Shown: positions 1-64,000 of the stretch, one piece after another
How the letters are laid out: each line of letters starts with the position of its first letter
Numbering within the stretch: the stretch's first letter is position 1
Assembly (NCBI RefSeq): GCF_030766725.1
Contig: NZ_JARQWR010000007.1
Coordinates: forward strand, 124,001-188,000
Direction of reading: 5' to 3'
Source of the DNA: Flavobacterium aerium
GTDB taxonomy: Bacteria; Bacteroidota; Bacteroidia; Flavobacteriales; Flavobacteriaceae
Length of the DNA: 64,000 bases
Translations under genes and position numbers: made by a program
Notes under the pieces: model-generated
The model's database searches: none
Seen by the model: the letters and a program-made list of their open reading frames with translations, nothing else
What the model was told of the DNA's origin: nothing

Positions 1-125
1 GGGATGATAGTGCATAAAATCTCAGAAGATATAACGGAAAGCGGGAACTAGAATGAATAAAAATACCAAAACCATAGTGCTTCTATTAATAAAAACAGTA
101 ATTTTGCACTCCAATTTATAATGCT

Positions 126-1454
126 ATGAGAACCAAGTCTTTAAAAAAGAACAAAATCAACGTGATCACCTTGGGGTGCTCTAAAAATGTATATGATAGT
201 GAAGTACTAATGGGACAATTACGTGCCAGCGGGAAAGATGTTACTCATGAAGCACCTAAAAGTGAAGAAGGAAACATTATTGTAATCAATACTTGTGGGT
301 TTATTAATAATGCTAAAGAAGAGTCTGTTAATACCATTTTAGAGTATGTTGACAAAAAAGAACAAGGTTTAGTAGACAAAGTATTTGTTACTGGCTGTCT
401 ATCGGAGCGTTATAGACCGGATCTTGAAAAAGAAATTCCTAATGTGGATCAATATTTTGGTACTACTGAGTTACCACAATTATTGAAAGCGTTGGGTGCA
501 GATTACAAACATGAGCTTTTAGGAGAACGTTTAACAACAACTCCAAAAAATTATGCTTACCTAAAAATTGCCGAAGGTTGTGATCGTCCTTGTAGTTTTT
601 GTGCTATTCCAATTATGCGTGGTAAACACGTTTCTCAATCTATTGAGAAATTAGTGAAAGAAGCAGAAGGTTTAGCTAAAAATGGCGTTAAAGAATTAAT
701 CCTAATTGCACAGGATTTAACGTACTACGGTTTAGATTTATACAAGAAACGTAACTTAGGTGAATTATTGGAAGCCTTAGTAAAAGTTGAAGGTATTGAG
801 TGGATTCGTTTACACTATGCTTTCCCTACAGGTTTCCCAATGGATGTTTTGGAAATCATGAAACGTGAGCCAAAAATCTGTAATTATATTGATATTCCAT
901 TACAACATATCTCAGACAGCATTCTAAAATCAATGCGTCGTGGAACTACACAAGAGAAAACAACAAAACTATTAAAAGAGTTTAGGGCTGCTGTTCCTGG
1001 AATGGCTATCCGTACTACTTTAATTGTAGGTTATCCTGGTGAAACTGAAGAAGATTTCAAAATCCTAAAAGACTGGGTTGAAGAAATGCGTTTTGAAAGA
1101 CTAGGTTGTTTTGCTTATTCTCATGAAGAAAATACACATGCTTACTTATTGGAGGATGATGTTCCTCAAGAAGTAAAACAACAACGTGCTATTGAAATCA
1201 TGGATATTCAGGCACAAATTTCTTGGGATTTAAATCAAGAGAAAATTGGAAAAACATACCGTTGTATTATTGACCGAAAAGAAGGTGGTCATTTTGTAGG
1301 TAGAACTGAATTTGACTCCCCTGATGTTGATAATGAAGTATTAATTGATGCTACACAGTATTACGTAAAAACAGGAGATTTCGTAAATGTTACTATTACG
1401 GATGCTACAGAATTTGATTTATATGGTATTCCTTTAGAAGCTAATCCTTCTTAA
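126..1454 (+). CDS. rimO: Ribosomal protein S12 methylthiotransferase RimO
   Basis: Radical SAM enzyme that adds a methylthio group to a conserved Asp of ribosomal protein S12. The 442-residue length is normal. The N-terminal UPF0004 domain has its three cluster cysteines at C18, C57 and C91. The radical SAM cluster is C152, C156 and C159 (GCDRPCSFCAIP), followed by the core and a C-terminal TRAM RNA-binding domain from about residue 375. RimO is preferred over MiaB because of the ITLGCSKNVYDSE and AYLKIAEGCDRPCSFC signatures. It stands alone, followed at once by a terminator. In related genomes as I recall it often sits near ftsY; here the two are 15 kb apart. Confidence 0.95.
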   Translation: MRTKSLKKNKINVITLGCSKNVYDSEVLMGQLRASGKDVTHEAPKSEEGNIIVINTCGFINNAKEESVNTILEYVDKKEQGLVDKVFVTGCLSERYRPDLEKEIPNVDQYFGTTELPQLLKALGADYKHELLGERLTTTPKNYAYLKIAEGCDRPCSFCAIPIMRGKHVSQSIEKLVKEAEGLAKNGVKELILIAQDLTYYGLDLYKKRNLGELLEALVKVEGIEWIRLHYAFPTGFPMDVLEIMKREPKICNYIDIPLQHISDSILKSMRRGTTQEKTTKLLKEFRAAVPGMAIRTTLIVGYPGETEEDFKILKDWVEEMRFERLGCFAYSHEENTHAYLLEDDVPQEVKQQRAIEIMDIQAQISWDLNQEKIGKTYRCIIDRKEGGHFVGRTEFDSPDVDNEVLIDATQYYVKTGDFVNVTITDATEFDLYGIPLEANPS

Positions 1455-1475
1455 AAGAATTTCTTTACTATACTA

Positions 1476-1510
1476 AAAAGCCAAACATATTAATGTTTGG
1501 CTTTTTTTAT
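1476..1510 (+). terminator. Terminator after rimO
   Basis: Inverted repeat AGCCAAACAT / ATGTTTGGCT with a short loop, followed by a T-run, 20 nt past the rimO stop. Confidence 0.85.
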
Positions 1511-1570
1511 TTTTAAAGGTTTTATTGTTTAACATTCTTATTTGCATACAATAGTCATGCATTATTACTA

Positions 1571-2647
1571 TTAAAAAAAATAAGCAATCAAAGCAAATAC
1601 AATAAAGATAAAAACTACAAGTAGGACAATTTTTGTTGTGCTATAAGGTCTATCTCCAATTAATTTACCATTTCGTCCATTTACATAGAAATGATATCGT
1701 TTATTATTATACAAATAAGAACTTGTATATATAGGAACTAGAATATGCTTAAAGGTAATATCACTATACTGTGAGGTCACTTCATGAATTCTTTGCCTAT
1801 CTCCTCCAATTTGATATCCAATTTTAATTCGGATTCTCTCTCCCATGATGGATTTTGCATTCTTAAATCCTTGCTCCAGATTAATCATATACTTCTCCGT
1901 GATGAATCCGCTTAAGTATTCATTACTGATAGAGATTAGTTTTTCTTTATCCCATGGTTCCAATTGATATAAGGTTGCTCCACTTATATTACCTGATGCA
2001 GGAACCATAATATCATCAAAATAGGAATCTAATGTTCCACTAACACTACTCCATCGTGTTCGGGTTTCTTCACGTTTATTTTCACCACTACCTACCGTTA
2101 CGGTATAGTCTACTCCGCGCTCTCCTGAATAATCAGAAACAGACTGCGCATCATACGTCCAATACGGAATATACACACCTTGTAACCCAATAGGTGATAA
2201 AGCTGCTTTCGATAAATTATTGGGTGCAAACCATAAATCACCAACCCATTTTGATAATATTTTATATACTTCCTTATCCCCTATAGTAAAAGGCAGTAAA
2301 GCTGCTGGCCTAATGAGTCGTTCTTCATGAATATCGGATTCAATTAAGGGTGAACTGCAATTGGGGCAAAATAATGATTTTATATTTCCTTGAACACAGG
2401 AAGATGCACCACAATTTTTACATTCAATTACTTTCTCCACTGCTATATCTTCCTTTCCAAGTGACTCCATATAGCTTTTAAAATCCAACTCCTCTATCAG
2501 AATACTGTCCGAAGGTTTTATTTTATTTACTCCACCACAATAATTACAAATTAAAGTATCGGTCCCTGGTTTGTATTTTAAAGCTGCACCACAGTTTGTA
2601 CAAGCATAACTTTCAGATATTCTCTCTTTTTCTTCTGTCAAATCCAT
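1571..2647 (-). CDS. Double zinc-ribbon, membrane-anchored protein (YdjG-like)
   Basis: 358 residues. Two zinc ribbons open the protein: C16/C19...C34/C37 and C76/C79...C94/C97. A mixed alpha/beta region with many aromatic residues follows, and one C-terminal transmembrane helix (about 337-357) forms a tail anchor. The layout resembles Bacillus YdjG, part of an operon with an SPFH protein and a PspA homologue; such proteins are often mislabelled primosomal protein N'. It is the second gene of an operon, 13 nt after the SPFH gene, which supports the YdjG/YdjI comparison. No PspA gene is seen in the window. Role inferred: membrane-surface or envelope-stress partner; no enzymatic motif is visible. 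Confidence 0.7.
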   Translation of the reverse strand: MDLTEEKERISESYACTNCGAALKYKPGTDTLICNYCGGVNKIKPSDSILIEELDFKSYMESLGKEDIAVEKVIECKNCGASSCVQGNIKSLFCPNCSSPLIESDIHEERLIRPAALLPFTIGDKEVYKILSKWVGDLWFAPNNLSKAALSPIGLQGVYIPYWTYDAQSVSDYSGERGVDYTVTVGSGENKREETRTRWSSVSGTLDSYFDDIMVPASGNISGATLYQLEPWDKEKLISISNEYLSGFITEKYMINLEQGFKNAKSIMGERIRIKIGYQIGGDRQRIHEVTSQYSDITFKHILVPIYTSSYLYNNKRYHFYVNGRNGKLIGDRPYSTTKIVLLVVFIFIVFALIAYFF

Positions 2648-2660
2648 TATGAATTTCTTA

Positions 2661-3767
2661 TTATACTGTAGGTAATGGTGGTGGTGTATTTGTCCATAGT
2701 ATCTGTAAATCTGTTTGATTTTCTGCTTTATCCCATCCGGACAAACCTTGTTTCCATACTAAATTCTCTCTACTGAACTCTCCTTTTTTCACCAGTTCTT
2801 CTAACTGTGTCTGATTGAATGGACCTGCTTGTTGGCCATTAATCGCTACAAAATAACTTATTCCCGAAGGAATCGGCGGCGGCGTACTTTGCGGAGCACT
2901 ATTATTTGATTGGCCTTGCGTATAGGCTTGTGTCATTTGATTCGCCATTGCAAAACCTGCTCCCATCCCTACTCCTGCTCCTGCTACACCTGAAGGATTT
3001 GCTGCAGCTACTTCTATCGCTTTTGCCGCTTTAAACTGCGTTAACTTATTCAAATCAATTACGTTCAATCGGCTTAATTCGAAGATTTCTTTCTTGATTT
3101 CCTCTGGCATTGAAACATTTTCAATCAAGAACTTGGTCACATCAATTCCATATACCGTAAAATCATCTTGCATATAACCAAAAATTGCCGTTGACAATTC
3201 ATTCAGATTGGCTGCGTAAGTCTCAACAGGTAAATTTGCTTCGCCTATTGCATCTGAAAAACGCGTAACGATAATACTCTTTAACTGTGCATCAATATCG
3301 TCTGTTGTAAAAGTTCCATTCGTTCCTACAATTTCTGTAATGAACTTACCAGCATCTGTTATTCTGAAAGTATAGGATCCAAATGCTCGAATCTCCAACA
3401 TTCCAAATCTTCCATCATTAACAATGATTGGACTTTTTGTTCCCCATTTCTGATCAATAAAGTTTTTCGTGTTTACAAAATAAACTTCTGCTTTAAAGGG
3501 GCTATTAAATCCATATTTCCATCCTTTTAATGTTGTCAGAATTGGTAAATTCTGAGTATTTAAAGTGTAAGTACCGGGATTAAAAATATCTGCTATTTTC
3601 CCTTCATTAATAAAAACGGCCTGTTGCCCTTCTCTTACAATTAATTTTGCTTCATTCTTGATCTCATTTTGATAGCGATCAAAACGATGAATAATGGTAT
3701 TGTTGCTATTATCAAGAAACTCAATAATATCAATTAATTCATTCCTAAGTTTATCAAATATTCCCAT
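2661..3767 (-). CDS. SPFH/Band-7 domain protein with C-terminal GYF_2 domain (YdjI-like)
   Basis: 368 residues. An SPFH/virion-core-like domain covers about 30-250 (LIVREGQQAVFINEGKIADI, then a GTYTLNTQNLPILTTLKGWK stretch). A Gly/Ala/Gln-rich linker (about 258-300) leads to a GYF_2 domain at about 303-355 (YFVAINGQQAGPFNQTQLEE), a fold that usually binds proline-rich peptides. The protein itself carries Pro-rich runs before the GYF domain and at its C-terminus. It resembles Bacillus YdjI and is first in a two-gene operon with the zinc-ribbon membrane protein. The promoter must lie in the interval shared with the divergent RNA/TerD locus. No catalytic residues; likely a membrane scaffold. Confidence 0.75.
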   Translation of the reverse strand: MGIFDKLRNELIDIIEFLDNSNNTIIHRFDRYQNEIKNEAKLIVREGQQAVFINEGKIADIFNPGTYTLNTQNLPILTTLKGWKYGFNSPFKAEVYFVNTKNFIDQKWGTKSPIIVNDGRFGMLEIRAFGSYTFRITDAGKFITEIVGTNGTFTTDDIDAQLKSIIVTRFSDAIGEANLPVETYAANLNELSTAIFGYMQDDFTVYGIDVTKFLIENVSMPEEIKKEIFELSRLNVIDLNKLTQFKAAKAIEVAAANPSGVAGAGVGMGAGFAMANQMTQAYTQGQSNNSAPQSTPPPIPSGISYFVAINGQQAGPFNQTQLEELVKKGEFSRENLVWKQGLSGWDKAENQTDLQILWTNTPPPLPTV

Positions 3768-4122
3768 CTTATCTTTTATATTTCTAATTAAAACTAGTTT
3801 CTTTTTTTATTGATTATTAAAGATACACAACTTTATGAATCTGTAATAAATATTTTATGCATGAAGTACACAAACAAATGATTTTTACATTTATTTAATA
3901 TATCATTATGAGAATAATCCTCTTCTAATCTATCTTTAGTACTTCTAATAATATTATATCTTTTAATTTTTTTAGGTCTAAAAGTTGCTCTTTTAAAAAC
4001 GCAGAATAGATTATTCAATTATTTCATTAAAAAAACAAAACCTAACAACATCAAAAACAGAACATTAAAATTTATTTTTGAATTATTTTAATCTACGCAA
4101 AACGATTGCGCACTTGCTTATT

Positions 4123-4130
4123 TATATTTG
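4123..4130 (+). promoter_or_regulatory. Candidate -7 element of the tRNA-like RNA / TerD locus
   Basis: TATATTTG matches the Bacteroidota TAnnTTTG element. Transcription would begin near 4136, before the first hairpin, giving a leader of about 400 nt to the ORF at 4543. No good -33 TTTG lies at normal spacing (the nearest TTG, 4106-4108, is 14 nt upstream), so the promoter may need an activator. Confidence 0.5.
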
Positions 4131-4165
4131 CAATGTAATTAAGCAACAAAAGTTCATTGATAAAA

Positions 4166-4230
4166 AAGCAGGTCAAATATAAGTTACTTCCAACACTCCT
4201 AAATGTATAAACTTATGTGATTACCTGCTT
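4166..4230 (+). ncRNA. Bulged hairpin, copy 1 of a repeated RNA motif
   Basis: AAGCAGGT (4166-4173) pairs perfectly with ACCTGCTT (4223-4230). C4174 pairs with G4219, flanked by an AA bulge on the 5' side and an ATT bulge on the 3' side. A second helix of 9 pairs (4177-4185 with 4210-4218, core ATAAGTT/AACTTAT) closes a loop starting ACTTCC. The pattern GGT-C-AA-helix...helix'-G-ATT-ACC recurs in copies 3 and 4 with different but still complementary helices, so it is most likely a functional RNA element. Confidence 0.75.
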
Positions 4231-4235
4231 TATAT

Positions 4236-4350
4236 GAAGCAGTAGCTCAGCGGTAGAGCAGGTAGTTTTGAAATTATCAAAAGATGGTCAATCAAAACTT
4301 ACTCCCACACTTTTAATGTCCGGGTCATCGGTTCGAATCCGATCTGTTTC
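4236..4350 (+). ncRNA. tRNA-like RNA with the anticodon arm replaced by a hairpin insertion
   Basis: Acceptor strand GAAGCAG (4236-4242) pairs over 7 bp (one G-T) with CTGTTTC (4344-4350). TA follows at positions 8-9, then a D arm GCTC-AGCGGTA-GAGC (4245-4259). The T arm is ATCGG-TTCGAAT-CCGAT (4327-4343). Between them, instead of a normal anticodon arm, lie 66 nt (4261-4326) that cannot form a normal anticodon stem. They hold copy 2 of the repeated hairpin, permuted: AGTTTTGA (4264-4271) pairs with TCAAAACT (4292-4299). Not a decoding tRNA. The plan, a tRNA-like end joined to a bulged hairpin, recalls bacterial Y RNAs such as YrlA. It lies in the leader of the RING/TerD-like gene at 4543. 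Confidence 0.82.
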
Positions 4351-4357
4351 TCAAAAA

Positions 4358-4413
4358 ATGGTCAAAAAAGACTTACTTCAAGATATTCCAAAAACTAGTC
4401 TTTTGATTACCAT
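4358..4413 (+). ncRNA. Bulged hairpin, copy 3 of the repeated RNA motif
   Basis: ATGGT (4358-4362) pairs with ACCAT (4409-4413). C4363-G4405 is flanked by AA (4364-4365) and ATT (4406-4408). AAAAGACT (4366-4373) pairs with AGTCTTTT (4397-4404). The topology is identical to copy 1 with a different helix sequence. The loop begins TACTTC, as in the other copies. It lies just after the tRNA-like RNA. Confidence 0.75.
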
Positions 4414-4423
4414 ATAAATTAAG

Positions 4424-4442
4424 CCTTTACATAATGTAAGGG
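4424..4442 (+). other. Small hairpin between motif copies 3 and 4
   Basis: CCTTTAC (4424-4430) pairs with GTAAGGG (4436-4442) around a 5-nt loop. No T-run follows, so it does not look like an intrinsic terminator. It may only be a structural spacer. Confidence 0.35.
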
Positions 4443-4469
4443 TTAGTAATAAAATAAATATAGTAATAA

Positions 4470-4522
4470 GGTCAATTGTTTCTTACTTCAATTTTTTAAG
4501 GTAAAACAGAAACAAGATTATC
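4470..4522 (+). ncRNA. Bulged hairpin, copy 4 of the repeated RNA motif
   Basis: GGT (4470-4472) pairs with ATC (4520-4522). C4473-G4516 is flanked by AA and ATT (4517-4519). TTGTTTC (4476-4482) pairs with GAAACAA (4509-4515). Same plan as copies 1 and 3. It ends 20 nt before the ATG at 4543, so it could affect ribosome access to the RING/TerD-like gene. Confidence 0.7.
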
Positions 4523-4542
4523 TAATTATAAAGATTAAAAAA

Positions 4543-6780
4543 ATGAAAAATTTAATTCAGGTTTCAGTCCGTCAAAGTGCAATCTTTATTCCTAAGGAAC
4601 AAATTGTTGCTCCAGGAAAAAAAATAACACGAACAACAGCCATGTTAGTCGCTAATCTAGCTAAAATAGGATTTTCTTTATCAGAAGAATTACTACACGC
4701 TATGAATACCGTTTCTCCTGCTTATAAGTTGGAGATTTATGAAACATTGTCTAAAATATTAGGGACAGATAAAAACTGGACTCCTTTAGTAAAAGGATGG
4801 AATACTCCAACAGGTGAAACTGAATTGGACCATTTTGAAACTTTTCTGGCTACAATCTTTAATTCTAAAGATGGTACTCCACTAGAATGTGGCCATATCA
4901 TTCCATACGGAACTTTTCCAATAGAGCGTTATAACGGTTGCCCTTTTTGCGGAACACCATTCCAATTTGGAAAAATTGAAAAATATGGTCAAGGAAGTAA
5001 AACAAAACTATTAAATCTATGGACTGAAGACGCTATACAGTCTTATTTCGCAGATTTACTACTGTCTAAAACAGCCTTGGATGCTACTCAAATTGATAGT
5101 TTGAAAATACTAGTTGATGTTTTTCCATTGCCAAAAGTAACTGTTGGAATGAAAGAAACATTGATGATTATAGTTGATGCTTTGGTAGAAAAAGGAGCGG
5201 GTGAAAAAGCCGAAATCTACTTTACTTCCCCTACAGATATACTGCGTTATTTATGGTATAAAAAGACGGGAGTTTTACAAATCATGGAGCCTAAAACCAT
5301 TATTAAACAAGCCGCAAAAAATAGTGGACATTTCCAATCAAACTTAAATCAAAGTGCTCAAGCTACTTTGTCTAAAAAATTAGAATTAAAACTAAAATAC
5401 AACCGTCAGGAATGTAAAATGGTCGCTGTTTGGATCAATAATCTAGAATTGGATATTGAAAAAACTTGTGAAATGATGCATCCAAAAAGAGAAATGTGGG
5501 TTCGATTTATCCGTGCCTTACGTTTAGCAGAATACAGCAAAAAAGAAGGATTCGAAAAGTTAAAAGATTTACTAGATGTTTTCTATAATGAAATCTATAC
5601 CGTATGGCAAGGTCGTGTGAACCAGTACCGTTTGAAATCGGATGCTATTAATACATTTGTTCTTTTAAAACAAAGACCTGGTTTATTTGCTCGTTCATTA
5701 TTCTCAACTATGTTATGGTATGGAGCAGAAGAAACTATAAAAGAATTTACAGCAATAATTGATCAAGTTCCAGCCCGTTTAATATTTACATTAAATATGT
5801 ATGCACAAAATTATTTTGATAAGGATAATGATCGAATAGTAAAACCATTAGGTGGAACTATCAAAAGAATTCCTGCAAACAAATTTTTAGGATTGTATAC
5901 GGAGGAGCAATTAAACGAAATGAAAGCTTTGGTTGAAGGTTTATCAATCACTGTCATGAAGAAACGTTTTGCTGCTATTCCAAATGAAAATAAAACTATA
6001 TACATTGATCCGATGTTATTCAATATTCCAGTAGCAATAGGAGATCGAAGTGATACTGTACAAGATTTGCCAGCAGCATTACCGGGAACAAAATTTCAAG
6101 TAGAAGGAGATGCTGTCCGTCTATTTATGCAATGGGGTAAAGATTTACCTGCTCAACATTTGGATATGGATTTAAGTTGTCAAATAGCATATAGTGATGG
6201 GAAACATGAGATTTGTTCTTATTCTCATTTAACAGCGACTGGCGCTCAACATAGCGGAGATATTAGAAGTATTCCTGATAAAATAGGAACCGCTGAATAT
6301 ATTGAATTGGATATTAATGCCTTAAAACAGGCCAAGGCACAATATGTAACCTTTACTTGTAATGCCTTTAGTACGGGAGCCATCAGCCCAAATTTAGTGA
6401 TTGGATGGATGAACAGTAAACATAAAATGAAAATCTCAGAGAAAACAGGTGTTGCTTATGATCCTTCTTGTGTTCAGCATCAGGTGAGAGTAGTTCAAAA
6501 TGCTGCCAAAGGAATTGTCTTTGGTGTATTGGATGTTTGGAATAATGAAATCATCTGGCTTGAAATGGCTTTTGGAGGACAAGTGGTTCAAAATTTGGAT
6601 TTTGAAGCTGTAAAAGGTTTGATTTCAAAATTGAATACTAAATTAAACATTGGAAATCTTTTGCTTTTAAAAGCAGAAGCGCAAAATCTGAAAAGTATTG
6701 AAACAGAAGATGCCGATGAAGTATATTCTATGGAATGGGCTTTAAACAGTGCTGCTGTTACTAAACTTTTAGTAGATTAA
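4543..6780 (+). CDS. RING-like / TerD-like large protein downstream of the tRNA-like RNA
   Basis: 745 residues. A helical N-terminus precedes a treble-clef/RING-like zinc knuckle with C116, H118, C133 and C136 (ECGHIIPYG...GCPFCGTPF). A long helical repeat-like region (about 200-480) includes VLLKQRPGLFARSLFSTMLW. A C-terminal TerD-like beta-sandwich follows from about 510 (VRLFMQWGKDL, LDMDLSCQIAYSDGKHE, AQHSGDI, EYIELDINAL). The build recalls the family NCBI calls MXAN_6230/SCO0854 RING-domain protein; that label is from memory and unconfirmed. No TROVE/Ro60 or von Willebrand A motif was recognised. It follows the RNA hairpin array on the same strand and probably shares its transcript. Role inferred: binds or responds to the tRNA-like RNA. 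Confidence 0.75.
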   Translation: MKNLIQVSVRQSAIFIPKEQIVAPGKKITRTTAMLVANLAKIGFSLSEELLHAMNTVSPAYKLEIYETLSKILGTDKNWTPLVKGWNTPTGETELDHFETFLATIFNSKDGTPLECGHIIPYGTFPIERYNGCPFCGTPFQFGKIEKYGQGSKTKLLNLWTEDAIQSYFADLLLSKTALDATQIDSLKILVDVFPLPKVTVGMKETLMIIVDALVEKGAGEKAEIYFTSPTDILRYLWYKKTGVLQIMEPKTIIKQAAKNSGHFQSNLNQSAQATLSKKLELKLKYNRQECKMVAVWINNLELDIEKTCEMMHPKREMWVRFIRALRLAEYSKKEGFEKLKDLLDVFYNEIYTVWQGRVNQYRLKSDAINTFVLLKQRPGLFARSLFSTMLWYGAEETIKEFTAIIDQVPARLIFTLNMYAQNYFDKDNDRIVKPLGGTIKRIPANKFLGLYTEEQLNEMKALVEGLSITVMKKRFAAIPNENKTIYIDPMLFNIPVAIGDRSDTVQDLPAALPGTKFQVEGDAVRLFMQWGKDLPAQHLDMDLSCQIAYSDGKHEICSYSHLTATGAQHSGDIRSIPDKIGTAEYIELDINALKQAKAQYVTFTCNAFSTGAISPNLVIGWMNSKHKMKISEKTGVAYDPSCVQHQVRVVQNAAKGIVFGVLDVWNNEIIWLEMAFGGQVVQNLDFEAVKGLISKLNTKLNIGNLLLLKAEAQNLKSIETEDADEVYSMEWALNSAAVTKLLVD

Positions 6781-6804
6781 AATTATTCTATAATTTCATA
6801 AATT

Positions 6805-6847
6805 AAGATTCTAAGAAGGAGCTATTCTTTTTAGAATCTTTTTTTTG
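6805..6847 (+). terminator. Terminator after the TerD-like gene
   Basis: Perfect repeat AAGATTCTAA (6805-6814) / TTAGAATCTT (6831-6840) followed by a T-run. It overlaps the last codons of the convergent LysR gene. Confidence 0.8.
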
Positions 6848-7715
6848 ATAAAAGGTCGGTAAAAAGCAAAATAAATGTCCGAACTGCTTTTTTTTCATAA
6901 ATATCCTTAACTGTTACGAACTTTGCCGTTCTAGAAAAATTTCCCCCATTAATTGGGATCGCGATTAAGTTATCATTTGAAAAACTCGATTTCACTAATA
7001 TAGTACTCCATTCTCCCGATTCAACTAATGAAATAACTGTAGGAATGTCATTTATCTCTAGTGAGAATTTTGGCATAAGATGGTATTTCTGAAACTCTCT
7101 ACTAATAATATGATCAACACTATAGCCTCTGGATGCCAAAACAAGTGATTCATTTGCTATTTCATTAACTTCTATTGAAGATCGGTCTGCAAATTTGGAA
7201 TTTTTATTACAAACAAATACCAATGGTGATACAAACATCATTTCATACTTTAGGCTCTCCAATTCTTCTGTTTCATGGAAAGCTAAAATAAAATCTAATT
7301 CAAGATTTTCTAATTTCTGGAACAATTCCAGGGCAGCTCCATAAATTACTTTTATCCGAATATCCTTGTATTTAGAAGCAAAAACTTTAAGAACGTCATT
7401 AAATAGCGCTTGAAGGCCAAAAGAAACCCCAATTGATATTTCTCCTGTTTGAAGTTGATCAAGTTCCTTTAAAGCCAAACGTCCATCTTCTGCCAGACGT
7501 AAACTTTTTGAAGCATAGCTTGCAAATAATGTCCCCGCTTCTGTTAGTGTAATTCTTCTTCCAATACGGTTGAATAATGGTGTCCCGAGTTCCTCTTCTA
7601 ACTGTTTAATCTGTTGTGAGAGGGTACTTTGGGTCACGAATACTGCACGAGCTGCTTCAGTAAAATTGAGTAGTTCTTTTGCTTTTAGAAAATATTTAAG
7701 TTGCCTGAGTTCCAT
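6831..7715 (-). CDS. LysR-family transcriptional regulator
   Basis: 294 residues, the usual LysR length. A winged helix-turn-helix fills residues 1-60 (MELRQLKYFLKAKELLNFTE, then TQSTLSQQIKQLEEELGTPL). A periplasmic-binding-like effector domain covers about 90-290. It is divergent from an MFS transporter gene 82 nt away, the classic LysR arrangement, so it probably controls that gene and itself through the shared interval (7716-7797). The ligand is unknown. The stop region overlaps the terminator of the convergent upstream gene. Confidence 0.9.
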   Translation of the reverse strand: MELRQLKYFLKAKELLNFTEAARAVFVTQSTLSQQIKQLEEELGTPLFNRIGRRITLTEAGTLFASYASKSLRLAEDGRLALKELDQLQTGEISIGVSFGLQALFNDVLKVFASKYKDIRIKVIYGAALELFQKLENLELDFILAFHETEELESLKYEMMFVSPLVFVCNKNSKFADRSSIEVNEIANESLVLASRGYSVDHIISREFQKYHLMPKFSLEINDIPTVISLVESGEWSTILVKSSFSNDNLIAIPINGGNFSRTAKFVTVKDIYEKKAVRTFILLFTDLLSKKRF

Positions 7716-7797
7716 TTCAAATCGTTAAAACCGATTGATTATATCGAAAAATACATTTTTGCTAATATATTAAATAATTGCAATTTTGCATCATATT

Positions 7798-8991
7798 ATG
7801 GATAAAACATTGAGTGCTCTAAGAGAAAAACATACTACCATTACTTCTAATTTAGCATTAGGAATAGGGCAAATTATTTTGTGGGGTGGTTCATATTTTT
7901 TGTTATCAGTTCTTTCAGGTTCAATAATGAAAGATACTGGATGGTCGTATCAATCAATCTATGGAGCACTTTCTTTATCATTACTTGTATCTGGATTAAT
8001 AATGCCCAAAATTGGCTATTATATCCAACGCATGGATAAGAACATCCCGCTATTATTTACGGGAGTAGTGATGGCTTGTGGTTTATTTGTCATAGCGGGT
8101 AGTAGGTCATTCTCCATTTTTCTGATTGGTTGGTTCATCATTGGTATTGCAATGGGAATGGGTTTATATGATGCTCTATTTGCTTCATTGGGCAAAAAAC
8201 ATGGTAACAATGCGAGTATTTCAATTGTACAGGTTACTTTGATTTCGAGCTTAGCACCCAGTATCTCTTGGGCATTTCTAACTTTTTTAAACACAGCCTA
8301 TGGATGGCGTTTGACCTGTATATTCTATGCTATTATTCTAATTGTTACCATTTTACCACTTCATTATTGGTTATTTACAGAAAAAAATACGACAAAGCAA
8401 ACCTATCCAGATCAATCTTTGATGATAGATACTACAGATGTAGCCAATGTCTCAAAACCACTCTATAACTGGATTTTGATCAATTTTACTTTGGGTGCGG
8501 TGATTACTACTGGATTGGTGATCCATTTAATCGACATATTAAACGATAAGAATTTGACAAAAACCTCAATAATAACCATCGCAGCTATACTTGGACCGAG
8601 TCAGGCAGCAGTTAGAGTTATAGAACTTTTACTTCCTAAAAGGTCCGTTATATTGTCTGCAATTATTTCGTCTAGTGCACTTTTTATTGGTACATTATTC
8701 CTAATGCTTGATTCCAGAATTGCGGGTTTAGGAGTCTTGCTTTTTGGAATGGGAAATGGCATGAGGTCGATATTAAGAGGAACTTTACCATTATCTATTT
8801 TTGGAAGTAAAAATTATAGCTTGATTATTGGTAAACTTGCCCGTCTTCCATTAATAGCACAAGCGGTAACACCCGTTATCGGAGGCATATTCATTCAACA
8901 ATTTGGTATTAATGGGTTTCTTCTATTCTTGCTGTTATTATCAATACTCTATATCCTATCTGTTTTAATGGTAAAATCATATTTAAGATAA
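7798..8991 (+). CDS. MFS transporter, 12 transmembrane segments
   Basis: About 397 residues, hydrophobic throughout, with roughly 12 membrane helices and a central cytoplasmic loop near residues 200-220. I chose ATG 7798 (MDKTLSALREKH); the longer frame begins with TTG at 7786 and adds only four residues. It is divergent from, and probably regulated by, the LysR gene at 6831-7715. It has the general look of the cyanate-permease/CynX-like branch of MFS, but the substrate cannot be read from sequence. The GNAT gene follows 17 nt downstream, likely in the same transcript. Confidence 0.85.
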   Translation: MDKTLSALREKHTTITSNLALGIGQIILWGGSYFLLSVLSGSIMKDTGWSYQSIYGALSLSLLVSGLIMPKIGYYIQRMDKNIPLLFTGVVMACGLFVIAGSRSFSIFLIGWFIIGIAMGMGLYDALFASLGKKHGNNASISIVQVTLISSLAPSISWAFLTFLNTAYGWRLTCIFYAIILIVTILPLHYWLFTEKNTTKQTYPDQSLMIDTTDVANVSKPLYNWILINFTLGAVITTGLVIHLIDILNDKNLTKTSIITIAAILGPSQAAVRVIELLLPKRSVILSAIISSSALFIGTLFLMLDSRIAGLGVLLFGMGNGMRSILRGTLPLSIFGSKNYSLIIGKLARLPLIAQAVTPVIGGIFIQQFGINGFLLFLLLLSILYILSVLMVKSYLR

Positions 8992-9008
8992 AATAAAAAC
9001 AAAAAGTT

Positions 9009-9527
9009 ATGAACTACAAATTTGAAAAGGCCGAATCTGGTCAAATTAATGAAATCTGGGAAATTTTTATTCATGCAATCGAGCGTAGAAAACAAGATGG
9101 AAGTGAACAATGGCAAGATGGATATCCTAACCCTACGGTTCTAAAAAGAGATATTGAAAATGGTTATGGGTATGTGATATCCAATGAAGAAGATATTATA
9201 GGTTATTGTGCACTAATGATTAATGATGAGCCAGAATATGCTAACTTAAAAGGACAATGGCTAACCGATGGAGATTTTGTTGTTTTTCATAGAGTGGCAG
9301 TATCCGAAAAATATTTGAAACAAGGATTTTCAAAGATTATGCTACAATACATTGACGCTTTTGCTATGGAAAACCAAATTTCAAGCGTAAAAGCTGATAC
9401 CAATTTTGATAATGCTGCAATGTTGGCTCTTTTTGAAAAAACAGGTTATCAATACTGTGGAAAGGTTACGTTTCGAGGTTGTCCTCGTAAAGCTTTCGAA
9501 AAAGTTTTAAAACAACATGATATTTAG
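9009..9527 (+). CDS. GNAT-family N-acetyltransferase
   Basis: 172 residues with GNAT architecture: HRVAVSEKYLKQGFSKIMLQ is the acetyl-CoA pyrophosphate-binding loop region, and VKADTNFDNAAMLALFEKTG is the conserved C-terminal strand and helix. It starts 17 nt after the MFS gene, so the two are probably co-transcribed under LysR control. A terminator follows. The substrate is unknown. Confidence 0.85.
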   Translation: MNYKFEKAESGQINEIWEIFIHAIERRKQDGSEQWQDGYPNPTVLKRDIENGYGYVISNEEDIIGYCALMINDEPEYANLKGQWLTDGDFVVFHRVAVSEKYLKQGFSKIMLQYIDAFAMENQISSVKADTNFDNAAMLALFEKTGYQYCGKVTFRGCPRKAFEKVLKQHDI

Positions 9528-9585
9528 TCAAATAATCTACTCTTCCTTTTTACACAATATATAAAAGAGATAAAGACATCATTAC

Positions 9586-9612
9586 ATGGGATATTTATTA
9601 TCCCATTTTTTA
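9586..9612 (+). terminator. Terminator after the GNAT gene
   Basis: ATGGGATA (9586-9593) / TATCCCAT (9599-9606), loop TTTAT, followed by a T-rich run. Confidence 0.75.
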
Positions 9613-9655
9613 TTCTATATATCAAAGCGAATGATTGGGTATTTTTACTTAAAAA

Positions 9656-11866
9656 CTACAATACTAATAATCCTGATTCTCGTAGTGTATTCACTGGTTT
9701 ACTGTACCAAAATAATTCAAAATCTTCAATTCCGGCAGTTTCTGCATTTGCTTTTACTTCTTGAAAGGTATGAATCTTAGCATTTGATACTGAAATAAGG
9801 GCCAAAATGGATAATAACCATTCTGCTTCTTCTTTATTGGTCTGAATACTAAAGCTTTCTTTTTTATCATGGAATGTTAATGTTGCCATTTCCCATTGAT
9901 TCCCTTTCTTGCTTTTCGTAAAATAGTTTACTGTTGGTTTATTCCCTAGCCAAACAATTTTTGCTGATGATTTAATCAGTAATTCATCTTCCTCACTGAT
10001 TGCATTAAATATATAATCATTTGGAATTTTTGTACGTGGTATTTTAAATTCAAACCAGTCTTGTAATGGGTAATCAAAACAGATTCCATGCATGAAATTG
10101 AATAATGATTTCTTTAATCCGAAACTAAACTGATCGTGATCGGTACCGGTATTGTCAATATGGACAATATCATTATTTGCAAAGGTTCCGATAGCTTCAG
10201 TCTCCTTTAAAACACCAAATTTTTCCGGATACATTCCTACTGGACTATGCGCGGTCATTGCAAACTGATGCCAAAAACCTGATTGTAAGATTCCAACTTC
10301 AAACATTTGACGAATCATTTCCAGGGAATCAATCGTTTCCTGTGCCGTTTGTGTAGGGAAACCATACATCAAATAGGCATGTACCATTACGCCTGCTTCT
10401 GTAAAATTTCGTGTTACGCGCGCTACTTGTGCTACGGTAACTCCTTTCTGAATCAGTTCTAGTAATCGGTCGGAGGCTACTTCCAATCCTCCAGAAATGG
10501 CAATACAACCCGATGCTTTAAGCAACAAACATAAGTCTCTTGTAAAGCTTTTTTCAAAACGAATATTCGTCCACCACGTAACACTAAGTTTTCTTCTCAG
10601 AATTTCTAATGCCAAAGCTCGCATTAAAGCCGGTGGTGCAGCTTCATCTACAAAGTGGAATCCATTCTGCCCTGTTTGTTCGATTAGTTCTTCCATACGA
10701 TCGCAGAGCAATTTTGCTGCTACAGGTTCGTATAATTTTATATAATCTAATGAGATATCACAGAACGTACATTTCCCCCAATAACATCCATGTGCCATCG
10801 TCAATTTATTCCATCGCCCATCGCTCCACATGCGGTGCATTGGATTTACAATTTCAATAACTGAAATATATTGATCCAATAACAAATCATTATAATCTGG
10901 TGTTCCTACTTCTGATTGTTTATAATCTTTACAGCTATTGTTATTGATATAGGTTACTTTTCCATCGACTAAAGTGAACGTTCTTTTCAGTTCGTCAATC
11001 GTTTTTCTACCTTCTATATAATCAATTAAGTTTTCAATCGGTGCTTCTCCATCATCTAATGGAATGAAATCAAAAAATTCAAAAACTCTTGCATCAGAAA
11101 GTGAGCGTAATTCGGTATTAGCAAATCCTCCTCCCATTGCAATTTTCACTTCTGGGTAGTGTTTTTTGATCCATTGTCCACAACGAAATGAGGCATATAA
11201 ATTACCCGGAAAAGGAACTGATAAGGCAACCATTTTAGGTTGAACCATTGACATTTTATATTCTAATATTCCAATTAGAATTTGATCGATATAGGTATAT
11301 TCTTGTTGTAAAGCTGTATACAGTTCGTCAAAGCTATTGGCTGATCGACCCAAACGTTCTGCATACCTGCTAAATCCAAAATTATCGTCAATACATTCTA
11401 CAATTAAATCGGAAATGTCTTCCAAGTATAGAGTAGCCAAATGTTTTGCTTTATCCTGAGTTCCCATTGTTCCAAAAGCCCAATCCAATTCTTCTAAAGT
11501 AGAAAATCGGGATGCTTCTGGTAAAAAATCTTCTTGGCAAATTAAATGGGAAAGTGTTGGATTCTTTCCTTGCAGAAATAATATTACTGAATCAATCGTA
11601 TGGATATAGTCTTCTTGTAATGCAAGAATACGTTGTGCATTATCACTAAGCTTTAAGTCTGTTTCTTCAACTTTTTGAGTGATTGTATCAAATAAATTCT
11701 GTAATCCTCCTTTTGAAAATAATTCCAATATTACTTCTATCCCTAAATCGGATTGATAGGAAGTAATATCTTTTGTGTTTAGAAATCCTTTTATATAGGC
11801 TGTGGCCGGATAGGGCGTATTCAGCTGTGTAAAAGGTGGAGTAATTAAGAAAACTGTTGAGCTCAA
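9656..11866 (-). CDS. Radical SAM protein with N-terminal B12-binding-type domain
   Basis: 736 residues. The N-terminus (VFLITPPFTQLNTPYPATAY) has the look of B12-binding radical SAM proteins and leads to a Rossmann-like region ending VKIAMGGGFANTEL (about 240-253). The radical SAM cluster motif is C361, C366, C369 (GCYWGKCTFC), spaced CX4CX2C rather than the common CX3CX2C. A TIM-barrel core with GGLEVASDRLLELIQKGV and a winged-helix-like C-terminus follow. The only start compatible with the domain is TTG at 11866; no upstream in-frame ATG exists before a stop. It is monocistronic. The substrate is unknown; peptide or cofactor modification is possible. Confidence 0.8.
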   Translation of the reverse strand: MSSTVFLITPPFTQLNTPYPATAYIKGFLNTKDITSYQSDLGIEVILELFSKGGLQNLFDTITQKVEETDLKLSDNAQRILALQEDYIHTIDSVILFLQGKNPTLSHLICQEDFLPEASRFSTLEELDWAFGTMGTQDKAKHLATLYLEDISDLIVECIDDNFGFSRYAERLGRSANSFDELYTALQQEYTYIDQILIGILEYKMSMVQPKMVALSVPFPGNLYASFRCGQWIKKHYPEVKIAMGGGFANTELRSLSDARVFEFFDFIPLDDGEAPIENLIDYIEGRKTIDELKRTFTLVDGKVTYINNNSCKDYKQSEVGTPDYNDLLLDQYISVIEIVNPMHRMWSDGRWNKLTMAHGCYWGKCTFCDISLDYIKLYEPVAAKLLCDRMEELIEQTGQNGFHFVDEAAPPALMRALALEILRRKLSVTWWTNIRFEKSFTRDLCLLLKASGCIAISGGLEVASDRLLELIQKGVTVAQVARVTRNFTEAGVMVHAYLMYGFPTQTAQETIDSLEMIRQMFEVGILQSGFWHQFAMTAHSPVGMYPEKFGVLKETEAIGTFANNDIVHIDNTGTDHDQFSFGLKKSLFNFMHGICFDYPLQDWFEFKIPRTKIPNDYIFNAISEEDELLIKSSAKIVWLGNKPTVNYFTKSKKGNQWEMATLTFHDKKESFSIQTNKEEAEWLLSILALISVSNAKIHTFQEVKANAETAGIEDFELFWYSKPVNTLRESGLLVL

Positions 11867-11952
11867 GACCTGAAATTTAACTGCAAAATTATCTCTAATT
11901 TCTCAAAGAGTCATGTTTTATAGTGATAATTTTAATTTTGTTCCTCTAAACT

Positions 11953-11986
11953 AAAAAAGGCATGGATTACTCCACACCTTTTTTAT
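11953..11986 (-). terminator. Terminator of the TPR gene
   Basis: AAAAAAGG (11953-11960) / CCTTTTTT (11977-11984) with an inner TGGA/TCCA helix. A/T runs on both sides let it work on either strand. It lies 8 nt past the TPR gene stop. Confidence 0.7.
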
Positions 11987-11991
11987 TATAA

Positions 11992-12543
11992 TTATTTTTT
12001 CTTCTTCTCTGCCTTTTTCTTATTTGTTGGCTTATTTTTTTTTGTTTTTTTATCTGAAATCATTCTCAGCTTATCTTTAATTCGGTTTTGCTGTTCTATG
12101 ATATCTGCTTGTAAATCTGTTTCATAGTTGCTTAACTTCGCCAATTTGATTGCTTTTGATGCTTCTTTAAACAGGTGTTGGCTTTCATAAAGCGTAGCTT
12201 GTTTCATATGAATTAAAGCTTTGTCCATTCCTTTAATTTGCATTGCAAAATCAATCAGTTTTTGTGCCTGCTCATAATCTTCATTCCAAATTAAGGTTAG
12301 AATGAAATTTGGATAAACATCCAAAGCATGAATATCTACAGCTAATGCTTCTTCATAACAGGTTTTAGCTTCTTCGTAGTCTTTTAATTGTTCTGCATAT
12401 ATTCGACCTTTCAAGCACAGTGCTAATGTATTTTTATCGTCGTATGATAAGGCGTAATTTAAGGATTCTATGGCTTCAGATAAATTGTAAGGATATGCTT
12501 CTAAAGCTTCAAATAAATGTGTATCGTGAATATTTGTTCCCAT
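11992..12543 (-). CDS. TPR-repeat protein with Lys-rich tail
   Basis: 183 residues with three to four TPR-like helix pairs (residues about 15-150: SLNYALSYDDKNTLALCLKG, then KDYEEAKTCYEEALAVD) and a strongly basic tail rich in KKK that could contact RNA. Its ATG overlaps the stop codon of the upstream prfH relic (TAATG at 12545-12541), so it was once translationally coupled to prfH. This implies an ancestral prfH-TPR operon linked to RNA repair or ribosome rescue. With prfH broken, its present role is uncertain. Confidence 0.8.
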   Translation of the reverse strand: MGTNIHDTHLFEALEAYPYNLSEAIESLNYALSYDDKNTLALCLKGRIYAEQLKDYEEAKTCYEEALAVDIHALDVYPNFILTLIWNEDYEQAQKLIDFAMQIKGMDKALIHMKQATLYESQHLFKEASKAIKLAKLSNYETDLQADIIEQQNRIKDKLRMISDKKTKKNKPTNKKKAEKKKK

Positions 12544-12985
12544 TATCTTAATTCTTTGTGTAAATTGTTTTTTAATTGTTGACGAGTTCCCTTATAGGCT
12601 TTCCCTTCTTTTTGCTTTTTGAAATTCAAGCCTGCAAAGGTACGCACTGGATTGCCACGTTCAACATTTAATTGATTCTCCTTTGTTTATTTAACTGATT
12701 TTTAAGACTCTGAATGATTTCTTCTTCTCGTTTCTTAATTAATCTTTCTTTAGCGAGCTTTTTATTTTGATGTTGTGATCTGAAATCCATTGCTATAGTA
12801 GCTATTCCAGTAGAAATATGTGTTGCTCAAATCGCAGAATTTACCTTATTTATGCATTGTCTTACTGCTCCCGAACTTCGCATCACTTGGTATTGTTTTC
12901 CTCGATTTCATTTTTAATACTTGCACCACGACCCAAGTATATTCTGCTGGTTCTCTCCCACTGTTATTTGAATTATTTTTTCTGT
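12543..12985 (-). pseudogene. prfH: Decayed prfH (release-factor-like protein)
   Basis: Reading the minus strand gives pieces of a class I release-factor homologue. SGREPAEYTWVVVQVLK matches the N-terminal GxGPAEC-type segment. After a deletion of the middle and a frame change come YQVMRSSGAVRQCINKVNSA and then, past an in-frame TGA, ATHISTGIATIAMDF and RSQHQNKKLAKERLIKK. After a further shift comes NPVRTFAGLNFKKQKEGKAY, ending at the TPR start codon. The last block contains the release-factor RSQHQNKK signature. The catalytic GGQ is altered to VRQ (family: SGAGGQHVNKVNS). PrfH is typically encoded next to rtcB, which here is intact 9 kb away. Beyond repair by a single change. Confidence 0.8.
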
Positions 12986-12989
12986 TTTT

Positions 12990-13368
12990 ATTATTTTGGA
13001 TAGCTTTTTTCTATTTTTTGCCTCTCTTACAAATTTTGGCAAACGAGTAACTAAATTTGATCCATGATTTATTTTTAAATTTCGCTCTCGCAAATCTGCT
13101 GTGATATAGTGTTATAGATATTCTATATGTTCTGGTTTATAAGCCAAAAAAAACTTCTACTTCTTTTTGAAACCAACGTGGTAAATTATACCATTGATCG
13201 GTTACTAATCTATCATGTTCTTTCGTGTTTTATAAAACCTTTCTAATTTTTGGTTTCTATTCTTCTTGAACATTACGACGAGGACATTTTGCTCGATATT
13301 TCTCAGACTTCTCTTTTAAAGGTTGTGATTCATAACCTAGTGTTAAAGCTACTTTCAAACCATTAATT
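12990..13368 (-). pseudogene. Unidentified gene relic upstream of prfH
   Basis: On the minus strand several frames carry protein-like text broken by stops and shifts: GLKVALTLGYESQPLKEKSE (13354 downward), HDRLVTDQWYNLPRWFQKEV (about 13216-13157), then in the next frame AYKPEHIEYL and HGSNLVTRLPKFVREAKN. Same strand and spacing as the prfH relic, so probably the preceding operon gene. I do not recognise the family. The opposite strand has only hydrophobic shadow ORFs. This and the prfH relic fill the 860-nt gap between the TPR gene and bshC. Confidence 0.5.
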
Positions 13369-13403
13369 TTCGTTAAATTAGCACAAATTTTAAACTTGAT
13401 AAC

Positions 13404-14993
13404 ATGCCATCTGACTGTATTAGCTACCAAGAATCTGGGTATTTCACTCCGTTAATGAATGATTATTTAGATCAAAAACCTAACATTCAGTCTCTTTATA
13501 ATCGTTTCCCTTCCCTTGAAAACTTTAAAGAACAAATTATAGAGAAACAACAGAATTATCCTGTTAGCTTTCGTGGTGTTTTAGTTTCTGCTTTACAGAA
13601 ACAGTACAAATCCATTGAAACATCGGCTTCAACACAACAAAACATTGATGCTTTATTAAAGAACAATACTTTTACTATTACAACGGGTCACCAATTGAAC
13701 TTATTCACGGGTCCTTTGTATTTTTTATATAAAATCATTTCCACAATTAATTTAACCGAACAATTAAAAGTTCAATATCCTGAATCAAATTTTGTCCCAA
13801 TTTATTGGATGGCCACTGAAGATCATGATTTTGAAGAAATTAATTATTTCACTTTTAAAGGCAAAAAAATTCGTTGGAACAAAAATAGCACAGGTCCTGT
13901 AGGTCGTTTATCTACAAAAGGATTGGAAGATGTTTTTGAAGTTTTTACGCAGGAATTGGGAGTTGGCAAAAATGCTGATGATATCAAACGAATGTTTGAA
14001 GAGGCTTATCTTGCACATGATTCTCTTGCCGATGCAACAAGACATTTGGCTAATGCTCTTTTTGGTCAATATGGCTTGGTGATACTGGATGCAGATTCAA
14101 GTGATTTAAAACGTGAATTTATCCCGTATATCAAAGAGGAATTATTGCATCAAAGTGCTAGTCCATTAGTATTAGCAACAACTGAAAAATTACAGAATTA
14201 CAATATTCAGGTAAACCCTCGTGAAATCAACTTATTTTATATTGAAGATACGCTTCGGGAGCGAATTATTTTAGAAGGAGATCATTATCTTGTCAACAAT
14301 ACCGAGCTTCGTTTTTCAAGAGAAGAAATCCTTGAATTGGTTGAGCAGCATCCTGAAAAGTTCAGTCCTAATGTTATTATGCGTCCTCTTTATCAGGAAA
14401 TAATTCTTCCTAATTTATGCTACATTGGTGGTGGTGGAGAATTAGCTTATTGGCTCGAATTGAAATCTTATTTTAATCATTCGGATATTCCTTTTCCTAT
14501 TTTATTGTTACGAAATTCTGTATTAATTGCAACGGCTAAGCAAGCTTTAAAAGCAGATAAATTAGATTTATCTTGGTCTGATTTGTTTTCTAAACAGCAA
14601 ATTTTATTGAATCGAAAAACAAAGGAATTATCTGAATTCCCAATTGATTTTAGTGCTCAAAAAGAGTTTCTTAAAAAACAGTTTGAAGCTTTACATGAAA
14701 TTGCAAAGAAAACGGATGCTTCTTTTTTAGGGGCAGTTAACGCTCAGGAAGTAAAACAGATAAAAGGTTTAGAGCATTTGGAAAAACGGCTATTACGAGC
14801 ACAGAAAAGAAAGCTTTCCGATGAATTAAATCGCATTACGGAGTTACAGAATGAATTATTTCCTGGACAAAGTTTACAGGAAAGAAAAGATAATTTCTCA
14901 GAATACTATCTTGAAACTGGCCCTCTTTTAATCGAGAACTTAATGAAAGAATTAAAACCGCTAGAAAATAATTTTAGCATCGTAATTCAATAA
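13404..14993 (+). CDS. bshC: Bacillithiol biosynthesis cysteine-adding enzyme BshC
   Basis: 529 residues, the family length. BshC adds Cys to GlcN-malate in the last step of bacillithiol synthesis. Supporting motifs: TITTGHQLNLFTGPLYFLYK and WMATEDHDFEEINYFTF in the Rossmann core, IGGGGELAYWLELK, and a coiled-coil insertion at about 410-480 rich in Lys/Glu. Bacillithiol is the usual low-molecular-weight thiol in Flavobacteriia. The gene begins after the relic region and is followed 68 nt later by ndk, which has its own promoter. Confidence 0.93.
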   Translation: MPSDCISYQESGYFTPLMNDYLDQKPNIQSLYNRFPSLENFKEQIIEKQQNYPVSFRGVLVSALQKQYKSIETSASTQQNIDALLKNNTFTITTGHQLNLFTGPLYFLYKIISTINLTEQLKVQYPESNFVPIYWMATEDHDFEEINYFTFKGKKIRWNKNSTGPVGRLSTKGLEDVFEVFTQELGVGKNADDIKRMFEEAYLAHDSLADATRHLANALFGQYGLVILDADSSDLKREFIPYIKEELLHQSASPLVLATTEKLQNYNIQVNPREINLFYIEDTLRERIILEGDHYLVNNTELRFSREEILELVEQHPEKFSPNVIMRPLYQEIILPNLCYIGGGGELAYWLELKSYFNHSDIPFPILLLRNSVLIATAKQALKADKLDLSWSDLFSKQQILLNRKTKELSEFPIDFSAQKEFLKKQFEALHEIAKKTDASFLGAVNAQEVKQIKGLEHLEKRLLRAQKRKLSDELNRITELQNELFPGQSLQERKDNFSEYYLETGPLLIENLMKELKPLENNFSIVIQ

Positions 14994-15032
14994 TATAACG
15001 TACATTAATGTTAATATTCCAACGAAAAACAC

Positions 15033-15040
15033 TAGTTTTG
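15033..15040 (+). promoter_or_regulatory. -7 element of the ndk promoter
   Basis: TAGTTTTG fits TAnnTTTG, 21 nt ahead of the ndk ATG. The -33 side is weak. Confidence 0.55.
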
Positions 15041-15061
15041 CAAAAATTTAAAAAATAAACA

Positions 15062-15481
15062 ATGGCTACGAATAGAACATTTACAATGATTAAGCCTGAT
15101 GCAGTTGAAAAAGGACACATCGGAGGAATTTTATCAATGATTACTAAAGCAGGTTTCAAAATCGTTTCTTTGAAATTAACTCAATTAACTGTTGCTGATG
15201 CTAAAGCATTTTACTCAGTACACAGTGAAAGACCTTTTTACGGAGAATTAGTTGAATTCATGTCTAGAGGACCAATCGTTTCTGCTATCTTAGAAAAAGA
15301 CAACGCAGTAGAAGATTTCAGAACTTTAATCGGAGCTACAAACCCAGCTGACGCAGCAGATGGAACAATCAGAAAGGCTTATGCTACTTCTATTGGAGAA
15401 AATGCTGTTCACGGTTCTGATAGTGATGAGAACGCTGCAATCGAATCTGCATTCCACTTTGCAGGAAGAGAGCAATTCTAA
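15062..15481 (+). CDS. ndk: Nucleoside diphosphate kinase
   Basis: 139 residues. Transfers phosphate between nucleoside di- and triphosphates through the phospho-His at H117 in [15 protein letters not shown]. The N-terminal [18 protein letters not shown] signature and the [17 protein letters not shown] substrate loop are intact. Cytosolic housekeeping enzyme, with its own promoter and a strong terminator just after the stop. Confidence 0.97.
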
Positions 15482-15497
15482 TCCCGCATTCTTATAT

Positions 15498-15535
15498 AAA
15501 AAAAGTCCCGATCATGATGATCGGGACTTTTTTTA
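15498..15535. terminator. Bidirectional terminator between ndk and the DUF721 gene
   Basis: AAAGTCCCGATCAT paired with ATGATCGGGACTTT, with A-run before and T-run after; serves the two convergent genes. Confidence 0.9.
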
Positions 15536-15548
15536 TGTCTTTATTTTT

Positions 15549-15845
15549 TTAACGAAGTACAACATCTTTTACAATATCTCGTCGTAATTCTTCATTTATC
15601 ATTGTAATGATTTTTTGTTTTCCATGGGTGAGCTCTTCTCGCAACACCGATGATGTTAACTCTACATATAAGGTACTTCCACGTAATACAACATTCTGCG
15701 TATAACTATTCACTCCATTCCCCATTAAATTTACCCAAGCCTCTTTCACAGATATCTGATCCATGCCCGGCTGAAGTTTATTTATCTGAATAATTTCTCT
15801 AAGGACATCGCCTATAGGGCTATTATCATTGGATCTTTTTGCCAT
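15549..15845 (-). CDS. DUF721 (DciA-like) protein
   Basis: 98 residues with the DUF721 plan: SPIGDVLREIIQINKL at the start, VKEAWVNLMGNGVNSYTQNV in the centre, and a strand-rich end VLRGSTLYVELTSSVLREEL. DciA-type proteins load the replicative helicase in many bacteria; short DUF721 proteins of Bacteroidota are less characterised. It sits at the end of a minus-strand run ftsY - membrane protein - lipoprotein - DUF721 with gaps of 0-2 nt, so it is one operon. Confidence 0.8.
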   Translation of the reverse strand: MAKRSNDNSPIGDVLREIIQINKLQPGMDQISVKEAWVNLMGNGVNSYTQNVVLRGSTLYVELTSSVLREELTHGKQKIITMINEELRRDIVKDVVLR

Positions 15846-15847
15846 AA

Positions 15848-16273
15848 TTATTTTAAATTGATTGCAGCTGCTTTTTTATAGTGGTATTCATTTTTTGTTT
15901 CATTGACAATCACCATTTCTTCTGCTGAAATTGATTTCAATTCTTCTTTCCATGTTGCATAGGGTGTTTTGTATTTCAAATACACCACTTCATTTTCAAC
16001 AATCGCTTCTAGTGATTCTGATTGCTCTTCATCTACTACAAATGTACCGTCTAATTGTGGACTTACTTTTTTTCTAAATCCTTTATTGTCTTTATTAATT
16101 TCTATATAATCGTAGGTTAAATTGACTTTATAATCTTTTTCTTTTCCATCTGGCAAAATCACTTTTTCAATTTCCCAATATCCATTTATTTTTGAAACGT
16201 CTTGTAGGCTGACTTTAGACTGACAGGCCATTAACATCAAAAATAATGGCATTATTCGTATAATAGCTTTCAT
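15848..16273 (-). CDS. Lipocalin-like lipoprotein
   Basis: 141 residues with a lipoprotein signal ending LFLMLMAC (lipobox Cys17). The mature part is beta-rich: INGYWEIEKVILPDGKEKDY, YDYIEINKDNKGFRK, VYLKYKTPYATWKEELKSIS. This alternation fits the lipocalin-like/DUF4488 type of flavobacterial lipoproteins. Probably anchored in the outer or inner membrane facing the periplasm. It lies in the ftsY operon, 1-2 nt from both neighbours. Function unknown. Confidence 0.7.
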   Translation of the reverse strand: MKAIIRIMPLFLMLMACQSKVSLQDVSKINGYWEIEKVILPDGKEKDYKVNLTYDYIEINKDNKGFRKKVSPQLDGTFVVDEEQSESLEAIVENEVVYLKYKTPYATWKEELKSISAEEMVIVNETKNEYHYKKAAAINLK

Positions 16274-16274
16274 G

Positions 16275-16613
16275 TTATAATTGACTAAAATAGGTATGTA
16301 TTAACTCAAAATTAAATCGCACTATTCCTATGGCTGCAATAGAAAAAACAACTAATATCCAATTGCATTTTTCTTTTTTTATAGCATAAAAATTAAGCCC
16401 ACAAAGCAATATTGCTCCTGCTAATAATACGTAATATGTGTAATTACTTTTTAAGTAAAATTGTGGTGAAATCATTGGATTATCGTTTGTAAAATAACGG
16501 TATACATTTACGATAATCTGACAAAATAGCACTACTGCATAAAACAATGAAAAATAGGCAATGATCTTCGTAAATGCTACTACATCTTTTGCACGTGGAT
16601 TTATATTAGCCAT
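16275..16613 (-). CDS. Small integral membrane protein, about three helices
   Basis: 112 residues with hydrophobic stretches at about 15-37, 56-75 and 83-103 (FTKIIAYFSLFYAVVLFCQI, YYVLLAGAILLCGLNFYAIK, WILVVFSIAAIGIVRFNF). Its ATG overlaps the stop of ftsY (the base at 16613 is shared), so translation is coupled. No family recognised with certainty; such genes are common between ftsY and the lipoprotein in flavobacteria. Function unknown. Confidence 0.65.
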   Translation of the reverse strand: MANINPRAKDVVAFTKIIAYFSLFYAVVLFCQIIVNVYRYFTNDNPMISPQFYLKSNYTYYVLLAGAILLCGLNFYAIKKEKCNWILVVFSIAAIGIVRFNFELIHTYFSQL

Positions 16614-17566
16614 TACTTAAAGAATGAATCTACAAATTCGTATTTATTGAAAACTTGCAAGTCTTCAATTCCTTCTCCTACACCGATATATTTTACTGGA
16701 ATTTTAAATTGATCTGATATACCAATTACAACGCCTCCTTTTGCTGTTCCATCTAATTTTGTTACAGCTAATGAGGTTACTTCTGTTGCAGCAGTAAATT
16801 GCTTTGCTTGCTCAAATGCATTTTGTCCTGTAGAACCATCTAAAACTAATAGTACATCGTGTGGTGCATCTTCTACTACTTTTTGCATGACACGTTTCAC
16901 TTTCGTGAGCTCGTTCATTAGGTTTACCTTATTATGCAAACGTCCTGCTGTATCAATGATTACAACATCGGCATTTTGGCTTACTGCAGACTGTAAAGTA
17001 TCAAAAGCAACGGATGCAGGATCACTCCCCATTTGTTGTTTTACGATTGGTACACCTACTCTATCTGCCCACACCTGTAATTGATCGATTGCTGCAGCTC
17101 TAAATGTATCGGCTGCTCCAAGAACTACTTTTTTTCCTGCTTTATTGAATTGGTAGGCTAACTTCCCAATGGTTGTTGTTTTACCAACTCCATTTACACC
17201 TACTACCATAATCACATATGGTTTTGTATGGGCTGGAGTTACAAATTCTGTTGCTTCACCGATATTGGTTTCAGATAACAGTCCTGCAATTTCTTCTCTC
17301 AGAATTTTGTTCAGCTCTTCTGTCCCAACGAACTTGTCTTTGGAAACGCGGGCTTCAATTCTTGTGATTACTTTTAGTGTTGTTTCAACTCCCACATCTG
17401 ACGATACTAGTATCTCTTCAAGATTATCCAGTACTTCATCGTCGACTTTAGATTTTCCGGCAATTGCTTTTGTTAATTTAGAAAAAAAGGTAGATTTCGT
17501 TTTTTCTAGACCTTTGTCCAAGCTTTCTTTCTTCTCAGACGAAAATATTTTTTTAAAGAAACTCAT
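16613..17566 (-). CDS. ftsY: Signal recognition particle receptor FtsY
   Basis: About 317 residues. SRP receptor GTPase that docks ribosome-nascent chains at the membrane. The NG domain is complete: GVNGVGKTTTIGKLAY (G1), DTFRAAAIDQL, DTAGRLHNK (G3), TKLDGTAKGG (G4) and YIGVGEGIEDL. The acidic A domain is very short, as usual in Bacteroidota. Start chosen at ATG 17566 (MSFFKKIFSSEKKE); the longer frame starts at TTG 17572. First gene of the four-gene operon down to DUF721. Confidence 0.95.
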   Translation of the reverse strand: MSFFKKIFSSEKKESLDKGLEKTKSTFFSKLTKAIAGKSKVDDEVLDNLEEILVSSDVGVETTLKVITRIEARVSKDKFVGTEELNKILREEIAGLLSETNIGEATEFVTPAHTKPYVIMVVGVNGVGKTTTIGKLAYQFNKAGKKVVLGAADTFRAAAIDQLQVWADRVGVPIVKQQMGSDPASVAFDTLQSAVSQNADVVIIDTAGRLHNKVNLMNELTKVKRVMQKVVEDAPHDVLLVLDGSTGQNAFEQAKQFTAATEVTSLAVTKLDGTAKGGVVIGISDQFKIPVKYIGVGEGIEDLQVFNKYEFVDSFFK

Positions 17567-17624
17567 ATTCAATAGATTACAAAATAAGTATCAACTTATA
17601 TTTAAAAGGTAAATATAGAAAATA

Positions 17625-17656
17625 AAAAAGCTACTTTCATTACTGAAAGTAGCTTT
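17625..17656 (-). terminator. Terminator after the DUF4295/rpmG/rpmB operon
   Basis: AAAAGCTACTTTCA / TGAAAGTAGCTTTT with an A-run on the plus side, which is a T-run on the minus strand. Confidence 0.85.
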
Positions 17657-17677
17657 TCTATATATATTGTCAATTAA

Positions 17678-17830
17678 TTATTTCTTCTTAAGAAATTCAT
17701 CAACTAATTCAGGAGCCATAACACTTTCTACGAAAGTATATGCACCAGTTTTTGGAGATTTCACCATTTTGATAGCTTTCGATAATCTCTTAGAAGCTGT
17801 CTGTAAGGATGCTACGGTTTTCTTTGCCAT
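17678..17830 (-). CDS. DUF4295 small basic protein
   Basis: A 50-residue protein beginning MAKKTVASLQTASKRLSKAI and ending VDEFLKKK. It is the Bacteroidota-specific DUF4295, nearly always encoded right after rpmG, as here (stop of rpmG to this ATG: 9 nt). It is basic and probably associated with the ribosome, though its function is not established. Read directly from the minus strand; the opposite strand has a spurious ORF over it. Confidence 0.9.
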   Translation of the reverse strand: MAKKTVASLQTASKRLSKAIKMVKSPKTGAYTFVESVMAPELVDEFLKKK

Positions 17831-17839
17831 GACTAATTA

Positions 17840-18022
17840 TTATTTAATTTCTTTATGAATAGTCACTTTTTTCAAGATTGGATTAAATTTCTTAATCTCT
17901 AATCTGTCTGGAGTGTTTTTCTTGTTCTTCGTTGTAATATATCTAGAAGTACCTGGTTGACCACTTGTTTTGTGCTCAGTACACTCTAAAATCACTTGAA
18001 TTCTATTGCCTTTTTTTGCCAT
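17840..18022 (-). CDS. rpmG: 50S ribosomal protein L33
   Basis: 60 residues: [38 protein letters not shown]. This is the complete L33 family sequence without the zinc-binding cysteine pairs (only one Cys), the C-minus type. It lies between rpmB and DUF4295 in the usual flavobacterial order. Confidence 0.96.
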
Positions 18023-18052
18023 CTTGATGTATATTTAATAGGATTTGGACTA

Positions 18053-18289
18053 TTATTTAATAAATCCATTTGCTTTAGCTTCTTTCAAAACAGCAGCAAT
18101 TCCATTTTTATTTATTGTTTTTATAGTAGATGCAGCTACTCTAAGAGTAATCCATCTATCCTCTTCAGGAAGATAAAAACGTTTTTTAACTAAGTTAACA
18201 GAAAATTTTCTCTTAGTCTTGTTCATCGCGTGAGAAACATTGTTTCCTACCATCGCTCTTTTACCTGTAAGGTCACAAACTCTTGACAT
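18053..18289 (-). CDS. rpmB: 50S ribosomal protein L28
   Basis: 78 residues: [20 protein letters not shown], then [19 protein letters not shown] and [19 protein letters not shown]. Typical L28 without zinc pairs. First gene of the rpmB-rpmG-DUF4295 operon. Confidence 0.97.
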
Positions 18290-18366
18290 TATGCTTATCT
18301 TTTATCGTTATTCAAAATCAGGGTGCAAAGAAACATAAAATAAACCTATTTTACAAAAAAAATCTA

Positions 18367-19614
18367 CTAGTTTTTTAAAATTTCTTTCTGCAACATCTCT
18401 AAAGCCTTATTTACCGCTCTATCAATGACTTTTTCTCTGGGTTGTCCAAAGTTAAATTCTTCAACATAAACACCTTCTGGAGTCGCTAAAGCGATAAAAA
18501 CAGTTCCTAATTCGGCATCTGAATCACCTTTAATTGGTCCTGCATTTCCCGTCGTCGCTATCGCATAATCGGTGTTCATTAATCGTTTTACACTCAATGC
18601 CATTTGTTCGGCTACAACCGAACTTACTACTGTATGTTCCTCAATACTGGCTTCAGAAACTCCCAAAACTGTTGTTTTAGTATCCGTTGCATAAGTCACT
18701 ACTCCTCCTCTAAAATACGCTGAAGCTCCTGCAACAGAGGTAAACATTTGAGCAATCTTCCCTCCAGTACAACTTTCTGCTGTAGCGATGGTCTTATCTT
18801 GTTTTACTAGTAATCGTCCCAAAACGACTTCCAGAGTATCTTCTTCGCCATATCCGACGATAATATCTCCGATTATATTTTTCAGCGAATTTACATTCGA
18901 TTCTAATGCTTTTTCTAAAACTTCTTTATCAGTACCTCTAGCCGAAAGACGTAATCTTACACGTCCGGGATTAGGTAAATAGGCCAGCTTAATAAAAGCT
19001 GGTAAATCATTCTCCCATTGCTCAATACGCTCTGCTACAATGCTCTCGCCTTGTCCATAGGTCAATATAGTTTGATGGATAATATAGGGTCTTTTGAACT
19101 GCTCAATTAATCTTGGAATAATTTCAAAATCCACGATACCTTTCATTTCATAAGGCACTCCTGGTAGCGAAATAAAAATTGTATTTTCTTTTTGAATCCA
19201 CATTCCTGGAGCGGTCCCAAATCGATTCGTTAGCACAGTACATTTTGATGGTACTAAGGCTTGATCTTTATTCAATTGTGAAGCTGGGCGCTTTAACGCT
19301 TTCTCAATCAACTCAATCACATGTTCTAACACTTCTGGATTTACCACCAGGGTATCTTCAAAATAATCACAAAATGTTTTCTTAGTAATATCGTCTTTTG
19401 TAGGGCCAAGTCCTCCTGTAATGATCACCACTTCAACATTATTTTGAAGACTTGCCAGTGTATCTAGGATATGCTGTTTGTCGTCCTGAATAGAGATCAT
19501 TTCATGAACATCTATCCCTATATTATTCAGTGCCTTAGCAATATACCCTGAATTTGTATCTACAATCTGACCAATCAGGATTTCATCCCCAATTGTAACA
19601 ATAGTTGCTTTCAT
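18367..19614 (-). CDS. cinA: CinA-family protein (competence/damage-inducible, NMN deamidase-like)
   Basis: 415 residues. The N-terminal MoCF/COG1058 domain ([47 protein letters not shown]) is followed by the C-terminal CinA domain ([36 protein letters not shown]). These domains carry ADP-ribose pyrophosphatase and NMN deamidase activities in characterised members, salvaging pyridine nucleotides. It heads a minus-strand run distinct from the ribosomal protein operon; the Hpt gene lies 19 nt upstream. Confidence 0.92.
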
Positions 19615-19633
19615 TAAAGTTGTTTTTGAGAAA

Positions 19634-19984
19634 TTACACCTGTAGATTGAAGTCTTTTTTCACTTCTTTCAAAGCTTTATTAATGTGTTTTTTCAGACTC
19701 TTATAGGTTTCTTTAATTTCTTTTTTCTTGCCTTTAAGCTTAGTCCAATTTTCAATATATATTATTTCTTCAAAGGCTGCATCCATACCTAACAGATCTA
19801 AAGTCGGTTTTATTTTATGTGCAAAACTATACACAAGACTGTGGTCTTTTGCTTTAATTCCTTCTTTAATTTCCTCTAAATCTAGAGGCACCTCTGAAGC
19901 AAAGACCGAGATAATTTGCATTGCAAAATCTTGGTCATTATCGGAGATAGCGTACACTTTTGATAAATTATAATGTAATGCCAT
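19634..19984 (-). CDS. Hpt (histidine phosphotransfer) domain protein
   Basis: 116 residues forming a four-helix Hpt bundle. The phospho-acceptor is H56 in [16 protein letters not shown], and the [13 protein letters not shown] helix precedes it. No response regulator or hybrid kinase is encoded near, so its partner is elsewhere. Its start base overlaps the stop of the fumarylacetoacetate-hydrolase-family gene (19984), so the two are coupled. Confidence 0.8.
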
Positions 19985-20595
19985 TATTTCACTTGAATTC
20001 TATATAGTTTTTGTCCTTCAATATATCCCTCGAGGACATCTCCTGGTTTCACTGCTGCTACACCTTCTGGAGTTCCTGTAAATAAAATATCTCCAATTTT
20101 TAATGTAAAAAATTGTGATACATAGGCAATCAATTCATCTATTTTCCACAACATATGACTTGTGTTTCCTTTTTGAACTGTCTCCCCATTATTCTTTAAT
20201 TCAAATGTAATATTTTCCAAAGAACTAAATTGAGATTTTGGTAAAAATTCACCGATAACTGCTGAGCCATCAAAGGCTTTGGATTTTTCCCAAGGCAATC
20301 CTTTTTCTTTTAGTTTACTTTGTAGGTCACGGGCTGTAAAATCAATCCCTAATCCTATTTCATCATAATATTTATGAGCAAATTTAGGATCAATATATTT
20401 TCCAACTTTTGTAATTTTCACCAAAATCTCTAACTCATGATGTACATCATTTGTAAATTCAGGTATATAAAAAGGAGTTTGTTTTATCAATATCGCTGAA
20501 TCTGGCTTTAAAAAAACGACTGGTTCGTCTGGTCTTTCATTGTCTAATTCTTCAATATGTTTTACATAGTTTCTTCCAATACAGATGATTTTCAT
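19984..20595 (-). CDS. Fumarylacetoacetate hydrolase family protein
   Basis: 203 residues, the short one-domain FAH form (acylpyruvase/oxaloacetate-decarboxylase type). Motifs: IICIGRNYVKHIEEL, VFLKPDSAI, the metal-binding glutamates in DVHHELEILVKI, GLGIDFTARDLQ, GDILFTGTPEGV. Cytosolic, acting on acylpyruvates or oxaloacetate. Operon with Hpt and probably cinA; the exonuclease gene lies upstream. Confidence 0.9.
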   Translation of the reverse strand: MKIICIGRNYVKHIEELDNERPDEPVVFLKPDSAILIKQTPFYIPEFTNDVHHELEILVKITKVGKYIDPKFAHKYYDEIGLGIDFTARDLQSKLKEKGLPWEKSKAFDGSAVIGEFLPKSQFSSLENITFELKNNGETVQKGNTSHMLWKIDELIAYVSQFFTLKIGDILFTGTPEGVAAVKPGDVLEGYIEGQKLYRIQVK

Positions 20596-20628
20596 ATTAA
20601 TCTAAAAATTTAAGTATTAAACGAATCT

Positions 20629-21405
20629 TTAATTTAGTTTGTTATTCAGTTTTCGCAATTTAATTGCAGTCAAAACTTTTTTAGTATACAATGGAAAATC
20701 TGCATTTTGAATCCAACCAAAATAACCTGGCTCTGTTTCTAATACCTTATCCACTTTTACTCCTTTATGTTTTCCAAACGAGAATACTTCTTCATTGTCT
20801 TTATCAAAAGTGATAAATCCTGCAAAATCAGCTGATTTTTTTCGAGTTGTGTATTCCGACAATAATTTCATATCATTATCCAACTCTTCATAGCGTTCTA
20901 ATTGTGCTTTTAAAATTTCATATGTCGCCATAGTGTCGGCTTCTGCGCTATGTGCATTTTCCAAACTTTTTCCACAGTAAAATTTATAGGCTGCACTAAG
21001 TGTTCTTTCTTCTTTTTTATGAAATATTGTCTGAATATCTACTGAGACTCTGTTTTTCATATCGAAATCAACTCCTGCTCTTAATAATTCTTCCGCCAAC
21101 AATGGAATATCAAATCGATCTGAATTAAATCCAGCCAAATCGGAGTCTTTAATCATTCCATATACTTGAGAAGACAGTTCTTTGAAGGTCGGTTCGTTGG
21201 CTACTTTTTCATCGGAAATACCATGAATTTCAGTGGATTGTGGAGGAATTGGCATTTCAGGGTTGACTAACCATGTTTTGCTTTCTTTGTTTCCGTTAGG
21301 ATATACTTTAAAAATCGATATTTCAACAATTCTATCTCTAGCGACTTCGATACCTGTAGTTTCTAAATCGAAAAAGCAGATTGGCTTATTTAATTTAAGT
21401 TCCAT
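20629..21405 (-). CDS. 3'-5' exonuclease, DnaQ-like (DEDDh)
   Basis: About 258 residues. Exo I is ICFFDLETTGIEVARDRIVE, Exo II AGFNSDRFDIPLL, and Exo III the ENAHSAEADTMATYEIL segment with H and D. A C-terminal module (SFGKHKGVKVDKVLETEPGY) resembles the exodeoxyribonuclease X C-terminal domain (DUF3820-like). I place the start at ATG 21405 (MELKLNKPICFFD); the longer frame adds 16 residues unlike the family. Function: DNA trimming or proofreading-type exonuclease; the polymerase partner is unknown. Confidence 0.85.
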   Translation of the reverse strand: MELKLNKPICFFDLETTGIEVARDRIVEISIFKVYPNGNKESKTWLVNPEMPIPPQSTEIHGISDEKVANEPTFKELSSQVYGMIKDSDLAGFNSDRFDIPLLAEELLRAGVDFDMKNRVSVDIQTIFHKKEERTLSAAYKFYCGKSLENAHSAEADTMATYEILKAQLERYEELDNDMKLLSEYTTRKKSADFAGFITFDKDNEEVFSFGKHKGVKVDKVLETEPGYFGWIQNADFPLYTKKVLTAIKLRKLNNKLN

Positions 21406-21481
21406 TTTTTCTTTTTCTGTTACTACAAATATACGGTATTGATAGAAATCCAATCATCTTGAAGCAAAAATGTTCAATAAA

Positions 21482-21512
21482 AAAAGGCTTTAAATAATAT
21501 TTAAAGCCTTAT
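21482..21512 (-). terminator. Terminator after rtcB
   Basis: AAGGCTTTAAAT (21484-21495) / ATTTAAAGCCTT (21499-21510). The A-run at 21481 is a T-run on the minus strand. Confidence 0.8.
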
Positions 21513-21517
21513 CAATT

Positions 21518-22942
21518 CTAATCTTCTCTACTTCCATCATCTGCCATTCGAACAATTTTGGGTGTGAATTTTGCAATTACATCTATCAATTCTTTCTGCG
21601 AATTCATCACCATATTAATATCCTTATAGGCCATTGGTGCTTCATCGCGTCCCGCTCCAATTAATGTCACTCCATGTTCTTTCAGTACTTCTCTCATTTG
21701 AACTTTTGTAATACTTTTGACCGCTTGTGTTCTACTCATTTGTCTTCCCGCCCCATGTGACGCTGAGTTAATTGCCTGTACTTCTCCTTTTCCTCTAACC
21801 AAGAATCCTGGTGCTGTCATAGATCCTGGAATAATCCCCATTACATCTTTTCCAGCAGGGGTTGCTCCTTTTCGATGTACAATTACTTCTTCACCATTCC
21901 AGATCTCTTTCCAGGCAAAATTATGATGATTTTCTATTCTGGCTAAAACAACTCCTCCTAAAGCTTTTTCCATCTTATCATGAATAACCTGATGGCATGC
22001 TGAAGCATAATCACCTGCTAAATTCATAGCGAACCAATATTCCTGCCCTTCTTGGCTATTCATATCTAAATACGCCAAGTTTGAAGCTTCTTTTGGGAGT
22101 TTTGTTTTTTCCTTTGCTAATCGAGTATAATATCCCGCAATGGTTGCTCCCATTCCTCGAGATCCTGAGTGCGTTAATAAGGCTACATATTTCCCTTTTT
22201 CAATGTTTAAAATTTCATCTTTTTGTTCAAATTCAATGATTCCAAATTCAACAAAATGATTTCCTCCTCCCGACGTACCTAATTGTGACCATGCTTTATC
22301 TTGTAGGTTTTTAATAAATGGTGTCAAGTTAAATTCATTTCGATCCAAAACATCGTGTGTTGACTTATATTGCCCATGAAAACCATGGCCTGCTCCAAAC
22401 CTTGTATGAGCAATCAGTTCTCTTTTAAACTTTACGCTGTTTTCCTCCAAATAGGCTTCTGGAATATCATAAATAGACAAAGCCATTCTACATCCAATAT
22501 CAACACCTACACCATACGGAATAATTGCATTTTTGGTTGCTAACACACCGCCAATTGGCAATCCATATCCTTGATGTGCATCTGGCATTAAAGCTCCTCC
22601 AATAGTAACAGGAAGCTTCATTGCAATATTCATTTGTCTTTTTGCTCCTTCATCAATATTTTCTTCACCATATACCGCATACTCTAATACTGATGTTTTC
22701 AATACTATCGTTTCATCAATTGGAGCATTTGATTCTTCAATTAGTTTTGTAGCTAAATCTTCCAATACAACATCATCTAGAAAATTCTCTGGATTATCTT
22801 TTACTTTTTTAAATAAAGCAATCACTTCTTCTCTCTCTGATATTTCACAGTTTTTATTCGCCAATATTAAGGCGAATCCTAAAATCTCATTGGCTTTATA
22901 TCCTACAGATAATAAATCTGTTCCTGTAATTGTTGTTTTCAT
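21518..22942 (-). CDS. rtcB: RNA-splicing ligase RtcB
   Basis: 474 residues. GTP- and Mn-dependent ligase joining RNA 3'-phosphate (or 2',3'-cyclic phosphate) ends to 5'-OH ends. Metal-site and guanylylation motifs are intact: PDAHQGYGLPIGGVLA, YGVGVDIGCRMALSI, QLGTSGGGNHFVEFG, LTHSGSRGMG, and NSASHGAGRQMSR, whose His is guanylylated in studied RtcBs. Length and motifs fit the active RtcB1 type, not an archease-linked form; no archease or rtcA is in the window. The leader contains a tRNA-like RNA ending 27 nt before the ATG, and the gene is divergent from a WYL regulator. Its usual partner prfH is only a relic at 12.5-13 kb. Confidence 0.95.
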   Translation of the reverse strand: MKTTITGTDLLSVGYKANEILGFALILANKNCEISEREEVIALFKKVKDNPENFLDDVVLEDLATKLIEESNAPIDETIVLKTSVLEYAVYGEENIDEGAKRQMNIAMKLPVTIGGALMPDAHQGYGLPIGGVLATKNAIIPYGVGVDIGCRMALSIYDIPEAYLEENSVKFKRELIAHTRFGAGHGFHGQYKSTHDVLDRNEFNLTPFIKNLQDKAWSQLGTSGGGNHFVEFGIIEFEQKDEILNIEKGKYVALLTHSGSRGMGATIAGYYTRLAKEKTKLPKEASNLAYLDMNSQEGQEYWFAMNLAGDYASACHQVIHDKMEKALGGVVLARIENHHNFAWKEIWNGEEVIVHRKGATPAGKDVMGIIPGSMTAPGFLVRGKGEVQAINSASHGAGRQMSRTQAVKSITKVQMREVLKEHGVTLIGAGRDEAPMAYKDINMVMNSQKELIDVIAKFTPKIVRMADDGSRED

Positions 22943-22969
22943 TTTTCTTGTTTTTCAATATTCTATAGC

Positions 22970-23159
22970 AACCTTGATGAGATTCGAACTCACATTCCTT
23001 CTCAGGCAATATGGCTGTAAATACGCTTCCCTACTTATTACCATAACTTTCGGTGCAACTGTAAACTCTACCCATTAGTCCGCTCAGGTCTAACCGGAAT
23101 ATCCATACACTCCACGGTTTCGTATTTTACCGCAGCTTTTCCTTTTAAGCTACAAGGTT
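22970..23159 (-). ncRNA. tRNA-like RNA with a 141-nt insertion, in the rtcB leader
   Basis: Read on the minus strand: acceptor AACCTTG (23159-23153) pairs perfectly with CAAGGTT (22976-22970). TA follows at positions 8-9, then a D arm GCTT-AAAAGGAA-AAGC (23150-23135) with GG in its loop. The T arm is GTGAG-TTCGAAT-CTCAT (22993-22977). The anticodon arm is replaced by about 141 nt starting with a stem GTAAAATACG/CGTATTTAC (one bulged A; plus-strand 23121-23130 with 23017-23025). An inner hairpin CCGGTTAG/CTAATGGG has one mismatch. It ends 27 nt before rtcB. No anticodon loop exists, so it is not a decoding tRNA. Likely a mimic, sensor, or cis element processed or bound by the repair system. 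Confidence 0.8.
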
Positions 23160-23178
23160 TTGTTTCATTCCTACATTG

Positions 23179-23186
23179 CAAAGATG
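23179..23186 (-). promoter_or_regulatory. Candidate -7 element of the rtcB transcript
   Basis: Minus-strand CATCTTTG, one mismatch from TAnnTTTG, about 20 nt before the tRNA-like acceptor stem. The upstream side carries the GCGC palindrome rather than a clear TTTG. Confidence 0.35.
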
Positions 23187-23197
23187 ATCGTTGAATC

Positions 23198-23217
23198 GCG
23201 CATAGTAAATGCGCAGT
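23198..23217. promoter_or_regulatory. Candidate operator next to the rtcB promoter
   Basis: GCGCAT (23198-23203) and ATGCGC (23209-23214) form an inverted repeat with a 5-nt spacer. On the minus strand it also reads ACTGCGC then ACTATGCGC, half-sites like the ACTGCGTA pair at 23307-23327 beside the divergent WYL gene. Placed just upstream of the rtcB -7 element. A WYL-protein binding site is the natural guess. Confidence 0.5.
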
Positions 23218-23306
23218 GATAATTAATTTTAAACTATTTTCTAAAGTCTAATAAAATCAAGGTGTTTTATCCAAATAAAATTGAAATAAAAAATAAAATA
23301 GCATCA

Positions 23307-23327
23307 ACTGCGTACATATACTGCGTA
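23307..23327. promoter_or_regulatory. Direct repeat ACTGCGTA x2 upstream of the WYL gene
   Basis: ACTGCGTA at 23307-23314 and 23320-23327, repeating with a 13-bp period. It ends 16 nt before the -7 element at 23344, where the -33 contact would fall, so it may be an activator site. Confidence 0.5.
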
Positions 23328-23343
23328 ACATAATCCATTTCAC

Positions 23344-23351
23344 TATATTTG
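23344..23351 (+). promoter_or_regulatory. -7 element of the WYL-gene leader
   Basis: TATATTTG, an exact match to TAnnTTTG. The predicted start near 23356 coincides with the 5' end of the structured leader. Confidence 0.6.
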
Positions 23352-23355
23352 GTCT

Positions 23356-23440
23356 GCGTGAAGGATGGAAACGGCATCCTTTTTCTCTTCATCCAAGAGA
23401 AAAAGATATAGTGAACAGCCTGACCTGAAGGGTCACGCCC
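23356..23440 (+). ncRNA. Structured leader RNA upstream of the WYL gene (Flavo-1-like)
   Basis: Within 85 nt: AAGGATG (23361-23367) / CATCCTT (23375-23381) with loop GAAACGG; TTTTTCTCTT (23380-23389) / AAGAGAAAAA (23395-23404) around CATCC; GACC/GGTC (23422-23434) with a TGAAG loop; and the end pairing GCGTGA (23356-23361) with TCACGC (23433-23438). The layout and the terminal GGGTCACGCCCC recall, from memory, the Flavo-1 RNA of flavobacteria; unconfirmed. It ends 16 nt before the ATG of the WYL gene, so it could be a cis regulator or a separate small RNA. Confidence 0.55.
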
Positions 23441-23456
23441 CATAAAACTTTATTAT

Positions 23457-24473
23457 ATGGCTACGAACAAATTGGCATTAATACGCTATAAAACAATTGA
23501 TAACTGTTTAAAAAACCGTTTTCGTAAATGGAGCTTGGATGATTTAATTGAACAAGTATCTGATGCATTGTACGAATATGAAGGAATAAGTTCGGGTGTA
23601 AGCAAACGTACAATTCAAGGGGACATCCAGATGATGCGTAGTGATAAACTTGGTTATAATGCTCCTATTGAAGTAGTCGACCGTAAGTTTTATATCTATG
23701 ATGACCCAAATTACAGTATTACTAATTCTCCTATTAACAATTCGGATATGGAGAAAATGAAAGAGATTGTGAGTATTCTAAAGCATCTGAATGGTTTTAA
23801 CTACTTTGATGAAATGAGTGATATGATCGCTAAGCTGGAAAACAATCTACATAAATCATCTGGGGATAAAAAAAACTATATTCAATTTGAAAATAATGCA
23901 CAACTAAAAGGATTAGAACACATCAATCCAATATATCAATCTATTTTAAACAAAACTCCTTTACTGATTGAATATCAGTCTTTCAAGGCTATTAAATCTA
24001 ACCAAGATATTTATCATCCTTATTTATTAAAAGAATACCGCAATAGATGGTTTCTTTTAGCAAAACCTAAAAAAGGAAGTCTTATCACACTGGCATTGGA
24101 TCGTATTATTGAGTTTCATGCCTTACCAAAAGATATTTTTATTGAATATACCGGTATTGACTTTGACCGTTACTTTGATGATTTACTAGGTGTTACTAAA
24201 ACTGAGCATGATCGTCCACAAAAAGTCATCCTTCAATTCAATAAACAGAATGCTCCTTATGTGTTAACAAAACCTTTACACAGCTCACAAACTGTATTAA
24301 AAGAGGATGAAAATGGTATCGTCGTTTGTATTGATGTTGTATTAAATTTTGAGTTGGAGCGTGAAATTTTGGGTTTTGGAGAATCTGTAAAAGTACTTGG
24401 CCCAAAAATGCTTCGTAAAAACATTCTCCGAAGATTACAAAAAGCGACCAAACAATACAATGATGAACAATAA
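23457..24473 (+). CDS. WYL-domain transcriptional regulator
   Basis: 338 residues. An N-terminal HTH-like region (WSLDDLIEQVSDALYEYEG, SKRTIQGDIQMMRSDKLGY) is followed by a WYL domain at about 155-235 (PLLIEYQSFKAI, DIYHPYLLKEYRNRWFLLAK) and a C-terminal WCX-type extension. WYL proteins are ligand- or nucleic-acid-sensing regulators common near phage defence and RNA repair genes. It is divergent from rtcB across a 500-nt interval with two RNAs and paired repeats, so it most likely controls rtcB and itself. Confidence 0.88.
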   Translation: MATNKLALIRYKTIDNCLKNRFRKWSLDDLIEQVSDALYEYEGISSGVSKRTIQGDIQMMRSDKLGYNAPIEVVDRKFYIYDDPNYSITNSPINNSDMEKMKEIVSILKHLNGFNYFDEMSDMIAKLENNLHKSSGDKKNYIQFENNAQLKGLEHINPIYQSILNKTPLLIEYQSFKAIKSNQDIYHPYLLKEYRNRWFLLAKPKKGSLITLALDRIIEFHALPKDIFIEYTGIDFDRYFDDLLGVTKTEHDRPQKVILQFNKQNAPYVLTKPLHSSQTVLKEDENGIVVCIDVVLNFELEREILGFGESVKVLGPKMLRKNILRRLQKATKQYNDEQ

Positions 24474-24515
24474 TCAAAAGCTAAAAAGTATTTACTGCAA
24501 AAAATAGAATTCAAA

Positions 24516-24550
24516 AAAAAACAGCCTCAATATTGAGGCTGTTTTTTTTT
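24516..24550. terminator. Bidirectional terminator between the WYL and E2 genes
   Basis: AACAGCCTCAA / TTGAGGCTGTT with A-run before and T-run after, between convergent genes. Confidence 0.9.
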
Positions 24551-24565
24551 ATTGGTATACTTTTA

Positions 24566-25861
24566 TTAAAAGTCTCTATTTACATCAAAAGCTTCTAAAT
24601 AATCTGCTACTCGTTTTACAAATGATCCACCTAATGCTCCATCTACAACTCTATGATCATAACTGTGTGATAAAAACATTTTATGACGGATTCCAATGAA
24701 ATCTCCATCTGGTGTCTCAATAACTGCTGGCATCTTACGGATTGCTCCTAAAGCTAAGATCCCTACTTGGGGCTGATTAATAATTGGAGTTCCAAATACA
24801 CTTCCAAATGTACCAACATTTGTTACAGTATAGGTTCCTCCTTGTGTATCGTCTGGTTTTAGTTTTCCTGCTTTTGCACGATTTCCTAAATCATTTACAG
24901 CTTTTGCCATTCCAACTAAGTTCAATTGGTCTGCATTTTTAATTACAGGTACAATTAAATTTCCGTTTGGTAAAGCAGCTGCCATACCTAAATTGATATT
25001 TTTCTTCTTGATGATGTATTCGCCATCTACAGAAATATTCATTCCAGGGAAATCTTTTAATGCTTTTGCAACGGCTTCCATAAAGATTGGCGTGAACGTT
25101 AATTTCTCTCCTTCTCTTTTTTCGAAAGCATTTTTATTTTTCTCTCTCCATTTCCAAATGTTCGTTACATCTACCTCAATAAATGACTGAACGTGTGCTG
25201 AAGTTTGAACCGATTGTACCATGTATCCTGAGATTAATTTTCTCATACGATCCATTTCTACAATTTCGTCTTGTCCATTTACGGATACTGGAGCTGCTTT
25301 TTGTGCTACTGGAGTTGCTACTTTTGGTTGTACTGGTGCAACTACTGGAGTTGCAACAGGAGCTTGAGTTCCTCTATTAGCAACATATCCTAGTATATCA
25401 TTTTTCGTAACTCTACCATCTTTCCCAGTTCCATTGATCGCTTCTAATTCTGCTACTGAAACTCCTTCTTCTTTTGCAATATTTTTCACTAATGGAGAAA
25501 AGAATTTTTCAGAATTTGAAAAATCTACTGGTGCTGCTGTATGATCTTTTGCTGATTCAACTGTTTTTTCAACGGCTTGAACAACTTCTTGTTTTGGAGT
25601 TGCTTCTGTCGTTTCTCCACCTTCCGTTTCAATAATAGCAATCGTTTGTCCAACCTGAACTAAATCATCTTTTTGAAAAAGTTGTTCCACAAGAATACCT
25701 TTTACCTCAGATGGCACTTCAGAATCTACTTTATCGGTAGCGATCTCAAGTACTGCCTCATCAGCATCGATAGTGTCTCCCACTTCTTTTAACCAATTTG
25801 TAATGGTTGCTTCTGCAACGCTTTCACCCATTTTGGGTAATTTCAATTCAAATCTTGCCAT
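24566..25861 (-). CDS. Dihydrolipoyl acyltransferase (E2) of a 2-oxoacid dehydrogenase complex
   Basis: 431 residues. A lipoyl domain with K44 in IATDKVDSEVPSEV is followed by a linker, an E3/E1-binding domain (about 121-160, FFSPLVKNIAKEEGVSVAEL, GTGKDGRVTKNDIL), an Ala/Pro/Val linker and the catalytic core ending in SHSYDHRVVDGALGGSF with the active-site His. The single lipoyl domain and EIVEMDRMRKLISGYMVQS fit a branched-chain or 2-oxoglutarate type E2 of Bacteroidota; which substrate is unclear. E1 and E3 genes are not adjacent. Confidence 0.9.
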   Translation of the reverse strand: MARFELKLPKMGESVAEATITNWLKEVGDTIDADEAVLEIATDKVDSEVPSEVKGILVEQLFQKDDLVQVGQTIAIIETEGGETTEATPKQEVVQAVEKTVESAKDHTAAPVDFSNSEKFFSPLVKNIAKEEGVSVAELEAINGTGKDGRVTKNDILGYVANRGTQAPVATPVVAPVQPKVATPVAQKAAPVSVNGQDEIVEMDRMRKLISGYMVQSVQTSAHVQSFIEVDVTNIWKWREKNKNAFEKREGEKLTFTPIFMEAVAKALKDFPGMNISVDGEYIIKKKNINLGMAAALPNGNLIVPVIKNADQLNLVGMAKAVNDLGNRAKAGKLKPDDTQGGTYTVTNVGTFGSVFGTPIINQPQVGILALGAIRKMPAVIETPDGDFIGIRHKMFLSHSYDHRVVDGALGGSFVKRVADYLEAFDVNRDF

Positions 25862-25933
25862 ATTATTAACCTAAAGGTGAATTTTTATTATCTCTTTGCA
25901 ATATTACTAAAAAAAATAAAATTATTCAGATAA

Positions 25934-27109
25934 TTATGCAATATTGTTCTCTATATTAATTACTTCTCCTCTGTCATTACTGCTGTTACTCCCTATAATA
26001 TAGTGTGTATTTTCAGGCTTAATTTTAAAGGTTATTCCTTTAATTCTCAGCCTTTGCATATCTCCGATGATGGTTTTATAGTTTATAAAATTATTATCAA
26101 AAATAATTTCAACATTACCCCCATCTTTAATTTGTTGCGAAATTACGTTTTTTTCTGATTTTATTTTATGGACTACCACGTTTTTTTGTAAAATCTCCTT
26201 CAATTCTGAAAGCAATTTTTCCGATTCTGATATCAATATATAAGAGTCACAATTGGTCTTTGCTTTTGGCTTCCCTTGAAACTTCTTTAAAATCGAGAAG
26301 AATACAATTCCTAATGACATAAAAAGTTCAAAAAATGCGGATCCTTTAAAATGTTTTTTATAAAAGAAACGCATCGCTTCCTGAAATCGCTTCATATAGG
26401 TACCATCTTTAACGGTACTTTCTCCCTTATAGTGTATTACGGTGGTTTCATGAAAATAATAATTCTGCTTATTTTCCTGTAATATTGTATAAGACAAATC
26501 GATATCATCACTATACATAAAGCAAGCCTCATCAAAACCGCCTACTTTACGATATAATTCTGTTTTCATTATCATGAAAGCACCTACCAGAATATCTACT
26601 TTTCCTGTCTCATTTTCTGATAAATGCTGCGCATAGTATTTTCCGAATATTTCAGTTTTAGGAAATAGTTTATACAAACTAAAAATCTTCGTAAAAGCAA
26701 CCCATGGTGTGGGTATTCCTCTTTTACACTCTGGTAAAAAATGGCCTGTTCCATCAATTAACTTCACTCCGACAATTCCTAAATCAGTTTGTTTTTCTGC
26801 AAAAGCTAATACTTTACTAAAAGTGTCTTCTGCCACTACTGTATCAGGATTTAAGATGCAAAGATATTCTCCTTTTGCTTTTTCAACTCCAATATTATTT
26901 CCTTTTGAAAATCCTGAGTTTTCTTTGTTTTCAATCAATATTACTTCAGGAAATTGCTTCTTCATCATTGCACAGCTATCATCTGAAGAATTATTATCTA
27001 TTACAATAATTTCGCCTTCAATATCTACTAGAGCTTTCTGTACGCTTTGTACACATTGCTCTAAAAAATAACGGACATTGTAATTAAGAATGATAACTGA
27101 TAACTTCAT
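25934..27109 (-). CDS. Glycosyltransferase family 2
   Basis: 391 residues. GT-A fold: KLSVIILNYNVRYFLEQCVQ start, GEIIVIDNNSSDDS, YLCILNPDTVVAED (the DXD-like NPDTVV), and GAFMIMKTELYRKVGGFDE with FMYSDDIDLSYTI. This resembles rhamnosyl- or Wbb-type transferases of surface-polysaccharide synthesis. A C-terminal Rossmann-like tail (about 290-391) may be an extra domain. It stands alone, 72 nt from the E2 gene, on the same strand. Confidence 0.88.
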   Translation of the reverse strand: MKLSVIILNYNVRYFLEQCVQSVQKALVDIEGEIIVIDNNSSDDSCAMMKKQFPEVILIENKENSGFSKGNNIGVEKAKGEYLCILNPDTVVAEDTFSKVLAFAEKQTDLGIVGVKLIDGTGHFLPECKRGIPTPWVAFTKIFSLYKLFPKTEIFGKYYAQHLSENETGKVDILVGAFMIMKTELYRKVGGFDEACFMYSDDIDLSYTILQENKQNYYFHETTVIHYKGESTVKDGTYMKRFQEAMRFFYKKHFKGSAFFELFMSLGIVFFSILKKFQGKPKAKTNCDSYILISESEKLLSELKEILQKNVVVHKIKSEKNVISQQIKDGGNVEIIFDNNFINYKTIIGDMQRLRIKGITFKIKPENTHYIIGSNSSNDRGEVINIENNIA

Positions 27110-27288
27110 TTTTCAAAGATAAGGCATTACTCTATGGGCTTCAAAAATATAAATCTCTTTTTAATTCTCACTACATCCTATGCTTTTCATCCTTGTTAAA
27201 ATTGAGGATCTGCTTCATTCTCCTTTCTTTTATCGCTCTTTAAAATTTTGAACTACACTATTATCACGGTGCTTTTATAAATAAAACC

Positions 27289-27296
27289 TATTTTTG
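27289..27296 (+). promoter_or_regulatory. -7 element of the ABC-F gene
   Basis: TATTTTTG fits TAnnTTTG and lies 16 nt before the GTG start, implying a very short 5' leader. The -33 side is poor. Confidence 0.5.
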
Positions 27297-27312
27297 CAAA
27301 AAATATAGTATT

Positions 27313-29175
27313 GTGAATTACCTTTCTGTAGAAAATATATCCAAGTCATTTGGCGAAAGAACCTTATTTGACAACATCTCTTTTGGAATCAATAAGGATC
27401 AAAAAATTGCTTTCATTGCCAAAAATGGCTCTGGAAAAACAACTATCATGAGCATTATTAATGGTTTGGAAGAACCTGATACTGGTCAAGTAGTATTAAG
27501 AAAAGGAATCCGAATGGCTTTCCTTTCACAAAACAATAATTTGCAAGAGGAACTAACCATTGAAGAAAGCATCTTTGCTTCGGATAATGAAATCTTAAAA
27601 GTTATTGAAGCTTATGAAAAAGCATTAGAAAATCCAGAAGATGAAGAAGCTTATCAAAAAGCTTTTGACGGAATGGATCAACACAATGCTTGGGATTTTG
27701 AAACACAATACAAGCAGATTTTATTTAAATTAAAACTAGAGAACTTTAAATTAAAAGTAAAAAGTCTTTCTGGTGGACAGAAAAAACGTTTGTCATTAGC
27801 CATTATCCTGATCAATCGTCCTGATTTATTGATTCTGGATGAACCTACGAATCACTTGGATCTTGAAATGATTGAGTGGTTAGAAAGTTATTTTGCTAAA
27901 GAAAACATTACCTTATTCATGGTCACGCACGACCGTTTCTTCTTAGAGCGTGTATGTAATGAAATCATTGAATTAGACAACGGAAAACTATACCAATACA
28001 AAGGAAACTACTCTTATTATCTAGAGAAAAAAGAAGAACGAATTGCTTCTGAAAATTCTAGTGTTGATAAAGCACAGAACTTATTCGTAAAAGAATTAGA
28101 ATGGATGCGTCGCCAACCAAAAGCACGTACTACGAAGTCTAAATCTAGACAGGATGACTTTTATGTAATCAAAGAAAAAGCACAGAGTCGTCGTCGCGAA
28201 AACAAGGTGGAGCTTGAAATTAATATGGAACGTATGGGAAGCAAAATTATTGAGCTTCACAAAATTTCTAAAAAATTCAATGACCATGTTATTCTAGATA
28301 ATTTCAGTTTTGATTTCCAACGTGGAGAGCGCATTGGAATTATTGGTAAAAATGGAACTGGAAAATCAACCTTCTTGAATTTATTGACTGGAACAATTCC
28401 GTTAGATGCAGGAAAAGTAATTGTTGGTGAGACAATAAAAATAGGATATTATACACAAAGCGGAATTAATCCAAAACCTGGACAACGTGTTATCGATGTT
28501 ATTAAGGAATACGGAGAATACATTCCATTGATGAAAGGAAAAATTATTTCAGCTTCACAATTATTGGAGCGTTTCCTTTTTGATTCAAAAAAACAATATG
28601 ATTTTGTTGACCGATTGAGTGGTGGGGAATTAAAACGTTTGTATTTATGTACGGTTTTGATTCAGAATCCTAACTTTTTGATTCTGGATGAGCCAACAAA
28701 TGATTTGGATATCGTAACATTAAATGTTCTTGAAAGTTTCCTTTTGGATTACCCAGGATGTTTATTAGTGGTTTCTCACGATAGATACTTTATGGATAAA
28801 ATTGTAGATCACTTATTTATCTTTAGAGGTCAAGGTGTTGTTGAAGATTTTCCTGGAAATTACTCTGACTTTAGAGCTTATGAGGATAGTGCTGATGTAG
28901 CTCAGAAAGAAGAAAACAAAGCAGAAAAGAAAGATTGGAAACAAAATAATCCTACCGGAAATCTAACTTTCAATGAACAAAAAGAATATCAAAAACTAGA
29001 AAGAGAAATCAAAGATTTAGAAATAGATAAAACTAAAATTGAGCAATTATTCTCTGATGGAAAAGTAGCGGATGCTGATATTGAGAAAAAAGCCAATGAG
29101 TTGCAAAATATCATTGATAAAATAAATCAGAAAGAAGAGCGTTGGTTTGAACTAAGCGCAAAGATTGAAGGGTAA
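27313..29175 (+). CDS. ABC-F family ATPase (Uup-like)
   Basis: 620 residues with two ABC domains: Walker A AKNGSGKTT and GKNGTGKST, signatures LSGGQKKRL and LSGGELKRL, Walker B LLILDEPTNHLDLE and FLILDEPTNDLDIV. No transmembrane segments. A C-terminal coiled coil (about 560-618, EYQKLEREIKDLEIDKTKIE) is typical of Uup, which acts on ribosomes or DNA. Start is GTG at 27313; no ATG lies in frame near it. A second ABC-F gene is at the right edge of the window. Confidence 0.9.
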   Translation: MNYLSVENISKSFGERTLFDNISFGINKDQKIAFIAKNGSGKTTIMSIINGLEEPDTGQVVLRKGIRMAFLSQNNNLQEELTIEESIFASDNEILKVIEAYEKALENPEDEEAYQKAFDGMDQHNAWDFETQYKQILFKLKLENFKLKVKSLSGGQKKRLSLAIILINRPDLLILDEPTNHLDLEMIEWLESYFAKENITLFMVTHDRFFLERVCNEIIELDNGKLYQYKGNYSYYLEKKEERIASENSSVDKAQNLFVKELEWMRRQPKARTTKSKSRQDDFYVIKEKAQSRRRENKVELEINMERMGSKIIELHKISKKFNDHVILDNFSFDFQRGERIGIIGKNGTGKSTFLNLLTGTIPLDAGKVIVGETIKIGYYTQSGINPKPGQRVIDVIKEYGEYIPLMKGKIISASQLLERFLFDSKKQYDFVDRLSGGELKRLYLCTVLIQNPNFLILDEPTNDLDIVTLNVLESFLLDYPGCLLVVSHDRYFMDKIVDHLFIFRGQGVVEDFPGNYSDFRAYEDSADVAQKEENKAEKKDWKQNNPTGNLTFNEQKEYQKLEREIKDLEIDKTKIEQLFSDGKVADADIEKKANELQNIIDKINQKEERWFELSAKIEG

Positions 29176-29196
29176 AATCTTTCAAATCAATTCAAT

Positions 29197-29237
29197 TAAA
29201 AACCACAACAAAATTAGATTCTGTTGTGGTTTTTTTA
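29197..29237 (+). terminator. Terminator after the ABC-F gene
   Basis: AAAACCACAACA / TGTTGTGGTTTT around an A/T-rich loop, followed by a T-run. Confidence 0.85.
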
Positions 29238-29303
29238 TTTTTCACTAGAAACATAAAATCAAATATCATTTTCTCAAAACAACTGAAAACTGACTATGAA
29301 TAT

Positions 29304-30854
29304 CTACCACGGAATAGGGTTATAATCTTTTAAGAACTTCCCACACCAATGTTTTCCAGTATTAATTCCATCGAATAAAGGATCCATGACACGTGCAGCA
29401 CCATCAATAATATCAAGTGGTGGCTGAAAATCTTCTAGGTCTTGTTTCTTTTTAGCCAATTCTGCAGGATCTTCATCGGTTACCCACCCTGTGTCCACTG
29501 CATTCATAAAAATCCCATGTTTTGCCAAAGTTCCAGATGAAGTATGTGTTAGCATATTTAAAGCTGCTTTAGCCATATTGGTATGAGGATGGCGGTCTTC
29601 TTTGAAAAAACGATGGAATTTCCCTTCCATTGCCGAAACATTAATAATGTGTTTTTGTCCAGTATTATCTTTTTTCATTACTTCTGAAAGACGATTGCAC
29701 AATACAAAAGGTGCAACAGAATTCACAAGTTGTACTTCTATCATTTCTGTTGTTTCAATTTGCCCTAATCTTAAGCGCCAACTATTTGTTTTTCGTAAAT
29801 CTATTTGTTGCAAATCGGCATCCAGTTCTCCTTCTGGAAAAACTTCATTTGCCACCAATGCATTGTCAAAAGAATATGGAATCTGAGATAATTTAGCCGA
29901 AGCACGCAATCCAATTCCTGGTTCGGGCCCATGCCAAGTTACTGGCATATTCTCATTCGAAGAAGCTCCCAGAGTCAATACTTTTAATTCATCTAGACAG
30001 CTCGTATGATCCCTCAATAATTCTTGTGCTTCTTTAGGCAGGGTACTTATTGCAGACTCTTCATTTTTCATTAAATGGCTATAGAATCCCGCTGGGCGTC
30101 TAACTGTCTGCGCAGCATTATTAATAAGAATATCTAGTCTATCATACTTCTGCTCAATAAAATTGCAAAAAATTTCTACACTCGGTATATGGCGTAAATC
30201 TAATCCATGAATTTTTAAGCGATGCCCCCATTCCATAAAATCAGCTTCTTTAGAAAAGCGTAGTGCCGAATCTACAGGGAAACGTGTCGTTGCAATAACT
30301 GTTGCACCACCACGCAAAAGCATTAAAGTAATATAATAGCCAATTTTTAATCGAGAACCCGTAACGACTGCTACTTGTCCTTTTACATTGGCAGTTTGAA
30401 AACGTTTGACATAATTAAAATCACCACATTCTGTACACATCGTATCATAAAAGTGATGCATTTTGGTGAATTTGGTTTTACATACATAACAGTTTCTAGG
30501 GGTTTCTAATTCCAATTGCTCTTTATAGGCAAGCTCATTAAAGGCCAATAATTTTGGTGCAACAAATACACTTGCCTCACGCGCATGACGAATCCCAGTT
30601 TCTTTACGAGCTGTTTTGTCCTTCTTTTCCATTTTACGTTTGGCAGCTTGCTTACCATCCTTAACTCTTCTGGAAAACTCATCTCTATCTGGTCTAGAAA
30701 ACATCCCTGCTTCTTTGATCAAAGCTATTCTCTGCTCTTTTGGGATATCAAATATTTGATCTGTATCAGTATTTAGTTGTGCTAAAACAGCAATACATCG
30801 GTCTATTTCTGCTGAAGTTATTACCTGCTTAACCACCATTTCTTCCTTCCCCAT
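29304..30854 (-). CDS. SDR-family oxidoreductase with N-terminal helical and zinc-ribbon extension
   Basis: 516 residues, far longer than an ordinary SDR. Residues 1-110 are helical and charged. A zinc ribbon C122/C125...C138/C141 (NCYVCKTKF...MCTECGDF) follows, then a Rossmann SDR core: [38 protein letters not shown] (NNA motif), and catalytic NVSAMEGKF plus a Tyr/Lys-poor [15 protein letters not shown] (Lys but no clear Tyr three before). Similar long SDRs occur in some eukaryotes and bacteria. Substrate unknown. Monocistronic. Confidence 0.75.
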
Positions 30855-30961
30855 CCTATAAAATGTATATTATTGTTCGCTTAAATTTTAAGGTCGCAAA
30901 TATAGTCTTTTTAGTATCAGAAAGGTTCAAAGTTGGGCAGGATGAAGTCTCATCTTTCTAC

Positions 30962-30994
30962 TTTTGACTTTTGACTATTATCTTAGTATCTTTG
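30962..30994 (+). promoter_or_regulatory. Bacteroidota promoter of the gene at 31017
   Basis: TTTTG (30962-30966), 20-nt spacer, TATCTTTG (30987-30994): an almost ideal -33/-7 pair, 22 nt before the ATG. Confidence 0.65.
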
Positions 30995-31016
30995 TGCCCA
31001 CTTTGTAATTATCATT

Positions 31017-31613
31017 ATGTTATTTCAAATAAAATCATACCTACAGTTTTTATGGCATTCCTCTAACCAACACGGTATTCATTCTCCTTTTGTATACACA
31101 TTGGTTACCCGGTGTTTTTATGATCAGACGATTAAACCTAAATATTCTGACTTAAAGGCGAGTAATTCAATGGTTTTGAAAAACATAAAACTATTGTATC
31201 GGATAACACATTATTTCAATCCTAAGAAAATACTTCTTATCGGCTCAGATAATTCTATTGCTTCAACAATACAGCTTGCTTGTCCTGATGCTAAAATCGT
31301 ATTACTCAATCAAACCGACACTCCTACTTATTTCAATGATACACAATCTAATATTGAAATTTTTGATTTCGTTTATATCGAAAATAACCTTTCAAAAGAT
31401 AATTTACTAACAGTTGTTAATTCATTGTCAGCCCGAATTCACAATGATAGTTTTATAATACTGAACCCAATAAATAAGTTTGCTTTCCAACAAGATATTT
31501 GGAATTCTATCTTAACTATTCCGTTCGTCAAGGTTAGCATAAATACTTATGCTTTGGGATTATTATTTTTTCGGAAAGAACAAGAAACTGAACATTTTAC
31601 TGTTAGGGTCTAA
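31017..31613 (+). CDS. Conserved flavobacterial protein, methyltransferase-like fold
   Basis: 198 residues. The middle has a Rossmann-like alternation (KKILLIGSDNSIASTIQLAC, AKIVLLNQTDTP, IEIFDFVYIENN) suggestive of a class I SAM methyltransferase, but the glycine motif is weak. The N-terminal SSNQHGIHSPFVYTLVTRCF is a recognisable start of flavobacterial proteins annotated as methyltransferases. Activity uncertain. Own promoter at 30962-30994. Confidence 0.6.
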   Translation: MLFQIKSYLQFLWHSSNQHGIHSPFVYTLVTRCFYDQTIKPKYSDLKASNSMVLKNIKLLYRITHYFNPKKILLIGSDNSIASTIQLACPDAKIVLLNQTDTPTYFNDTQSNIEIFDFVYIENNLSKDNLLTVVNSLSARIHNDSFIILNPINKFAFQQDIWNSILTIPFVKVSINTYALGLLFFRKEQETEHFTVRV

Positions 31614-31624
31614 TTTGATTTTAT

Positions 31625-31825
31625 TTAATTCTTTTTCCTTCTAGCAAAGAAAATCAAGCATAAAATAATTGATAACACAAGTAATAAAGCGCCAATAGGC
31701 TGATATCCAATTAGAAGATAAACATCATGCACTCCAATATCTATTAATGTTTTCTCTGGATAAATACACCCAAAAAGGATGAGAATAATACTCGCAAATA
31801 ATACTAAATATATTAGTTTTTTCAT
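31625..31825 (-). CDS. Small two-helix membrane protein (last of accessory cluster)
   Basis: 66 residues with two hydrophobic helices (KKLIYLVLFASIILILFGC and a second near 35-58, GYQPIGALLLVLSIILCLIF), ending in a basic ARRKKN tail. It resembles the upstream 71-residue protein (same helix spacing, ILILFG / LILIYG, IDIGVHDVYLLIG / INIKDTYCAMS), so the two are likely duplicates. Function unknown. Confidence 0.55.
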   Translation of the reverse strand: MKKLIYLVLFASIILILFGCIYPEKTLIDIGVHDVYLLIGYQPIGALLLVLSIILCLIFFARRKKN

Positions 31826-31847
31826 GGAACCCAGTGTAATATTTGTC

Positions 31848-32063
31848 TTAAAAAAATGAAGATTCTTTAGTCTTTTTTTTACTAAAAATAAAAACTAAAC
31901 CATAAAACATAGCTGAAATTACAGCTAGCCATTGACCTATAAAAATAGACGACATAGCACAATAGGTATCCTTAATATTTATAACATACACATTATCACT
32001 AGTATACCCATAAATTATCAATATTAACCCTAAACTAAATAATAAAACAATCATTTTTCTCAT
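31848..32063 (-). CDS. Small two-helix membrane protein (paralogue)
   Basis: 71 residues: hydrophobic helices at about 4-22 (VLLFSLGLILIIYGYTS) and 41-61 (FIGQWLAVISAMFYGLVFI), and a Lys-rich C-terminus. Overlaps the end of the 195-residue gene by 4 nt (ATGA-type coupling). It may be an accessory or immunity-like membrane protein of the lipoprotein cluster; inference. Confidence 0.5.
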   Translation of the reverse strand: MRKMIVLLFSLGLILIIYGYTSDNVYVINIKDTYCAMSSIFIGQWLAVISAMFYGLVFIFSKKKTKESSFF

Positions 32064-32647
32064 AATCTAGTATAATATTCGTCTAAAAAGAAAGCATTAA
32101 AAAAAGTAAAATCCCCAAAAGGAATAAAACTTTTATTTATTTCAGGTAATTTATAATCCAGTAATTCTATTGGAAATTTCGAGAATCTAAATTTATTTTC
32201 AGTCAGGATACACATCTTCTCAATCTCATCAGAATACAATGCTTCAAGATCTTTTCTTATAATAGGTTTTTTAATCCATTTCAATTTATCTACATCTACT
32301 TCAGCTTCCAAAACATAATAAGTATAATATGGTATTAGTATACTAATATTCATACAAATACTGTGAAGTTTATTTCCTAGCATTGTTGTTAATTGGAAAT
32401 TCAATGCCCTATCTCCTGAACTAAACAAAGTTACATCATGATAGTTAAAATCTGATCTGATATTCTTAAAATTAACGGCATAATCTTCCCATTGTTCTTT
32501 ACTTCTCAAAATATGATCAAAAGTATTTTGAACAAGCCGAAGATTTTTAGACTCAATAGTGTTATTATATTCCTCCATATTTATAATCTCTTCAATTCTA
32601 GATGGATAATAACATTTTGCTATATTGCTTAAAATTGTCTCTATCAT
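32060..32647 (-). CDS. Hypothetical protein following the lipoprotein gene
   Basis: 195 residues, soluble, no signal peptide, with aromatic-rich segments (SIRSDF-type stretches and FIPFGDFTFFNAFFLDEYYT). Not recognised. It starts 2 nt after the lipoprotein gene stop and overlaps the next membrane protein gene, so the four minus-strand genes 33768 to 31625 form one operon. The position right after a possible effector suggests an immunity or chaperone role, which is only inference. Confidence 0.5.
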   Translation of the reverse strand: MIETILSNIAKCYYPSRIEEIINMEEYNNTIESKNLRLVQNTFDHILRSKEQWEDYAVNFKNIRSDFNYHDVTLFSSGDRALNFQLTTMLGNKLHSICMNISILIPYYTYYVLEAEVDVDKLKWIKKPIIRKDLEALYSDEIEKMCILTENKFRFSKFPIELLDYKLPEINKSFIPFGDFTFFNAFFLDEYYTRL

Positions 32648-32649
32648 AA

Positions 32650-33768
32650 TTAATTACAGTCTCCTGGTCCAAACCAATTTGTTTTATATTCTGTAGGCGT
32701 TACAGTATTCGCAGGATTTAATTGAAATCTAGCCCCTGGATTACTCATTTCAAATTCATTTTTTAATGTCTCCGCAAAATAATAGTAAATTTGTGTATCA
32801 GAAGCAATATTACTTTTAAAATAATTTTTTGTTATATTCATTGCGCTTTCTAGAGAGTTTGCTGTAGACAATGCTGCAGCCCCAGGAGTAATATTTGTAT
32901 TTCCAATCGCTAAATTAGTTGGCATTTGAAAAGATACTGCTTGAGGTATTGCAATATGCACTACACGAAACCTTAAAGGAGTTAGTGTTTCAACTACTAT
33001 AATATTAAAATTAATGTTTTTAACTGCTGCTTCTTGCCATGGTAAATTAGTTTTTTTTATATAATTAAAACTATTACAATCTGGATAACTATCATCTATA
33101 TTAGGTTCAGTGGGCATAGTCTCTCCACCTCCAAATATAGGTATTGGTATAGTTGGCACTCCAGGATTTATCATTGGTCCATTAGTCGGATTAGATGGCC
33201 AGCCTCCATTAGAACTCCCACCACCACCCACGACAACTACTTCATCCAAAATACCATTATGACATCTACTACAATGTGGATTTCCATTTCCTCCTCGAGC
33301 ACTTTCGCCTTCTTGAGGATTTCCATTTATATAACTAATAGCACTTAGGCTATTGATCTCTAAATCATTTATTATTAAAGTACCCGTAAAATTCCTTAAT
33401 ATCTGATGTACAGTAAGATTTTCAAATGCATAACTATCTTGAGCCTCATTAAATTTAAAAGTCCATAATTTCGCTTTAATTAGATTTCCATTTATACTAA
33501 CTAGTAATCTTTCAAACGTCTTATCACTTTCACCTTTTAATGATAATACTATTACAGAAGACAAACTTGAACCTCGCTGTAAAAATCGAGGTGAGCCTAT
33601 AACTATCTTATCCTCTAAACTAACATTATTATATCTTACCCAATCTTTTACTTTAATTAAAATTTCATTTTCCTGCTTCTTAATATCCAAATACTTCTGG
33701 TCATCATTTGAACATCCAAATAGGATAATTAAGCAAATCGATAAAAGGAAAAACTTCAATATTTTCAT
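32650..33768 (-). CDS. Lipoprotein with Cys/Gly-rich linker and variable C-terminal domain
   Basis: 372 residues. Signal peptide with lipobox LIILFGC (C19). The N-terminal domain (about 20-150) ends in NGNPHCSRCHNGILDEVVVV, a CxxC-HNG then DEVVV motif that flavobacteria reuse before a Gly/Pro-rich linker (about 175-222). A distinct C-terminal domain follows (about 230-372: PWQEAAVKNINFNIIVVE ... VSFQMPTNL ... YKTNWFGPGDCN). I recall similar C-terminal domains in other flavobacterial lipoproteins but no known function. The conserved-carrier/variable-tip layout recalls polymorphic effectors. Confidence 0.55.
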   Translation of the reverse strand: MKILKFFLLSICLIILFGCSNDDQKYLDIKKQENEILIKVKDWVRYNNVSLEDKIVIGSPRFLQRGSSLSSVIVLSLKGESDKTFERLLVSINGNLIKAKLWTFKFNEAQDSYAFENLTVHQILRNFTGTLIINDLEINSLSAISYINGNPQEGESARGGNGNPHCSRCHNGILDEVVVVGGGGSSNGGWPSNPTNGPMINPGVPTIPIPIFGGGETMPTEPNIDDSYPDCNSFNYIKKTNLPWQEAAVKNINFNIIVVETLTPLRFRVVHIAIPQAVSFQMPTNLAIGNTNITPGAAALSTANSLESAMNITKNYFKSNIASDTQIYYYFAETLKNEFEMSNPGARFQLNPANTVTPTEYKTNWFGPGDCN

Positions 33769-33843
33769 AATAACGTGTCTTTTTATATTAAAATAATTTT
33801 AATACAAAAATATAGCAACGCTAAAAACCATAAAAATTAACCT

Positions 33844-33890
33844 ACCCCGAAAACAATTAAAATGAAGTGAATTTTAATTGTTTTCGGGGT
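33844..33890. repeat. Perfect 20-bp inverted repeat, 7-nt loop
   Basis: ACCCCGAAAACAATTAAAAT (33844-33863) and its exact complement (33871-33890) flank GAAGTGA. It lies between the start of the lipoprotein gene and the terminator of the next gene. No T-run follows on either strand, so it is not an ordinary terminator. Confidence 0.8.
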
Positions 33891-33898
33891 TAAAAACA

Positions 33899-33936
33899 CA
33901 AAAAAAAGACTGCCTTCTCAGACAGTCTTTTTTTTA
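33899..33936 (-). terminator. Terminator of the gene at 33952
   Basis: AAAAAAGACTG / CAGTCTTTTTT with A- and T-runs on both sides, 16 nt past the stop of the minus-strand gene. Confidence 0.8.
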
Positions 33937-33951
33937 AAAAATTCTTTTTCA

Positions 33952-34629
33952 TTACTTTTTAGCTTCTGCATTTTCTTCTGCTTTAGCTCCCATTCTATTC
34001 ACAGTATACATTGGGGCAAACTTTAATTTCAGTTTTGCAATTGCAAAATTATCTTTAGAGGTTAATCCTTCTTTTTCTACAGTATTTTTTCTACTATCTA
34101 ACGCTTCATACATTGCTTTTACTTCATCCCAATCTTCACGAGAATATTTATCTTTATTCTCCGCAGCAGTATTTACAAATTGCTCATAAACACTGAGGAT
34201 ATTATCTTTATTCACCCAGTCAAATTTCATATCTGCTCCTATTTTACCTTGTCCAAACAAGCTATTTCTTAGCACTTGTATTTTATCTACTTCAGCTGCT
34301 TTCTTTTCCGCTTCTTTTTCTTTTTCTAGTTTTGCTTTCAATTCGGCATATTTTGCTTTACTGGCAGCTAACTTAGCTTCTGCATCTGTTTTTACTTTGT
34401 CTTTCAAATTAACAATCGCAGCTTCTGCTTCTGCAGTTTTCTTTTCAAATCCAGTTTCAATAGATTCCCAATGTGTTTTCATGTCTGCTGTTGCCACATT
34501 TGTAATTGAATCTACATATACAGCATAGGTATCAATTGTTTTTTCTGCTTTTGCTTCTGTTTCACTTTTACAAGCCGTAAATCCCAATGTAATCACAGCT
34601 ACTACTAATAATGCATTTTTAGTCTTCAT
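33952..34629 (-). CDS. Lys/Glu/Ala-rich lipoprotein (DUF6565-like)
   Basis: 225 residues. Lipoprotein signal ending GFTACKSETE (C20). The region at about 45-120 is a long charged helix/coiled coil (AEAAIVNLKDKVKTDAEAKL, KYAELKAKLEKEKEAEKKAA); the C-terminal half has RNSLFGQGKIGADMKFDWVN. It fits flavobacterial DUF6565-type lipoproteins. Probably periplasmic. Single gene with its own terminator. Function unknown. Confidence 0.65.
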   Translation of the reverse strand: MKTKNALLVVAVITLGFTACKSETEAKAEKTIDTYAVYVDSITNVATADMKTHWESIETGFEKKTAEAEAAIVNLKDKVKTDAEAKLAASKAKYAELKAKLEKEKEAEKKAAEVDKIQVLRNSLFGQGKIGADMKFDWVNKDNILSVYEQFVNTAAENKDKYSREDWDEVKAMYEALDSRKNTVEKEGLTSKDNFAIAKLKLKFAPMYTVNRMGAKAEENAEAKK

Positions 34630-34846
34630 AATTTTTGGTTTTATTGGTTAGAAATCGTTCTTTAAAATTACACAAATATCACTTATACAGCCAATTTTGA
34701 TTTAAATTATTAGTATTTTATTAACAAATAACATTAAATATCATTTCAAACTTCTAATAGTTCATTTTAAATTCTATTTCTTAAAATTAATTTGATAACC
34801 TAATCGTATTTGTTTTTTTCCTTACTTTTAAACTCAAATTAATTGT

Positions 34847-35536
34847 ATGACAGATCCACTTATTAAAATTACTGATATAAAAAGAGATTTCGTTCTGGGT
34901 AATGAAATTGTAAAAGTTTTAAAAGGTATTGATATTCAAATCAACAAAGGAGAATATGTTGCTTTAATGGGTCCTTCTGGTTCTGGAAAATCTACATTAA
35001 TGAATTTACTAGGATGCTTAGACACTCCTACTTCTGGTCAGTATATTCTAAACGGTAAAGATGTCAGTAAAATGACCGATGATGAACTGGCAGAAATTAG
35101 AAATAAAGAAATTGGTTTTGTTTTTCAAACCTTCAACCTTCTTCCGCGTACTACCGCCTTAAATAATGTCGCTCTGCCAATGATTTATGCAGGTTATTCC
35201 AAAACAGACCGAACTAAGCGCGCAGAAGAAGTACTTACACAAGTAGGTTTGTCCGATAGAATGGATCACGAACCGAATCAACTTTCGGGAGGACAACGTC
35301 AAAGAGTTGCTGTTGCCAGAGCTTTAGTCAATAAACCGTCTATTATTCTTGCTGATGAACCTACTGGAAATTTAGATTCTAAAACTTCCATTGAAATCAT
35401 GAATTTATTCAATGATATTCATGCTAATGGTAACACCGTTATATTAGTTACTCACGAAGAGGATATTGCTGCTTATGCTCATCGTATAATACGCTTACGA
35501 GATGGCATTATTGAAAGCGATAACAAAAATCGTTAA
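34847..35536 (+). CDS. ABC transporter ATP-binding protein, MacB/LolD type
   Basis: 229 residues, one ABC domain: Walker [20 protein letters not shown]-loop [17 protein letters not shown], signature [20 protein letters not shown], Walker [18 protein letters not shown]-loop [13 protein letters not shown]. The [17 protein letters not shown] segment is typical of MacB/LolD/FtsE relatives that drive extrusion of lipoproteins or export. No permease gene is adjacent, so the partner is encoded elsewhere. Followed 27 nt later by the adenosyltransferase gene. Confidence 0.92.
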
Positions 35537-35563
35537 TATTCAAAACCTACAATTTTTTGTCTT

Positions 35564-36136
35564 ATGAAAATATATACTAAAACAGGAGATAAAGGCACTA
35601 CTGCCTTATTTGGTGGTACACGTGTCCCAAAACATCATATTCGCATTGACAGTTACGGAACTGTTGATGAATTAAACTCTCATATCGGTTTAATTAGAGA
35701 TCAAGACATGAATCAACATTATAAAGACATTCTAATCATTATTCAGGATCGTCTTTTTACTGTAGGAGCCATTTTAGCTACTGATCCAGAAAAAGCCATT
35801 TTGAAGAGTGGAAAAGAACGTCTTAATATCCCGAAAATCACCGAAAAAGATGTTCTTCTATTAGAGGATGAAATGGATGAAATGAACAAAGAACTTCCGC
35901 CTATGACACATTTTGTGTTACCAGGCGGACATACCACTGTGTCATATTGTCATATTGCACGTTGCGTTTGTCGCAGAGCAGAGCGATTATCTGCCCATTT
36001 GAATGAATTAGAACCTACTGACGTAATGGTATTACAGTACTTAAACCGACTTTCTGACTACCTTTTTATGTTGGCACGGAAGTTGACATTTGACTTGAAA
36101 GCGGAAGAGGCAAAATGGATTCCTGAGAAAAATTAG
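35564..36136 (+). CDS. Cob(I)alamin adenosyltransferase, PduO type
   Basis: 190 residues. MKIYTKTGDKGTTALFGGTR is the ATP-binding N-terminus; DSYGTVDELNSHIGLIRD and HIARCVCRRAERLSAHLNEL carry the conserved Arg/Glu pairs, and NRLSDYLFMLARKLTFDL ends the domain. It makes adenosylcobalamin, needed for methylmalonyl-CoA mutase; meaB in this window (52.4 kb) belongs to the same pathway. Probably co-transcribed with the upstream ABC ATPase gene. Confidence 0.93.
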   Translation: MKIYTKTGDKGTTALFGGTRVPKHHIRIDSYGTVDELNSHIGLIRDQDMNQHYKDILIIIQDRLFTVGAILATDPEKAILKSGKERLNIPKITEKDVLLLEDEMDEMNKELPPMTHFVLPGGHTTVSYCHIARCVCRRAERLSAHLNELEPTDVMVLQYLNRLSDYLFMLARKLTFDLKAEEAKWIPEKN

Positions 36137-36230
36137 CAGTCCAAAAAGTCATTTTTAGCTCTTTTTATTCTTTTTAGAGTAAAAAACAATAAAACGTTCT
36201 TAACTTTTTATAAAATAAATAGAATTTTAC

Positions 36231-36260
36231 TTGACTATATCAGTAGAAAAATTATTTTTG
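36231..36260 (+). promoter_or_regulatory. Promoter of the DUF2795 gene
   Basis: TTG (36231-36233), 19-nt spacer, TATTTTTG (36253-36260), 25 nt before the ATG at 36286. Close to the Bacteroidota consensus. Confidence 0.65.
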
Positions 36261-36285
36261 CATAAATATTAAATCGATAAAAGAT

Positions 36286-36507
36286 ATGTATTGGACTTTA
36301 GAATTAGCATCTTATTTGAGTGATGCTCCTTGGCCTGCTACCAAAGATGAACTTATCGACTACGCTATCAGAACTGGAGCGCCACTAGAGGTGGTTGAAA
36401 ACCTTCAATCTATAGAAGACGAGGGTGAGATATATGAATCAATGGAAGAAATTTGGCCTGATTATCCAACAGACGAAGATTATCTTTGGAATGAGGATGA
36501 ATATTAA
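36286..36507 (+). CDS. DUF2795 small acidic protein
   Basis: 73 residues: MYWTLELASYLSDAPWPATK, DELIDYAIRTGAPLEVVENL, and an acidic tail with WPDYPTDEDYLWNEDEY. DUF2795 in flavobacteria is a short conserved protein just before secA. Function unknown. Own promoter and terminator. Confidence 0.85.
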   Translation: MYWTLELASYLSDAPWPATKDELIDYAIRTGAPLEVVENLQSIEDEGEIYESMEEIWPDYPTDEDYLWNEDEY

Positions 36508-36522
36508 AAAATAAATTCAAGG

Positions 36523-36550
36523 AAAAAGTCTCAAAATGAGGCTTTTTTTT
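36523..36550 (+). terminator. Terminator after the DUF2795 gene
   Basis: AAAAAGTCTCA / TGAGGCTTTTT (one G-T) followed by a T-run. It overlaps the first codons of the longer secA reading frame, which favours the secA start at 36599. Confidence 0.85.
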
Positions 36551-36598
36551 TGTTTAATTTTACACATTATATTAAGAATTAGAAATAACAACCAAATT

Positions 36599-39500
36599 AT
36601 GAGTTTTTTAAATAGCATAATCAAAGCTTTTGTGGGGGATAAGTCTGAAAAAGATGTTAAAGCTTCTCAACCTATCATAGCAAAAATTAAAGCCTTAGAA
36701 AGTGAACTTTCTGCTTTATCACATGATGAATTAAGAGCTAAAACTGCTTTCTTCAAAGAGAAAATCCAACAAGCGCGTGCTGAAAAAGATGCTGCTATTG
36801 CTTCAAAAAAGCAAGAAGTTGAAACTACTGAAGATATTGATAAAAGAGAAGAAATTTATCTTGCTATTGATGCTTTAGAAAAAGAAGCTTATGATATTTC
36901 TGAAAAAACTTTAATGGAAATTCTTCCTGATGCTTTTGCTGTTGTAAAAGAAACAGCTAGAAGATTCAAAGACAATGCACAGATCACAGTTACTGCAACG
37001 GCAAAAGACCGTGAATTATCTGGATCTAAAGAGTATATCCAATTGAATGGTGATCAAGCAACTTGGGCTAACAAATGGAATGCTGCCGGGAAAGAAATTA
37101 CTTGGGACATGATTCATTATGATGTTCAGTTAGTTGGTGGTATGGTTTTACATCAAGGTAAAATTGCTGAGATGCAAACGGGTGAGGGTAAAACATTAGT
37201 TGCAACTCTACCTTTATACTTAAATGCTTTAACAGGAAATGGTGTTCACTTAGTTACCGTGAATGACTACCTTGCCAAAAGAGATAGTACTTGGAAAGCT
37301 CCTTTATTCGAATTCCACGGTATGACCGTTGATTGTATTGACAATCATCAGCCAAACTCTCCTGGAAGAAGAAAAGCTTACGAAGCAGATATTACTTACG
37401 GAACGAATAATGAATTTGGTTTTGACTACTTAAGAGATAATATGGCTCACACTCCTGCTGAGCTAGTTCAACGTAAACACAATTATGCTATTGTCGATGA
37501 GGTCGATTCAGTATTAATTGATGATGCTAGAACTCCTTTAATTATTTCTGGACCAGTTCCTCAAGGGGATCGTCATGAATTTAACGAATTAAAACCAAAA
37601 ATTGACCATTTAGTTACTCTTCAAAGACAAATGCTTAACGGTGTTTTGGCTGAAGCGAAAAAATTAATCAAAGAAGGTAATACTAAAGAAGGTGGATTCT
37701 TATTATTAAGAGTTTACAGAGGTTTACCTAAAAACAAAGCATTAATTAAATTTTTGAGTGAAGAAGGTGTTAGACAAATTCTTCAAAAAACCGAAAATCA
37801 GTATATGCAGGATAACAATCGCGAAATGCATAAAATAGATGAAGTTCTATATTTTGTGATTGAAGAAAAAAATAATCAAGTTGAACTAACTGACAATGGA
37901 ATTAAATTCCTTTCAACTGATACTGACAGTGATTTCTTCGTGTTACCAGACATTGGTACTGAGATCGCTAATATTGAAAAACAAAAATTAACGAAAGAAG
38001 AGGAAGCGGAACAAAAAGACCAATTATTCCAAGATTTTGGAGTAAAAAGCGAGCGTATCCACACTCTTACTCAGTTATTGAAAGCATATACTTTATTTGA
38101 AAAAGATGTTGAGTATGTAATCATGGACAACAAAATTATGATTGTTGATGAGCAAACAGGACGTATCATGGATGGTCGTCGTTACTCTGATGGTTTACAC
38201 CAAGCAATTGAAGCAAAAGAAAATGTAAAAATTGAAGCTGCTACTCAAACATTTGCAACTGTAACATTACAGAACTATTTTAGAATGTACAGTAAGTTAG
38301 CTGGTATGACTGGTACTGCTGTAACAGAAGCTGGTGAGTTCTGGGAAATCTATAAATTAGACGTTGTTGAAATTCCTACTAACCGTGGAATGGCTAGATT
38401 AGATAAAGAAGATTTAATCTACAAAACAACTCGTGAAAAATTCAATGCTGTAATTGAGGATGTTACTCAATTATCATTATCAGGAAGACCAGTGCTTATT
38501 GGTACTACTTCAGTTGAGATCTCAGAATTATTGAGCCGAATGCTGAAAATGAGAAATATTCCTCATAATGTATTGAATGCTAAAATGCATAAAAAAGAGG
38601 CTGAGATTGTTGAAGAAGCGGGTAAAGCTGGTGTTGTAACTATTGCAACGAATATGGCTGGTCGTGGTACGGATATTAAACTTTCTGCAGAAGTTAAGGC
38701 TGCTGGAGGTTTAGCAATTATCGGTACTGAAAGACATGATTCTAGACGTGTTGACAGACAGTTACGTGGTCGTGCTGGTCGTCAAGGTGATCCAGGAAGC
38801 TCTCAGTTCTACGTTTCTCTTGAGGATAACTTAATGCGTTTATTCGGTTCTGAAAGAGTAGCTAAAGTTATGGATAGAATGGGATTAAAAGAAGGTGAAG
38901 TAATTCAACATTCTATGATGACTAAGTCTATCGAGCGCGCTCAGAAAAAAGTAGAAGAGAATAACTTTGGCGTTCGTAAACGTTTATTAGAATATGATGA
39001 CGTCATGAATGCACAACGTGAGGTAGTTTACAAACGTCGCCACCATGCATTATTTGGAGAGCGTCTTAAAGTAGATATTGCAAATATGATGTATGACACT
39101 TGTGAAAACATCGTTGAAACAAACAAACCTGCAAATGACTTCAAAAACTTTGAATTTGAATTAATCCGTTATTTCTCTATCAGTTCTCCAATTACTGAAA
39201 GTGACTTTGCAAGACTTTCTGATATTGAATTAACTGGTAAAATATACAAAGCAGCATTACAACATTATACAGAGAAAACGGAAAGAAATGCAAATGATGC
39301 TTTCCCTATCATCAAAAATGTTTACGAAAACAATGGTAACCAATTTGAACGTATTGTTGTTCCTTTCACAGATGGTATTAAAACATTGAATGTTGTTACT
39401 GATCTTGAAAAAGCATATAGTACTAATGGTAAACAATTAGTTGCTGATTTTGAGAAAAACATCACTTTAGCAATCGTTGATGAGGCTTGGAAAAAACATT

Positions 39501-39952
39501 TAAGAAAAATGGATGAATTGAAACAGTCTGTTCAATTAGCTGTTCACGAACAAAAAGATCCATTACTTATTTACAAATTTGAAGCTTTCAAATTATTCAA
39601 AGCAATGTTAGACAGCGTGAATAAAGAAGTTATCTCTTTCTTATTTAAAGGTGATTTACCGGCTCAAAATCCTGAAAGCAATATTCAAGAGGCTAAACAG
39701 GTACGTCAAAAAGAAAATTATCAAACAAGCAAAGACGAAATCCCTAATACAGATGAAGTTGCTGCAAAAAATAGAGAAGCTTCTCAAACACAAAGACCTG
39801 CTGTTACTGAAACAGTAGTAAGAGATGCTCCAAAAATTAACCGTAATGACACTGTTACAATCAAACATGTGATTAGTGGAAAAACGGAAGAGATGAAATT
39901 TAAAAAAGCAGAAGCATTACTTCATTCAGGAGAATGGGTTCTAATTGACTAA
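36599..39952 (+). CDS. secA: Protein translocase ATPase SecA
   Basis: About 1117 residues from ATG 36599 (MSFLNSIIKAFVGDKSEKD); the longer frame from 36536 would run through a terminator. SecA drives preprotein export through SecYEG. Motifs: QTGEGKTLVATLPLYLNAL (Walker A), VDEVDSVLIDDARTPLI, TNMAGRGTDIKL, QLRGRAGRQGDPGSSQFYVS. A 150-residue insertion after the DEAD motif (LVTLQRQMLNGVLAEAKKLI to about QLTDNGIKF) is normal for Bacteroidota SecA. The C-terminal zinc-binding CxCx8CH motif is absent and the tail ends GEWVLID. A strong terminator follows. Confidence 0.97.
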   Translation: MSFLNSIIKAFVGDKSEKDVKASQPIIAKIKALESELSALSHDELRAKTAFFKEKIQQARAEKDAAIASKKQEVETTEDIDKREEIYLAIDALEKEAYDISEKTLMEILPDAFAVVKETARRFKDNAQITVTATAKDRELSGSKEYIQLNGDQATWANKWNAAGKEITWDMIHYDVQLVGGMVLHQGKIAEMQTGEGKTLVATLPLYLNALTGNGVHLVTVNDYLAKRDSTWKAPLFEFHGMTVDCIDNHQPNSPGRRKAYEADITYGTNNEFGFDYLRDNMAHTPAELVQRKHNYAIVDEVDSVLIDDARTPLIISGPVPQGDRHEFNELKPKIDHLVTLQRQMLNGVLAEAKKLIKEGNTKEGGFLLLRVYRGLPKNKALIKFLSEEGVRQILQKTENQYMQDNNREMHKIDEVLYFVIEEKNNQVELTDNGIKFLSTDTDSDFFVLPDIGTEIANIEKQKLTKEEEAEQKDQLFQDFGVKSERIHTLTQLLKAYTLFEKDVEYVIMDNKIMIVDEQTGRIMDGRRYSDGLHQAIEAKENVKIEAATQTFATVTLQNYFRMYSKLAGMTGTAVTEAGEFWEIYKLDVVEIPTNRGMARLDKEDLIYKTTREKFNAVIEDVTQLSLSGRPVLIGTTSVEISELLSRMLKMRNIPHNVLNAKMHKKEAEIVEEAGKAGVVTIATNMAGRGTDIKLSAEVKAAGGLAIIGTERHDSRRVDRQLRGRAGRQGDPGSSQFYVSLEDNLMRLFGSERVAKVMDRMGLKEGEVIQHSMMTKSIERAQKKVEENNFGVRKRLLEYDDVMNAQREVVYKRRHHALFGERLKVDIANMMYDTCENIVETNKPANDFKNFEFELIRYFSISSPITESDFARLSDIELTGKIYKAALQHYTEKTERNANDAFPIIKNVYENNGNQFERIVVPFTDGIKTLNVVTDLEKAYSTNGKQLVADFEKNITLAIVDEAWKKHLRKMDELKQSVQLAVHEQKDPLLIYKFEAFKLFKAMLDSVNKEVISFLFKGDLPAQNPESNIQEAKQVRQKENYQTSKDEIPNTDEVAAKNREASQTQRPAVTETVVRDAPKINRNDTVTIKHVISGKTEEMKFKKAEALLHSGEWVLID

Positions 39953-39976
39953 TCTCTTTTTAAATTTAATATTATT

Positions 39977-40008
39977 AAAACCTCAAACAATAGTTTGGGG
40001 TTTTTTTA
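39977..40008 (+). terminator. Terminator after secA
   Basis: AAAACCTCAAAC / GTTTGGGGTTTT (one G-T) with a 4-nt loop, followed by a T-run. Confidence 0.88.
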
Positions 40009-40062
40009 TAGCAAAAAATTAAATTAGCAAACATCACGCAATACACCTGTCTAATATTTATA

Positions 40063-40072
40063 GACAAATGTC
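40063..40072. promoter_or_regulatory. Operator copy 1, GACAAATGTC
   Basis: Palindrome GACA-AA-TGTC, with flanks TATAGACAAATGTCAA matching a second copy 62 nt downstream. It probably helps autoregulation of the toxin-antitoxin operon. Confidence 0.55.
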
Positions 40073-40090
40073 AAAATAATGAAGAGAAAA

Positions 40091-40134
40091 TTTGAAAGAC
40101 CAAAACAAAAGTCTTATATTTGTAGACAAATGTC
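40091..40134 (+). promoter_or_regulatory. Xre-RES promoter with overlapping operator copy 2
   Basis: TTTG (40091-40094), 20-nt spacer, TATATTTG (40115-40122). The palindrome GACAAATGTC (40125-40134) covers the predicted start, so binding by the Xre-type antitoxin would repress the promoter. It matches operator copy 1. Confidence 0.7.
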
Positions 40135-40140
40135 AACATT

Positions 40141-40644
40141 ATGGTACACGCAATTCAAAAATCAAACAGCGATTTAGACAAAGCCGTTAGAGTCTTTGTT
40201 CGAAAAGTAGAGAAAGATAGAGACTACAAAGTAATAAATAACAATATTACATATAATGAGCTACTATCAAGTCCCATGTTAATTGTTCACTCAATTCGCG
40301 AAGGTGTGCCCTTTAATCTTTTTAAATTAATAAAACAAGTAACTCCTTTTAGCGAAGATGATTGGGCTAACTTTTTAAATATTTCTAAAAAATCTTTACA
40401 ACGTTATAGAGATGCAGATGGTTATATATTTAAACCAATTCACTCTGAAAAAATATTTGAACTTGCCGAAGTTACTAATCTAGGAAAAGAAGTGTTTGAT
40501 GATGTAGAAAAATTCTACCTTTGGTTAAACACGCCTAATTATGGCTTGGGGAATTTGAAACCTACAGAACTTTTAAGAGATTCATACGGGAAAGACTTAG
40601 TAATTAAAGAACTACATAATATCGATCAAGGAATATTTGCATAA
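40141..40644 (+). CDS. Xre/ParS/MbcA-type antitoxin
   Basis: 167 residues. An N-terminal helical region precedes PFNLFKLIKQVTPFSEDDWA and NISKKSLQRYRDADG, the Xre-type HTH of RES antitoxins. A C-terminal toxin-binding domain follows (FELAEVTNLGKEVFDDVEKF, WLNTPNYGLGNLKPTELL), the antitoxin_Xre/MbcA/ParS C-terminal pattern. It overlaps the RES toxin gene by 1 nt and lies under a promoter with palindromic operators. It should neutralise the toxin and repress the operon. Confidence 0.9.
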   Translation: MVHAIQKSNSDLDKAVRVFVRKVEKDRDYKVINNNITYNELLSSPMLIVHSIREGVPFNLFKLIKQVTPFSEDDWANFLNISKKSLQRYRDADGYIFKPIHSEKIFELAEVTNLGKEVFDDVEKFYLWLNTPNYGLGNLKPTELLRDSYGKDLVIKELHNIDQGIFA

Positions 40645-41102
40645 TGAAAGTTTATCGACTGGCAAGAAAGAAATACCCCATTGCACTCTCGGGTAAAGGC
40701 GCAGCTGTGTACGGCAACAGATGGAATTCCCAAGGAATTGAAATCATCTATACTGCCGAAAGCAGAGCTTTGGCGATGGCAGAGGTTGCTGTACATTTAA
40801 CAATCGCAACATTACCTTCTGATTTTGTAATGCTCGAAATCACCATCCCAGATGATATTACTCAAACTCAGCTTAATAGTTCCGAATTATCCATTGGATG
40901 GAATACATTTCCTCACACAACCTACACGCAACATTTAGGTGATATTTTTATCAATAATCAGACTCATGCAATTATCCGCGTTCCATCGGCAGTTGTAAAA
41001 GGCGATTACAATGTTTTGATAAACCCCTACCATCCCGAATTTGATTTAATTAAAATTACTTCTCAAGAGGATTTTCCTTTTGACGAAAGGCTTTTTAAGT
41101 AA
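40644..41102 (+). CDS. RES-domain toxin
   Basis: 152 residues. RES domain: MKVYRLARKKYPIALSGKGA, then GNRWNSQGIEIIYTAESRAL with the conserved Arg, Tyr and Glu, and SAVVKGDYNVLINPYHPEF near the C-terminus. Characterised RES toxins degrade NAD+ or ADP-ribosylate. Coupled by a 1-nt overlap (ATAATG) to the Xre antitoxin. No mobile genes adjoin, but the pair lies in an otherwise empty stretch between secA and a transporter gene, as expected for an acquired module. Confidence 0.92.
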   Translation: MKVYRLARKKYPIALSGKGAAVYGNRWNSQGIEIIYTAESRALAMAEVAVHLTIATLPSDFVMLEITIPDDITQTQLNSSELSIGWNTFPHTTYTQHLGDIFINNQTHAIIRVPSAVVKGDYNVLINPYHPEFDLIKITSQEDFPFDERLFK

Positions 41103-41269
41103 CCAACATTAAATTCAACCAATAAATCCCTCCATTTTAGCTTTCTTATAGCATCTTATTAAGTGCTATTTTTTTTATTAAAGCTTTCTTAATTTTTTCG
41201 CATTTTTTCTCTGCTTTTTTAACTTTGTCTGATTGACATTTGTTTTTTTGAAATTATAAAAATTGTTTT

Positions 41270-42511
41270 ATGGAGTTATACTACTCATTCTCTGTACTTA
41301 TCGTACTCGCTTCTTTTTTTTCTTATTTGAATATTCGTTTTCTAAAATTACCCTCTACTATTGGTGTAATGCTAATTGCTATGGCCTCTTCTATATTACT
41401 AGTTGTTGGTGGTAATATTTTCCCAAATACGTTAACCGATTTTTCAAAATTAATAGCCGAAGTTGATTTTACTGAAGTACTAATGGGTGCCATGCTTAAT
41501 TTCTTATTATTTGCAGGAGCAATTCATATTAATCTTATTGATCTTCGAGAACAACGATTGCCTATTATTGTCTTTTCAACCGCCAGTGTAATTATTTCTA
41601 CTTTCATTGTCGGGACAATATTATTCTATGTCTTTCCTTTTATCAATATAGAAGTACCCTTTATCTATTGTTTGTTATTTGGTTCCTTAATATCCCCAAC
41701 TGACCCTATTGCTGTACTTGGCATCTTAAAACAAGCCAAAGTTCCTAAGTCCTTGGAAACAAAAGTTGCCGGTGAATCGCTCTTTAATGATGGTGTCGCT
41801 GTAGTGGTATTTGCCGTAATATTACAACTAGCTCAAGGGAGCAGCACGGATATTTCTTTAGGAAATATTTCCTGGCTGATTGTCAAAGAGGCTTTTGGTG
41901 GTTTCCTTTTAGGTATTTTACTAGGTTTGGGTGCATCCAATGCAATGCGTAAAATAGATGACTACAAAGGTTCTGTATTAATTACACTGTCGGTAGTGAT
42001 GGGTGGTTATCTAATTGCGCATGCTATGCATATTTCTGGTCCTCTAACCATGGTTGCAGCAGGATTAATGATCGGTAATTATGGAAAAAAAACTGCTATG
42101 TCACCTATTACGAAAGATTATCTGAATAAATTCTGGGAATTAATCGATGAAATTCTAAATGCAATTTTATTCCTTTTTATTGGTTTCGAATTATTATTAA
42201 TTCCAAACATTGGTAGTTACTGGCTGAGTGGTTTATTATGTATTATAATCGTATTGTTTTCAAGATTTTTATCCATTTGGTTACCAACTCTTATTATTCC
42301 TTTTAAAGAAAAATTCAATCGTGGAACTATTAAAATATTAGTTTGGGGAGGTTTACGTGGTGGTGTATCCATCGCTTTAGCCCTGTCTATTGAAGAAGGT
42401 CCAAACAAGCAGCTTATATTAGCTATTACTTATTTTGTGGTTGTCTTTTCAATTGTAGTACAAGGTCTTACCATTGGAAAGCTAGCCAATAAAGTATTAC
42501 CAAAAGCATAA
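41270..42511 (+). CDS. Na+/H+ antiporter, CPA1 family
   Basis: 413 residues, about 12 transmembrane helices. Signatures include LFGSLISPTDPIAVLGILKQ with the core DP, VAGESLFNDGVAVVVFAVIL (the ND pair of CPA1 exchangers), and LVWGGLRGGVSIALALSIEE. No long C-terminal cytoplasmic domain. Inner-membrane sodium/proton exchange. Monocistronic, ended by the bidirectional terminator at 42535. Confidence 0.9.
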   Translation: MELYYSFSVLIVLASFFSYLNIRFLKLPSTIGVMLIAMASSILLVVGGNIFPNTLTDFSKLIAEVDFTEVLMGAMLNFLLFAGAIHINLIDLREQRLPIIVFSTASVIISTFIVGTILFYVFPFINIEVPFIYCLLFGSLISPTDPIAVLGILKQAKVPKSLETKVAGESLFNDGVAVVVFAVILQLAQGSSTDISLGNISWLIVKEAFGGFLLGILLGLGASNAMRKIDDYKGSVLITLSVVMGGYLIAHAMHISGPLTMVAAGLMIGNYGKKTAMSPITKDYLNKFWELIDEILNAILFLFIGFELLLIPNIGSYWLSGLLCIIIVLFSRFLSIWLPTLIIPFKEKFNRGTIKILVWGGLRGGVSIALALSIEEGPNKQLILAITYFVVVFSIVVQGLTIGKLANKVLPKA

Positions 42512-42533
42512 TTAATTTCCGATATATTATATA

Positions 42534-42568
42534 TAAAAAAAGCGTTCCCGTAAGGAACGCTTTTTTTA
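42534..42568. terminator. Bidirectional terminator
   Basis: AAAAAAGCGTTCC / GGAACGCTTTTTT around a 6-nt loop, between the convergent antiporter and symporter genes. Confidence 0.9.
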
Positions 42569-43534
42569 TACTTCAACTTCTTTTGCTAATTTTCCAGCAA
42601 TAATACTAATTACCAAAATCTGCATGGCATGATACAACATTAGCGGTAATAAAATAATTCCAATGGTTGCCGCATTAGTAAACAATACTTTTGACATTAC
42701 AGTCCCATGTACTAATGATTTTTTTGATCCGCAGAAACTCGCCGTAATTCTATCTTCTCTATTAAATCCTAATCGTTTTGCAATCCAATTAATCAACCCA
42801 TACACAACCCAAAATAAAACAGATACAATAATCAATAATATAAACATATCATACCATTGTAATGTTTTAAAGATTCCGGATATAAATGATTCAGCAAAGC
42901 TTTTATATACAATTAAGAGAATAATTGCCTTATCAAAGAAACTTAATTGGCTATTGTATTTCTGTGCCCATTTGCTTCCAAAGCGTTGTAATATTATCCC
43001 TAGAATAACCGGGATTATGATTTGAAAAATCAATTGTGTGTAAACCTTTTCAAAATTAAAATCGGCTTGTTGTTGTTCCAAAAAAGGCTTCATCCACAAA
43101 GGCGTTAACAGGATTCCTATAATACCTGATAAGCTTGCATTAAAGATTGCTGCTGGAATATTCCCTTTGGCAATAGAAACCATTACTACAGAAGATGATA
43201 CCGTAGACGGTAATGCCGCTAAGAAGAACACGGCCAACCACATTGTGTGTTGCTCTTCATTCTTCATCAATGGATAAAACAGTAAAACTACCAGAGGAAA
43301 AATTATAAAGGTGGCAGACTGTACTAAGATATGTAATTTCCAATTTTTTAATCCGCTCTTTATCTTATCTGGGCTTAATTTTAATCCATAAAAAAAGAAA
43401 ATTAAAGAGATTCCATATCCACTGATTGTATCTATAGGAAACCAACTATCATCTGCTCCAAAATTTGGAAATAAATAGGCTATACATACTGTTGCAATAA
43501 TTGCTAGTACAAATTTATCTAACTTAAACTTCAT
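42566..43534 (-). CDS. Sodium/bile acid symporter-like (YfeH-type) transporter
   Basis: 322 residues, about 10 helices, SBF-like fold. Motifs: GYGISLIFFFYGLKLSPDKI, FFLAALPSTVSSSVVMVSIA (the crossover helix), and FCGSKKSLVHGTVMSKVLF. Of the YfeH/DUF4137 subgroup; the substrate is not known for certain. The end overlaps the terminator by 3 nt. 12 nt downstream of the FAD-oxidase gene, so these may be one operon. Confidence 0.88.
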   Translation of the reverse strand: MKFKLDKFVLAIIATVCIAYLFPNFGADDSWFPIDTISGYGISLIFFFYGLKLSPDKIKSGLKNWKLHILVQSATFIIFPLVVLLFYPLMKNEEQHTMWLAVFFLAALPSTVSSSVVMVSIAKGNIPAAIFNASLSGIIGILLTPLWMKPFLEQQQADFNFEKVYTQLIFQIIIPVILGIILQRFGSKWAQKYNSQLSFFDKAIILLIVYKSFAESFISGIFKTLQWYDMFILLIIVSVLFWVVYGLINWIAKRLGFNREDRITASFCGSKKSLVHGTVMSKVLFTNAATIGIILLPLMLYHAMQILVISIIAGKLAKEVEV

Positions 43535-43546
43535 GCTTATTCTACT

Positions 43547-44956
43547 CTATTTTTTATCTGGGAAAATCTTCCCTGGGTTTAATATTCCATTAGGATCAAA
43601 AAGGTTTTTAATTCCTCTCATCAGTTGTAATTGCGTTTCATTGAAAGCAATATCCATATAATTTTTCTGTACTAATCCTATTCCATGTTCTCCAGAAAGT
43701 GTTCCTTTTAAACTTACAGTCAATTCAAATATTTCCCGAATACCTTTTGGCACTTCCGTTTTCCATTCTTCATCTGTCATTGTACTTTTTATGATATTGA
43801 CATGTAGATTTCCATCTCCAGCATGTCCATAACAAATGGATTTGAATCCGTATTTATTTCCAATCGTTTTAATTCCTTCTAATAATTGGGGTAATTCATA
43901 TCTTGGAACTACCGTATCTTCTTCTTTATATACTGAATTGGATTTGACTGCTTCTGCCACATTTCTTCTTAATTTCCAAAGGGCATTCTTTTGGTCAGCT
44001 GTATCAGCAAATAAAATCTCATCGCATTCAAAATTCTCCATAATTTGGCTTATTTTTTCTGCTTCTGCAAAAAGTATATCTAAATCATTTCCATCAACTT
44101 CTATTAGTAAGTGGGCTTGGATTTCTTCTTTAATTGGAATACTAATTCCATCAATAAATTTCAATGTCCAATCAATTGCATCGCGCTCCATGAACTCTAA
44201 TGCTGATGGGGTAATTCCTGCTCTAAAAACCGCAGAAACTGCTTCACAGGCTTTATATGACGAATAAAATGGCACTAACATCAATACATTCTGTGTAGGA
44301 TAAGGCGCTAACTTCATTACAATTTTTGTAATCACTCCCAAAGTTCCTTCACTACCCACCATTAGTTGGGTTAAATTATATCCAGTTGAATTTTTCAAGG
44401 TATTGGCACCCGTCCAAATTATTTCACCTGTTGGTAAAACTACTTCCAAATTCAATACATAATCTTTTGTAACACCATATTTTACAGCACGGGCACCTCC
44501 TGCATTTTCAGCTACATTTCCTCCAATAAAACAAGATCCTCGACTACTCGGATCGGGTGGATAAAATAAGCTTTTCTCCATAACGGTTTCCTGTAATACT
44601 TGTGTTACTACACCTGGTTCTACCGTTACTTGAAGGTTTTTTTCATCAATATCCAAAATTTCATTAAATCTTTCCATCGACAATCCTATTCCTCCAAAGA
44701 TACTTAAAGCTCCTCCACTCAAGCCTGTTCTAGCTCCAATAGGAATCACCGGAATATTATGTTGATTAGCAAGGATTAATACTTTTGATATTTCTTGTGC
44801 TGTTCTTGGCTTTATGACCACATGGGGTGGAAAAGAATAGTCTTCAGTTTCATCGTGTCCATATTTTTTTCGAGTTTCCTCGTCTGTAAAAAGAAATGAT
44901 TGCCCTACAATTTCTTGAAGTTGAGCAATCATTTCTGGAGCTATAGTAGCATTCAT
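43547..44956 (-). CDS. FAD-linked oxidase (GlcD/D-2-hydroxyacid dehydrogenase type)
   Basis: 469 residues. FAD PCMH domain: PVIPIGARTGLSGGALSIFG, VEPGVVTQVLQETVMEKSLF, PDPSSRGSCFIGGNVAENAG, MVGSEGTLGVITKIVMKL. The C-terminal cap has FKSICYGHAGDGNLHVNII and LSGEHGIGLVQKNYMD. It oxidises D-lactate, glycolate or D-2-hydroxyacids; no partner GlcE/F gene is near. On the same strand as the symporter downstream and the isochorismatase gene 29 nt upstream. Confidence 0.92.
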   Translation of the reverse strand: MNATIAPEMIAQLQEIVGQSFLFTDEETRKKYGHDETEDYSFPPHVVIKPRTAQEISKVLILANQHNIPVIPIGARTGLSGGALSIFGGIGLSMERFNEILDIDEKNLQVTVEPGVVTQVLQETVMEKSLFYPPDPSSRGSCFIGGNVAENAGGARAVKYGVTKDYVLNLEVVLPTGEIIWTGANTLKNSTGYNLTQLMVGSEGTLGVITKIVMKLAPYPTQNVLMLVPFYSSYKACEAVSAVFRAGITPSALEFMERDAIDWTLKFIDGISIPIKEEIQAHLLIEVDGNDLDILFAEAEKISQIMENFECDEILFADTADQKNALWKLRRNVAEAVKSNSVYKEEDTVVPRYELPQLLEGIKTIGNKYGFKSICYGHAGDGNLHVNIIKSTMTDEEWKTEVPKGIREIFELTVSLKGTLSGEHGIGLVQKNYMDIAFNETQLQLMRGIKNLFDPNGILNPGKIFPDKK

Positions 44957-44985
44957 CTAAGCTATATTTTAGTATATATTAATCT

Positions 44986-45630
44986 TTATTCGTAAGCTTT
45001 ACCTTCTAATTTCACTTCTGTATTCTCCTTTATTGTTTGAATAAAATCGGAGTGTTGCATCGGTTGACTAAACATAGGGAAATCTTTTTCCAAAGCATTG
45101 TCATGTTCCTCCTGACTTAAAGTTGCACAGCAATCGGTAAGTGTAATTACATTATACCCTTTTTCATAGGCCGTACGCATCGTTGATTCTACACAACAGT
45201 TCGTCAAAAAACCAGCTAGCATAATGTTTTTAATCCCCATACTTCTCAATATGAAATCCAAATTTGTACTGGCAAAGCCACACAATCCTCTTTTTCCTTC
45301 AATAACAATATCTGTATCATGAGGTTTTAATACTCCTACAATTTCGGATCCCCACTTATTTTTTTTGAAGGCTCCATTATCTACTACTCCTTTCAGAATC
45401 CCATAAGGATTTGGAGTTAGTTCATGATAATCTTCTGTAAAAGAAATAGGAACGTGTACAATATGAATCCCTGCTCTTCGGGCTTCTCTAACTGTTTTCA
45501 CTGTATTTTCCAACATATTATTTGCTTCCATAACTGCTTTTACAGCTGGATAGAATACTCCTCCTTCTGAGGTAAAATCATGTTGAAATTCAATTAGAAC
45601 GAGTGCTGATTCTTTTGGTTTAAGTTTCAT
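44986..45630 (-). CDS. Isochorismatase-family cysteine hydrolase
   Basis: 214 residues. Catalytic triad pattern: SALVLIEFQHDFTSEGG (Asp), DTDIVIEGKRGLCGFASTNL (Lys), MLAGFLTNCCVESTMRTAYE (Cys, after a non-proline cis bond). Cytosolic amidase of unknown substrate. 4 nt from the DoxX gene, and in one direction with DoxX and YceI genes: an operon likely responding to redox or electrophile stress. Confidence 0.9.
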   Translation of the reverse strand: MKLKPKESALVLIEFQHDFTSEGGVFYPAVKAVMEANNMLENTVKTVREARRAGIHIVHVPISFTEDYHELTPNPYGILKGVVDNGAFKKNKWGSEIVGVLKPHDTDIVIEGKRGLCGFASTNLDFILRSMGIKNIMLAGFLTNCCVESTMRTAYEKGYNVITLTDCCATLSQEEHDNALEKDFPMFSQPMQHSDFIQTIKENTEVKLEGKAYE

Positions 45631-45634
45631 ATGA

Positions 45635-46075
45635 TTATAAGTTATAATGATGTCTTGGATTCATTTTTCTGGATATAAAGTGATCTATAGAATATTTCCC
45701 TCCTCCAGTAACTAATAATAAAAGGTAGGCCAATAAATAGTGTCCTCCCAGTTCTTGTTTTTCAAACCCATCTGCGCTATGTATAACAAATACAGCAATA
45801 ATCATTGTGATAATTAATGGAATTACTACCAGTCTTGTTCCTAAACCAATTAATAACAATACAGAACATATCACTTCGGCAAAAATAGCCAATGCTAATG
45901 AAAATGTATCTCCTACTCCTAATGGGTCTGGAAAAACAATGGGCTCTCCTGACATCCATAAATTTAGTTTTCCAAGCCCATGAGTCAACATAAATAGCGC
46001 TATCGTCACTCGAACAACTAAGATCATAATATTGTAAAAATATTTGTTCGGCGCTGTTTTAAATAATCTTTTCAT
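45635..46075 (-). CDS. DoxX-family membrane protein
   Basis: 146 residues with four helices: VVRVTIALFMLTHGLGKLNL, LALAIFAEVICSVLLLIGLG, VVIPLIITMIIAVFVIHSAD, and GHYLLAYLLLLVTGGGKYSI. Typical DoxX with GKYSIDHF at the end. Inner membrane; linked to oxidative or thiol stress in other bacteria. In the YceI-DoxX-isochorismatase run. Confidence 0.9.
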   Translation of the reverse strand: MKRLFKTAPNKYFYNIMILVVRVTIALFMLTHGLGKLNLWMSGEPIVFPDPLGVGDTFSLALAIFAEVICSVLLLIGLGTRLVVIPLIITMIIAVFVIHSADGFEKQELGGHYLLAYLLLLVTGGGKYSIDHFISRKMNPRHHYNL

Positions 46076-46099
46076 CTTTTAAATATTAAGCTTATTCTA

Positions 46100-46630
46100 T
46101 TATGCTTGCTTCACAAACTGTAAATGTGCAATCACTTTTACTTTTTCACTAACAGTCAATCCCCCACCTTCAATAACAGCATTCCAATTCAGTCCAAAAT
46201 CTTTACGATTAAGTGTTCCGGTCACTTCTAATCCTGCTTTTACATTTCCGTATCCATCTTTTGCTATTCCTCCAAATTCTCCTTCTAGTTCAATTGATTT
46301 TGTAACATCTCTAATCGTAAAATCTGCTACAATCTTAAGGTCTTCTCCTTTTTGTTTTACTGAACTTGTTTTAATATTCAATACAGGAAATTTTGCCGTA
46401 TCAAAAAAATCAGGTGAATTTAAATGCCCATCTCTCTGTTCATTATTTGTATCAACACTTTTTGTTTCAATTGAAACCTTTATTTCTGCCTGATCAAAGG
46501 AATCACCATCGGTTACTGCTTCACCAGTAAAATGCTGGAAAGATCCTGTTACAGTAGATATTACTAAATGTTTAACTTTAAATTGAATTTCTGAATGTGC
46601 TGGATCAATAGTCCATTTTGTACTTGACAT
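46100..46630 (-). CDS. YceI-family lipid-binding protein, without signal peptide
   Basis: 176 residues: KWTIDPAHSEIQFKVKHLVI, FQHFTGEAVTDGDSFDQAE, then DGYGNVKAGLEVTGTLNRKDFGL. A lipocalin-like polyisoprenoid-binding fold. No secretion signal is seen, so it is cytosolic, unlike E. coli YceI. First of the run with DoxX and isochorismatase. Confidence 0.9.
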   Translation of the reverse strand: MSSTKWTIDPAHSEIQFKVKHLVISTVTGSFQHFTGEAVTDGDSFDQAEIKVSIETKSVDTNNEQRDGHLNSPDFFDTAKFPVLNIKTSSVKQKGEDLKIVADFTIRDVTKSIELEGEFGGIAKDGYGNVKAGLEVTGTLNRKDFGLNWNAVIEGGGLTVSEKVKVIAHLQFVKQA

Positions 46631-46728
46631 ATATTGGGGTTTAATAGTTAATAGACTATAAATTTAACTAAAATGTCCCAATAAATGACTGCATTATTTC
46701 TTAAACTACTGTTATATATGCTTTCTGC

Positions 46729-47940
46729 TTAGGCTTTTTTCTTTTTCAAATTTGGTAAGAATACTGCTATAATACCTATTAATGGTAGGAATGCACACAA
46801 ATGATATACATATTCAATGCTTGTTTTATCGGCCAAATATCCTAATAAAGCTGATCCAAGACCTCCCATACCAAAAGCGAATCCAAAAAATAGCCCTGAA
46901 ACCATTCCTACTTTCTTTGGTAATAACTCTTGTGCATATACAAGTATCGCTGAGAATGCCGAGGCAATAATTACCCCGATAATTACTGATAGTATACCTG
47001 TCCAAAATAAATTAGCATAAGGTAACATTAATGTAAAAGGTGCTGCTCCAAGAATGGAGAACCAAATAATGTATTTTCTACCAAATTTATCTCCTAATGG
47101 GCCACCAATTAATGTTCCTGCTGCTACTGCTCCCAAAAACAGGAATAAATGGAACTGCGCGTCTTGTACTGACAATCCAAATTTCTCAATTAAGTAAAAA
47201 GTAAAATAGCTAGACATACTGGCCATGTAGAAATATTTTGAAAAAATCAGAACTAATAAGATTACTATAGACCAAACGATTTGAGATTTTGACAAATCTG
47301 GTAATTCAATTGCTTTCTTTTCGGCTTTAAGTCTTAAATGATTTTGATACCATACTGCTACTATACTTAAAATACATAGAGCAATAATGGAAACAATAAT
47401 AAACCATAGAATATGTCTTTGTCCATGTGGTACAACAATCCAAGCAACTAATAAGGGGCCAATTGCACTTCCTGCATTACCTCCTAACTGAAAGATCGAT
47501 TGTGCTAAACCTCTTTTTCCTCCTGAAGCTAAATAGGAAACACGGGATGATTCTGGATGAAAAATTGAAGATCCAATTCCTACCAAAATTACGGAAACCA
47601 ATATCATATGGAAATTTGCCGCAAAGGATAATACAACAATTCCTCCTGTGGTAAATATCATTCCTATTATCTGCGAAAAAGGTTGTGGTTTTTTATCGGT
47701 ATAAATCCCCACAAATGGTTGTAGGATTGAAGCTGCCATTTGATAGGCAAACGTAATCATACCAATTTGAGTAAAGGTTAGATTGTAGGATTCTTTAATT
47801 ATTGGATAAACCGAAGGAATAATAGATTGCAGCATGTCGTTCATTAGATGTGCAAATGCTATTGAGAACAGTATCGAATATACCGTTTTTTGTACTACTG
47901 GATTCTGTGCTGTAGCACTAATTGTAGATTCTTCTTTCAT
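46729..47940 (-). CDS. MFS transporter, fosmidomycin-resistance (Fsr) type
   Basis: 403 residues, 12 helices. FAHLMNDMLQSIIPSVYPII and GMITFAYQMAASILQPFVG match Fsr-type efflux pumps, and GIGSSIFHPESSRVSYLASG is the hallmark FHPE motif. Probable drug or metabolite export. 48 nt downstream of the AEC gene. Confidence 0.88.
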   Translation of the reverse strand: MKEESTISATAQNPVVQKTVYSILFSIAFAHLMNDMLQSIIPSVYPIIKESYNLTFTQIGMITFAYQMAASILQPFVGIYTDKKPQPFSQIIGMIFTTGGIVVLSFAANFHMILVSVILVGIGSSIFHPESSRVSYLASGGKRGLAQSIFQLGGNAGSAIGPLLVAWIVVPHGQRHILWFIIVSIIALCILSIVAVWYQNHLRLKAEKKAIELPDLSKSQIVWSIVILLVLIFSKYFYMASMSSYFTFYLIEKFGLSVQDAQFHLFLFLGAVAAGTLIGGPLGDKFGRKYIIWFSILGAAPFTLMLPYANLFWTGILSVIIGVIIASAFSAILVYAQELLPKKVGMVSGLFFGFAFGMGGLGSALLGYLADKTSIEYVYHLCAFLPLIGIIAVFLPNLKKKKA

Positions 47941-47988
47941 TGAATTACTTTAATTTATTTTGTGTATTGATGATTCTTTTAATTATTG

Positions 47989-48900
47989 TTATATATACCG
48001 CACAATACTATACCAGAAGGCTAGTGTAATGAAGGATATTGGAATTCCAAAACCAATCATCATACTACTTAATCTCGGCTTAAGCCCGTAGGATGCTGAT
48101 ACTATTGCTGCTGTAATCATAGGTGCCATTGCGGCTTCTATAATCGATATTTGTATTGGAATACCTTTTGCTTCAAAGACTTTAACGTATAGCAGATAAA
48201 TTAGGGCAGGCAATAACATTAATTTATAACCTAGTCCTAAAAATAGAAATTGCCAATGTTTGCTTTTTCTTTCTACTCTCAGTTGAAGCCCCACAGAGAT
48301 TAATGCCAATGGTGTGACAGTGCTTCCTAATTTTTGAAATACGGATTGAAAGGTATCTATAAAGTGTAAATCCATCAGATTCATAATGGATGCCAATAGG
48401 AATGCTACGAATGGCGGAAATAAAAAAACTTTTTTCAGAATATCAGAAAAATTAGGCTTGCCTTTGGAATAGATTGCGGCAGTTGCAATTCCTAATGTGG
48501 ATAGAATCACAAACGTTCCCGGTTGGTCTATAATAATGGCCGTTTTTATTCCTTCTTTTCCATATAAGGCTTCAATAACTGGAAATCCTACAAAGGCAGT
48601 ATTTCCTAATCCAGCTGTCAAAATCAAACAGCCTATTAGTTTTCTGGACCATCCAAAACATTTTCCCAGTATATTAAAAAAGATAAATGATCCTACAAAT
48701 GTAATCCAGGCGACTGCTAATGGAAATAACAGACTTTGATCTACTTTGATTTCTGGAATAAAATAAAAAGCTATGGCAGGTAACGAAATACAAATCACAA
48801 ATTGATTCAGTACATGATAACTATTGGTTGGAAATGATTTTACTTTTTGCAAAACCAAACCAATAGCTAAACAGAGGAAGATCAATAGTAGATTGTCCAT
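47989..48900 (-). CDS. AEC-family (auxin efflux carrier) transporter
   Basis: 303 residues, about 10 helices: LLIFLCLAIGLVLQKVKSF, LTAGLGNTAFVGFPVIEALY, PLALISVGLQLRVERK, and EAAMAPMITAAIVSASYGL. Membrane carrier of the AEC type, used for malate, malonate or similar anions. 12 nt downstream of the Bcr/CflA gene in a three-transporter run. Confidence 0.9.
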   Translation of the reverse strand: MDNLLLIFLCLAIGLVLQKVKSFPTNSYHVLNQFVICISLPAIAFYFIPEIKVDQSLLFPLAVAWITFVGSFIFFNILGKCFGWSRKLIGCLILTAGLGNTAFVGFPVIEALYGKEGIKTAIIIDQPGTFVILSTLGIATAAIYSKGKPNFSDILKKVFLFPPFVAFLLASIMNLMDLHFIDTFQSVFQKLGSTVTPLALISVGLQLRVERKSKHWQFLFLGLGYKLMLLPALIYLLYVKVFEAKGIPIQISIIEAAMAPMITAAIVSASYGLKPRLSSMMIGFGIPISFITLAFWYSIVRYI

Positions 48901-48912
48901 TTTTATTTTTAC

Positions 48913-50118
48913 TTATATATTTTGAAATTTTAATACTTTCTGTCTCAGATGAAAGAAACTGATGGTCATAAAGCTGATTGCTCCACATAGAAACATGCAG
49001 AATACCATTGGGAACATCGTTTCATCATGTAAGAAGCTTACTAATCCTGAAATGGTTGCACTACATAGCATCTGTAAAAACCCTAGTAATGCTGATGCAC
49101 TTCCTGCATTCTTCGTAAATGGTGCTAAGGCCAAGGCAGTAGCATTAGGAACAAACATTCCTAAGCAGAGTAAAAAACAGAATAGTAATACTATTAATAT
49201 CTTTTTATCAAGCATTTCAAGATGATATAAACTCAACAATATTAACGCGATACAACATAATAATACAGAAACTGTTGCAGCAACTTGAACCGTATTCCAT
49301 TTCATTAACAACAATCTATTTATTTGCGATCCTATAATTAAACCACAGGCATTGGCTCCAAAAATCCAACTGTATTCTGTTTCTGTGCTATTGAAATATT
49401 TCATAAAAACAAATGGTGATCCACTAATATAGGCAAACATTCCTGCCATAGCAATTCCTCCTGCTAGGGCATAAAATAGAAATGATTTATCTTCTAATAC
49501 TGTTTTATACTCCTGTAGTACATTCTGAAATGACAAGGACTTACTGGTATCGGGTTGTTTACTCTCGGGTAGGAAAAAATATACTGCTGCAATAAGTAAT
49601 AAACTGAATCCTGTAAGGAAATAAAATATTGTACGCCATGTTGAAACGCTCAAAACCCATCCTCCAATGGTAGGCGCTAGTACAGGTGCTACTCCAACAA
49701 TCAGCATTAGAATTGAAAATATTTTTGCAATCTCTGTTACTGGAAATAAATCTCTTACTATTGCCCTACTTACTACCATACCAACACATCCACCTAATGC
49801 CAATACTACACGCATACCAATCAACCAATTTATGGATGGGGATAATGCACAACCTATTGAAGCTAAAAGAAAGATTGATAATCCGAAAAGTAATGGTTTT
49901 TTTCGTCCGTATTTATCGGTAATTGGTCCATAAAAAAGTTGACCAATACTAATTCCTATAAAATAAGCTGTCAAAGACAGTCCTACTTGGGAGATATCGG
50001 TATTCAAACTTTTAGAAATTGATGGAAAAGCAGGGAGATACATATCTATGCTAAAAGGAGCCAATGCTGATAAACCACCTAAAATAAAGAGAATTGTATA
50101 TTTTTGTTTTATTGACAT
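48913..50118 (-). CDS. Bcr/CflA-family multidrug MFS transporter
   Basis: About 401 residues, 12 helices. ILGGLSALAPFSIDMYLPAF is the Bcr/CflA start (the DMYLPAFP motif), with FIGISIGQLFYGPITDKYGR (motif A), RKKPLLFG and VLALGGCVGMVVSRAIVRDL. I chose ATG 50118 (MSIKQKYTILF); the longer frame adds 15 residues. It is divergent from an AraC-type regulator gene and heads the run Bcr, AEC, Fsr. The regulator likely controls it. Confidence 0.9.
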   Translation of the reverse strand: MSIKQKYTILFILGGLSALAPFSIDMYLPAFPSISKSLNTDISQVGLSLTAYFIGISIGQLFYGPITDKYGRKKPLLFGLSIFLLASIGCALSPSINWLIGMRVVLALGGCVGMVVSRAIVRDLFPVTEIAKIFSILMLIVGVAPVLAPTIGGWVLSVSTWRTIFYFLTGFSLLLIAAVYFFLPESKQPDTSKSLSFQNVLQEYKTVLEDKSFLFYALAGGIAMAGMFAYISGSPFVFMKYFNSTETEYSWIFGANACGLIIGSQINRLLLMKWNTVQVAATVSVLLCCIALILLSLYHLEMLDKKILIVLLFCFLLCLGMFVPNATALALAPFTKNAGSASALLGFLQMLCSATISGLVSFLHDETMFPMVFCMFLCGAISFMTISFFHLRQKVLKFQNI

Positions 50119-50228
50119 TATAAAGCTTTTTTGCTGATGCAAATTTAGAACGGATACAATCAACTATATTTGTACTATTCTATCAGATACTTGTACAAAA
50201 CGATTAAGAAATATTCCTGTTATTTCCT

Positions 50229-51071
50229 ATGAAAAGATTTATTCAATTTGAGCCTCTTAAACTACTGTCTTTTGAGACTGATCAATGGGTTTTACCCGTT
50301 CATAATCATAACTATTATGAAATCATTTATATAAATAAAGGAACTGGCTTTCATAATTTGAATAATCAATCTGAAGATTATGAGCCCGGAAATTTATATT
50401 TACTAGGACCAAAAGACTTTCATGAATTCAATATTACGACTAAGACTCATTTTATCTATTTAAAATTTACACCTCAATACTTCAAAAATTTCACTCGTAA
50501 AGAAAATTACAATGAATGGAGTAAAGAAATGGATCATTTACTGAATAATATCCAACAAATAAATGGGAATTTAATTCAGGGAAAAGAGGATTTGACGTTA
50601 CTTTCTACCTTAATTCATCAAATCTTAATTCAACATGAAAAACATGATGTATATAGTCAAACTTTAGTCTATCAAATGATTGAAATATTGTTGACATTGG
50701 TTAAAAAAAATGTACTTAATCTTTCTCCTCATCAACCTTACGAGACTAAAAATGCTTACGATATGGAGGATTTATTATATTATATCGAGAAGAATATCCA
50801 ATTGCCCGAACAGCTTACGTTAAAAAAAATGGCAGATGAGTTTTTCTATTCTCCTAATTATCTTGGTATCTTATTCAAGAATAAAATGAATATTACGCTA
50901 CGGGATTATATTGCTCAATATAAAATAAATGCCATCAAACAGCGGCTTTTGCATAGCAATGTCTCTTTAAAAACGATTGCTAATGAATTCGGTTTTGTAG
51001 ATGAAAGTCATCTCAACAAATACTATAAGAAACACCAAGGCGTGAACCCTTCATCCCTAAAGAATAGTTAA
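50229..51071 (+). CDS. AraC-family transcriptional regulator
   Basis: 280 residues. An N-terminal cupin-like domain (HNHNYYEIIYINKGTGFHNL) is followed by a C-terminal double HTH (about 185-280: LTLKKMADEFFYSPNYLGIL, VSLKTIANEFGFVDESHLNK, YYKKHQGVNPSSLK). It is divergent from the Bcr/CflA exporter gene (110 nt). The inducer is unknown. Confidence 0.9.
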   Translation: MKRFIQFEPLKLLSFETDQWVLPVHNHNYYEIIYINKGTGFHNLNNQSEDYEPGNLYLLGPKDFHEFNITTKTHFIYLKFTPQYFKNFTRKENYNEWSKEMDHLLNNIQQINGNLIQGKEDLTLLSTLIHQILIQHEKHDVYSQTLVYQMIEILLTLVKKNVLNLSPHQPYETKNAYDMEDLLYYIEKNIQLPEQLTLKKMADEFFYSPNYLGILFKNKMNITLRDYIAQYKINAIKQRLLHSNVSLKTIANEFGFVDESHLNKYYKKHQGVNPSSLKNS

Positions 51072-51135
51072 ATTTTAAAAAAGTGTTTGTCCATCTAAGT
51101 TTTTACTATAATTTTGTAACATAATTTATTACAGT

Positions 51136-51543
51136 ATGATTTCAGGAAAATTTGCTATATCGACCCACATCCTTACTTTACTAGCGCAAACTCCAAACGA
51201 ATATTTGGCATCAGATTATATTGCGGGTAGCTTAAACATTCATCCTGTATTAGTACGAAAAGAGATAAGTAATCTTAAAAAAAATCATCTAGTTGAAAGT
51301 AAGGAAGGGAAAAATGGAGGAACAAAATTGATAAAATCTGCAAAAGATATTACCTTAGAAGATATTTTTAAAATAACTTTTGACAAAGTTACTTTGGGTT
51401 ATTCAAAAAATGAACCTAACCCGGCTTGCCCAGTTGGTAAACAAATAAACAATAACCTTGATCATTTGTATGATGATATTAATCAAAGTATTAGTACACA
51501 TTTAAAGAACATCAGTCTTGCAGAATTTGTAGAAAAATTTTAA
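51136..51543 (+). CDS. Rrf2-family transcriptional regulator
   Basis: 135 residues with winged helix: KFAISTHILTLLAQTPNEYL, ASDYIAGSLNIHPVLVRKEI, LKKNHLVESKEGKNGGTKL. One Cys (ACPVGKQ) near residue 97, so not an Fe-S IscR type. Rrf2 beside a NAD(P)H-binding protein is a common pair responding to electrophiles or thiol oxidation. 55 nt before the partner. Confidence 0.9.
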   Translation: MISGKFAISTHILTLLAQTPNEYLASDYIAGSLNIHPVLVRKEISNLKKNHLVESKEGKNGGTKLIKSAKDITLEDIFKITFDKVTLGYSKNEPNPACPVGKQINNNLDHLYDDINQSISTHLKNISLAEFVEKF

Positions 51544-51598
51544 TCTATTTTTTTACTCTAAACTGTAACAATTTTTATTATATAAAAACTTATTATTT

Positions 51599-52252
51599 AT
51601 GAAAGTAGCAATTATTGGAGCAACAGGATTTGTAGGCTCAAACATTTTAAACGAATTGATTTCAAGAAATCATGACATTACTGCCATCGCAAGAAATCCA
51701 GAAGCGACAAAAACTCAAAACAGTCAAGTAAAATGGGTTAAAGCAGACGTATTGCAAGTAGAAGAATTAAGTAAAGTATTAGCCGGTAATGATGTCGTGA
51801 TTAGCGCCTTTAATGCGGGATGGACTAACCCTAACTTATACAATGACTTTCTTGCTGGTTCAAGAGCAATTCAATCTGCTGTAAAAAAAGCAGGTGTAAA
51901 ACGATTCATCACTATTGGTGGTGCAGGAAGCTTATTTGCAGCTCCAAATTTACAGTTTGTAGATACTCCAGAATTTCCCGCAGAATATAAAGCAGGTGCT
52001 ACAGCTGCTCGTGATTATTTGAATGAAATTAAAAATGAAAAAGAAATTGATTGGGTATTCTTTAGTCCTGCATTAGAAATGCATCCTGGTATTTCGACTG
52101 GTAGAACTGGTCAATACAGAGTAGGTCTTGATACGCCAGTATTTGATGCTGATAACAGAAGTATTTTATCTGGTGAAGATTTAGCTGTAGTAATTGTTGA
52201 TGAAGCAGAACAGGCGAATCATCATCATCAACGTTTTACAGCAGCTTATTAA
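51599..52252 (+). CDS. NAD(P)H-binding protein of the SDR-a5/YwnB type
   Basis: 217 residues: VAIIGATGFVGSNILNELIS (Rossmann GxxGxxG), ITAIARNPEA, VWVKADVLQ-type segment, GVKRFITIGGAGSL and a His-rich C-terminus. Putative NADH-flavin or quinone reductase. Pairs with the upstream Rrf2 gene. Confidence 0.9.
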   Translation: MKVAIIGATGFVGSNILNELISRNHDITAIARNPEATKTQNSQVKWVKADVLQVEELSKVLAGNDVVISAFNAGWTNPNLYNDFLAGSRAIQSAVKKAGVKRFITIGGAGSLFAAPNLQFVDTPEFPAEYKAGATAARDYLNEIKNEKEIDWVFFSPALEMHPGISTGRTGQYRVGLDTPVFDADNRSILSGEDLAVVIVDEAEQANHHHQRFTAAY

Positions 52253-52302
52253 TTTACTATACTGGCAGCTTAAAGCTGATAATTCATATTGTCTAGCCCT
52301 GA

Positions 52303-52366
52303 ATGTTCAGTGTTTCATATTTAATTCTTAATTTTGAGTTGAAAATGGAACACTGGACATTTTTAT
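52303..52366 (+). terminator. Terminator-like hairpin after the NAD(P)H-binding gene
   Basis: ATGTTCAGTGTTTCAT and ATGGAACACTGGACAT pair with few mismatches, around an A/T loop; a T-run follows. It lies 28 nt before the meaB GTG. Confidence 0.6.
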
Positions 52367-52393
52367 TTAATTTTACATTTCTAAACTAATCGT

Positions 52394-53485
52394 GTGACAA
52401 ACTCTAAATTCAATAAAAGTGCTTTGCATGAAAAAGATGGTATTTCACGTCCTGAAATAGTCAGTGAATCTTCCGCTACGCAAATAAAAAAACTGCGAAA
52501 TAAACAACCTTCAGCAGAACAACTTATTGAAGCAATTTTACAAGGAGATAAAACGGCTTTAAGCAGAGCAATCACATTAGTTGAAAGCACAAATCCAACG
52601 CACTTAGAAAAAGCTAATCAGGTTATCAAAGCTTGTCTTCCATATGCCAGCAAATCATTAAGAATTGGTATAACGGGAGTTCCAGGTGTTGGTAAAAGTA
52701 CTTTCATTGAAGCCTTTGGAAAATATCTTACTGGTTTAGGGAAAAAAGTAGCTGTACTGGCTGTAGATCCTAGTAGTACTATTTCACATGGAAGTATTTT
52801 AGGGGATAAAACCCGAATGGAAGAATTAGTCAAAGATGAAAATGCTTACATTCGTCCATCTGCTTCTGGCGAAACCCTTGGAGGTGTTACTCGAAAAACG
52901 CGTGAAACAATAACTTTATGTGAAGCTTGTGGTTTTGATATGATTATTATTGAAACGGTAGGAGTTGGACAAAGTGAAACTGCCGTTCATAGCATGGTTG
53001 ATTTTTTTCTCCTTTTAAAACTTGCTGGAGCAGGTGACGAATTACAAGGTATAAAAAGAGGAATCATGGAAATGGCCGATGCGATAGTAATCAATAAAGC
53101 AGATGGTGATAATATAAAAAAGGCACGGTTTGCTAAAACTGAATTCAATAGAGCTTTGCATCTTTTCCCCGCAAAAAAATCAGGTTGGAATCCTAGAACC
53201 TCAACGTGTAGTTCAATAACACATGATGGAATTGATGAAATTTGGGGTATCATTCAGGATTTTGTCCAATTAACGAAAGAGAATCATTATTTTGATCAAA
53301 AAAGAAAAGAGCAAAATCAATATTGGCTTGTCGAAACAATTAATGAACAGCTCAAATTACATTTCTATAATCACCCTGAAGTACTGAGTTTATTGGATTC
53401 ACAAAAAAAAGCGGTACAAAACGATGAAATATCACCCTTTTCTGCCGCTAATCTTTTACTAGATAAGTATTTTAAATCCATATAA
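52394..53485 (+). CDS. meaB: Methylmalonyl-CoA mutase-associated GTPase MeaB
   Basis: 363 residues. G3E/ArgK GTPase: GITGVPGVGKSTFIEAFG (Walker A), DPSSTISHGSILGDKTRM, IIIETVGVGQSET, VINKADGDN (G4). It guards and gates cofactor loading of methylmalonyl-CoA mutase. Start is GTG (52394); no upstream ATG. The mutase is not in the window, but a PduO-type adenosyltransferase is (35.5 kb). Single gene. Confidence 0.92.
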   Translation: MTNSKFNKSALHEKDGISRPEIVSESSATQIKKLRNKQPSAEQLIEAILQGDKTALSRAITLVESTNPTHLEKANQVIKACLPYASKSLRIGITGVPGVGKSTFIEAFGKYLTGLGKKVAVLAVDPSSTISHGSILGDKTRMEELVKDENAYIRPSASGETLGGVTRKTRETITLCEACGFDMIIIETVGVGQSETAVHSMVDFFLLLKLAGAGDELQGIKRGIMEMADAIVINKADGDNIKKARFAKTEFNRALHLFPAKKSGWNPRTSTCSSITHDGIDEIWGIIQDFVQLTKENHYFDQKRKEQNQYWLVETINEQLKLHFYNHPEVLSLLDSQKKAVQNDEISPFSAANLLLDKYFKSI

Positions 53486-53857
53486 AAGTATAAAATATAT
53501 TTTTCAATAGTCTCATAAAATTTAACTTTTTATGAACACAACATCAAGTCTATAGATTAATCTATCTATACTGCCATCCTTATCTTACAATAATCTCAAT
53601 ATTTATTTTGAAAGTGGATTCATTTTGGTTCAATTTGACCTCTCTACTCTATAAATTGATCAATTTGTTACCATAATGGTATTTCTTACCGACTTATTGG
53701 TCTTTCCTAAGACAGTCTTATTTCTTAATTTTACATATAACTTATTGGATACAAAGATAATACAAATAAAACCCTTAATTCTGAAGTCATTTTAAAGCCA
53801 GAATTTTGAAACTATTTTACCTCAACAAATCTTCTACTCAATATCAATACAAAAATT
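53486..53857. other. Intergenic stretch, nothing recognised
   Basis: About 370 nt between meaB and the GMC oxidoreductase gene, A/T-rich, with no ORF, clear hairpin with T-run, repeat or tRNA. It presumably contains the GMC gene promoter, but no strong TAnnTTTG was identified. Confidence 0.5.
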
Positions 53858-55384
53858 ATGAAAGAGAATATTCAATCTACCTATGATATTATCATAGTTG
53901 GTGGTGGCTCTGGTGGAGCTGTTATGGCTAGTCGACTAAGTGAAGAAAGTGCTAAGTCTATTTTATTAATTGAGGCTGGTAAAAACCATGTACCAAATGC
54001 ATATCCAGATCACCTTGCTTTAGCAAAAAATGTAGGTGGGGACAGTAATTCTATATGGGAACTTCCAAAAGAGATTAATTCTGAAACTCCTACAAAAGGT
54101 TTGTTTAGAGCTAAAGTACTTGGTGGTGGATCGACTATAAATGCAGCTGCATTTATGCATGCGCCAGAATCTGATTTTGATCGTTGGACTAAAAATGGAT
54201 TAATCGGATGGGAATTTGCACAGGTTCTACCGTATTACAAAAAATCTGAAAATGCTAATTTTGGTGATGATCAGTGGCATGGACGAAGTGGCCCAATCCC
54301 AGTGCGTGTTCTTGAAAAAGATGAAGTTACAAAAACTGCTCAAGATTTTGTAACAGCAGCGATAAATGCGGGGATTCCTTATCAAGAAGATTTAAACATC
54401 CCTTTCCCTAAAGGAGTAGGAATGTATTCTGTTAATATAAAAGATGGTGTTCGTATTAATACTGGAATTGCATATCTATCAGAAAAGGTCCGTAAACGTC
54501 CAAATTTACATATCATAGGAAATACTACTGTTGACAAAGTCATCATTGAAAATGGAAATACAACAGGTGTTCTTTTAGATAATGGTCAAAGTATACATGC
54601 TAACAATGTAATCGTATCTGCTGGAACTATTGGTACAGGAGGTATTTTACTTCGTTCTGGCATTGGTCCAAAAAAACAACTTGAAGCACTCAAAATTCCA
54701 GTAATTGCAGACCTACCCGTAGGTCAATTTGTAATGGATCAACCACAAATTTATCTGCAAGTCAATATTAATGGTGATGGAGCAACTTCGCCTCCTATTG
54801 GAGGAAATGTTTGGCTACAATCAAGTCTTGCGGAAGGTAATGAGCTTGATTACTATCTAGGATTTAATCATTTTGCCGATGTATCTAAATCTCCTACTGG
54901 AAAAGCATTTGGTATTATTGCTTGTGGATGCCGTCCGATTTCAAAAGGAAAATTACAACTTGATCCAGATAACATTTTAGGTTCTCCAAGGGTAAGTTTA
55001 AATCTTCTTTCTGACGAAAAAGAATTAGAAATTCTAATGGAAAGTATTCATCAGGTTAAAAAGATACTGGGACAAGAACCGATTAAGAATCAAGTTGTAT
55101 CGGTAATGTTTAGTGATGGCAGTATACTTCCTTCTAATATTGAAGAGCTCAAAGCATTAATTCGCAAAAATGTCGAATCCTGTTTACACATCACTTCATC
55201 TGCTCCAATGGGTGAAAAAAATAATCCCATGGCTGTGGTCAATAAAAAAGGAAGTGTACACGGTATAAATGGATTGCACGTAGCTGATGCTTCAATATTC
55301 CCAGATGTTCCCTCTGTAGCTACAAATCCTACTGTAATTATGGCAGCCGAATATATTGCCGATCAAATTAAAAAAGAATATTAA
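53858..55384 (+). CDS. GMC-family FAD oxidoreductase
   Basis: 508 residues. DIIIVGGGSGGAVMASRLSE is the FAD-binding GxGxxG with SLLIEAGKNH; KVLGGGSTINAAAFMHAP and VIVSAGTIGTGGILLRSGIG are GMC signatures. HVADASIFPDVPSVATNPT is the C-terminal active-site region. Similar to choline, glucose or alcohol dehydrogenases; the substrate is not known. Followed 35 nt later by a SnoaL-like gene, so the pair is one operon. Uncommon in this phylum, so it may be acquired. Confidence 0.9.
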   Translation: MKENIQSTYDIIIVGGGSGGAVMASRLSEESAKSILLIEAGKNHVPNAYPDHLALAKNVGGDSNSIWELPKEINSETPTKGLFRAKVLGGGSTINAAAFMHAPESDFDRWTKNGLIGWEFAQVLPYYKKSENANFGDDQWHGRSGPIPVRVLEKDEVTKTAQDFVTAAINAGIPYQEDLNIPFPKGVGMYSVNIKDGVRINTGIAYLSEKVRKRPNLHIIGNTTVDKVIIENGNTTGVLLDNGQSIHANNVIVSAGTIGTGGILLRSGIGPKKQLEALKIPVIADLPVGQFVMDQPQIYLQVNINGDGATSPPIGGNVWLQSSLAEGNELDYYLGFNHFADVSKSPTGKAFGIIACGCRPISKGKLQLDPDNILGSPRVSLNLLSDEKELEILMESIHQVKKILGQEPIKNQVVSVMFSDGSILPSNIEELKALIRKNVESCLHITSSAPMGEKNNPMAVVNKKGSVHGINGLHVADASIFPDVPSVATNPTVIMAAEYIADQIKKEY

Positions 55385-55419
55385 AAATAAACTCAATAAA
55401 TAATTTAAAATAGAATATC

Positions 55420-55887
55420 ATGGATTATAAAATTTTAAAAGAAGCAAATTTTGCTTTAACACCTGAAGTACAAGAAGCAATACAATTTGTTTCAACATAC
55501 AATAGTTATCTAAAAAAAGGTTCTTTACCTGAACTTATGAGTGTATTTACCGAGGATTCAGTTTTGGTTCCTGAGAATCAAAAAGCGATTAGCGGTCTTA
55601 AAAATATAGAAGCTGTATACGGTGAACTCGTAAAAGTTATTCGATTTAATGAGGGTAATCTCTTTAATATTATTGATGCCTACACCGTTGGTGATTTAGC
55701 TTATGTAAGATCTCAAGAATCTACTGGTTCTGTTACCGAGATTGAATCTGGAAAAACTACCGCTCCTAAATTTAGAGAATTCTGGTTACTAAAAAGAAAT
55801 AAAGAAGGAAAATGGAAAATTGCAACCTATTTATACGGATTAGCTCCACAAAAAGACACTGATCTTGCTGATGCAGTAGTTTGGTAA
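55420..55887 (+). CDS. SnoaL/DUF4440-like protein
   Basis: 155 residues, NTF2-like fold: AIQFVSTYNSYLKKGSLPEL, MSVFTEDSVLVPENQKAISG, KFREFWLLKRNKEGKWKIAT. Such proteins are ketosteroid-isomerase-like or act as small-molecule-binding partners. Co-transcribed with the GMC oxidoreductase. Confidence 0.82.
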   Translation: MDYKILKEANFALTPEVQEAIQFVSTYNSYLKKGSLPELMSVFTEDSVLVPENQKAISGLKNIEAVYGELVKVIRFNEGNLFNIIDAYTVGDLAYVRSQESTGSVTEIESGKTTAPKFREFWLLKRNKEGKWKIATYLYGLAPQKDTDLADAVVW

Positions 55888-55921
55888 AAAAAAAGGGCAA
55901 TCAATATGATTGCCCTTTTTT
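55888..55921. terminator. Bidirectional terminator
   Basis: AAAGGGCAATCA / TGATTGCCCTTT with 3-nt loop, A- and T-runs on both sides, between convergent genes. Confidence 0.9.
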
Positions 55922-56148
55922 TATTCTTCGTAACGTAGCATTTCTCTATCGTAGAATGCATTGGCTTCAGTAATTAATTTCTCCATTTCAGACTCTAACT
56001 CATCTTCTTCTGTTTCATCTAATTCTTCCAAAAATTCTACCTCATCATCTGCTAGATTGATTATAAATCTTGGGTAATCAAGGTGAATGATAAAAATATC
56101 ATCTGGATGATCCGTATTGTCTCCTAATACAAATTTTGGTAATTCCAT
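55921..56148 (-). CDS. Conserved acidic flavobacterial protein
   Basis: 75 residues: MELPKFVLGDNTDHPDDIFI, IHLDYPRFIINLADDEVEFL, then a Glu/Asp-rich tail. Highly acidic with no signal or membrane segment. Small conserved protein of unknown function; 24 nt downstream of the MATE gene on the same strand. Confidence 0.75.
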   Translation of the reverse strand: MELPKFVLGDNTDHPDDIFIIHLDYPRFIINLADDEVEFLEELDETEEDELESEMEKLITEANAFYDREMLRYEE

Positions 56149-56172
56149 ATCGTTGTTTAATTCGTTTGTTTA

Positions 56173-57561
56173 TTATGCTTCAATCTCTATTTTGTTTTCA
56201 ATTAATTTTTTTGTCAAAAAATTAAAGCGAATATACAAAAATATTGCCGCAGCTGTTAATCCTGCTAAAAGTCCAATCCAAATTCCTGTTGCTTTTAGTT
56301 CTGTATATTTCCCTAAATAAAATGAAATAGGAAATCCAATAATCCAATAGGCAACGAATGTTATTAAAGTAGGCATTTTAACATCCTGTAATCCTCTCAA
56401 TGCACCTAATACAACTACCTGAATACCATCGGATAATTGAAAGATAGCTGCAACTAGTAATAACTGTGAGGCGATACGAATTACTTCTTCATTGTCCTGT
56501 ATTAAATCTATATTCTCCATATTCAAAAAGAAGTGTGGTAAATACTGATGGAATGAAATAAATATTATCGCAAAAACGGTTTCTATTACAAGTGCCAAAA
56601 GGAAAATAGATCGCGCTACGGTTCTTAATTTGACAAAATCTTTCAATCCTTTTTGATTTCCTACGCGTATCATAGAAGTTACACTCAATCCCATAGCAAA
56701 CATAAAAGTCATTGAGGCATAGCTCAATGCAATCTGATTGGCGGCTTGGCTGGATTTACCTAAAGATCCTGACAACCATATCGCTGCTGTAAATAAAGCT
56801 ACTTCAAAGAACATCTGCATTGAGGATGGAATACCGAGGCCTACGATCTTCCTAAGCATTTCCTTTTTAATTTGGCTAAAGCTGAAATTCTTAAAATAGA
56901 TTTTTAGTTTTTCATTTCTAGATAAAATATAATGCATGTATATAACCATAGAAACTCTAGAAATTACAGTTCCTAATGCCGCTCCAATGATTCCCATTTT
57001 TGGGAATATCCATATCCCATAAATCAAACAGTAGTTCAATCCAATGTGGATTACATTGGAAAATATTACGGCATACATGGAGTATTTAGTTTGAGAAAGT
57101 CCATCGGCAAATTGTTTATATCCTTGAAATATAACCATCAGTATTAGTGAAAAGGCAACCCAGTCAATATAAGGGGAAGCTAAATCGATTACCTCTTGTG
57201 GCTGATCCATTAAATACATTAATGGTTTTGAGAGGAAAACAAACAAGAATAGTAAAATCCCTAATATGGTGCAAAGTAACAAACCATGATGAAAAGCAGC
57301 TCTTACTTTATCAGTATCTTTTTCGGCATCGCCTTGTGCTACAATTGGAGTAATCGCTGTAGAAAAACCTATTCCCACAGACATTGCAATAAAGATTAAA
57401 CTATTCCCTAATGAAACTGCTGCCAGTTCTGTCGTTCCTAGTTTTCCCACCATGATATTATCAACTACTCCAATTAATGTGTGCCCCAACATTCCTAAAA
57501 TTACAGGATATGCAAGTTTTAAATTATAGGAGAATTCCTTAGTATATTGCGCTAAACTCAC
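56173..57561 (-). CDS. MATE-family efflux transporter
   Basis: 462 residues, 12 helices: LAYPVILGMLGHTLIGVVDN, ELAAVSLGNSLIFIAMSVGI, GIPSSMQMFFEVALFTAAIW, ALRGLQDVKMPTLITFVAYW. NorM/DinF-type cation-coupled multidrug exporter. The start is GTG at 57561 (protein MSLAQYTKEF). Confidence 0.92.
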   Translation of the reverse strand: MSLAQYTKEFSYNLKLAYPVILGMLGHTLIGVVDNIMVGKLGTTELAAVSLGNSLIFIAMSVGIGFSTAITPIVAQGDAEKDTDKVRAAFHHGLLLCTILGILLFLFVFLSKPLMYLMDQPQEVIDLASPYIDWVAFSLILMVIFQGYKQFADGLSQTKYSMYAVIFSNVIHIGLNYCLIYGIWIFPKMGIIGAALGTVISRVSMVIYMHYILSRNEKLKIYFKNFSFSQIKKEMLRKIVGLGIPSSMQMFFEVALFTAAIWLSGSLGKSSQAANQIALSYASMTFMFAMGLSVTSMIRVGNQKGLKDFVKLRTVARSIFLLALVIETVFAIIFISFHQYLPHFFLNMENIDLIQDNEEVIRIASQLLLVAAIFQLSDGIQVVVLGALRGLQDVKMPTLITFVAYWIIGFPISFYLGKYTELKATGIWIGLLAGLTAAAIFLYIRFNFLTKKLIENKIEIEA

Positions 57562-57621
57562 TTTTTAAAAAATTTAGCTGCAAAGGTAGCTATTCGTCTT
57601 GGTTAAAATGGTCCCTATAGA

Positions 57622-58695
57622 TTAATTAATAATTTTCTTTTCTATGTATTTCGAATTCATAATTCGTACAATTCCCATATAATCCATAGTAAATTCAATC
57701 AGCCCACCTACTTTGTACTTTTGATCATTATCGCCTAGATCTAAAACAACCATATCTGAAGTTGCTCCTGCATATTTAATACGTTTATCGGTAGGATTAA
57801 AATGTTCGATATCGATATCCAATAATCCTAAGTCAATGATCGCTCTATAGGTTGATTTCCCTATATTATCTTCATCAAATGTATAGGTGTTACCTTCCAT
57901 ATTCTTCCCTAATTCTCCCGAAGGAACCAAAGGTTTTTCATAGAGTTCAATAATTTCTGCATAGAGCTTAAACACATCATTCTCCATGGATTTATACGGT
58001 TTATTATTATATGGATCGGTACCCATGAATAGGGTCTCTCCTACTCGGAAATGATTAATACCTTTGGGTAATAGATTCTGATAAATCAATGGAATCGTTA
58101 CAGATGATCCTCCGGATATGTACGGAATCTCAACATTAAACTTCGCTTCTACCAATTGTTTATACAAACTTAATTGGATGAGCTTATCGTTATTGGGTAA
58201 TATCCCATACAAACATGAAAGGTTTGTTCCCAATCCTTCTACTTTTATATTTTTCATTTGGAATACTGAGGAATAAAAGGCAACAAAGTCTTCTCGCATT
58301 ACACCTTCTCTCAATTCTCCTAAATCAATCATAATAATGATACGATGCACTTTACCTTGTTTCTGTGCTTCTTCCGAAAGCATTTTGATGGTATTAAAAT
58401 CGGTATTCATACTTACATCTGCATATTGTACGACTTCTTTAATTACCCCTTTTGCAGGTGGTTTAATATAAATAGTTTCTGCATTTGCATCTAGTGTCTT
58501 GATCGTTTTCAGATTTGAAATACGGGAATCCGAGTATTGCTTAATCCCCAAATTGAGTAATTCCTCTAAATACTTTTTATTTCCACATAAAATTTTAGTC
58601 ACAATAGACCATTCTATTTTTTGTTCACTAAAAAAAGTCTTTAAGAAATTGAAATTGTTTTTTAATTTGTTTTTATCTAATGTTATAAATGCCAT
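57622..58695 (-). CDS. PLP-dependent amino-acid racemase (alanine/ornithine racemase family)
   Basis: 357 residues. PLP lysine in KIEWSIVTKILCGNKKYLEE (TKILCGN), then RIIIMIDLGELREGVMREDF, VEGLGTNLSCLYGI, YISGGSSVTIPLI and FRVGETLFMGTDPYNNK, the alanine racemase-like fold III barrel of the OrrA/YhfX type. Racemises an amino acid, perhaps ornithine. 5 nt downstream of a GNAT gene, so one operon. Confidence 0.88.
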   Translation of the reverse strand: MAFITLDKNKLKNNFNFLKTFFSEQKIEWSIVTKILCGNKKYLEELLNLGIKQYSDSRISNLKTIKTLDANAETIYIKPPAKGVIKEVVQYADVSMNTDFNTIKMLSEEAQKQGKVHRIIIMIDLGELREGVMREDFVAFYSSVFQMKNIKVEGLGTNLSCLYGILPNNDKLIQLSLYKQLVEAKFNVEIPYISGGSSVTIPLIYQNLLPKGINHFRVGETLFMGTDPYNNKPYKSMENDVFKLYAEIIELYEKPLVPSGELGKNMEGNTYTFDEDNIGKSTYRAIIDLGLLDIDIEHFNPTDKRIKYAGATSDMVVLDLGDNDQKYKVGGLIEFTMDYMGIVRIMNSKYIEKKIIN

Positions 58696-58700
58696 TTTTT

Positions 58701-59144
58701 TTATTTTATATATCTCATTTCAAGATACTTATTTGTAAATCCTAGCTTTTCATATAATTTGATTGCTGGATTATTCGGTTCAACATGTAATGCAATATTT
58801 CCTTGTGAAACATCCATTGCTTTCTGCATCAATGCTTTACCAATCCCTTTCCCTCGATAGGCTTCATCAGTAGCAATATAAACTAGAATATTTTCAGGAA
58901 TATAATCTTTCATTCCCGTTTCATTTACTACTACTGCACCTACTATTTTATCTTCAATGGTTGCTACCAGAACAAATCCACCTGCGGTAGTATTGGTTAC
59001 ATTTAAAGAATAGTCAATTGCCTTATTAATCTCATTTTGAGGATCACCGTATTCTTGAAGACTCCGATGCAAAAAAGTGACTACCTCTTTTTGTAAATCT
59101 TTAGGCATCTGTTTTTGTTGCGTGTACTCTTGAATAGTTGTCAT
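58701..59144 (-). CDS. GNAT-family N-acetyltransferase
   Basis: 147 residues: VYIATDEAYRGKGIGKALMQ is the acetyl-CoA pyrophosphate loop (RGKGIG), and LHVEPNNPAIKLYEKLGFTN the C-terminal strand and helix. Operon with the racemase. Substrate unknown, perhaps an amino acid or peptide. Confidence 0.9.
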   Translation of the reverse strand: MTTIQEYTQQKQMPKDLQKEVVTFLHRSLQEYGDPQNEINKAIDYSLNVTNTTAGGFVLVATIEDKIVGAVVVNETGMKDYIPENILVYIATDEAYRGKGIGKALMQKAMDVSQGNIALHVEPNNPAIKLYEKLGFTNKYLEMRYIK

Positions 59145-59361
59145 TTTAATTTAATTTTGATTACTAATTAGGGACAATATAACCTCAGAGAAGCTGATTC
59201 CAAATTTCCGGCGTTAAACTATGTTAAAACGTTCTTAGGGGCTTTTATATGGATAAAAAAAATATTTGCCTTTCTACACAATAATTTTTTTAGTACTAAA
59301 AAATAAAAGTGGTCAGGTTTTTGTAAAGTAGACTTTTGGACAACATTAAATCTATTTTAAA

Positions 59362-59853
59362 ATGACAAGTACAAGAAAAATTACCGGTTTATTATTATTA
59401 GCTTTTTCAATCTTTTTTACAGCTAATGTAAAAGCGCAAGATTACGAAAAAGGATTCCGTTTAGGATTCGGTGCGAATGTAGGTGCAACAACATCAGATG
59501 ATTTTAGCGTAGGTTTAGGAATTGATGGTAGAGTTCAATATGACCTAACTAAAAAAATGTCGTTAATTGGAACTACAGGTTATACTCATTTGTTTGGAAA
59601 AAAAGACACTCCCGATTTAGGTTTTATTCCAGCTAAAGTAGGTTTTAAAACATTCTTTGGAGACCGTTTCTATGGATTTGGTGAAGTGGGTGCCGGTATC
59701 GGTGTAACGAACACAAACCAAACTACATTCTTATGGGCGCCAGGTCTTGGTTTTGCGACGAAATACATTGACATCAGTGTACGTTACGAAGACTATGGGA
59801 AATTTGATGCAGGCCAAGTGGCATTGCGTCTAGCATATGGATTTAAATTATAA
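59362..59853 (+). CDS. Outer-membrane beta-barrel protein
   Basis: 163 residues. A Sec signal (LLLLAFSIFFTANVKAQ) is followed by alternating strands: FRLGFGANVGATTSDDFSVG, IDGRVQYDLTKKMSLIGTTG, KVGFKTFFGDRFYGFGEVGA, and a terminal VRYEDYGK...LRLAYGFKL with aromatic C-terminus. Porin-like family DUF3575/OmpW-like in size. Function unknown. Terminator follows. Confidence 0.8.
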   Translation: MTSTRKITGLLLLAFSIFFTANVKAQDYEKGFRLGFGANVGATTSDDFSVGLGIDGRVQYDLTKKMSLIGTTGYTHLFGKKDTPDLGFIPAKVGFKTFFGDRFYGFGEVGAGIGVTNTNQTTFLWAPGLGFATKYIDISVRYEDYGKFDAGQVALRLAYGFKL

Positions 59854-59867
59854 TTTTTAATACTTCC

Positions 59868-59902
59868 CAAAAAAAGGTTGTCTGAAAAGACAGCCTTTTT
59901 TT
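59868..59902 (+). terminator. Terminator after the beta-barrel gene
   Basis: AAAGGTTGTC / GACAGCCTTT (one G-T), loop TGAAAA, T-run after. Confidence 0.85.
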
Positions 59903-59932
59903 ATATCTTGCCCCTTCAAAAAAATCGTTATA

Positions 59933-60403
59933 ATGTTTACGCTCCGAAAGGCTGAAGTCTCCGATATCCCTCAATTATTTGCTCTATTTATAGCAACTAC
60001 AAGCCATGTCAATATTCGTGATTATACTCCTCAACAAATTCAGGCTTGGCAGCAAAAAGCCAATTTAGCCCGTTGGGAAGAACTATATCATAGTGACCTT
60101 GATTTTATCATTGCCGAGAATGAGCATCATGAAATGGTCGGATTTACTTCTATTAATGCAAAAGGATATTTACACTCTATGTATGTTCATTATAATTTCC
60201 AACGTAGAGGCCTTGCTTCGCTTTTGTTGGCAGAAGCAGAACAATATGCCAAACAGCATAATATAACCGCTATAACGTCTGATATTAGCCTTACAGCAAG
60301 ACCTTTCTTTGATCGTGCAGGTTATACCGTCATCAAAGAGCAACAGGTTCAGATAGGTGATGTGATGCTGACAAATTTTTTAATGAGAAAAGAAATTCAA
60401 TAA
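59933..60403 (+). CDS. GNAT-family N-acetyltransferase
   Basis: 156 residues: MYVHYNFQRRGLASLLLAEA (RRGLAS loop), ITSDISLTARPFFDRAGYTV. The start FTLRKAEVSDIPQLFALFIA is typical of YafP/PhnO-like GNATs. Third acetyltransferase in the window. Convergent with the PPK2 gene (9 nt). Confidence 0.88.
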   Translation: MFTLRKAEVSDIPQLFALFIATTSHVNIRDYTPQQIQAWQQKANLARWEELYHSDLDFIIAENEHHEMVGFTSINAKGYLHSMYVHYNFQRRGLASLLLAEAEQYAKQHNITAITSDISLTARPFFDRAGYTVIKEQQVQIGDVMLTNFLMRKEIQ

Positions 60404-60412
60404 TCGCTTTTC

Positions 60413-61294
60413 TTACTTTTCCTCTTTCAGACTGTTTCTATATTTTGTAATATTTTCTTTTATAGCTTCCTCTAGCTCTGGATTTTTAATGTCGGTATAT
60501 TTCGCCAATTCCTCATAAATTGTTTTGGCTACAATATAACGGGCTGTCTCTTTGTTATCGGCTGGAATGATATACCATGGAGCATGTGGTTTTGAGGTCT
60601 TGTTAATTGCTTCTTCATAATACTCTTGGTATTGATCCCATAATGCTCTTTCTTTCAAATCACCGGGTGAAAATTTCCAATTGTGTTTTTCTGTTTCTAA
60701 ACGACGAATTAATCGTTCTCTTTGTTCTTCTTTTCCTAAGTGTAAAAAGAACTTCAAAACAATCATTCCATTTTGAGTAATATGCTTTTCAAAATTATTG
60801 ATCTGTTCGTATCTTCTTTCCCAAAAATTTTCGGGTATATCTTCTACTGTATTAATTTCGGGTATATTTTCATTTAAAATATATTCTGGATGTACTCTTG
60901 TTACCAATACATTTTCATAATGGGTTCTATTAAAGACAGCAAATTTCCCTCTTTCTGGCAAAGCAATGTAATGGCGCCATAAGTAATCGTGTTCCAGTTC
61001 TGTTGAATTAGGGGTTTTGAAACTATGAACCACTACTCCTCTTGGATTAAACTCTTTGAATACTTCACGAATCAGACTGTCTTTTCCTGCTGTATCCATT
61101 CCTTGAAGGCATACTAAAACACTGTATTTATTATGTGCATACATTTTATCTTGCAGTGTACTTAATTTATCCGATATTTTTTCTAATGATTTCTGCTTCT
61201 TTTTTTCAGAGGCTTCAATTTCTAAATTGGTAGAAATTCTTTTAAGTTCTATCGGATTGTGTACTTTAAAATCATCTGGATTTATTGCTTTCAT
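60413..61294 (-). CDS. Polyphosphate kinase 2 family protein
   Basis: 293 residues. Walker A VCLQGMDTAGKDSLIREVFK, HSFKTPNSTELEHDYLWRHY, VFNRTHYENVLVTRVH (lid/Walker B part). Typical PPK2 that transfers phosphate between polyphosphate and nucleotides; class III-like by the FKTPNxxELxHD motif. No partner gene. Divergent from the next gene. Confidence 0.92.
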   Translation of the reverse strand: MKAINPDDFKVHNPIELKRISTNLEIEASEKKKQKSLEKISDKLSTLQDKMYAHNKYSVLVCLQGMDTAGKDSLIREVFKEFNPRGVVVHSFKTPNSTELEHDYLWRHYIALPERGKFAVFNRTHYENVLVTRVHPEYILNENIPEINTVEDIPENFWERRYEQINNFEKHITQNGMIVLKFFLHLGKEEQRERLIRRLETEKHNWKFSPGDLKERALWDQYQEYYEEAINKTSKPHAPWYIIPADNKETARYIVAKTIYEELAKYTDIKNPELEEAIKENITKYRNSLKEEK

Positions 61295-61378
61295 AAGTCG
61301 CCTGTTTTTAAGAAATTGTATTTATAAATATATATATTTATAGTCAGAAATTAAAATCTAAAAAAAGTAACAGACGAA

Positions 61379-62224
61379 ATGAATAAATTTTTCCTAGATC
61401 TTCTTGTACAAATTGTAGGGATTGGCTCCGCTTCAGGACTTTTCTACAAGGACAATTCTATTTATGTAATTTCAGATAATAGTGCCTATTTATATGAATA
61501 TAAAATGGATGATAAGGCTTTGAATAAAACCTTATTGTTTGAAGAAAATGAAAATCTGGTTTTCGAAAATATTCCTAAAAACCTGAAACCGGATTTTGAA
61601 GCACTTTGTAGTTATGGTGATGATCTTTATCTTTTTGGCTCGGGATCTACAGCCAATCGAACGAATCTAATTCATTATAACCGAAAAAGTAATGCTGTTG
61701 TTTCCTCCACTGACTTAAGTGATTTATATGCTGTATTACAAAGTTTCAGCTCTATTGACCCTAAAGATTTTAATATTGAAGGGGCTGTATTCACAGGAGA
61801 AACGTGGTATTTATTTCAACGTGGAAATGGCGGAACAGGTAAAAATGGTGTATTCACAATTGAGGGAGCCAGTTTAGAAACTAATTATTCTGTTCTCTAC
61901 AAAAATTTCAAATTGCCAAAGATAAAAGGTGTCGAAGCTACTTTTACTGATGCTATTAAAGTGGATAATAAATTGTATTTCCTGGCCACTGTTGAAGATA
62001 CAAAATCAACATATGATGATGGTGCAATTCTAGGTAGTTTTATTGGTGCAATTGATATTGATAAAATGAAAATCGATTTTACCCAAAAAATCACCAGCGA
62101 ACATAAATTTGAGGGTTTGACACTTTATAAAAACGAAAAGGGCAAAAAGGAGTTTCTTCTTTGTGAGGATAATGATACCGACGCACAGAATTCTTCTATT
62201 TACAAATTAACCTTACAAAAATAA
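61379..62224 (+). CDS. DUF6929-like beta-propeller-type protein
   Basis: 281 residues, no signal peptide; strand-rich: GSASGLFYKDNSIYVISDNS, ALCSYGDDLYLFGSGSTANR, NIEGAVFTGETWYLFQRGNG, FEGLTLYKNEKGKKEFLLCE. Suggests a propeller-like repeat protein of the DUF6929 type. The role is unknown. Confidence 0.65.
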   Translation: MNKFFLDLLVQIVGIGSASGLFYKDNSIYVISDNSAYLYEYKMDDKALNKTLLFEENENLVFENIPKNLKPDFEALCSYGDDLYLFGSGSTANRTNLIHYNRKSNAVVSSTDLSDLYAVLQSFSSIDPKDFNIEGAVFTGETWYLFQRGNGGTGKNGVFTIEGASLETNYSVLYKNFKLPKIKGVEATFTDAIKVDNKLYFLATVEDTKSTYDDGAILGSFIGAIDIDKMKIDFTQKITSEHKFEGLTLYKNEKGKKEFLLCEDNDTDAQNSSIYKLTLQK

Positions 62225-62320
62225 ATTACCGAACGATAAAAACCGTTTATTTTTATCATCTCATAGATCATAGTATGATTAAAAAAGAAAATTAAAATTC
62301 CTGTGCATCTGGAGATCAAA

Positions 62321-62355
62321 TAAAAAAAGGCATTCATTAAGAATGCCTTTTTTGT
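62321..62355. terminator. Bidirectional terminator
   Basis: AAAAAAGGCATTC / GAATGCCTTTTTT with loop ATTAA, between convergent genes. Confidence 0.9.
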
Positions 62356-62372
62356 TTATAGTTGAAATGAGT

Positions 62373-64000
62373 TTATGCTTTACGCTCAATCTCTCTTAAG
62401 TTTTCCATTTTCTTATGAGCCAAGAAACCATTAATATCTTCAAAGTGTTCTTTCACACGTTTGTTCCCAAACTCAAATACTTTTGTAGCCAATCCATCTA
62501 AGAAATCTCTATCGTGCGATACCAAAATTAAAGTTCCATCAAAGTCTTTTAAAGCATCTTTGATGATATCTTTTGTTTTCATATCCAAGTGATTTGAAGG
62601 TTCATCCAGAATCAATAAATTCACAGGCTCTAGCAATAATTTTATCATTGCTAAACGTGTTTTTTCTCCTCCAGAAAGAACTTTTACCTTCTTCGTTACA
62701 TCATCTCCTTGAAACATAAATGCTCCTAAAATGTCTTTTATTTTAGTACGAATGTCACCTACAGCAATATAGTCGATGGTTTCAAATATTGTTTGATTTT
62801 CATCCAATAATGCAGCTTGATTTTGGGCAAAATATCCAATCTGTGCATTATGTCCAATCTCTAGATTTCCTGTAAAATCAATCTCATTCATGATCGCTTT
62901 GATCATTGTCGATTTCCCTTCACCATTTTTACCTACAAAAGCGACTTTGTCCCCTCGTTCAATAACAATGTTTGCATCTTTAAAAACCACATGATCTCCA
63001 TAGGCTTTTGATAAGTCTTTCACCACTACTGGATATTGACCAGAACGGGCCGCTGGTGGAAATTTTAAACGTAAAGCCGAACTGTCTACTTCATCAATTT
63101 CGACAATCTTTAATTTCTCTAGCATTTTTACACGGGATTGTACTTGTAATGTTTTAGAATACGTCCCTTTAAAACGATCAATAAATTCCATATTGTCGGC
63201 AATCATTCTTTGTTGCTCATCAAATGCTTTTTGTTGATGTGCTCTACGATCTTTACGCAACTCTAAATAATGCGAGTATTTTGCTTTATAATCGTATATT
63301 CTTCCCATTGTTACTTCAATGGTACGATTGGTAATATTATCTACAAATGCTCTATCGTGTGAAATTACAACGACTGCTTTTGCACTGTTCAATAAGAAAT
63401 CTTCTAACCATTGAATACTTTCAATATCCATATGGTTTGTAGGCTCATCTAGAAGAATTAAATCTGGTTTTTTCAAAAGAATCTTAGCTAATTCGATACG
63501 CATTCTCCATCCACCACTGAATTCTGATGTTTGACGTGCAAAATCTTCACGAACGAAGCCTAAACCAAATAGAATTTTTTCAACTTCCGCTTCATAATTC
63601 ACCTCTTCTATGGCATAGAATTTCTCGCTTAATTCAGAAACTTTTTCAATGATTTTATAGTATTCATCACTTTCATAATCGGTACGAACCGTTAATTCTT
63701 CATTCAAAGCATCAATTTCTGCTTTCATTTTGAATATTGTCCCAAATGCTTTTGATGTTTCTTCAAAAACTGTTGCGCCATCAGTCGTTAATAAGTGTTG
63801 TGGTAAATAAGCTATTACAGCATCTTTGGGTGCAGAAATATTTCCTGTTGAAGGTTTTGTTTCTCCAGCAATAATTTTAAGCAGTGTTGATTTTCCTGCT
63901 CCATTTTTACCCATTAAAGCGATTTTATCTGTTTCATTTATTGAAAATGAAACATCACTAAAAAGCGTAGTACCACCAAATTGTACTGAAATTGCGTCTA
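62373..64000 (-). CDS. ABC-F family ATPase, 5' end cut by the window edge
   Basis: At least 542 residues visible; coding continues to base 64000 without a start (DAISVQFGGTTLFSDVSFSI precedes the Walker A GKNGAGKSTLLKIIAG). Two ABC domains, signatures TSEFSGGWRMRIELAK and LSGGEKTRLAMIK, Walker B LILLDEPTNHMDIE and LLILDEPSNHLDMK, and a linker (about 230-270) rich in Lys/Arg/Gln. Of the YheS/Abc-f type, with a ribosome-associated translation role. The gene must continue right of the window. Confidence 0.92.
   Translation of the reverse strand, partial: DAISVQFGGTTLFSDVSFSINETDKIALMGKNGAGKSTLLKIIAGETKPSTGNISAPKDAVIAYLPQHLLTTDGATVFEETSKAFGTIFKMKAEIDALNEELTVRTDYESDEYYKIIEKVSELSEKFYAIEEVNYEAEVEKILFGLGFVREDFARQTSEFSGGWRMRIELAKILLKKPDLILLDEPTNHMDIESIQWLEDFLLNSAKAVVVISHDRAFVDNITNRTIEVTMGRIYDYKAKYSHYLELRKDRRAHQQKAFDEQQRMIADNMEFIDRFKGTYSKTLQVQSRVKMLEKLKIVEIDEVDSSALRLKFPPAARSGQYPVVVKDLSKAYGDHVVFKDANIVIERGDKVAFVGKNGEGKSTMIKAIMNEIDFTGNLEIGHNAQIGYFAQNQAALLDENQTIFETIDYIAVGDIRTKIKDILGAFMFQGDDVTKKVKVLSGGEKTRLAMIKLLLEPVNLLILDEPSNHLDMKTKDIIKDALKDFDGTLILVSHDRDFLDGLATKVFEFGNKRVKEHFEDINGFLAHKKMENLREIERKA

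Follow-up and report, generated by a model that had tools for sequence, protein, structure and literature searches.

Repeated hairpin RNAs and tRNA mimics linked to a RING/TerD-like protein family in Bacteroidota, other phyla and phages

The leader of a RING/TerD-like gene of Flavobacterium aerium consists of copies of a single RNA hairpin motif together with a tRNA-like RNA, and these RNAs very probably make up a selected family that is cognate to the RING/helical/TerD protein encoded downstream. The locus lies in the window, i.e. the whole 64,000-nucleotide stretch of genomic DNA that was analysed. The RNAs form defined structures with covarying helices, they are strictly linked to the gene, and many relatives of the gene are found in neighbourhoods of tRNA and RNA repair genes. 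We lean towards the reading that RNA and protein form a particle which works like that of Ro60 and Y RNA, although its protein is unrelated and its RNA motif differs, and which would act in the response to cut or otherwise damaged tRNAs.

The leader array and its tRNA-like RNA

The leader occupies positions 4136-4542, and within 4167-4526 three hairpins of one motif and one tRNA-like RNA are packed together. In 5' to 3' order the motif comprises GG-U-C-AA, a 7-bp helix (P2) that is free in sequence, UUACUUC, an end loop, a single A, the second strand of the helix (P2'), a spare base and AUUAYC. GGU pairs with AYC and AA with UU in the basal helix P1, from which the C is bulged; an asymmetric loop separates P1 from P2, and UUACUUC faces the single A across an internal loop. 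Hairpin module 1 (4167..4229, plus strand) combines a GGU/ACC P1 and its bulged C with the P2 pair AUAUAAG/CUUAUGU, the UUACUUC..A internal loop and a short end loop. Module 3 (4356..4415, plus strand) has AAAAGAC/GUCUUUU as P2, and module 4 (4466..4526, plus strand), with UUGUUUC/GAAACAA, stops 16 nt short of the start codon. R1, a covariance model built from 56 hairpins that include modules 1 and 3 and exclude module 4, scores the three at 61.3, 58.5 and 61.3 bits respectively (E 9.4e-13 for module 4, the one outside the training set). In a search of the window all three were found at E of about 1e-12 with the next match at 16.8 bits, and in the complete 4.0-Mb genome at E up to 0.001 R1 has three matches, all in this leader. 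An Rfam search of positions 3900-4700 at E up to 5 returned tRNA as the sole match and no family for the hairpins. The 416-nt leader folds with a z-score of -5.82 against shuffled sequences, none of 100 shuffles being as low.

The tRNA-like RNA (4236..4351, plus strand) has a 7-bp acceptor stem, a D arm, a T arm and a Lys(UUU)-type anticodon arm that is split by an insert; it matches the Rfam tRNA model at 44.1 bits (cut-off 29). ARAGORN, used to look for canonical tRNA genes, called no tRNA here. The insert (4263..4306, plus strand) interrupts the 5' strand of the anticodon stem and, judging from a reading of the sequence and from relatives in other loci, is a further copy of the hairpin motif in circularly permuted order. 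Both motif strands are swapped to give P2'-AAUUAUC, loop, GGUCAA-P2-UUACUCC, with P2' at 4265-4271, AUUAUC at 4273-4278, a 7-nt loop at 4279-4285, GGUCAA at 4286-4291, P2 at 4292-4298 and UUACUCC at 4299-4305. The rest of the anticodon arm follows at 4307..4321 (plus strand) as ACA-CUUUUAA-UGUCC, comprising a loop with U33 and the anticodon UUU, and pairs with the GG at 4261-4262. When the insert is removed, the stem GG+ACA / UGUCC closes the loop CUUUUAA to give an arm of the Lys(UUU) type.

The original prediction had described four motif copies with complementary helices, placed around a tRNA-like RNA and ahead of a RING/TerD-like gene. All four copies were found on reading the sequence, with helices as described, and the view of a selected repeated motif before this gene was upheld by the R1 scores, the covariation described below and the fold. 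The arrangement around the tRNA-like RNA holds for the three hairpins; copy 2 lies inside the anticodon arm of the tRNA and is permuted. This location of copy 2, the presence of the motif in other phyla and phages, and the RNA repair genes that adjoin many loci go beyond that prediction.

Further loci were collected by a protein scan of an 84,980-species collection, in which 364 relatives were confirmed and the best 80 of these kept, a choice that favours near relatives. The 80 loci were found by two peptide patterns, and their record names are those of Bacteroidota except for one that reads only 'bacterium'. With the window added, a hairpin copy is present in 81 of 81 loci and a permuted copy in 63, most of these loci being close Flavobacterium relatives so that the counts do not represent independent events. 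A strict pattern assigned 199 copies as hairpins and 71 as permuted and left 80 unassigned; one of the latter, in L002, was read by eye and has AUUACAC instead of AUUAYC. The motif is degenerate in L004 (52% identity), and upstream of a Prevotella relative (L123) one UUACUUC was seen and a tRNA-like match was not found.

Covariation between the copies, which had been claimed from the four in the window, is strong in P2. In the alignment of 56 hairpins, hand-picked for diversity from 94 distinct ones that had been gathered by at least 5 of 7 P2 pairs, 89.0% of cells are paired compared to 64.8% after shuffling and 33-45% when slid by 1-3 columns, and there are 213 double-change cells against 76 in the shuffled set. 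In a wider set, whose partners were picked by pairing (at least 5 of 7 P2 pairs), 98 distinct hairpin pairs are 90% paired compared to 52% after partner shuffling, and 31 distinct permuted pairs are 86.6% paired compared to 73.4% (maximum 78.8%), the margin being smaller because the permuted helices vary less. For 26 tRNA-like RNAs the acceptor, D, P2 and T helices are 97.0% paired against 88.9% after shuffling, with 62 double-change cells against 15; these RNAs were picked from 65 listed ones plus L122 of Hymenobacter, partly by their acceptor and T-stem pairing, which flatters the 97.0%.

The split anticodon arm is retained as well. Across the insert a complete 5-bp anticodon stem can be formed in 70 of 82 distinct tRNA-like RNAs (81 loci), many of them Flavobacterium orthologues, compared to a mean of 30.5 and a maximum of 37 with shuffled 3' strands. 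U33 is present in 66 of the 82, the commonest loops being CUUUUAA (32) and CUUCUAA (13), and in 63 of the 70 complete split stems the distal piece begins 1-2 nt past UUACUYC. The 5' boundary of the insert is variable among loci. The kept anticodon arm fits a mimic that needs to resemble an entire tRNA, and just as well an intron that is spliced out.

Several loci depart from the usual form, in which about 90-100 nt separate the start of the acceptor from the T stem. This distance is 135-212 nt in L049, L053, L056, L058, L063, L064, L068-L070, L073-L075 and L080, and in L003 and L075 an extra piece with its own T arm is located in the gap between two motif copies. In many of the loci L005-L062 a motif hairpin at about -217 relative to the gene carries nothing but a T-arm hairpin as its end loop, e.g. 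UUCGGUUCGAAUCCGAA in L006, the rest of the tRNA not being seen there.

Linkage to the gene and occurrence in other phyla and phages

The RNA and the gene occur together within the genus. R1 matches 25 of 199 Flavobacterium genomes, and a protein search matched 27, of which 25 carry full-length matches of over 1,000 bits and are the same 25 genomes that carry the RNA. The remaining two protein matches, in genomes G601 and G742, are weak and partial, and with both counted as carriers without RNA the co-occurrence has a Fisher p of about 9e-30. A comparison of the two result tables places the RNA ahead of the gene, at a distance of no more than about 0.8 kb, in 25 of 25 genomes; Infernal filters were stricter in any search that spanned more than 40 genomes. 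Homologous, covarying hairpins upstream of homologous genes, the check that had been suggested along with the prediction, are thus present in the 80 Bacteroidota loci and in the 25 of 199 genomes of the genus that encode the full-length protein.

Distant relatives of the protein are encoded on plasmids and by phages, and UUCCUUCU or UUACUUC recurs near their genes on the same strand. Two copies follow the gene in Variovorax, in Niallia and in Vibrio, and four follow it in the Rhodococcus phage Weasels2; four Streptomyces relatives have the motif about 260-300 nt ahead of the gene, and a contig of a human-gut phage has four copies ahead of it. In 10 of 12 annotated non-Bacteroidota loci the strict motif lies within 500 nt of the gene, with 22 occurrences in 12 kb of near sequence vs 9 in 88 kb of far sequence; two Deinococcus loci have the variant AUCCUUC only. 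Thirteen such loci were fetched, and L137 (Streptomyces BHT-5-2), where the gene borders are unannotated, was omitted from the count; in this locus TTCCTTCT occurs 280 nt beyond the matched region.

An IMG/VR scan with three distant relatives confirmed 86 stretches, from which 80 loci were kept, on contigs that measure up to 455 kb and thus include some of jumbo size. A viral scan based on alignment A2 of the Bacteroidota proteins yielded no confirmed relative, and one with the Weasels2 protein alone returned only the same phage. In the viral loci, a partly redundant set, TTMCTTC occurs 284 times in the 140,363 nt that lie up to 900 nt from the gene, compared to 100 times in the 618,923 nt farther out. 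Eleven viral gene ends were misjudged, ten loci meeting an in-frame stop at once and L203 an early one, so that what counts as downstream in these lies inside the gene. The phage hairpins follow the consensus GG-CUAU-P2(8)-UUCCUUCU..A-P2'-N-AUUU-CC, and 112 distinct ones were obtained in 52 loci from 200 sites with GG in place. A partner search with a 6-nt P2 gave nothing because the phage P2 is mostly 8 nt long. With partners picked by a flank pattern read beforehand from the viral loci and not by pairing, 44 distinct phage pairs are 86.4% paired compared to 48.7% after shuffling (maximum 57.1%).

The phage hairpins add a second layout of motif and tRNA. Of the 112 phage hairpins, 13 (9 loci) have a T arm within the end loop, and several hairpins, when read by eye, enclose a whole tRNA in permuted order with the 3' half first. 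The acceptor stem of these mimics is capped by GAAA in L138 (7207) and by UUCG in L178 (7362 and 7747), while the UUCG cap is less plain in L158 (4779) and L215 (4882), again as read by eye; Weasels2 has one permuted tRNA mimic, which is closed by a short AU-rich turn. A permutation that places the RNA ends in the putative protein-binding stem is found in L138 and L178 and not in the window copy, which keeps the tRNA order. Whether the motif lies within the tRNA or the permuted tRNA within the motif, the UUMCUUC loop is on the anticodon side, which suggests that one three-dimensional unit may have been kept across both layouts.

This distribution bears on the possibility that the array is an autoregulatory cis leader, in which the protein would bind hairpins in its own mRNA to repress or sense its own expression and the tRNA-like piece would mimic tRNA as in autoregulated tRNA-binding proteins. 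The array is indeed directly upstream in the Bacteroidota loci, and in the window its last hairpin stops at the short distance from the start codon given above. However, copies lie downstream of the gene in Vibrio, Variovorax, Niallia, Weasels2 and many viral loci, and the mimics with capped acceptors look like self-contained RNAs, so that an autoregulatory leader is improbable.

Gene neighbourhood and proposed role

RNA repair genes adjoin many of the loci. Among the best 80 of the 364 relatives, RtcB is encoded downstream within 2.5 kb on the same strand in 34 and a T4-type RNA ligase within the same distance in 17, four of which also have Pnkp in range; an RNase-T-like exonuclease is present alone in four, the tested repair genes are absent within 2.5 kb in 22, and the contig ends too soon in two. 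L005 had fallen into the ligase class because of a neighbour that was not identified; its ligase lies at 2.7 kb and is excluded, which makes the ligase count 17 and not 18. Pfam confirmed two exonucleases and a single RtcB, ligase and Pnkp each, and the neighbours that were not scanned with Pfam were assigned by tblastn. The association is shared outside Flavobacterium, with RtcB in Emticicia aquatilis, a Cytophaga and a Chitinophaga, the ligase in Emticicia sp. C21 and the exonuclease in Taibaiella. A Segatella relative neighbours a 3'-5' exonuclease. For the Variovorax relative, rtcR is found in divergent orientation at a distance of 1.3 kb, with three small genes in the interval; for the Vibrio relatives, an RNA ligase is encoded on the opposite strand at about 3 kb; and in Weasels2 tRNAs are nearby and RtcB is 3 kb on. 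tRNA or tmRNA genes occur in the flanks of 59 of the 80 viral loci, 439 of them on the strand of the gene and none on the opposite strand, and in the flanks of 15 of the 80 Bacteroidota loci (best 80 of 364). The window gene has no adjoining repair gene, LysR being next; the only RtcB match of the genome (271 bits) is located in the window at 21551-22624 on the minus strand, 14.8 kb from the RING/TerD gene.

Other genes in these regions were also recorded. The window contains a Flavo-1 RNA (Rfam RF01705, 64.1 bits) at 23347-23429 on the plus strand, and divergently upstream of the gene, at 1571-3767 on the minus strand, it encodes one protein that matches zinc ribbons weakly and an SPFH/Band 7 protein that includes a GYF_2 domain; the viral locus L193 likewise has a Band 7 protein (2899-4782) ahead of the gene. 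In the Bacteroidota locus L053 (1-6000), as well as in L056, L058, L069 and L075, 6-22 tRNA genes of mixed isotype are found upstream of the gene, and tmRNA genes lie near it in the phage contigs L128 (808-1105), L142, L179, L187, L202 and L205. tRNAs with the anticodon CTA in L178, L182, L184 and L192 hint at TAG recoding. Beside the relative of the gene, L053 encodes a vWA protein with DUF5682 (8256-11689, minus strand) and L127 a vWA-like protein with a MoxR ATPase (8381-11762, minus strand), and on the viral contig L141 a single protein near the gene combines a reverse transcriptase with a SLOG-type domain (2314-3744, plus strand).

The presence of RtcB in 34 of the 80 loci also bears on a second alternative, namely that the insert is a tRNA intron which is excised and the halves joined, for instance by RtcB, to yield a working tRNA with a Lys or other anticodon. 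The completeness of the split stem (70 of 82 against 30.5), the retention of U33 (66 of 82) and the near-constant spacing after UUACUYC (63 of 70) speak for an intron. Yet 199 of the 270 assigned copies are hairpins outside any tRNA arm, some of which hold a T arm in their loop, and the permuted phage forms, their acceptor closed by GAAA or UUCG, have no 3' end to charge. The variable 5' boundary of the insert and the many Flavobacterium orthologues among the 82 RNAs weigh further against an intron, which we consider slightly less probable even than the autoregulatory leader.

Returning to the favoured reading of a Ro60-like particle, its parts may be held with differing confidence. Direct binding of the RNA by the RING/helical/TerD protein is likely in view of the strict linkage and shared spread of the two, and a role of the system in tRNA damage is somewhat favoured. 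It is proposed that the array shares the transcript of the gene or is expressed alongside it and that the protein would bind each motif via the conserved two-loop stem, i.e. GGUCAA / NAUUAYC, P2 and UUACUUC / A. Some modules would be plain hairpins, and one would present a tRNA mimic with acceptor, D, T and anticodon arms, so that the particle displays the mimic. The mimic could then divert tRNA-targeting nucleases as a decoy or register them as a sensor; alternatively, it could dock RtcB, a T4-type ligase with Pnkp or an exoribonuclease onto damaged tRNA.

Since the mimics keep an anticodon loop, a bait or sensor role is plausible, and it is put forward tentatively as a possibility. A cut by an anticodon nuclease, whether of host defence, a toxin or a rival, would be absorbed or sensed by the particle and would trigger repair by the neighbouring RtcB or T4-type ligase and Pnkp, or removal by the exonuclease. 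In its broadest form, which is equally speculative, the system would be an independently evolved second class of tRNA-mimic RNP, present in several phyla and in large phages, that offers a bait tRNA whose anticodon loop can be cut. If the bait reading were true, phages would use the particle to counter tRNA-cutting defences and hosts to counter toxins.

The encoded protein and comparison with known systems

The gene (4543..6780, plus strand) encodes a 745-aa protein with a RING-like Cys/His stretch near residues 116-137, a helical region at about 160-480 and a TerD fold at about 510-690. It matches NCBIfam NF041916, the MXAN_6230/SCO0854 RING family, at 127.7 bits, below the cut-off of 600, and is a relative and not a member by the rule of NCBI; Prok-RING_4 is matched at 17.1 bits, also below its cut-off. 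Pfam RING matches one Streptomyces and one Variovorax member above the cut-off and Vibrio below it, and no such match was found in the five phage members scanned; the RING therefore cannot be needed for the link with the RNA. The phage members correspond to phrog_33734, which is labelled as of unknown function, and PADLOC returned no match for five proteins.

An AlphaFold2 model based on 67 sequences reached a pLDDT of 85.9 and a pTM of 0.84 and replaced an earlier one from 4 sequences (pLDDT 57), which was discarded. A structure search with the predicted model retrieved 3ibz (TerD) with a Z score of 14.6 (rmsd 3.0, 152 residues). Z scores of 12.0-14.6 were obtained for six entries, of which three bear TerD in their title, and the next entry was at 4.9. 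For the helical region at about 160-480 a clear structural match was not found and no Ro60 was among the matches listed, a similar fold in this predicted region remaining conceivable. Profile matches to the PDB were confined to ABC-transporter and E3-ligase entries and were taken for chance.

The original prediction had seen no obvious Ro60 in the protein, and this stands: there are no matches to a TROVE protein in the genome, and Pfam TROVE is not matched in the window protein or nine relatives, while the TROVE control scored 112 bits. TROVE homology was also rejected by hhalign, in which 67 relatives compared with eight TROVE proteins from Bacteroidota gave a probability of 0.5%. A Ro60/Y RNA system proper that has diverged and whose protein derives from TROVE would account for the similar RNA plan and neighbourhood, but with the genome lacking TROVE, this hhalign result and a C-terminal domain that is TerD it is highly improbable. 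Because this defining protein test failed, the system is not filed as Ro60/Y RNA.

In the open-access literature, the protein family and the RNA motif both appear to be undescribed in such a role. No description of the present RNA-protein system and no paper on SCO0854/MXAN_6230 was found there, an absence that carries little weight as it covers open-access papers only, and RtcB occurs together with TerD there only in a review of jumbo phages. To our knowledge, tRNA-mimicking RNAs in RNA repair operons are otherwise known only with Ro60-type proteins. The system described here would put a non-Ro60 protein family with its own RNA motif in the place of Ro60, across phyla and in phage tRNA clusters. 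It would thereby place one uncharacterised protein family, covered by the labels phrog_33734, MXAN_6230/SCO0854 and TerD, in a function-bearing context and supply a testable reason for the clustering of repair ligases and tRNA arrays, with possible relevance to the presence of tRNAs in large phages. Further members can be sought with the RNA motif, which is a sharp marker.

Ro60 is a ring of HEAT repeats that, with Y RNA, tethers PNPase, and in the bacterial Y RNA YrlA the acceptor stem is capped. The likeness to bacterial Y RNAs that had been suggested is apt, as a tRNA-like part is joined to a stem of the protein-binding type and phage forms are permuted. The domain organisation of YrlA is described in parts of PMC8394870, and a section of PMC11472068 aligns a bacterial Y RNA to tRNA via circular permutation. 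In passages of PMC7790460 the authors propose that the tRNA-like domain of YrlA might competitively inhibit an anticodon nuclease in an RtcR-controlled operon, YrlA itself being uncut. As far as these passages go, the present system shares with YrlA and Rsr/Ro60 (rsr-yrlBA-rtcBA operons) a putative protein-binding stem attached to a tRNA-like module of acceptor, D and T arms, circular permutation, here in the phage forms, and RNA repair neighbours including rtcR or RtcB, though these are not adjacent in the window. It differs in that the protein is not TROVE, the stem has a conserved UUMCUUC/A loop, the anticodon loop is kept, there are several copies per locus, and in the Bacteroidota form the arms keep their tRNA order while the stem interrupts the anticodon arm.

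With the MXAN_6230/SCO0854 family (NF041916) the overall protein family is shared at a distance and the four Streptomyces members have the motif upstream, whereas the window protein is below the cut-off of the family and the five phage members are without a Pfam RING. T4 Pnkp and Rnl1 have a role in tRNA repair. Phage tRNA arrays with this T4-type repair resemble those loci in which tRNAs, an RNA ligase and Pnkp lie near the gene, but a dedicated protein and tRNA mimics are present here. Archaea and red algae have intron-bearing or permuted tRNA genes, and these too are interrupted or permuted with a structured junction at the anticodon arm; unlike them, the present family includes capped acceptor stems and hairpins that are free of any tRNA.
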